A DNA stretch of 23,319 bases from a virus. The notes beneath the pieces are model-generated. The model saw only the letters and a list, made by a program, of their open reading frames with translations. It was not told where the DNA came from and made no database searches. How positions within the stretch are numbered: position 1 is the stretch's first letter; each line of letters begins with the position of its first letter. The stretch is taken from positions 1 to 23,319 of IMG/VR virus record IMGVR_UViG_3300033145_000442. One strand, given 5' to 3'. This document shows positions 1-23,319 of the stretch, in pieces. Made by a program: the position numbers and the translations under genes.

Positions 1-3
1 TTT

Positions 4-250
4 GTAATCCCATAATGGAAATTATTATTGGTCATTATGGGATTCTGAAACGTGTTTTTGGGGGTGATTACCCTAACCTGAGGTCGAATTACCCTAACCT
101 GTAGCGTAGGCCAGGGCAGCGTAACTGTTTATAGGTGTTAGGTTTATGTTGGTTTGCCCCCTTTACCCTAACCTTGGCCCAAAAAGTATTTTTTTGTAAA
201 CCGTTTTTCGTCATTTATCCCATAATGGAAGTAGTCTAGTAGGGATTCTC
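4..250. repeat. TATCCCATAATGGAA-type repeat, two direct copies plus one inverted
   Basis: The core ATCCCATAATGGAA occurs at 7-20 and 217-230. Each copy is followed about 20 bases later by GGGATTCT (40-47 and 243-250) and then a T-rich tract. In the first copy AATCCCATAATG (6-17) also pairs with its reverse complement CATTATGGGATT (33-44), so it can form a 12-bp stem with a 15-base loop. The second copy lacks the perfect inverted arm. The arrangement resembles protein-binding repeats; the function is unknown. Confidence 0.6.
67..174. repeat. TTACCCTAACCT repeat, three copies
   Basis: ATTACCCTAACCTG occurs at 67-80 and 88-101 with 21-base phasing, and TTTACCCTAACCT at 162-174. The first two copies sit on the same helical face (two turns), as is common for iteron-type protein-binding sites. 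Function is not shown by sequence. Confidence 0.6.
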
Positions 251-293
251 TGTTTTTCTTCTTTGTGTTTACTCTATACTATTTCTTCTCTTA

Positions 294-412
294 GTCGGGG
301 TAAAGGGGGTAAAAATAGGTTTAGAGAGTTTTATCGCCGATTTTTAATCCCCCACTCCGTGACGTTAGGTCGGGGTAGGTAGGGGTAAATGGGGTGTGAG
401 GTCGGGGTGGGG
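294..412 (+). repeat. GTCGGGGT repeats and five-tract G-quadruplex candidate
   Basis: GTCGGGGT occurs three times (294-301, 369-376, 401-408). From 372 to 412 the plus strand has five GGGG tracts (372-375, 382-385, 391-394, 404-407, 409-412) separated by loops of 6, 5, 9 and 1 bases. This satisfies the usual pattern for a four-layer G-quadruplex with a spare tract. GGGGTAAA-like units also recur near 298, 306 and 382. Confidence 0.6.
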
Positions 413-419
413 TGACAAA

Positions 420-435
420 GTTAGGCGCGCCTAAC
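420..435. repeat. Perfect 16-bp palindrome
   Basis: GTTAGGCGCGCCTAAC is a perfect palindrome with no spacer. It begins eight bases after the last G4 tract and lies about 50 bases before the leftward terminator. A spacer-less palindrome of this length fits a dimeric-protein operator or a recombination or replication site better than an RNA hairpin. No matching copy was seen elsewhere in the window. Confidence 0.6.
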
Positions 436-487
436 ATTTTTCGAGGTATTTCGTGGTTTTGGACCTCCCCCGCCACCTAACCCCATT

Positions 488-511
488 AAAAAAGGCCCCA
501 GGAAGGGGCCT
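488..511 (-). terminator. Intrinsic terminator of the leftward operon
   Basis: Read on the minus strand, AGGCCCC (505-511) is followed by a 5-base loop and GGGGCCT (493-499), then a run of T (488-493). That is a 7-bp GC-rich stem followed by a U tract, a classic Rho-independent terminator. It lies 26 bases after the stop codon of the last leftward gene, so it closes that operon. Confidence 0.85.
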
Positions 512-536
512 AGCACGCCGCAGAATGGCCGATCGG

Positions 537-842
537 TCACAAGTCTATCCGTTGGTACTCACCACCATAGTTGTCCATCCTGAGGCAGCCTGGGTCCGCG
601 CCATCCGTGTCATAGTCTCGCACCTCGATCTTGATACGGTCCGGGACGTCAATCTTAAAGATCGTGCCGCGGCCGATGCCAAGTACTATCTTGATTGCCC
701 CTTGGTCGTCCAGCAGGGCATGCAGCAGATTCCACACGCCGCCTAGTGCGTTGCGCTCTGTGGCCTTCAGCCGTTTGTCGTCCATGAGGCCGCCGATCCA
801 TAACGCCTGCTTTTTTAACAGTGGGTAGTCAATAGTTTCCAT
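537..842 (-). CDS. Hypothetical protein, last gene of leftward operon
   Basis: This 101-residue protein is the longest in the leftward operon; I do not recognise a family. The N-terminal half is Lys/Leu/Ala-rich and probably helical (a MDDKRLKATERNAL stretch). The C-terminal half is beta-like and acidic with Gly and Tyr (RDYDTDGADPG, then DNYGGEYQRIDL). No Cys cluster, signal or membrane segment is seen. The start is set by the operon's repeated leader, AGGAGATCAGCAAG directly before ATG. The upstream gene stops inside the Shine-Dalgarno region 12 bases away, so translation is probably coupled. The terminator follows. Plus-strand frames overlapping it have no ribosome-binding site and are shadows. 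Confidence 0.8.
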   Translation of the reverse strand: METIDYPLLKKQALWIGGLMDDKRLKATERNALGGVWNLLHALLDDQGAIKIVLGIGRGTIFKIDVPDRIKIEVRDYDTDGADPGCLRMDNYGGEYQRIDL

Positions 843-854
843 CTTGCTGATCTC

Positions 855-1028
855 CTAACCTATGTTAAGGAGTATGCCTAGACGTCTAGTCATCTCCTTA
901 TATTCTGGAGTTTGCTGTCTCAGATACGTCTTGGCGTGAAACAGCCATGGGAAGCTTTGGCGCATCGTGTGGGGTGTAACAGGCCGATTAACCCATGACA
1001 AATATTGATCTAAGAGATATGTTTCCAT
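855..1028 (-). CDS. Small hypothetical protein, 57 residues
   Basis: The gene begins METYLLDQYLSWVN and ends RRLGILLNIG before a TAG stop. It is aromatic- and Leu-rich with scattered basic residues, probably helical, without a clear membrane segment; the function is unknown. The start is supported by the same AGGAGATCAGCAAG leader as its neighbours. The leader identity continues into the first codons: this gene and the next one downstream both start ATGGAAAC. The stop codon lies within the next gene's Shine-Dalgarno site. Confidence 0.7.
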   Translation of the reverse strand: METYLLDQYLSWVNRPVTPHTMRQSFPWLFHAKTYLRQQTPEYKEMTRRLGILLNIG

Positions 1029-1061
1029 CTTGCTGATCTCCTTTAGCTGTGCATCGCTACC

Positions 1062-1187
1062 CTACCACGACACGGCAAGCCACCCAATAACAATTAAGCC
1101 GCTGGCCCGCCCCGCATAAAATGGCACGCACCATCTGAACCCAAATTCCACGGACCTATAAATTTGATATTTGCCGATGTTTACCAT
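1062..1187 (-). CDS. Small hypothetical protein, 41 residues, hydrophobic C-terminus
   Basis: The peptide begins MVNIGKYQIYRSVEF and ends ASGLIVIGWLAVSW at a TAG stop. The last 14 residues are hydrophobic and could sit in a membrane, although they are short for a full transmembrane helix. ATG directly follows AGGAGATCAGCAAG, the operon's repeated leader, which is the main evidence that it is translated. A 33-base gap separates it from each neighbouring gene. No family is recognised. Confidence 0.6.
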   Translation of the reverse strand: MVNIGKYQIYRSVEFGFRWCVPFYAGRASGLIVIGWLAVSW

Positions 1188-1220
1188 CTTGCTGATCTCC
1201 TCTAACTATGTTGTGAACGC

Positions 1221-1418
1221 CTATCGCCTTTGAATGGTAACGCCAGGGGTATCTCGTACCCATTGCCTATTTTCCGGAGTGTCGGGTATCACACCACATG
1301 AGGCCCTGCTGCCCAGAGTAGCAGAGCCCATCCGGCGGAAAGTAGCCCCGAACCTCTTGTTCAGTATTCGTGATTGTTCTGCGAATTTTCGGTTGCTGCC
1401 ACCGTAGCGTATCCACAT
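1221..1418 (-). CDS. Small basic hypothetical protein, 65 residues
   Basis: The protein begins MWIRYGGSNRKFAEQS and is rich in Arg, Lys and Gly (net positive), with one Cys. It ends DTPGVTIQRR. No domain is recognised; the charge would suit nucleic-acid binding, but that is inference. The start follows a two-base-shorter version of the repeated leader (AAAGGATCAGCAAG then ATG). Two overlapping minus-strand frames here lack such a leader and were not called. Confidence 0.65.
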   Translation of the reverse strand: MWIRYGGSNRKFAEQSRILNKRFGATFRRMGSATLGSRASCGVIPDTPENRQWVRDTPGVTIQRR

Positions 1419-1438
1419 CTTGCTGATCCTTTAGAAAC

Positions 1439-1462
1439 GCCCGGCCTATGTGAGCGCCGGGC
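1439..1462 (-). other. Intergenic hairpin inside leftward operon
   Basis: GCCCGGC (1439-1445) pairs with GCCGGGC (1456-1462), a 7-bp GC stem with a 10-base loop, between two leftward genes and just before the ribosome-binding site of the gene at 1221-1418. On the minus strand only GTTTCT follows, so it is a poor terminator. It could be a partial terminator, an RNA-stability element or a recombination scar. Confidence 0.5.
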
Positions 1463-1472
1463 AGTGAGAGAG

Positions 1473-1643
1473 TCAATAGATACGCGTTGCGTTATAGGCG
1501 TACGTCGGCCAGTCCCATGCGCTGATCTCGGGGATGCTCGGGCGTGCGTAGACCTTACCGCCCTCGCGCTTGGCAATCCGGATGGCCTTGCGTTTGTTGC
1601 GGATCAAGCCCCATTTCTTGCCGACTGTGATTGCGTACAACAT
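1473..1643 (-). CDS. Small basic hypothetical protein, 56 residues
   Basis: The protein begins MLYAITVGKKWGLIRNKRKA and is strongly basic in its first half (repeated Lys/Arg), with a Tyr/Trp-rich second half (SAWDWPTYAYNATRIY). The start codon overlaps the upstream stop by one base (TGATG). A GGAGG Shine-Dalgarno lies six bases before it, inside the end of the upstream gene, so translation is probably coupled. Unlike its neighbours it lacks the repeated leader. The basic and aromatic content would suit a nucleic-acid-binding role; no family is recognised. Confidence 0.65.
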   Translation of the reverse strand: MLYAITVGKKWGLIRNKRKAIRIAKREGGKVYARPSIPEISAWDWPTYAYNATRIY

Positions 1644-1876
1644 CAGTCTGCCTCCATATCGGCTCGCAGCGGTTCGAGTGCCGCAAAGGCTGGCAGGTTT
1701 TGGTCGATATATTCCGCTATATCGGCCACCCTGCTGTTTCCATGGATCAGGTTGAATAGCTGCCCAGCTATCTGGTACACTGCATTGGTGTACTGTTGGT
1801 CTGCATGATGTCTAGCAGCGTTTTCGGTGGGATGTAGCTTACCATCGCGTGTTTGTATCATTGTAACCTGTTTCAT
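1643..1876 (-). CDS. Hypothetical protein, 77 residues
   Basis: The protein begins MKQVTMIQTRDGKLHPTENA. Its middle (HHADQQYTNAVYQIAGQL) and end (VADIAEYIDQNLPAFAALEP) look helical and amphipathic. The opening 'TRDGKLHPTENAARHH' resembles small phage proteins described as 'T.DG..F.t...A..HE', which carry an N-terminal query-like strand before a helix; this is a loose resemblance. A longer frame exists upstream, but the ATG at 1876 sits right behind AGGAGATCAGTAAG (one change from the operon leader), so I take that start. The stop overlaps the next start by one base. Confidence 0.75.
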   Translation of the reverse strand: MKQVTMIQTRDGKLHPTENAARHHADQQYTNAVYQIAGQLFNLIHGNSRVADIAEYIDQNLPAFAALEPLRADMEAD

Positions 1877-1877
1877 C

Positions 1878-1934
1878 TTACTGATCTCCTCTAACATACA
1901 TGTAGATCCATAGTACGAGTAGTGCAAGCTCCAT
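1878..1934 (-). CDS. Possible 18-residue membrane micropeptide
   Basis: An ATG seven bases after AAGGGAG starts a peptide MELALLVLWIYMYVRGDQ; an ATG two codons earlier (1940) is closer to the Shine-Dalgarno. Residues 3-14 are almost entirely hydrophobic and the tail is charged, so a translated product would be a very short membrane peptide. The stop codon lies within the next gene's leader, as for other genes of this operon. The length is so short that it could be an accidental frame or an upstream reading frame that tunes the next gene. Confidence 0.35.
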   Translation of the reverse strand: MELALLVLWIYMYVRGDQ

Positions 1935-2005
1935 GGTCATGCTCCCTTGTGTGCGGGTTAACAGATCATAAGGGCAGGTCCCTCGGGACCAGCCGTTGCA
2001 CTCTG

Positions 2006-2119
2006 TTAGCGTTTAAGCGAGTCTAGCAGAGCCGTGATGGTCTCGAAGTACATAGTCACCCGGCTACCATCGCGTACGCCGTACCAGCCCCATCTGTTGT
2101 GTCGTAGTCCTGTTCTCAT
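2006..2119 (-). CDS. Small hypothetical protein, 37 residues, first gene of leftward operon
   Basis: The peptide begins MRTGLRHNRWGWYGVRDGSR and ends LLDSLKR at TAA. It is basic and aromatic, with no recognised domain. It has the best ribosome-binding site of the operon (AAAGGAGG, seven bases before ATG) and is the first reading frame downstream of the sigma70-like promoter, after a leader hairpin. These three facts support the call despite the short length. Between its stop and the next frame there is a small GGTCCC/GGGACC inverted repeat (1977-1990). Confidence 0.6.
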   Translation of the reverse strand: MRTGLRHNRWGWYGVRDGSRVTMYFETITALLDSLKR

Positions 2120-2136
2120 GGGTTATCCTCCTTTGT

Positions 2137-2152
2137 GTGGCACCATTGCCAC
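2137..2152 (-). other. 5' leader hairpin of leftward transcript
   Basis: GTGGCA (2137-2142) pairs with TGCCAC (2147-2152) around a 4-base loop. From the promoter position, transcription should start near 2152, so this stem would be the very 5' end of the mRNA, right before the AAAGGAGG site. A 5'-terminal stem typically protects mRNA from decay; this role is inferred. Confidence 0.5.
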
Positions 2153-2159
2153 TGACCAT

Positions 2160-2188
2160 AGTATAACACACGTTCGGCATGGGTGCAA
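2160..2188 (-). promoter_or_regulatory. Sigma70-type promoter for leftward operon
   Basis: On the minus strand a -35 box TTGCAC (2183-2188, 4 of 6 consensus) and a -10 box TATACT (2160-2165, 5 of 6) are separated by exactly 17 bases (2166-2182). An AT-rich stretch (TAATAAAAAAGAAT on the minus strand) lies just upstream and could act as an UP element. It is placed 41 bases before the first leftward start codon. This suggests early transcription by host RNA polymerase. Confidence 0.75.
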
Positions 2189-2418
2189 ATTCTTTTTTAT
2201 TATGACTGATTGCGGGCGCACGCGTTCATCTATGCGGGGGTGGGGGGGTATGACCCTTGCGTGTCCTGGTTCGGCCAAAGGGGCCCCGTTGGGAGACCCC
2301 CGCGACACACAAAATTCCATAAACAAGACCCCCAGGGTCTACAATAGCATCTGCGGCGTATGTATAGAGGGGGTTTATTCCCCTGAATGCCAGGGTTTTC
2401 GGTGTTAATGACCCTGTG

Positions 2419-2480
2419 CCCCCCGTAGCTCAATTGACAGAGCTTGCGATAGGTCGCACCTATCCATACAGAGGGGGTCA
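2419..2480 (+). other. tRNA-like sequence lacking a T arm (degenerate tRNA)
   Basis: It starts CCCCCCG-TA and has a textbook D arm (GCTC, loop AATTGACA, GAGC; 2428-2443). A perfect 5-bp stem TGCGA/TCGCA (2445-2458) follows in the anticodon-arm position, but its loop is only four bases. Instead of a T arm there are 12 bases and then GAGGGGG-TCA, which can pair partly with the 5' C run. It lacks the GTTCRANYC T loop, so it is probably a decayed tRNA gene or a mimic, not a working tRNA. The same bases can also form the competing hairpin at 2471-2499. Confidence 0.35.
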
Positions 2481-2499
2481 ATGGCCCTGTGACCCCCTC
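2471..2499. repeat. 10-bp perfect hairpin
   Basis: GAGGGGGTCA (2471-2480) is perfectly complementary to TGACCCCCTC (2490-2499) with a 9-base loop. No U tract follows on either strand, so it is a strong RNA structure but not a standard terminator. Confidence 0.6.
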
Positions 2500-2506
2500 A
2501 ATGGGC

Positions 2507-2539
2507 AGGCCCACAAAGGATTATAAATCCGGTGGGCCT
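2507..2539. repeat. Two-storey hairpin AGGCCCAC / GTGGGCCT
   Basis: AGGCCCAC (2507-2514) pairs with GTGGGCCT (2532-2539). Inside it GGATT (2518-2522) pairs with AATCC (2526-2530) around a 3-base loop; the internal loop is AAA opposite G. That gives 13 base pairs in 33 bases, three bases upstream of the tRNA. A role in 5' processing of the tRNA transcript or in termination is possible. Confidence 0.6.
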
Positions 2540-2542
2540 TAC

Positions 2543-2615
2543 ACCCCCGTAGTGTAACTAGGCTAGCACGCGTGAAGAATGATTGCGTACTGCTGGTTCG
2601 AATCCAGCCGGGGGT
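2543..2615 (+). tRNA. tRNA gene with non-canonical anticodon loop, isotype unassigned
   Basis: All cloverleaf segments are present with standard lengths: acceptor ACCCCCG/CGGGGGT (7 perfect pairs), TA, D stem GTGT/GCAC with a 10-base loop containing GG and ending in A, a 5-pair anticodon stem CGTGA/TTGCG (two G-U pairs), a 4-base variable loop, T stem GCTGG/CCAGC and T loop TTCGAAT. The anticodon loop reads AGAATGA: position 33, almost always U, is G, and the formal anticodon would be AAT. No CCA is encoded. The gene may be a decaying tRNA, a tRNA fragment kept as an attachment or recombination site, or a tRNA with an unusual role. It ends 30 bases before the first rightward gene. Confidence 0.6.
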
Positions 2616-2644
2616 TTTACCAAACCACTCACAAGGAGTACAAA

Positions 2645-3004
2645 ATGGCGATTCATGTCGCACGTTTGACGAGTAATGGCGGGAAAGTCGCCGTACCAGG
2701 GGCATTATCGGCCGATCCGGTCCACGCGACCGGCCAAACGGCCACTGACGCGGTTACCGGCGGGGATCACACCCTTACAGTAGTCGGGGGAAGGTCCTAT
2801 TTGGTGATGGCCACGAACGTCGGGAACTTCATTTTCGGCATTTTGACCGTAGCCACTGCTGCAAACATTGCATGGATGTGCCCGAAAAACCAGGCGATTG
2901 TGATTAATATGCCCGAAGGCGAAACGAGCCTTCACTACATGTCTGATACGAATGATGGCGTAATTTACTTGACAGAACTACACCAGAACCCCGGAAGTGT
3001 CTGA
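2645..3004 (+). CDS. Hypothetical protein, possible small virion protein
   Basis: This 119-residue protein begins MAIHVARLTSNGGKVAVPGA. It is rich in Val, Thr, Ala and Gly with alternating beta-like segments (HTLTVVGGRSYLVMATN, then GILTVATAANIAWM), a single Cys and no signal peptide, which is typical of small beta-sandwich virion proteins. I do not recognise a family. The frame is open further upstream through the tRNA, but the ATG at 2645 follows AAGGAG with seven bases and is clearly the start. It is the first rightward gene after the tRNA. Its TGA overlaps the next ATG by one base, so the genes are coupled. Confidence 0.8.
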   Translation: MAIHVARLTSNGGKVAVPGALSADPVHATGQTATDAVTGGDHTLTVVGGRSYLVMATNVGNFIFGILTVATAANIAWMCPKNQAIVINMPEGETSLHYMSDTNDGVIYLTELHQNPGSV

Positions 3005-3096
3005 TGGCTGAGCCGCTTCTAATCTGGATAAGTATGGCAGCCGTGTTGTACTTGATTCTCCACGTATGGCGGTTGATCACGCGGAAGAAAGGATGA
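3004..3096 (+). CDS. 30-residue single-span membrane peptide
   Basis: The peptide runs MAEPLLIWISMAAVLYLILH then VWRLITRKKG. A hydrophobic span (residues 5-22) is followed by five positive charges, so a single membrane helix with the basic tail in the cytoplasm is likely. It is coupled on both sides: its ATG overlaps the upstream stop (TGATG) and its stop overlaps the protease start (ATGA). Tight coupling to a membrane-anchored protease suggests a joint envelope function. A holin-like or small membrane-partner role is a guess; no family is recognised. Confidence 0.6.
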   Translation: MAEPLLIWISMAAVLYLILHVWRLITRKKG

Positions 3097-3911
3097 ACAT
3101 GCGTAATATCCTACTCCTAATCGGCATATTTTTACTCGTAACGACCGGAATTATCGGAATGGTTGACGAACCCATCAACATTGTGCAGCTTGACAATCGC
3201 CTCCCCAACCTGATTGAGGACGTGCGATCTAGCGTCGTACACATCAGCAAGCTCAACGACAGTCAAAGTTCCGGGTGCCTCATATCGGCCGATGGGATCT
3301 TGTTTACCGCAAAGCATGTCAGTGACGGCAAGCCGGGTGATTACATCGTCATGCTTGACGACGGCCGTGAGTTCAAGGTCAAGCCCGGCTACGTGTTAGA
3401 GGACAGAGAGAATGACATCACCTTTATGCAACTCGACCTTAACGGGACAGAGCCTAATCTCCCGTACGCGACACTGGCTACGGAGGATGTCCTCAGGGTG
3501 GGCCAGCAAGTGGTTGTCATGGGGAGCCCTCTGGGGAGTGGCAACTTTAACTCTGTGTCTGTAGGTATCCTCTCGGCTCTCAGCAGAGACTTGTACAACC
3601 GTAAAGGCTGGGAGCAAGAGCAACGCTACAACTGGCACGTGATGCTACAGTCGACATCCCCGGCGTTCCCGGGTAACAGCGGCGGGCCCGTGTTCAACAT
3701 GGGCAGTGAGGTGATCGGTGTTTTGGTGGCCGGGCAGGCTGAGACGCTCAATTTCTCGGTGCCAGTCGCACGTTTTGTTGATACTATCGACGCTGTGCGC
3801 ACTCATTTCGCACTGTGCCGATTCAATGTGGTTAAGGCAGAGAAGCCCACGTATGATGTAGCCTACGAGATGCAGCGGCTGGTGGATACTATCGATGGAC
3901 TAAACAGATAA
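3093..3911 (+). CDS. Membrane-tethered or secreted trypsin-like serine protease (S1C/HtrA type)
   Basis: This 272-residue protein has the full chymotrypsin-fold triad: His75 in FTAKHV, Asp108 in ENDITFM and Ser196 in PGNSGGPV, in the right order and spacing for the HtrA/DegP catalytic domain. The length leaves no room for a PDZ domain; the tail after about residue 235 is short and helical. Residues 4-23 (RNILLLIGIFLLVTTGIIG) form a hydrophobic signal/anchor, so the catalytic domain should face the periplasm or outside. The start at 3093 overlaps the membrane-peptide stop (ATGA); the ATG at 3099, with AAAGGA at better spacing, is an alternative. Phage proteases for head maturation are normally cytoplasmic, so the export signal makes an envelope role (superinfection exclusion, lysis, receptor trimming) more likely. 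Confidence 0.85.
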   Translation: MNMRNILLLIGIFLLVTTGIIGMVDEPINIVQLDNRLPNLIEDVRSSVVHISKLNDSQSSGCLISADGILFTAKHVSDGKPGDYIVMLDDGREFKVKPGYVLEDRENDITFMQLDLNGTEPNLPYATLATEDVLRVGQQVVVMGSPLGSGNFNSVSVGILSALSRDLYNRKGWEQEQRYNWHVMLQSTSPAFPGNSGGPVFNMGSEVIGVLVAGQAETLNFSVPVARFVDTIDAVRTHFALCRFNVVKAEKPTYDVAYEMQRLVDTIDGLNR

Positions 3912-3935
3912 CAGTTTAGCAAGGGGAACAAAACC

Positions 3936-4286
3936 ATGAAGTGCATGAACGGAAACATCGTTATCGTACGAGGCAAGAACCAGAGTGAGCGCAAGGGCAT
4001 TATCCTGCCCGAGGCCGCTCAAGAGGAGTCCAACGTTGGTGAGATCATCTGTATTGATGAGACCATTATGTCACTGGACGTCGGCGACACCGTCCTCGTG
4101 CCGCTCCTTACCATGATGCGTATCCGGCAGACTGGTATGTGTGACCTGATAGTCGACGGCAAGCCTGCGCTGGTCATCAAGGAAGAGGACATCGCGGTAG
4201 TGTGGCCGAAGGGGGGAACACATGCTCCACCTACAGACGATCAGGCCGTAGAGTGGGACAACGGCGATGACCCGAGGATGAACTGA
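3936..4286 (+). CDS. GroES/Cpn10-like co-chaperonin
   Basis: This 116-residue protein matches the co-chaperonin layout: an N-terminal strand NGNIVIVRGK, a flexible Lys/Glu/Ser loop ending in the hydrophobic tripeptide region GIIL (residues 21-24) that in GroES docks on GroEL, then VGEIICID, GDTVLVP and a C-terminal strand ALVIKEEDIAVV corresponding to the EEVLIM..DILAIV end of GroES. A roughly 25-residue acidic tail (after PKGGTHAPP) is extra. Phage co-chaperonins such as T4 gp31 replace GroES so that capsid protein fits the host GroEL cavity. Its place in the virion operon supports a capsid-folding role. AAGGGGAAC precedes the start. The stop overlaps the next start (TGATG). Confidence 0.8.
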   Translation: MKCMNGNIVIVRGKNQSERKGIILPEAAQEESNVGEIICIDETIMSLDVGDTVLVPLLTMMRIRQTGMCDLIVDGKPALVIKEEDIAVVWPKGGTHAPPTDDQAVEWDNGDDPRMN

Positions 4287-4555
4287 TGGTGCCGCTTATC
4301 GGCGGACCTAGGGACGGGCATAGGGTTTCTGTGGATGTCAATGACCGGTTACCACGTTTGCGCGTTGTAGTCCTGGGAGAGGGACCATTTCAATCTGATG
4401 TACCTGATGTACTTGGTCACGTAATCGCCCGCGAGGAGGCAACCTATACGCTGCGTTTGTTTAGTGCTAATGGTCGCAACCTGCACCTGTACGCGCACGA
4501 ATGTCTTAGCGATTTTGAGGTTCTAGAGTCGCTAGTACAGGGGTACGGCAGGTGA
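4286..4555 (+). CDS. Small phage protein of the LIGGPxDG type
   Basis: This 89-residue protein starts MVPLIGGPRDGHRVSVDV and ends HECLSDFEVLESLVQGY. The opening motif and a late Tyr-x-His-Glu segment are shared by many unannotated small phage proteins (L-I-G-G-P-x-D-G, later YxHE); their function is unknown. The start overlaps the previous stop by one base and is backed by GAGGA eight bases upstream. The stop is overlapped by the next GTG start. No membrane segment or metal site is seen. Confidence 0.8.
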   Translation: MVPLIGGPRDGHRVSVDVNDRLPRLRVVVLGEGPFQSDVPDVLGHVIAREEATYTLRLFSANGRNLHLYAHECLSDFEVLESLVQGYGR

Positions 4556-4734
4556 ACGGCAAAGGCGACACCAGGAGACCACGGCAGATAAGCCGTGAGG
4601 AGGAAAGTCTCCGGTATGCGTACGCCTATGGGCCGATGACCTTCGCGCAGTTTGAGCAGAAGTATAAGAAACTCAAAGCAGACGGGAAAATTGCCCGTAA
4701 CGGAGTACAAGCAGGAGTAGGGTATGGTAACTAA
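4552..4734 (+). CDS. Small phage protein of the NGKGDxRRP type, GTG start
   Basis: This 60-residue protein begins MNGKGDTRRPRQISREEESL. Many phages encode short proteins opening NGKGDK(R/P)RP followed by a helical segment with a conserved Y/F-G; here the matching part is YAYGPMTFAQFEQKYKKL. The function is unknown. The start is GTG within GTGA, overlapping the upstream stop, with AGGGG eight bases before. The 3' end overlaps the next gene by 11 bases. Confidence 0.8.
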   Translation: MNGKGDTRRPRQISREEESLRYAYAYGPMTFAQFEQKYKKLKADGKIARNGVQAGVGYGN

Positions 4735-5164
4735 ACGGAAGAAAAGCGGCGAACCCCACCCCCATGGTGACGATCTTCGTGAACTCGGCAGCAAACAACG
4801 GGCAGGTAGGGCGCTAAGCGAATTAATTCGCGCCGTTGGCACAGAACTTACTGAGACGGTGCAGAACACCAGTGCTGGCATCCCGGGCCCCCCGCGTATT
4901 ATAAGTAAGGCTGAGGCATTGGCGAGACAATGCTGGGCGATGGCGCTGCCAACGACGGACGAGGAAGGTAACACCTTGGCCGGTAACATTGACTACGTTA
5001 AGATTGTCCTTGACCGATCCGACGGTAAGCCGGGCTCGAATGGCGAGAAGGCCGACAACGGCGCGGAGAACATACCGGATCGAATATCAAGGCTGAATAA
5101 GGAACGGCTGAATGCAATATCGGCTGATGTAGCAGGGGAAGATGACGATGATCGAGCCGAATGA
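4724..5164 (+). CDS. Candidate small terminase subunit (DUF5681-like)
   Basis: This 146-residue protein has a basic N-terminus (VTKRKKSGEP) and a conserved-looking core, KAEALARQCWAMAL (residues 62-75) followed by DYVKIVLDRSDGKPG. This has the form ALARxxWxxAL...A.k.ilDR.dGKP found in proteins encoded next to large terminases. The C-terminus is acidic (GEDDDDRAE). Small terminases recognise the packaging site; position one gene before the large terminase fits. The core lacks an obvious helix-turn-helix, so the name is inferred. GGAG lies seven bases before the ATG. Alternative: a small phage protein of unknown role sharing the ALAR..W motif. Confidence 0.55.
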   Translation: MVTKRKKSGEPHPHGDDLRELGSKQRAGRALSELIRAVGTELTETVQNTSAGIPGPPRIISKAEALARQCWAMALPTTDEEGNTLAGNIDYVKIVLDRSDGKPGSNGEKADNGAENIPDRISRLNKERLNAISADVAGEDDDDRAE

Positions 5165-5345
5165 TATAGTCACTATTGAGTGCTCTCCCTGTAGGATAAA
5201 AGACGAGTATACCTGGGAGAAATTCCAAGCTCATCTGCCCAAATTGGGCAATTGGTTGATCAGTCGTTTTATGTGTCCCAAATGTGGGAATACCGCCAAT
5301 GTAAGTATACGCAGGTCCAATGACAACGATCAAGCCACAGCTTAG
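5148..5345 (+). CDS. Small zinc-ribbon-like protein
   Basis: This 65-residue protein has two Cys pairs, CSPC (residues 12-15) and CPKC (43-46), the arrangement of a four-Cys zinc ribbon with a 27-residue insert. It probably binds one zinc ion; target and function are unknown. An in-frame ATG lies two codons earlier (5142), but AGGGGA at 5134-5139 is only two bases from that one and eight from 5148, so I choose 5148. It overlaps the end of the candidate small terminase gene and the beginning of the large terminase gene, so it is embedded in the packaging operon. Confidence 0.7.
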   Translation: MIEPNDIVTIECSPCRIKDEYTWEKFQAHLPKLGNWLISRFMCPKCGNTANVSIRRSNDNDQATA

Positions 5346-7221
5346 TAGTCCGTTTCCATCCGGACGCCGGATATGGACCTGCCCAAAAACAGGGCTAAAG
5401 GTCCCGATGCGGGAAGATGAGAACATGGAGTACCGGGAGAAGCTGTTGCACCGGGCCGCGAAGGACCCGGTACTACAGCGTGATCTGCTGGCCGCGTGCA
5501 AGGAGAGCCGCCTATTCTGGGTGAATACGTTCGCGTATACACTATGGGAAATTGAGGTAAGCCAGACTACCAACGGGTATGTGCCTGCAGTCGATGCGCT
5601 GCATCCGTTCATTACGTTCGAGCGACAAGAAGAGTGGTTCAACTGGGCCGATGAGCGGTTCCGGCTGGGCGAGGACGGGCTCACTGATAAGAGCCGGGAC
5701 ATGGGTGCTTCGTGGGCACACACTCTGATGTTTCACCATATCTGGCTGACTCGGCCCCGTACGCAGTTGCGTGAGATGAGTCGTGTCGAGGACATGGTTG
5801 ACAGCCCGATTTCTAAATCATTGTTTTACAAGCACGATCTGGTGAACTTGTACTTGCCAGAGTGGATGTGTCCACCCGGTGTATTACGCCGTGGACGTGA
5901 CAATAGAACCAGCATGCGCATCCACAATGAGCTTAACAACTCCACTATTGCTGGAGAGTCAACAAACCGGGCTGCGTTGTCTGGTGACCGGTGCGCCATC
6001 CTACTGTTGGATGAGTTTGCCAAGGTGGATAATGGCGATAGTATCAAACGGGCTACGTCTCCCGTCTCATCGTGTCGACTCGTCAATAGTACGGTGGATA
6101 TGCCAGGGTCCTGTTATTCTGCATGGAAGAACTCGGGCCGTATCAAGGTATTCAGTCTCATGGCGTGGGATCACCCCCGTAAGGGCAAGGGCCGCGTAGT
6201 TGTGCAGGATGAGGTAACTAAAGAATACCGTATTACGTCGCCGTTCATAGAGCATGAGATCGAGCGCAGCGGATGGAAAGAAGTAGCCATTGAGATTTAC
6301 GCAATGGAGGGTGCCGTAGGTGACACCTTCTTCGCAAGTACTGAGATTGACAAACACGCGGCCATGTACGCGCGTAAGCCCAGTATGAAGCTGAACATAT
6401 CGCTACGCAAGAAGATATCGAATGAAGAAGCATCAAGATTGTTGCTTCGTCGCCGGGACCTCAAGGCCATCCGATTGACCAGAGATCCGAAGGGCGAGTT
6501 AAGTGTTTGGGCTTCGCTTGCAAAGGGGCGGTTAGATCAAACAAAATCCTACACGATAGGCATAGACCTATCACGGGGGCAGGGCGGTGAGACGACAACC
6601 GAGTCCGTTGCTTCGATCCGGTGTGACCAGACCGGCGAGATCGTCGCGAAGTGGGCTAGTAAAACTGCCCCGCCGTACGATGCCGCGAGAACTATCGCCG
6701 CTCTGGCCGTATGGGTCGGGGGTGCCGCACCCCGCCGCTTGCCATTCATCGTCTGGGAAATGAATGGGCCAGGGTGGGATTTCGGCCACGTGTTTATCAA
6801 GCAGATGAAGTATCCGTTCTACTACCGCGATGAGACCATCGGGCAGATAGTGACTAAGAAGACAGCAAAGTACGGTTGGCACTCGAATAGGGAGCGTAAG
6901 GCCTTGCTGTTGCGTGAGTATGAGCGGCAGTTGCGGGAAGGTAAGGTCATCAACCGGGATCAGCAGAGCCTTGACCAGACCAAGACGTACATCACGTACC
7001 CGAGTGGCGGTGTCGGGCCTGCTGATCTCAGTGATAAATCCAAGGCTGAATATCTTGGTCATGGTGACCGGACAATTGCTGATGCACTGACAACGCTCAA
7101 CAAAGTGAAGCTGAGGCCGCGCACAAGTTACTCTGATGCCCCGGAAGCGACGTGGGAGCACAGGTTCAACAGGTGGAAGCGCACGTCGAAGGGGTCTAAG
7201 AGTTGGCAGAAGAAATTTTAG
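5320..7221 (+). CDS. terL: Large terminase subunit (ATPase and nuclease)
   Basis: This 633-residue packaging motor cuts concatemeric DNA and pumps it into the prohead. ATPase domain: a deviant Walker A KSRDMGAS (residues 124-131), Walker B AILLLDE (226-232) and a coupling segment near VNSTVD (255-260). Nuclease domain (RNase H fold): Asp416 in GIDLSRG, Glu480 in IVWEMNG and Asp583/Asp588 in HGDRTIADAL supply the metal-binding acids. The length is normal for the family and every key motif is present. The start overlaps the previous gene by 26 bases and its ribosome-binding site (GCAGG) is weak, so translation probably depends on coupling. The antisense frame of 241 codons across its 5' part is a shadow. 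Confidence 0.95.
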   Translation: MTTIKPQLSSPFPSGRRIWTCPKTGLKVPMREDENMEYREKLLHRAAKDPVLQRDLLAACKESRLFWVNTFAYTLWEIEVSQTTNGYVPAVDALHPFITFERQEEWFNWADERFRLGEDGLTDKSRDMGASWAHTLMFHHIWLTRPRTQLREMSRVEDMVDSPISKSLFYKHDLVNLYLPEWMCPPGVLRRGRDNRTSMRIHNELNNSTIAGESTNRAALSGDRCAILLLDEFAKVDNGDSIKRATSPVSSCRLVNSTVDMPGSCYSAWKNSGRIKVFSLMAWDHPRKGKGRVVVQDEVTKEYRITSPFIEHEIERSGWKEVAIEIYAMEGAVGDTFFASTEIDKHAAMYARKPSMKLNISLRKKISNEEASRLLLRRRDLKAIRLTRDPKGELSVWASLAKGRLDQTKSYTIGIDLSRGQGGETTTESVASIRCDQTGEIVAKWASKTAPPYDAARTIAALAVWVGGAAPRRLPFIVWEMNGPGWDFGHVFIKQMKYPFYYRDETIGQIVTKKTAKYGWHSNRERKALLLREYERQLREGKVINRDQQSLDQTKTYITYPSGGVGPADLSDKSKAEYLGHGDRTIADALTTLNKVKLRPRTSYSDAPEATWEHRFNRWKRTSKGSKSWQKKF

Positions 7222-7227
7222 TTAAGT

Positions 7228-7492
7228 AAGGGGAACTGACATGCTAGTACGCGAACTGATCCAGGAATTGGCAAAGTATGACGAGGACGCCTCTGTCTAT
7301 TATACCAATTATGATGATATGGGTCTAGTCGGTTACGAGGTAGTTGAAGTTCGTCGGCCCGACGACCCCCGTTACGCTAAGGAGTATTTGGGGGTAGAAA
7401 AAAACTCGGCTATGCTGGATATGAATTAACATGCAGAAGGGGAACTGATATGACAGTACGCGAACTGATCCAGGAATTGGCAAAGTATGACG
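7228..7492. repeat. 56-bp direct repeat around two small-gene starts
   Basis: Positions 7228-7283 and 7437-7492 match in 53 of 56 bases. Each copy covers AAGGGGAAC, the start codon and the first 14 or so codons of a small gene. The distance between copies is 209 bases. After the repeat the two genes are unrelated in sequence. Confidence 0.9.
7241..7429 (+). CDS. Small hypothetical protein, paralogous N-terminus with next gene
   Basis: This 62-residue acidic protein begins MLVRELIQELAKYDEDASVY and continues with a Tyr/Asp-rich stretch. The opening VRELIQELAKYD is identical to that of the next gene, encoded by a 56-bp DNA repeat. Short phage proteins that open with a 'V.ELI..L.KYD....V' helix-strand unit are common and uncharacterised. 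AAGGGGAAC five bases ahead is the ribosome-binding site. Confidence 0.75.
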   Translation: MLVRELIQELAKYDEDASVYYTNYDDMGLVGYEVVEVRRPDDPRYAKEYLGVEKNSAMLDMN

Positions 7493-7671
7493 GGGGTAGA
7501 CCTGTGCTTGTACAGGAGCCTAGCTTTGTAGACCCGGACTACATTGATCAGGGGGCATCATGGGTACCGTTGCGAGTACGTGCTGGTGAATCCGAGGTCA
7601 GGAGTATACAGGACTACCGAGCAGCCGACCCATTTATATACCTGGAGCCGTTAGTATGTCCCGATCATTAA
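7450..7671 (+). CDS. Small hypothetical protein with portal-gene overlap at its 3' end
   Basis: This 73-residue protein begins MTVRELIQELAKYDGGRPVL. After the shared first 14 residues it is an unrelated mixed alpha/beta sequence ending PLVCPDH. Its last five codons and stop lie inside a second copy of the portal gene's 5' end, read in another frame. So the ancestral arrangement was probably this gene directly overlapping the portal start. AAGGGGAAC precedes the start. Confidence 0.75.
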   Translation: MTVRELIQELAKYDGGRPVLVQEPSFVDPDYIDQGASWVPLRVRAGESEVRSIQDYRAADPFIYLEPLVCPDH

Positions 7672-7733
7672 CTGCACAGAAACTTAGTGAGAGCGCCCTG
7701 GAAGGGAATCGTTGTGAAGGTACATGTGCATGA
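7656..7733 (+). pseudogene. Truncated copy of portal N-terminus
   Basis: From ATG 7656 the frame encodes the first 17 residues of the portal protein exactly (MSRSLTAQKLSESALEG), then diverges (NRCEGTCA) and stops after 25 residues. It looks like the relic of another portal allele. It could still be translated as a short peptide, but nothing indicates a function. Confidence 0.65.
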
Positions 7734-7911
7734 GTTAGTAGGCAGCTTTTACTGGTTTACCACCACATGTTGGACTGACTGGTATACCCCTGGTATTTGC
7801 ATCTATACCAAGGGACCACTCGTGGGGTCAAGAAAATTTCTGATGTGCCTTAATATAGGCCCGTTTGGTGTGGGCATTCAGTACATTACAAGAGCTAAAT
7901 TAGAGGCATAG
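7714..7911 (+). CDS. Small hypothetical protein in a repeat-bounded insert, GTG start
   Basis: This 65-residue protein is Trp/Tyr/Gly-rich: after an initial VKVHVHELVGSFYWF come CWTDWYTPGICIYTKG and MCLNIGPFGVGIQY. The aromatic content and Gly-Pro-Phe-x-x-Gly pattern are seen in small uncharacterised phage proteins; the function is unknown. The frame is open to an ATG at 7687, but that lies within the portal-derived repeat, whereas GTG 7714 follows GGAAGGG by seven bases and is preferred. The gene lies between the two portal-start copies, so it was probably acquired as a unit. Confidence 0.6.
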   Translation: MKVHVHELVGSFYWFTTTCWTDWYTPGICIYTKGPLVGSRKFLMCLNIGPFGVGIQYITRAKLEA

Positions 7912-7912
7912 T

Positions 7913-9715
7913 ATGTCCCGATCACTGACCGCACAGAAACTTAGTGAGAGTGCCCTGGAAGGGTTCAAGCGGTTTGAGCTATTCCGCAAGGCCCGGGCGT
8001 ATGCCGTTAAGGAGTATATTGGCACGTATATGGCCCAGCAACACGGCCTTACTGGTGAGCGACCGATCAATCTGACGTTTCTCGCCATTCGCGCGCTGGT
8101 GCCAAACCTCGTGCAGCAGAATGGTATGACAAAGGTACTCACCAAGATTCTACAGCAGCGCGATTATGCCGAGAAGATGGGCCTTGCCCTCAGTGACCTG
8201 CATGAAAAGCTGAAAATGCACCGGATATTGCGTGCAGCCCTAGTGGACATGGCCCTCGGTGGTCTGGCCGTATTTAAGACGTCGCTTGACTACACCAACA
8301 CCATTGTCGAGGACCTTAACGTCGACCCGATGCAAATCTACACGCAGTTAATCAGCCTTGACGACGTGACAGCCGATCCGATATGCCGTGAGTTCAGCAA
8401 GGCGAATTTCATTGGGCACCGCGTACACATTGAGCGGGCCCGGCTTATGAAGATGGACGAGTGGGACAAGGACCTGATCCGGCGTCTCCCGCGTGCGGGC
8501 ACAAAACAGGACAGTAACGAGCGGGCTGAGATGCTCACGCAGGAAGACCCGCAGTCCATGATATTCAACGCATGGCAGGACTATGTCAATATCGTAGAAA
8601 TATGGGTACCAGAGGCCGAATCTGTTTGCTACATTCCCGATCCCGAGGAAGCTGTGATGAAGGACTTCCTCAACGTGCAGGAGTACTACGGTCCACCGGA
8701 CGGCCCGTATACGTTCGGCTCCATCACGCAGCCCGTACCCGATAATCCGTTTCCGGTTGCGCCAGTAGGTGTGTGGCGCGATCTCGGGGACATGGCAAAT
8801 CGTTTGTTCAAGAAGGGTATGGACCAGGCTGACCGCCAGAAGAACGTAGGGCTTTACAGCCCCGCAAACTATGACGCGGCCATGGCCGTACAGGACGCTA
8901 TTGATGGCGAATGGGTGGCCAGCGAGGACCCAAATGGGGTCAACATCGTGTCCGTAGAGGGCGCAGATGAGAGTACCCTGCAGATGACGCAGAATCTGTA
9001 CGGCTGGTTTAACCTTGTAGCCGGTAATCCGGATATGATGAGCGGGTCTGCGATCAATTCCGACAAGGCTACTGGTCAACAGATCCTGCAGCAGAACGCA
9101 TCTGTCAGCACCGGTGACATGCGCGACATGATCTATGATATGACCGGCGAGATAGCCGGCAAGCAGGCGTGGTTCCTGCATAACGATGACTTACTGTTCC
9201 AGCCGGGACAGCCGGGGATTCCGCTGATCAAACGGATGCCCACCGGGGAGGAGCAACAGCTGTACTTGACCCCGGATGACAAGACCGGCAGTATCGAGAC
9301 GCTTGGATTTGAGATTGTGCAGCGGTCCATGAGCAAGATGGACCCGATAGCCCGGGAGCAAGCCGTGTCATACTTTACCCTAAAGGTATTACCACAGGCG
9401 TTTTCGGCGCTGGGTCTCGCTATGCAGGCCGGGCAGGAGTTCAATATTTCCACGTATCTGTCCAATGTGGCCGAGGAAATGGGCATCGCCGCTATCGCCG
9501 ACGGTATCTGGACGGACCCCGGATTCCGGGCTCGTATGCAGTGGCACGCTGATATGCTGGGTTCGCCGAAGAAAAGTGGTGACGGGGGCGGAACGCAAAA
9601 CGGCGGTTTGCCCGTAGGCGGTACCCCGCCGGGCACGCCCACTGAACAATTTAACCAAAATGCCCAGTCCGTGGCAGCTGTTGGGCAGCAGAACTTGAAC
9701 CGTGGAGGTATGTAA
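7913..9715 (+). CDS. Portal protein (podovirus head-tail connector)
   Basis: This 600-residue protein lies directly after the terminase region and before the scaffold and capsid genes. Its size and composition suit a podovirus-type portal: a helical N-terminus (KLSESALEGFKRFELFRKAR), helical segments around 80-115 (LSDLHEKLKMHRILRAALVD), a mixed central domain with ISLDDVTADP and IGHRVHIERARL, and a Gly/Pro/Gln-rich tail. Twelve copies would form the ring through which DNA enters. I find no nuclease or protease motif. AGAGG seven bases upstream serves as ribosome-binding site; the start is confirmed by the conserved duplicate of its first 17 codons. Confidence rests on gene order and size as much as on motifs. 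Confidence 0.85.
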   Translation: MSRSLTAQKLSESALEGFKRFELFRKARAYAVKEYIGTYMAQQHGLTGERPINLTFLAIRALVPNLVQQNGMTKVLTKILQQRDYAEKMGLALSDLHEKLKMHRILRAALVDMALGGLAVFKTSLDYTNTIVEDLNVDPMQIYTQLISLDDVTADPICREFSKANFIGHRVHIERARLMKMDEWDKDLIRRLPRAGTKQDSNERAEMLTQEDPQSMIFNAWQDYVNIVEIWVPEAESVCYIPDPEEAVMKDFLNVQEYYGPPDGPYTFGSITQPVPDNPFPVAPVGVWRDLGDMANRLFKKGMDQADRQKNVGLYSPANYDAAMAVQDAIDGEWVASEDPNGVNIVSVEGADESTLQMTQNLYGWFNLVAGNPDMMSGSAINSDKATGQQILQQNASVSTGDMRDMIYDMTGEIAGKQAWFLHNDDLLFQPGQPGIPLIKRMPTGEEQQLYLTPDDKTGSIETLGFEIVQRSMSKMDPIAREQAVSYFTLKVLPQAFSALGLAMQAGQEFNISTYLSNVAEEMGIAAIADGIWTDPGFRARMQWHADMLGSPKKSGDGGGTQNGGLPVGGTPPGTPTEQFNQNAQSVAAVGQQNLNRGGM

Positions 9716-9993
9716 TGAAGGCGTTCTTTAGTACACCCAAAAGCATAAAAGCGAGGTCGAAGGCGAAGGCCAAGGCGAAGGCCAAGGCGAATGAACGCGG
9801 CAAGCCCCGTGACATTCTGGAAAAGTATGAGGTAAAGCGACGACTCAAGAAGAAATATCCACAGATGTACAAGGAGGGCTGGGGCGAGCCCAGAAAGAAA
9901 GATCGTACCAGCAGCACAGTTAGGGGATTACGTGCCGCCGGTATCTCGTCAGATGAAATGCCAACTGATGCAGAGAGACGTAAAGGGAAATAA
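9715..9993 (+). CDS. Highly basic protein with Lys-Ala repeats
   Basis: This 92-residue protein opens MKAFFSTPKSIKARSKAKAK and continues Lys-Ala to about residue 25, then KPRDILEKYEVKRRLKKKYP and a C-terminal RRKGK. It is extremely basic and should bind nucleic acid or the acidic scaffold. The Lys-Ala run is encoded by a 12-bp tandem DNA repeat and resembles histone-H1-like tails. Start and stop overlap both neighbours by one base (TAATG). Lying between portal and scaffold it may be a minor head protein, but that is inference. Confidence 0.75.
   Translation: MKAFFSTPKSIKARSKAKAKAKAKANERGKPRDILEKYEVKRRLKKKYPQMYKEGWGEPRKKDRTSSTVRGLRAAGISSDEMPTDAERRKGK
9760..9791 (+). repeat. 12-bp tandem repeat (AAGGCGAAGGCC), about 2.7 units
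   Basis: AAGGCGAAGGCC is repeated head to tail inside the basic-protein gene and encodes Lys-Ala-Lys-Ala. Repeats of four codons keep the frame, so slippage would only lengthen or shorten the tail. Confidence 0.8.
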
Positions 9994-10235
9994 TGGAATT
10001 TGTAGAAACCAGATGGCACAAGTATCGCGACGAAAAGCCACGATGCGGGGAAATATTTGTAGGGCGGAATGGTAGTACTGTATACCCGGGGTTGTTCGTT
10101 GTACGCAAGCGGCTCACAGCAAAATTTACAGACGTGGTATACATGAATGATACATCAACCGTGTTAGGGTCGCCATTTGACTTCTTTACGCATTGGCTGC
10201 CGGTAGCTGAGCAACACGGCGGGGAGGGGAAATAG
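9993..10235 (+). CDS. DUF551-like small protein
   Basis: This 80-residue protein begins MEFVETRWHKYRDEKPRCGE and ends FFTHWLPVAEQHGGEGK. The pattern Trp....KPxxGE....(V/T)HWLP(V/L) is that of DUF551-type proteins, common in phages and of unknown function. AAGGGAAA lies five bases ahead and the ATG overlaps the previous stop. No membrane segment. Confidence 0.7.
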   Translation: MEFVETRWHKYRDEKPRCGEIFVGRNGSTVYPGLFVVRKRLTAKFTDVVYMNDTSTVLGSPFDFFTHWLPVAEQHGGEGK

Positions 10236-10238
10236 ACA

Positions 10239-10583
10239 ATGCCGATGTATGTCTACAGATGTGGCAAGTGTACTAAGGTCGTGGGTGTGATCAAGCCCAT
10301 GGCAGACTCTGACTGCGCAGAGAAGTGCCCCGCATGCGGTCATCCCATGCGTAAGCACTTTGCGGACAACATACCGACAGTGTATCAGGACGGTTATAGC
10401 AAGGACCTGCACTCAGACGCGCTGGCCATTCACCCATCACAACGCGCGGAGCACCGGGAACGGTATCCGGATGTCGAGATAGACCACCTTAACCGTCCGG
10501 TGCTGACTTCAGTCAAACAGGCAGACAAGTACTATGATGGCCGCGGTGTCGTGAAAGCGGGCGGAAGAAAACAACTAATCTAA
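10239..10583 (+). CDS. FmdB-like zinc-ribbon protein
   Basis: This 114-residue protein opens MPMYVYRCGKCTKVVGVIKP and has CGKC (residues 8-11) and CPACG (30-34), the two knuckles of an FmdB-type zinc ribbon, which typically begins MP.Y.Y.C..C. The C-terminal 70 residues are charged and not recognised. Such proteins are frequent in phage head gene clusters, with unknown role. GGAGGGGAAA precedes the start by several bases. Zinc binding is likely; DNA binding is not shown. Confidence 0.75.
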   Translation: MPMYVYRCGKCTKVVGVIKPMADSDCAEKCPACGHPMRKHFADNIPTVYQDGYSKDLHSDALAIHPSQRAEHRERYPDVEIDHLNRPVLTSVKQADKYYDGRGVVKAGGRKQLI

Positions 10584-10595
10584 GGGGAACCAGAG

Positions 10596-11645
10596 ATGAA
10601 CAAAGAGCGCGAAGAACAATTGGCAGCAGAAGCCACTGCAATAGACGAGGTCCAAGCCGCTATTGACAAAATCGATTTTGACGGAGACACTGCCCTCCCG
10701 GAGGAACCTGGGACGCCTACCCCCGAGCCTGTCGTCACTGAACCGGAAGCTGATGGAGACCCTACCCCCGAGCCTGAGCCTGAGCCTGGGGAAGCTGATC
10801 CTGATCCTGACCCGGATAGCGACGATGACGCTGAGGAAGCTGATAAACCGGCATTGTCCGACAGTCACTATCGCGCCGCCCAGCGTATGGGTATGACAGC
10901 AGAAGAGATTTCGGAGTTGTATGATTCATCTCCTGCCCTTGCAATTAAGACAATTGCTAGATGCTACGATATGGTCAACGCCGAATCGAAGCGGCTCGGT
11001 GAGCTTGGTAGAGCCGCACAGAAGGTTCAGGATAAGCCTGAGCCTGCACCGCAGCCCACGCAACCGGATAGTAAGGTTGCCGATCTCATCAATAAGGTGC
11101 AAGAGCATTACGGCGATGATGACCCGATGGCTGAGGTGTTGACTACGCTGTTGAAGGATCGCCAAGCTGCGCCACAACCGGAGCCTGTGGCCGAACCACA
11201 GGTGCCAGCCCGATCAGTCGATGAGGAGATTGCTTCCCGCCAGCAGATCGGTACGTTTTTCGGGTCACCTGATCTGGAGGCGTATGTCGAACTGTACGGC
11301 GAGAATGAGTCTGTTCTCGGCGGGTGGGGTCACCTGACGCCAGGCCAAAAGGCAAACCGGGTTGAAGTATGCAACCGCGCCCAGATGCTACTGTATGGCG
11401 CGGCAGCGGCAGGGCAGGAAATGGGTACCGCAGAAGCCTTGGAGCGCGCTCATCTTGAGATCGCCGCACCCATGGCCGAACAAGTGGTCCGTAGCCGGAT
11501 TACAAAGTCAGCTGTACGGCGAATGAAAGGTATCACGCTAAGGCCGAGCGGACAACGGCCATCGGAGCGTTCCGGTGGCGAGCACAACCACAAAGAAGCT
11601 GTAGTAGAAATGGGGCAAGCTCTTAGTTCAGTATTCAAGAAGTAG
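10596..11645 (+). CDS. Scaffolding protein
   Basis: This 349-residue protein lies between portal and major capsid genes, where podoviruses encode the scaffold. Residues 35-85 are an acidic, Pro-rich low-complexity stretch (PEPEPEPEPG, DPDPDPDSDDD). Then come helical charged segments, a Pro/Gln/Glu linker near residues 145-205 and a basic C-terminal region (RSRITKSAVRRMKG) ending in a helix VEMGQALSSVFKK. An acidic, helical, elongated protein with a small basic C-terminal capsid-binding end is the typical scaffold plan (as in P22). AAGGGGAAC precedes the start. No protease motif is present. Confidence 0.8.
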   Translation: MNKEREEQLAAEATAIDEVQAAIDKIDFDGDTALPEEPGTPTPEPVVTEPEADGDPTPEPEPEPGEADPDPDPDSDDDAEEADKPALSDSHYRAAQRMGMTAEEISELYDSSPALAIKTIARCYDMVNAESKRLGELGRAAQKVQDKPEPAPQPTQPDSKVADLINKVQEHYGDDDPMAEVLTTLLKDRQAAPQPEPVAEPQVPARSVDEEIASRQQIGTFFGSPDLEAYVELYGENESVLGGWGHLTPGQKANRVEVCNRAQMLLYGAAAAGQEMGTAEALERAHLEIAAPMAEQVVRSRITKSAVRRMKGITLRPSGQRPSERSGGEHNHKEAVVEMGQALSSVFKK

Positions 11646-11662
11646 CCCTATTGGAGGCTAGT

Positions 11663-12775
11663 ATGAGTAGTTACACCTATGATGATCTGGCGGGCTTGGT
11701 TGCCACTGTTCACACCAAGTACCCCAAAAACGAACTTACGGTTACCTGGGACGACAACCGTTTCGAGGCCGCCCGTATGTTCAATCAGGACTCTATCAAG
11801 AAACAGGGCGGGACTACGATTACCGGTAAAGCAATGTTGAGCCAAACCGGAACCGCTCGCTACGTCGGCTACTACGAAGTCGATGAGCTTTCTCAGGGTG
11901 AGAAGATCGTTGAGTTCACGATGCCATGGTGTCGTATGACCGCGAACTGGTCCTGGGACGAATTCGAGATTCTGCAGAACAAGTCGGACCCCGAGGGCTT
12001 CATTGACCTTGCAAAGGTCAAGGAGACGCAGGCCCTGTGGAACCTGGCTAAACTGTTCGAGGACGCCCTGTGGCAGGCCCCGACCAGTGCGACTGATGAC
12101 AAGTATCCCCGCGGTATCCCGTACTACATCCGAATGCTGGATGCGGATGCCACTGACGGTGGAGCTTTCTCCGGTCAGACAATCCGTTACCGAAATGGAA
12201 CGACCGGCACTGTGTGTTCGGGCATTGATGCCGCTACGTATCCGACATGGAAGAACTGGGCTGATACCTACACAGCGGTTGACAATGACCTGATCAAGAA
12301 ATTGCGTACTGCATTCCTGTATCAGGAATTCAAGGCTCCGCTGGGTGCCACGTCATTTGAGGTCCGTAAGTCTGCGAAGTCCCGGATTTACACGGGCCGC
12401 CCGAATAAGGCTAAGATGTTCGATTATCTCGATGCCAAGGATGACGTTCATACGACCAAGGAGGCTTTCGGCCGTATGGTCGTTACCGAAGGTACGGACA
12501 TGATGATCAACGGCGTCGACGTTATTGGTATCCAGAGCCTGGATGCTGCAACTGACATTGTCACCGGTGGCAGCACTGATCCGTGGTACTTTGTCAATCT
12601 GGGGGTTTTCCAGCCGGTCGTGTATTCGGGCTATTGGATGCACACAATGGGACCGATCCACGGTGGGACGAAGCAGCATACGGTGTGGACGATGTTCAAA
12701 GACGGCGCGCACAATATCTGGTGTGATGACCCCAGGAGTGCCGGTTTTGTAATGCACAAGGCCATCACCGCTTAA
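11663..12775 (+). CDS. Major capsid protein
   Basis: This 370-residue protein begins MSSYTYDDLAGLVATVHTKY. It is the expected size and place for the shell subunit, directly after the scaffold. Composition (Asp/Gly/Thr/Trp-rich, mixed alpha/beta, long helix around KVKETQALWNLAKLFEDALW) fits an HK97-type fold, but no short diagnostic motif can be named. The frame extends upstream to a TTG at 11651, yet the ATG at 11663 follows TTGGAGG with five bases and is the start. There is no N-terminal delta domain, in line with a separate scaffold gene. Several hundred copies would form the head, possibly folded with the phage co-chaperonin. Confidence 0.88.
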   Translation: MSSYTYDDLAGLVATVHTKYPKNELTVTWDDNRFEAARMFNQDSIKKQGGTTITGKAMLSQTGTARYVGYYEVDELSQGEKIVEFTMPWCRMTANWSWDEFEILQNKSDPEGFIDLAKVKETQALWNLAKLFEDALWQAPTSATDDKYPRGIPYYIRMLDADATDGGAFSGQTIRYRNGTTGTVCSGIDAATYPTWKNWADTYTAVDNDLIKKLRTAFLYQEFKAPLGATSFEVRKSAKSRIYTGRPNKAKMFDYLDAKDDVHTTKEAFGRMVVTEGTDMMINGVDVIGIQSLDAATDIVTGGSTDPWYFVNLGVFQPVVYSGYWMHTMGPIHGGTKQHTVWTMFKDGAHNIWCDDPRSAGFVMHKAITA

Positions 12776-12814
12776 CAGTAACACTGACAATGTAATTCAA
12801 CAAGGAGCATAACC

Positions 12815-13654
12815 ATGAGTTTGGCTGTACGTTACAATAGCGCCGGGACCGCCGGGCAGGTCTCCCCGAATATCTGGGGTGACTGCCCTGTTGAGAAGTC
12901 CCTGATCGCGCCCGATGAACTGACATACATGTATGATTCGTTCCTCAACAACTTCACTGCCAATGAGGTCATCCTCGGTAATTGGCTGGTAGTCGGTACC
13001 AATCCCGACACCGCCATAGTCACTGATGAGGCTGATGGCGTTATCAACATCAGCGGCAGCGGGGCTGAACACGACGAGGCATACATCTGCTCGAACCTGC
13101 TGTGCGACGAGGTCATCAAGAAAAACAGCAACAAGCGACTGTGGTTCGAGGCCAGTATCAAGGTCCTGGACGGTGACGCTGATGCGTCTATTATCTGCGG
13201 ACTCGGTGAGGCGTCCCTTCTCGCTGCCGACGCCATCGCTGATGACCCCACCAGTTATCCGACCACGGCCCTGGCCGACTATGACTTTATCGGCTTTATG
13301 GCTGGTACGGATGGCACCAACATGGGTGGCATCGATTCCGTATACCATCAGGATGGTGATAGCGGTACGGTTACGGTTGTTCAGGCTGATGTTGTAACCA
13401 ATACGGCTGGTACCACCACGAACGATGACGTCTACAAGAAGCTCGGCTTCAAGTTCGACGGCAAGTCGACCGTGACGTTTTATGTGGACGGTGTCGCCCA
13501 GACCACAACGCTTGACGTTGACGACCTGACCGGCAATAAGCTGGATGACGCCCTTGGTATCATCATCGGCATCAAGGACGACACTGGTGGGGCTGACGAC
13601 CTGCAGCTTGACTGGGTTCGGTTCGCCTGTGACAAAGTTGCGTGCGGCTGCTAA
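12815..13654 (+). CDS. Capsid decoration protein with concanavalin-like (LamG-type) domain, paralogue A
   Basis: This 279-residue protein starts MSLAVRYNSAGTAGQVSPNI. From about residue 105 the sequence has the alternating strands of a jelly-roll lectin-type fold: RLWFEASIKVLD, DYDFIGFMAGTDG, KKLGFKFDGKSTVTFYVDG and LQLDWVRFACDK. The last 170 residues are clearly related to the next gene. Such domains decorate heads in many phages and can bind carbohydrate; binding here is not shown. AAGGAG lies eight bases before the start. Four Cys residues lie near the end or in the middle (CSNLLCDE, CDKVACGC). Confidence 0.75.
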   Translation: MSLAVRYNSAGTAGQVSPNIWGDCPVEKSLIAPDELTYMYDSFLNNFTANEVILGNWLVVGTNPDTAIVTDEADGVINISGSGAEHDEAYICSNLLCDEVIKKNSNKRLWFEASIKVLDGDADASIICGLGEASLLAADAIADDPTSYPTTALADYDFIGFMAGTDGTNMGGIDSVYHQDGDSGTVTVVQADVVTNTAGTTTNDDVYKKLGFKFDGKSTVTFYVDGVAQTTTLDVDDLTGNKLDDALGIIIGIKDDTGGADDLQLDWVRFACDKVACGC

Positions 13655-13669
13655 CCAGAGAGGAGTATT

Positions 13670-14677
13670 ATGGCTTTTCAATACAAAGAACTTGAGGATA
13701 TGGAGCACATTCCCGCACCCGCGGGGATTGCGGCTCCTAAGACTCAGCATGCCACTGAGGATGGTAAGACCCTCGTTTACGGTACCACTGTTCCGACCGA
13801 TGCCGCAACTGGGTACGCCCCGGGTTGCGAGTTCATCGACGTAGATAATGGTGCCCGGTACCTCAATGAGGGCACCTCGGCAAGTGCTGATTTCAACCAG
13901 GAGAGCACTACAGCCAACGTTGTGGCGGCTATTGAGGGTAGCCAGCTATCCGGTACCGCAGCGGGCGTTGGACCAAGCCCGCTTATCTGGGACAATGCCA
14001 AGCTGCTGGAGGTCATGTTAGACCCGACGGCTGGGTTCTATTACTTCAATGATTACATGGGTGAGATCGATACTGCAACCGGTAGCGGTTTCACGCTCAC
14101 TCAGTCCAACAGTACTGGCACTATCTCCGGACTGGCCACTGATCAGGGTGGTGCCCTCGTGGTTACGTCGGCGGGATCGACTGCGGACGACAGCCTTAAC
14201 GTCCAGCTGACCAACTGTCTGGTCAAGCCTGCTGCTGGTGTCACTATACGGTTTGAGGCTCGATTGAACATGCTGGACGCTACGCAGCAGTACTACGTTG
14301 GCTTGGCTGGCGTCGTAACTGCGCTGCTCGCTAGTGGCGCAATTGACGATACTGTTGATAAGGCTGGCTTTTTTCACCACGCTGCATCCACTGATAACAA
14401 GATCAGTTCGATCTGTTCACGGGCTGATGAGGATGACGCTACAGCGGATGTTGCGGCCAATGCAGACGGCACTTATGTCAAGCTTGGCATGGTTATCGAC
14501 GGGGTAACCTCCGTGAAGTTTTACGTTAATGGCGTTCTGGTTGAGACTGGCGAGACTGCGCTGGCCATTCCGAATGCGGTAATGTGCCTGTCACTTTTTG
14601 CTGGGTATGAAGGTGCCGCTGGCGTTATGCACGTCGACTGGGTTCGTATTCTGCAGGAAGGCGGACGTGCCACGTAA
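13670..14677 (+). CDS. Capsid decoration protein, paralogue B with N-terminal head-fibre-like segment
   Basis: This 335-residue protein has an N-terminal segment (residues 25-75) with DGKTLVYGTTVPTDAATGYA, then CEFIDVDNGARYLNEGTSAS. That is the 'P.dGa.GYA.GC.F.......YvNeGt..sc.Fn' pattern common in phage head-surface proteins. The rest is a lectin-type jelly roll paralogous to the previous gene: FEARLNMLD, AGFFHHAAS, VKLGMVIDGVTSVKFYVNG, MHVDWVRIL. The two genes thus arose by duplication, and this one gained or kept an extra N-terminal module. GAGGAG precedes the ATG. A hairpin and a terminator follow, so this closes the capsid transcription unit. Confidence 0.75.
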   Translation: MAFQYKELEDMEHIPAPAGIAAPKTQHATEDGKTLVYGTTVPTDAATGYAPGCEFIDVDNGARYLNEGTSASADFNQESTTANVVAAIEGSQLSGTAAGVGPSPLIWDNAKLLEVMLDPTAGFYYFNDYMGEIDTATGSGFTLTQSNSTGTISGLATDQGGALVVTSAGSTADDSLNVQLTNCLVKPAAGVTIRFEARLNMLDATQQYYVGLAGVVTALLASGAIDDTVDKAGFFHHAASTDNKISSICSRADEDDATADVAANADGTYVKLGMVIDGVTSVKFYVNGVLVETGETALAIPNAVMCLSLFAGYEGAAGVMHVDWVRILQEGGRAT

Positions 14678-14686
14678 CCATTTGCC

Positions 14687-14725
14687 CTGCGAGGTCCGCT
14701 GTGATTGACAGTGGTAGCCTTGCAG
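14687..14725 (+). other. Long bulged hairpin just before the terminator
   Basis: CTGCGAGG (14687-14694) pairs with CCTTGCAG (14718-14725, one G-U). Inside it CCGCTGT (14696-14702) pairs with ACAGTGG (14708-14714, one G-U) around a 5-base loop: 15 pairs with small internal bulges. It ends five bases before the terminator stem. A bulged stem next to a terminator after the capsid genes resembles RNase III processing sites in T7-like phages; that role is inferred. Confidence 0.55.
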
Positions 14726-14729
14726 TTCG

Positions 14730-14774
14730 GCGGGGCCGGGGTCAGTTCCCCTGCCCTGGTCCCGCTTTTTTCTT
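14730..14774 (+). terminator. Intrinsic terminator after capsid genes
   Basis: GCGGGGCC (14730-14737) pairs with GGTCCCGC (14758-14765, one G-U), with an inner GGGG/CCCC stem, followed by TTTTTTCTT. It has the full form of a Rho-independent terminator and lies about 50 bases after the last decoration gene. It probably lowers transcription of the tail genes relative to capsid genes. Confidence 0.88.
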
Positions 14775-14804
14775 AATAGGGGAACGTTAGAAAGGGGAAT
14801 TAGT

Positions 14805-15038
14805 ATGGACCGTATCACTATACGTAAACCAGAGGGTAGAGTAGGCGAGATGTACGTAACAGTGAACAGGGGTAGGGTATACATAGATTTCTGCGAGACG
14901 CGTGGGCAACACATGGGCGGGCGCTGGACATGGTCAGGAGGGTGGCATGAGGTCGAGCCTTATGCTATAGATGAGACGTACGCATTTGAGGTGTCGAAGC
15001 CCGGTCTATGGGATCGCATTAAAAGTTGGTTCGTATGA
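14805..15038 (+). CDS. Small hypothetical protein, 77 residues
   Basis: The protein begins MDRITIRKPEGRVGEMYVTV, is rich in Trp, Tyr, Gly and Arg with beta-like segments, and ends in an amphipathic basic stretch GLWDRIKSWFV. It is the first gene after the capsid terminator. AAAGGGGAAT lies four bases before the ATG. No family recognised. The aromatic C-terminal tail could dock on another protein or a membrane surface. Confidence 0.7.
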   Translation: MDRITIRKPEGRVGEMYVTVNRGRVYIDFCETRGQHMGGRWTWSGGWHEVEPYAIDETYAFEVSKPGLWDRIKSWFV

Positions 15039-15053
15039 GAAAGCGGGTACATT

Positions 15054-15290
15054 ATGCTAACAATCGATCAAGCAAAGAAAGTTCTGATAGAGGTAATCGA
15101 CAACATCCAAGTAAAGCATGCTGACTACATGCTGCTGTCAAACAGTCTGGAACTGCTATATGATGGAGCGAAAGAGTACGAAGAGTCACGACAAACAGCC
15201 TTAGAACAGAAGGATTGTGAGTTAACTGTTAGAGAGTCAAGATTGGCGCAGGAAACGATAAAGTTCCGCCCCGAACCTGAGGAGAAATAA
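15054..15290 (+). CDS. Small helical (coiled-coil-like) protein, 78 residues
   Basis: The protein begins MLTIDQAKKVLIEVIDNIQV and is almost entirely charged and helical, with heptad-like Leu spacing from about residue 25 to 65 (SLELLYDGAKEYEESRQTAL). It ends RPEPEEK. It probably forms a coiled coil; function unknown. The ribosome-binding site is weak (AGCGGG), and the gene ends four bases before the adaptor ATG, supplying the adaptor's GGAGAAA site. Confidence 0.65.
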   Translation: MLTIDQAKKVLIEVIDNIQVKHADYMLLSNSLELLYDGAKEYEESRQTALEQKDCELTVRESRLAQETIKFRPEPEEK

Positions 15291-15294
15291 GACG

Positions 15295-16557
15295 ATGGCC
15301 GAACCAACCAGCGCTTTGTTAGTGTACGACCTCGTCAAAGAAGTCGCTCTTGCGGCCGAAATCGGCTATTACGGCACGACCGGAAATGAAGAGGCGATGA
15401 TACCCACGGATCGATCCGACCTGGACCGGTGCATAAAAGTCGTCAACGACGCTGTACGTCACTTCATTGCCCATGGTCCTGTTGGGGGATGGCGATGGCG
15501 CAACCGGATGATGGAAGTCGACCTGGTCCGGTCGTACACTGGCACGGCCACGGCTGGGACAGCCACTACGCTCACAGACAGCGGACTCGCAGCGGAGTAT
15601 GCCGACGATTTCTTCAACACGTACAAGATCACTATTACTGCGGGGACCGGCGAAGGTGAGTACGCCACTGTTACGGACTACACCGGGGCGACGGGCGTAT
15701 TTGCGTTTACCGCGCTTTCCGGCGGGTCTACGCCGGATGACACAAGTGAGTACAGAATCTGCCGGTCCCTACTGGTTATTGACTCTGATCCGGCCCGTTA
15801 TCTCCTAAGCCAGGACTTCCAGGGGCAGACGACTGGGCAGATTACGTTCGCCGCTGATCAGAATGCGGCTGGTATTGAGTGGACGAGTGAGCACACTATA
15901 CGGCGTAACCGAGAAATCGACGTACGAGCTAATGGTGCCCCGTTCGTGGCCGCCGTTCGCCCCAACGCTACGCAGCGTAGATGGGAACTGATTGTTGACC
16001 CCGAGCCGAACGACGAGACCACAATCGTGTTCCCGTACAAGGCATCATTTGATAAGCTGACTATGTTGTCCGGGACCGCTACCGCAGCTGGGGCCACGTC
16101 ACTGACAGACTCTACGCTGGCAAATCTGTACCCAGACGACTACTTCAATGACGAGACGATCAAGGTTATCAGTGGCACCGGGAAGTACAGCTACGCCCCG
16201 ATTACGGACTATGCCGGTGCAACCGGCGAGTTCACCGTGGCTGATTGGCTCAGCATAGACGGTACTGCCGGTGGAACTGATGCGGCAGCCTCAGCTGCAT
16301 ACTACGTAGAGACTGACGACGTACATCCCGCGGGCATGCAGTTTGACGACGCGATCTTATCGGCCTGTCGCGCGTTCACTGAACAGGAGTTCGCCGATGT
16401 GGACCGGGGGTACATGGGTAAGTATCTGCAGTCTGACCTCCCCGCCGCATACGTGATCGACGCCAGGAGCGTGCCGCGTAAAGCGGGTGTCATGCGGTCC
16501 GGCAGTGGGCCCCGGGTGACGTACTTACAACGACCAATAGTTACATACGGGCGGTGA
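15295..16557 (+). CDS. Head-tail adaptor / tail-tubular protein with two internal repeats
   Basis: This 420-residue protein begins MAEPTSALLVYDLVKEVALA. Place and size fit the adaptor ring between portal and nozzle of short-tailed phages (T7 gp11 role). A helical N-terminus (DRSDLDRCIKVVNDAVRHFI) and a late helix (FDDAILSACRAFTEQEFADV) flank two homologous beta modules: residues 82-155 (GTATAGTATTLTDSGLAAEY) and 259-340 (GTATAAGATSLTDSTLANLY), each with a D-D-x-F-N and T-D-Y-x-GATG-x-F motif. These insert modules are common in phage structural proteins. GGAG precedes the start. The adaptor call is from gene order and the helical frame; confidence is moderate. Confidence 0.7.
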   Translation: MAEPTSALLVYDLVKEVALAAEIGYYGTTGNEEAMIPTDRSDLDRCIKVVNDAVRHFIAHGPVGGWRWRNRMMEVDLVRSYTGTATAGTATTLTDSGLAAEYADDFFNTYKITITAGTGEGEYATVTDYTGATGVFAFTALSGGSTPDDTSEYRICRSLLVIDSDPARYLLSQDFQGQTTGQITFAADQNAAGIEWTSEHTIRRNREIDVRANGAPFVAAVRPNATQRRWELIVDPEPNDETTIVFPYKASFDKLTMLSGTATAAGATSLTDSTLANLYPDDYFNDETIKVISGTGKYSYAPITDYAGATGEFTVADWLSIDGTAGGTDAAASAAYYVETDDVHPAGMQFDDAILSACRAFTEQEFADVDRGYMGKYLQSDLPAAYVIDARSVPRKAGVMRSGSGPRVTYLQRPIVTYGR

Positions 16558-16563
16558 TAAACG

Positions 16564-16791
16564 ATGATTCTAAGATTTCCATTTCTCGGCCTGCACCGGG
16601 GGGGTCCCTACGGGGCGCAACCTGAGCAGACAAGCCCGAATCTACAGAATGTACGCCCGTACTATAGCGGACGGTTATGCGGCGGACAGCGTGATGGTAA
16701 GAGTAAATGGGGCGATGGTGACCAGATAGGCGGTGCGGAGCAACCCGTGGTAGCCATTTGCGCTGTGGCTGCAGTGGAGGCACCGTCCTAA
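16564..16791 (+). CDS. N-terminal part of tail-nozzle region, small gene
   Basis: This 75-residue protein begins MILRFPFLGLHRGGPYGAQP and includes SPNLQNVRPY, CGGQRDGKSKW and QIGGAEQPVVAIC. The wording SPNLqNVRpyd.....GGqRpG..kw is what I would expect at the start of phage nozzle or propeller-like structural proteins, where it is continuous with a much longer chain. Here it stops after 75 residues at TAATG, the A being shared with the next gene's start. So it may be one segment of a divided nozzle gene. Confidence 0.55.
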   Translation: MILRFPFLGLHRGGPYGAQPEQTSPNLQNVRPYYSGRLCGGQRDGKSKWGDGDQIGGAEQPVVAICAVAAVEAPS

Positions 16792-17393
16792 TGGCCGCTG
16801 AAATCGAATACTCAACAGGAGACACCGTTGGCTACGAAAGTGTGGACTCCACGGGCGAGGGCTACGCAAGAGGGCAATTGTTCACAACGGTTAACTCGTT
16901 TCTACTTGACAGCATCTCGTTAAAAATGTATAAGTCGGCCGACGCAACGAGTTCTTTTAATGTTGATGTTGTGACACTTATTGATGGTGAGCCCCCGCTT
17001 ATAGGTACCGCAGCATATAATGCGGCTATTATAGCATCTAAATACGGCGATACAGACGATCTTGGCACTGATACAGGCGGAGCGTGGATTACGGTAGACT
17101 TCTCTAGTCCTGCCACTACGCTAGACGCGGACACGCAATACGCTATTGTCGTGTGGTACAGTAACGGCGCATCCAAGACGATATATTGGCGGGCTGACAA
17201 TACAGGTGAATATGCGGGCGGCAGGCTTATGGTGTATCAAGCTGACCCTGCGGCGTGGGGTGAAATAAGCGGCACGGTGGACGCGATGTTCAAAATATAT
17301 GCGGGCTATGTGTTCACACCGCCGGATGCCGGGCCCACGAAGAAGCGATTGGTGGCAGCGTCGGAAAATGCACTCTGGTATGAGAATATATAA
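16791..17393 (+). CDS. Virion protein with jelly-roll domain, middle part of nozzle region
   Basis: This 200-residue protein begins MAAEIEYSTGDTVGYESVDS. A beta-sandwich module covers most of it: GQLFTTVNSFLLDSISLKMY, GAWITVDFSS, ADTQYAIVVWYSNGASKTIY and YAGGRLMVYQ. The pattern 'G..F......l.si.lk.yk......v.v....l...G......i.l..p..l..gt.YaIvv' is widespread in phage and bacterial surface proteins. The end, KKRLVAASENALWYENI, resembles the first strand of a propeller blade and is echoed by RLISIGNDLLYYEDI at the start of the next gene. Both ends overlap neighbours by one base (TAATG). GGAGG lies ten bases before the start. Confidence 0.65.
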   Translation: MAAEIEYSTGDTVGYESVDSTGEGYARGQLFTTVNSFLLDSISLKMYKSADATSSFNVDVVTLIDGEPPLIGTAAYNAAIIASKYGDTDDLGTDTGGAWITVDFSSPATTLDADTQYAIVVWYSNGASKTIYWRADNTGEYAGGRLMVYQADPAAWGEISGTVDAMFKIYAGYVFTPPDAGPTKKRLVAASENALWYENI

Positions 17394-19021
17394 TGGCTGT
17401 GACGCTAACCACGACTGCTAACAAAGAACAACGTCGCCTGATCTCAATTGGGAATGACCTTCTTTATTATGAGGATATCGCTGTGGCTGCAGGAAACATG
17501 GTAAAACTAGCCGCATCTGATGGTGACATTGACACATCTGATCAGCTACAGATAGCTTCAGCCTACGGCAAGGTATTTATCGCCAATGGCACGAACTTAA
17601 AGGTGGCAGATTTTCAAAGCTCGAAGATCGCCACGGCAGCACTTGGAGCCAACCCCCCGGATCGTGGTAACATACTGACTGGTGAGACCAGTGGTGCCAA
17701 GATGATCGTGGACTACATCACGTCGCTGGCAGATGCCTGTGTTCTGTATGGATACCGGACTACTATTGCCACGTTCTCCGCGGGTGAGACAGTAGCAGGT
17801 ACAGACAACGATGGCAATGCTATCAGCTTTGCCATGACCGCTGCAGCAGAAGTTGCCGCCCCGCACTGGTATGACTGGACTGTGTACGGCAACGACGAGG
17901 ATTTGTACGGGAAGATGCCCGATCAAGCCTATCTTGTAGGCGTATCTGGTGGCCGGCTGATCCTGTCCGGCGACAGGAATTACCCGCACCAAGCTCCGAC
18001 ATCGGCGTCCGGGAATCCATGGGATTGGAACATTTACCGCACAACAGCGGATAGGGCAACCTCCATTGGCACTGGCCCGGCCGGTGCAATCGGTGACGTA
18101 GTACGCGCCATAATCCCGATTCGTGACGGACAGCTGGTGTTCGGCTGTGCTACTTCGATGCACGTAATGATTGATAACCCGGGGATGGGTGGCAGACTGG
18201 TAGCTGTTGATACCACTATCGGTATCTTCGACGGTACCAGCTGGTGCTTCGACGGTGACGGCAACCTGTGGTTCTGGGGCACTGGCGGACTGCATATGAT
18301 GGACCGTGGAGCGCTCGCTGTTGATACGATGAATAAAGAGTCGCTTCCCGATATAGTTAGCACGGTGGCTGCGGACCCGTCGACGCATCGCATAACAATG
18401 GGGTATGACCCGGCACGTATTGGCATCAGGATTTGCGTCACCCTGCTGTCTGACGGTAGTAGCCAGGTATACTGGTACGACCTACGGGCACAGGGGTTCT
18501 TCTACGATACCGATGCCTCCACGGACCATGGCGTATACAGCCAGTTCTATTACGCCGCCAATAATCCCGATCTTAGTGGACTTGTTGGCGGGTGTAAGGA
18601 CGGATATCTGCGTGTTGCAGATAGCTCGGCGGTCAATGATGATGGGCTCGCTATCGACAGCTACGTCGACTACGGCCCTATGGCAACTGCTAAGGATGGC
18701 CGTGACGGTTCGCTATCCTCTATTGATGTGGTACTGTCCGGCGGCGTCTCGGGCGGCTCAGAGGATAATTCCAACGATGCGTACATGTACGTTTGGGCAG
18801 AGGACGGAGCCGGAGAGTTATTTGAGAAGCTGATAGCCGGTACGGGATACAAATTGGCACTGACGTTTAGTGGCCCCGGCAGAAAACACGGCGGCAAACG
18901 TAGGCGCGGTGTGCGTGGCGCATACGCGGGTATACGTATGGGTAATAGCACAGTAGATGAAACATGGGGTTTTGAGAAAATGATCCTTGAGCAGGGATCG
19001 CCCGGTAGGAGGTTACGATAA
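17393..19021 (+). CDS. Tail nozzle-like (propeller) protein
   Basis: This 542-residue protein begins MAVTLTTTANKEQRRLISIG and is built of many short strands with Trp-rich turns. Examples are GKVFIANGTNLKVADFQSSK, PHWYDWTVYGNDEDLYGKMP, DGQLVFGCATSMHVMIDNPG, GNLWFWGTGGLHMMDRGALA and SGLVGGCKDGYLRVADSSA. The recurring 'G..l.f......d' segments and position after the adaptor suit the nozzle (T7 gp12 role). The C-terminus is basic (GRKHGGKRRRGVRGAYAGIR). Gene order supports the call; no single motif proves it. Start and stop overlap neighbours at TAATG. Confidence 0.7.
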   Translation: MAVTLTTTANKEQRRLISIGNDLLYYEDIAVAAGNMVKLAASDGDIDTSDQLQIASAYGKVFIANGTNLKVADFQSSKIATAALGANPPDRGNILTGETSGAKMIVDYITSLADACVLYGYRTTIATFSAGETVAGTDNDGNAISFAMTAAAEVAAPHWYDWTVYGNDEDLYGKMPDQAYLVGVSGGRLILSGDRNYPHQAPTSASGNPWDWNIYRTTADRATSIGTGPAGAIGDVVRAIIPIRDGQLVFGCATSMHVMIDNPGMGGRLVAVDTTIGIFDGTSWCFDGDGNLWFWGTGGLHMMDRGALAVDTMNKESLPDIVSTVAADPSTHRITMGYDPARIGIRICVTLLSDGSSQVYWYDLRAQGFFYDTDASTDHGVYSQFYYAANNPDLSGLVGGCKDGYLRVADSSAVNDDGLAIDSYVDYGPMATAKDGRDGSLSSIDVVLSGGVSGGSEDNSNDAYMYVWAEDGAGELFEKLIAGTGYKLALTFSGPGRKHGGKRRRGVRGAYAGIRMGNSTVDETWGFEKMILEQGSPGRRLR

Positions 19022-19701
19022 TGGCATTCACTATAGATTTTGCTGGCGTGCAGTCCGATAGCGAAGCCCAGAAGATGATAAGATCCGTTTCCCCTCAGTG
19101 GAAACGGAATGAGGCCAAAAAGACATGGGCCCGTGTTAAGGGTTATGTACTTGGGCAGGCAAAAAGTACGACATCTACGCCGTCTGTTGCTAAAACCAGC
19201 GGTACACCGGCTAGCGTTGCGGAGCCGTTCAAGCAAGCCCTCGACACCTTATCGGGTGCCGGTAGCGACGTAGAGAAGATGTACCAGGCCGGTAAGCGTA
19301 GGGCCATGAGCAACATTGCTATGCAGTCTGTTAGCGCTGGCATGGCGAACACGCTCAACATGCCCGCTGCGGAGCTTGCATACGAAGGTGAGGTGCGGCC
19401 GGGCACGAATGTAGCCGTGGCTGGCCAGAAGGCAAACGTGCTACAGAACCTCGGGCAGACCGCAGCTGGCATATATGGAACGCAGGTAGGGGCGGAGACG
19501 TCGCGATATGGCATTGATGTTGGTAGCCGGACCTCTTTACAGACCGCACAAATGGGGGCGGGTGCGGCAGCTACTTCCGCTGGTCTAAACTTTGCTTCAA
19601 ACCGGGCCAATCAGGCGCTGCAGAAGTACATTGCTGACCTTAAGCACAGCAGTAGCGGCGCGTTGAGCCAGGCTTCATTGCCCGGGGCACCCAGGGTATG
19701 A
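19021..19701 (+). CDS. Ala/Gly/Ser-rich virion protein, possible ejection protein
   Basis: This 226-residue protein begins MAFTIDFAGVQSDSEAQKMI. From about residue 70 the sequence is helical and Ala/Gly-rich: AGSDVEKMYQAGKRRAMSNI, then AAGIYGTQVGAETSRYGIDV and AGLNFASNRANQALQKYIAD. Such sequences, placed after the nozzle gene, are found in small ejection or internal proteins of short-tailed phages. No catalytic motif is seen. The ATG shares its A with the nozzle stop, and its TGA overlaps the next ATG (ATGA). Confidence 0.6.
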   Translation: MAFTIDFAGVQSDSEAQKMIRSVSPQWKRNEAKKTWARVKGYVLGQAKSTTSTPSVAKTSGTPASVAEPFKQALDTLSGAGSDVEKMYQAGKRRAMSNIAMQSVSAGMANTLNMPAAELAYEGEVRPGTNVAVAGQKANVLQNLGQTAAGIYGTQVGAETSRYGIDVGSRTSLQTAQMGAGAAATSAGLNFASNRANQALQKYIADLKHSSSGALSQASLPGAPRV

Positions 19702-21755
19702 GTGATCTGAACAACACATTTAACATCCCTACGCCCGGATCTCCGCGATTCGAGAGTGATGTGATACGTGCGCTGGGCAAGATACGCGACTCGCTGGGCG
19801 CGGGGTCCAATCCGTCCTTCGGAAGTATCGAGTTAGAGAATGCCACAGCCAGCCGACTCGTGGCCACTGACGCTGGCAAGAAACTGTCTAGCTCGGATCT
19901 ATTCGCGTGGGTTACCGGAACAGCTAACCGCGTAACCGCAGCTGATGACGGTGATGGTACAGTCACGCTGTCCGGCCCGCAAGACATACATATTGGGGCC
20001 AGCCCTACGTTTGCGGGCATGACAATCGACAGTTCTCCTGGAACCCTGCTGACCGTTCAAAGCGCCGGAGCCACAAATTCTACTATTAACATGCAGTGTG
20101 AGCGGTATCTTTTACACAACTATACAAGCTATAATACTGGAGCAGGCCCCGCCCCGGAGCTTGCAATTCGTAAGGCCAGAGGGACTATTGCTTCCCCCGC
20201 TGCTGTTATTGATAATGACTCACTTGGCTATTGGATATTCCGGGCACACGACGGAACTGCCTTTAGAAATGTTGCTGGTATTCAGGCCCGGGTTGATGGT
20301 GCTGTAACGACCGATGATGTTCCTGGTGAATTGATATTCTCTACCAGACAGAGTGGGGATGCAAACTTTAGGTCAGTTGGCGGATTTGCCTCGGGTGGCG
20401 GATTTTGGGCCGGGTACGGTATTAGTGATTCCACCATGACCGTCGCCGGATTTGTAAAGAATGATGCAGAAGGTCTTTTGAGCGGGGGAAACTCCATTGC
20501 TGTGGGTGATCTGCCTGCACACGCCGATGAACACGAAGTCGGGGGCGGCGATCTGGTAGACCATGACGCCCTCACGAACTTCGTATTGGATGAACATGTA
20601 GCCCACTCTGGTATTTCGGTTCTGGCGGGCATAAATCTTACGGGTGGCGGAACAATTGATGGTAGCGTGACGCTGAACGTTGACCCGGTGTCAGCCTCCG
20701 ACTGGGACGCGGCCCATACTCACATTACCAGTGATGGCACCGACCATACCTACATCGACCAGGATGTGCGGACTACGGCCAGCCCTACGCTGGCTGGACT
20801 GACTGTTGATGCTGACCCTGGTGTTCTGGCAACCTTCCAATCGACCGGGGATGCAGTCAATTCTTCCGTTCTATTTAGAGCCGAACGATATCTCACGTTT
20901 GATCTAGCGGCCTATCGAACTTCTGGGGCATACGCAGGACTCCAATTCAAAAGGGCACGTGGCACTATAGCTTCACCGTTACCTGTAGCGCATAATGACG
21001 AACTAGGGACAATAACTTTCTGGGGATATGATTCATCTGCTTTTGTTATTGGGGCGTCAATCATTGGAGTAACCAGAGGAACCCCGGCCGTTGGGAGTAT
21101 CCCCACTGATTTGCGGTTCTATACTACAGAGGATGGTGGATCATATTCACCAAAAATGGCACTGGTGGGGAATGGGCGTTTGGGTATCGGGGTGTTAGCT
21201 CCCAACGAGAGACTTGAGGTATCCGGCAAAATCCGTACAAATGCGGGCTTCAACCTGAATGGCGCAGATGGGATTTCCAGTTCTGCTGCGGGTGTGATTA
21301 CTGCTTCTACTGTTGCGGGCGGTATTCTCACGTCAGTTACAAAGAACGATTGGCTGGACCAAGATGTAAAGACAACGGCAAGTCCAGTCTTTGCTGGATT
21401 GACAGTGGATACGGATACCCTATATGTGGACCCCGTGAACAACCGTGTTGGTGTAGGAACGGCATCCCCACAACGCGTATTTCACGTCGCTGCCCCCGTC
21501 CTTCCTTACATTCACCTAACAAATGATCTTTCAGGGCATGGGGGAAGTAACGGTCTAACGATAGGGATACTGGGGGAGGGGTATAATTATTCCTACATAA
21601 GGGTCCGGGAAAATCACCCGCTTAAATTTTACACCAACAACACACAGTATGTTACCTTGCTAGCAAACGGAAATTTAGGAATTGCAACCGGAAGTCCTGC
21701 AGCTAAACTTGATACAAAGGGTGACGCAAGATTTGGAGACTCAGTCACAAAGTGA
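19698..21755 (+). CDS. Tail appendage (fibre/spike) protein, truncated by a 31-bp duplication
   Basis: This 685-residue protein is a modular receptor-binding appendage. After a virion-binding N-terminus (NTFNIPTPGSPRFESDVIRA) there are short 'ASPTFAGMTID' spacers (three copies near residues 97, 359 and 560). Two homologous domains of about 130 residues contain RARGTIASP (residues 158-166 and 418-426). Near 200 to 305 lies DALTNFVLDEHVAHSGISVL followed by GINLTGGGTIDGSVTLNVD, a motif common in phage tail fibres. Late segments NGRLGIGVLAPNERLEVSG and NNRVGVGTASPQRVFHVAAP are typical fibre-shaft repeats. It stops at TGA 21753-21755, created by the duplication; without it the frame would run on to 22347 (872 residues). 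Confidence 0.75.
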   Translation: MSDLNNTFNIPTPGSPRFESDVIRALGKIRDSLGAGSNPSFGSIELENATASRLVATDAGKKLSSSDLFAWVTGTANRVTAADDGDGTVTLSGPQDIHIGASPTFAGMTIDSSPGTLLTVQSAGATNSTINMQCERYLLHNYTSYNTGAGPAPELAIRKARGTIASPAAVIDNDSLGYWIFRAHDGTAFRNVAGIQARVDGAVTTDDVPGELIFSTRQSGDANFRSVGGFASGGGFWAGYGISDSTMTVAGFVKNDAEGLLSGGNSIAVGDLPAHADEHEVGGGDLVDHDALTNFVLDEHVAHSGISVLAGINLTGGGTIDGSVTLNVDPVSASDWDAAHTHITSDGTDHTYIDQDVRTTASPTLAGLTVDADPGVLATFQSTGDAVNSSVLFRAERYLTFDLAAYRTSGAYAGLQFKRARGTIASPLPVAHNDELGTITFWGYDSSAFVIGASIIGVTRGTPAVGSIPTDLRFYTTEDGGSYSPKMALVGNGRLGIGVLAPNERLEVSGKIRTNAGFNLNGADGISSSAAGVITASTVAGGILTSVTKNDWLDQDVKTTASPVFAGLTVDTDTLYVDPVNNRVGVGTASPQRVFHVAAPVLPYIHLTNDLSGHGGSNGLTIGILGEGYNYSYIRVRENHPLKFYTNNTQYVTLLANGNLGIATGSPAAKLDTKGDARFGDSVTK

Positions 21756-21782
21756 CGCAAGATTTGGAGACTCAGTCACAAA
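21721..21782 (+). repeat. 31-bp perfect tandem duplication in tail appendage gene
   Basis: The unit GTGACGCAAGATTTGGAGAC plus TCAGTCACAAA occurs perfectly twice, at 21721-21751 and 21752-21782. Since 31 is not a multiple of three the second copy shifts the reading frame and brings in a TGA. Each unit begins GTGAC and ends GTCACAAA, so the junction can also form a small GTCAC-AAA-GTGAC hairpin. Confidence 0.95.
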
Positions 21783-22347
21783 TTACGCTGAGTTCAAGTC
21801 CAATGGAGAATTAGAGTTACACGGGACCGCGAGAACGACGAACGCCATATGGGTTGATGCCGGCGGAATAAAAGCAGCAGGAGCCAAACCAGCCACCCTC
21901 GTTGCACACGGAGTACTAGAAACTGCTGCTTGGCAATTCGCAGATGAGGCGCTTGAAGCTAACCAACGATCTGTATCGTGGTCTACTCGTATCCCGGAAA
22001 GGATGGATCGGTCTGTGGCTCCGATTGTTAGTATAGCGTGGAGCGCTGACGGGGTGAGTCCGGGTGATTGTAAATGGCAACTGGAATATCTATGGATTTC
22101 GCCGGGAGAATCAACCACAGCCGCTGCACAAGAAACCCTTACGGCTGTAAGTAGCGCCGCAGCAACGGCCAATGGGATAGTAATTACAGAGATAACAGGA
22201 ATTGATGTACCATCTGGAACAGACGCGTGTTTGCACTGCCGGTTAACCCGCTTGTCAGCCGATGTGAGCGATACAATATCGGATACGGTAGAAATGCACG
22301 GTGTTTGTTCCGGGTTCACAATGAATAAATTAGGAAAGGCCACATAA
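21754..22347 (+). pseudogene. Out-of-frame C-terminal part of tail appendage protein
   Basis: These 197 codons follow on from the appendage gene in the other frame: DARFGDSVTNYAEFKSNGEL, then a domain with ETAAWQFADEALEANQRSVS, RIPERMDRSVAPIVSIAWSA and CKWQLEYLWISPGES, ending CSGFTMNKLGKAT. I see no ribosome-binding site or start codon near the junction; the open frame only reaches back to a TTG at 21682 inside the fibre shaft, without Shine-Dalgarno. So this is best read as the original C-terminus, now separated by the 31-bp duplication. Its well-preserved sequence suggests the break is recent, variable within the population, or bypassed. The stop overlaps the next gene start (TAATG). Confidence 0.75.
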
Positions 22348-23319
22348 TGGCATTCACATTTTCTGATCCCAAGATACAACCGTATGGACTGCCTGTTGCT
22401 TCCCTACCAGCAGCCGGTGAACTGGGCGGAGCCGCCTTTGAAATGGCTGATGCACAGGGCAACATAACACGCGCGGGGACGATGGTTCAGAACCCCCAGA
22501 CCGGGGAACTTGAGGCTAACTACCCGGATGAACTTCTGGGTCGCACTCAGGACCAACCCGGGGCATCTGCCCTTAGCCCAACGGATCTTGGTATCGACGC
22601 ACCTACATCTGACCCTGTAAAGATCATAGAGTGGCAAGGCCAGCAGAAATTGAGCCAGCTGTCCGCATTCGATAAACAGATTGCGGATATTAAGGTTCCC
22701 ATACAGCATAAGCTCGATACATCATACAAACAACTCATGGTCGATGTTAATGCCGTTCGTAATTCTGGCATGGACCAGCAGCAGCAGAACCAACGTATCA
22801 ATCAATTGAGCGCTAACTACCAGAAGAAGTGGATAAGCATCAAGAGTGAGATCGAACCGCAAACGCAGGCCCTGCAACAACAGAAGGCCGCTGTCAGGCA
22901 GGAGATCATCCTCAACCAGGCCCTGCAGTTGAAAGAGATCCAAACCTATGCACAAATGGAAGAGGATGGCCTTATCGATGCGGCCACCTCCATGTCGCGG
23001 CAGATCATGGTTGCAGGGTATGATGTACCAGTGTCCGAGTTTAGACCGCCGAAAGTCCAAACGCCCCATGAGACTGTACAAACGATGCGGAGCACACTCA
23101 AGACACTCAAAGAGCGACTGGACAGTTTTAAGACAGACATGTACAACCCGAAAGGGTGGGGGAAAAGCCAGAGAAAGCGACCGGCCTTATATGTAAAGAG
23201 CCCCGGATCTACGGGCTCCCTTGATACCGACTGGGAACTGGCTGATCCACACCAACAGAGTGTATATGAAAACCTGCTAACCCAATACATCGGTGCTCAG
23301 GAAATTCTTGATGCAGCCG
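22347..23319 (+). CDS. Gln-rich helical virion protein, 5' part only
   Basis: The frame starts MAFTFSDPKIQPYGLPVASL and is open for 324 codons to the window end. Residues 95 to 215 are Gln-rich and helical with coiled-coil character (QGQQKLSQLSAFDKQIADIK, QQNQRINQLSANYQKKWISI, QALQQQKAAVRQEIILNQAL). After that comes a Pro/Lys stretch (PKGWGKSQRKRP). Long Gln/Ala-rich helical proteins downstream of tail genes in short-tailed phages are usually internal virion or ejection proteins. The true length and any C-terminal enzyme domain are unknown. AGGAAAGG lies eight bases before the ATG, which shares its A with the previous stop. Confidence 0.7.
   Translation, partial: MAFTFSDPKIQPYGLPVASLPAAGELGGAAFEMADAQGNITRAGTMVQNPQTGELEANYPDELLGRTQDQPGASALSPTDLGIDAPTSDPVKIIEWQGQQKLSQLSAFDKQIADIKVPIQHKLDTSYKQLMVDVNAVRNSGMDQQQQNQRINQLSANYQKKWISIKSEIEPQTQALQQQKAAVRQEIILNQALQLKEIQTYAQMEEDGLIDAATSMSRQIMVAGYDVPVSEFRPPKVQTPHETVQTMRSTLKTLKERLDSFKTDMYNPKGWGKSQRKRPALYVKSPGSTGSLDTDWELADPHQQSVYENLLTQYIGAQEILDAA

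Follow-up and report, generated by a model that had tools for sequence, protein, structure and literature searches.

The tail fibre gene of an uncultured phage is interrupted, at the hinge between its shaft and its tip, by a perfect tandem duplication of 31 bp. The observation is best explained, in our view and with moderate confidence, by a recent duplication that truncates the fibre and that is known from one assembled record. The window analysed here is that entire record, a metagenomic phage contig of 23,319 bases in IMG/VR. The duplication breaks the reading frame, the hinge and the tip domain beyond the break are conserved, and intact counterparts are found in relatives. The following course of events can be envisaged: an exact tandem duplication of 31 bp would arise in the shaft-tip hinge; reading into the second unit would hit a TGA, giving a 685-residue fibre that ends at the hinge and carries no tip; and this tipless fibre would be tolerated, either the tip being accessory or the sequenced variant being a minority or losing form. 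We infer that the duplication is present in the real genome and that the truncated product is made. What counts against this scenario is that tip loss is possibly lethal, in which case the break could not become fixed. The features concerned are:

19698-21755, plus strand: truncated tail-fibre ORF of 685 aa, with an N-terminal anchor module and repeated shaft modules (profile match)
21714-21718, plus strand: ACAAA upstream of the first unit, a motif that also ends each unit (21747-21751 and 21778-21782)
21721-21751, plus strand: first copy of the unit, GTGACGCAAGATTTGGAGACTCAGTCACAAA (sequence comparison)
21752-21782, plus strand: second copy, identical to the first, with the period-31 identity ending at both outer edges
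21756-22347, plus strand: remaining 3' part, orphaned in the +1 frame, with no well-placed start (frame reading)
21784-22344, plus strand: C-terminal tip domain, a beta-sandwich of 187 aa (homologues and predicted structure)
22347-23318, plus strand: following gene, still open where the contig ends; its homologue lies directly 3' of the single fibre gene in the relatives L007, L008 and L009

The initial annotation of this DNA had claimed a perfect duplication that shifts the frame, creates a TGA and ends the reading frame at residue 685, and all of this is borne out: the units at 21721-21751 and 21752-21782 are identical and, since 31 = 3x10+1, one unit alone moves the frame by one, the stop lying at 21753-21755. 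The array 21721-21782 comprises exactly 2.0 copies, with the flanking base on either side breaking the period, and is the sole array with a period above 12 in the whole window. A scan of 620 kb of related contigs for exact arrays (at periods of 15-150) revealed none besides it that ends at 2.0 copies: the rest extend beyond two full copies and are mostly simple variable-number repeats. A hairpin in the unit (GTGAC/GTCAC) was considered and discarded: with one unit it is no stronger than in shuffled sequences and with two it is weak (z of -0.6 and -1.9, respectively). Elsewhere in the window, at 9758-9791, a short 6/12-bp repeat array, AAGGCGAAGGCC, opens a small gene (9715-9993).

That the affected gene encodes a tail appendage, as had been proposed, is confirmed by profile matches of the shaft to PHROG tail fiber families (phrog_9942, E 6.8e-30; phrog_18345, E 2.1e-14) and by its place among virion structural genes, with a portal-like gene (7913-9715) and a head-protein-like gene (11651-12775) upstream; a Pfam search with pieces of the fibre returned no match. 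Still further upstream, preceding the structural genes, a trypsin-like protease gene (3066-3911) is followed by a gene for a Cpn10-like (GroES-like) chaperonin (3936-4286). The anchor module occupies approximately residues 1-110, and within the shaft, between 19980 and 21420, a module of about 240 residues is present in two or more diverged copies (34% identity), the product of an older internal duplication that kept the frame. The relatives L006-L009 have the neighbouring genes in common with the window (64-87% identity at the protein level); their fibres agree with that of the window at 77-87% over the first 90-118 residues, except for L008, at 48% over 233 residues. In L007, L008 and L009, one uninterrupted fibre gene (437, 480 and 564 aa, respectively) is flanked by homologues of the window neighbours, with differing tips. 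L006 had to be set aside as an instance of a break, its 154-aa N-terminal fibre ORF being followed by a separate ORF of at least 738 aa with its own ATG, which is a different arrangement. A search with the next gene (22347-23318) matched no stretch, and annotated phages gave no match at either the DNA or the protein level.

The orphaned domain is best read, on the strength of its structural matches to sandwiches, collagen-like and phage proteins, as the tip of the fibre. Its predicted beta-sandwich has a mean pLDDT of 91; the matches to solved structures are weak and go to carbohydrate-binding modules and other sandwiches, the best PDB match being CBM36 (E 4.4e-4, TM 0.41 by query, 13% identity), which reflects only a common beta-sandwich, and among predicted viral proteins the similarity is to segments of collagen-like and phage proteins (with TM by query reaching 0.76). 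The domain is present in about 36 other loci, and among genome contigs no more than three relatives turned up, each in a metagenome-assembled genome. Presumably, the tip binds a receptor; it probably serves as an adhesin that is accessory or can be exchanged, and whose loss is tolerated as in the stf gene of lambda.

In these loci, the domain is preceded by shafts as short as a few residues and as long as 1,127, which have no sequence relationship to one another (mean DNA identity 28%). The hinge between shaft and tip is conserved (e.g., GDGGTTNYTEIKSDGEINLHGTAR), and the duplication in the window sits in its first half. Among the carriers that can be read, most, L029 included, encode the domain behind a continuous frame, fused to a shaft; each intact relative has a single copy of the corresponding hinge, and a search of the relatives for two or more units at this place found none, nor any other copy number. 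Given that the domain is fused in frame in most relatives, the break in the window should be recent, tolerated or artefactual. The contrary arrangement, with the domain as an independent gene, which was to tell against a break, is seen in a small number of relatives (L070, L034, L042, L074, L077 and L078), where a short gene has its own ATG, but not in the large majority nor in the syntenic group. One instance is L070 (3989-4561), in which the tip domain stands nearly alone in a 190-aa gene, AAGAAGGTGAAAAATG, with its own ATG and a Shine-Dalgarno sequence.

The hinge was also considered as a general site of DNA recombination. This idea was abandoned, as identity at four-fold sites is only slightly higher in the hinge than in the domain (0.41 vs 0.35), and the all-pair DNA identity is 61% in the hinge vs 58% in the domain; because the hinge is barely above the domain, the claim of a recombination site is confined to one pair of relatives. 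In this pair, L039 and L048, the 54 bp of hinge DNA (4001-4054 in each) are identical and the tip domains beyond are only 62% identical, as expected from tip exchange.

The age of the break can be judged from the state of the tail, which had been described as well preserved. Indeed, it has conserved columns and a confidently predicted beta-sandwich: the tip matches 20 of the 21 columns that are invariant across the other 24 sequences. Compared with L029, the tip shows pN of 0.21 and pS of 0.82, values that give no date for the break because most of this divergence arose while the gene was intact. In a simulation of neutral decay at 0.15 substitutions per site, the tail stayed free of stops in only 5% of cases; the rarity of a stop-free tail under such decay implies that the break is young or artefactual, so the proposal of a recent event finds support in this form.

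As to the origin of the duplication, the end homology provided by ACAAA is displaced by 2 bases, and there is no flanking homology at the period of the array itself, a state that an untrimmed join of overlapping contig ends would equally leave. End homology of this kind accompanies 1.4% of random 31-bp units in the fibre gene, and the motif at the edges suggests slippage or template switching.

The window is one of four broken genes among about 37 carriers of the domain. The other three are frame-broken upstream of the tip family, each by a different lesion. In L039, the break (3890-3945) lies just before the hinge and involves a 44-bp deletion relative to L048, which has the identical hinge; in L044, it is found at an A-run (1930-1960), some 360 bases ahead of the domain; and in L079, it falls within a repeat-rich shaft (3200-3400), about 200 codons before the hinge. 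Two further candidates for split genes, L081 and L046, each proved to be two ordinary genes. A set of 124 distinct genes, each visible in full next to a homologue, showed no comparable break (0/124), L081 having been the one candidate, so that Fisher's test gives p ~0.003 for 4/38 vs 0/124 in a post hoc comparison in which L044 and L079 were spotted by eye; with the homologue-checked cases only (2/38 vs 0/124), p is 0.054, which is marginal. The pattern fits a dispensable adhesin tip that has been lost more than once, by analogy with lambda stf, and part of the excess could stem from assembly errors in repeat-rich fibres. A bolder proposal, that breaks of the frame directly in front of this tip family recur as a selected contingency, with the tip repeatedly lost and regained through junction indels and here through a reversible 31-bp duplication, appears to us doubtful.

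The most serious competitor of a real duplication is an error of assembly, by which two contig ends overlapping by 31 bp were joined untrimmed, or a chimeric read was incorporated, the phage itself having one unit and an intact fibre. Such an origin is possible, albeit clearly less probable than a genuine event. An array of 2.0 copies with identity ending at the outer edges is just what untrimmed joining gives, only one hinge is present in every intact relative, and the two-unit form occurs in no other record, no further record having been retrieved when viral_contigs was searched for exact matches to the unit with its downstream flank; the one-unit sequence is equally absent from viral_contigs. 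On the other side, end homology such as that of ACAAA would seldom arise by chance (1.4%), other relatives are broken nearby by lesions of different kinds, and the 620 kb contain no second exact two-copy array. Moreover, 62 bp are spanned by reads of ordinary length, so a false join should lose against the reads.

Phase variation, in which the population would switch between fibres with and without a tip by gaining or losing a unit, seems unlikely. Direct repeats of 31 bp can recombine or slip, one unit changing the frame, and switching in phages typically targets fibre tips. However, there are two copies only, and the repeat, as no relative has a hinge with two or more units, does not form a conserved device; the broken relatives carry different, mostly non-repeat lesions, and genes for recombinases or invertases are absent among the window proteins scanned. 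A survey of the literature on tandem-repeat phase-variable phage fibres and on false duplications in metagenomes turned up nothing directly on point.

It is very improbable that the gene has been functionally split, the tip now being made as an independent subunit. The few relatives in which a short gene with an ATG of its own carries the domain, such as L070 with its 190-aa gene, could be taken as a precedent, but the syntenic relatives are not divided in such a manner and the window has no well-placed start before the domain. The earlier view that the tail lacks a start of its own thus holds for well-placed starts and is to be corrected in that in-frame starts do exist upstream (TTG 21682, GTG 21721 and TTG 21733); no well-spaced Shine-Dalgarno sequence was found at any of the three, and the earliest in-frame ATG, GTG or TTG past the stop is ATG 22003, within the tip domain.

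Least probable of all is translational bypass, whether by a +1 frameshift at AAG-TGA-C or by internal initiation: the +1 frame is open through the overlap 21682-21755, and the domain is in the +1 frame in 3/4 of the broken genes, but the P-site codon is AAG, as unfavourable as had been stated, rather than CUU, and re-pairing from AAG to AGT is poor; the nearest purine-rich stretch, GGAG at 21735-21738, is some 14 bases off the stop; Shine-Dalgarno sequences are badly spaced at the in-frame starts; and the broken relatives have no sequence signal in common, L079 even shifting the opposite way, so the suggested +1 recoding finds no support, for want of a slippery site, of a stimulator at the RF2 spacing and of any signal shared with these relatives.

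Taken together, the data, if the truncation is real, add a further natural case in which an indel breaks the frame of a fibre gene and costs it the adhesin tip, among phages without a cultured relative in the collections searched, and the apparent excess of broken genes before this tip family could, once examined with reads, serve as a measure of how often natural phages shed adhesin tips. If the duplication is an assembly error, it is only a warning on fibre annotations in metagenomic contigs.

Three known systems invite comparison. With the programmed +1 frameshift of RF2, the window shares a TGA-C stop and the continuation of the gene in the +1 frame; unlike RF2, it has no CUU codon in the P-site, no correctly spaced Shine-Dalgarno-like stimulator and no conservation, the site AAG-TGA-C being absent from relatives. 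In T4-like phages, the distal tail-fibre adhesins are exchanged as modules (Tetart et al. 1998, as cited in PMC3797505) and conserved motifs flank the exchangeable tip modules, much as the hinge does here in L039 and L048; the protein families are other ones, however, and exchange at a hinge of the type seen in the window is deduced from few pairs only. The closest likeness is to the stf gene of laboratory lambda (lambda PaPa), where a frameshift has produced two truncated frames, ORF401 and ORF314 (PMC9659904), and where phages with inactivated side tail fibres reportedly grow better in a soft-agar overlay (PMC3945230). As in stf, a frame break has left a long N-terminal ORF and a preserved orphan C-terminal ORF, and relatives possess one continuous gene (L007, L008, L009 and most of the tip carriers); the differences are that the lesion here is a 31-bp duplication, that the phage is uncultured and that there is no detectable sequence kinship to stf. 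Most likely, then, the break is either a recent mutation with loss of function, of a kind long known from laboratory lambda, or an assembly error, and involves no new mechanism.
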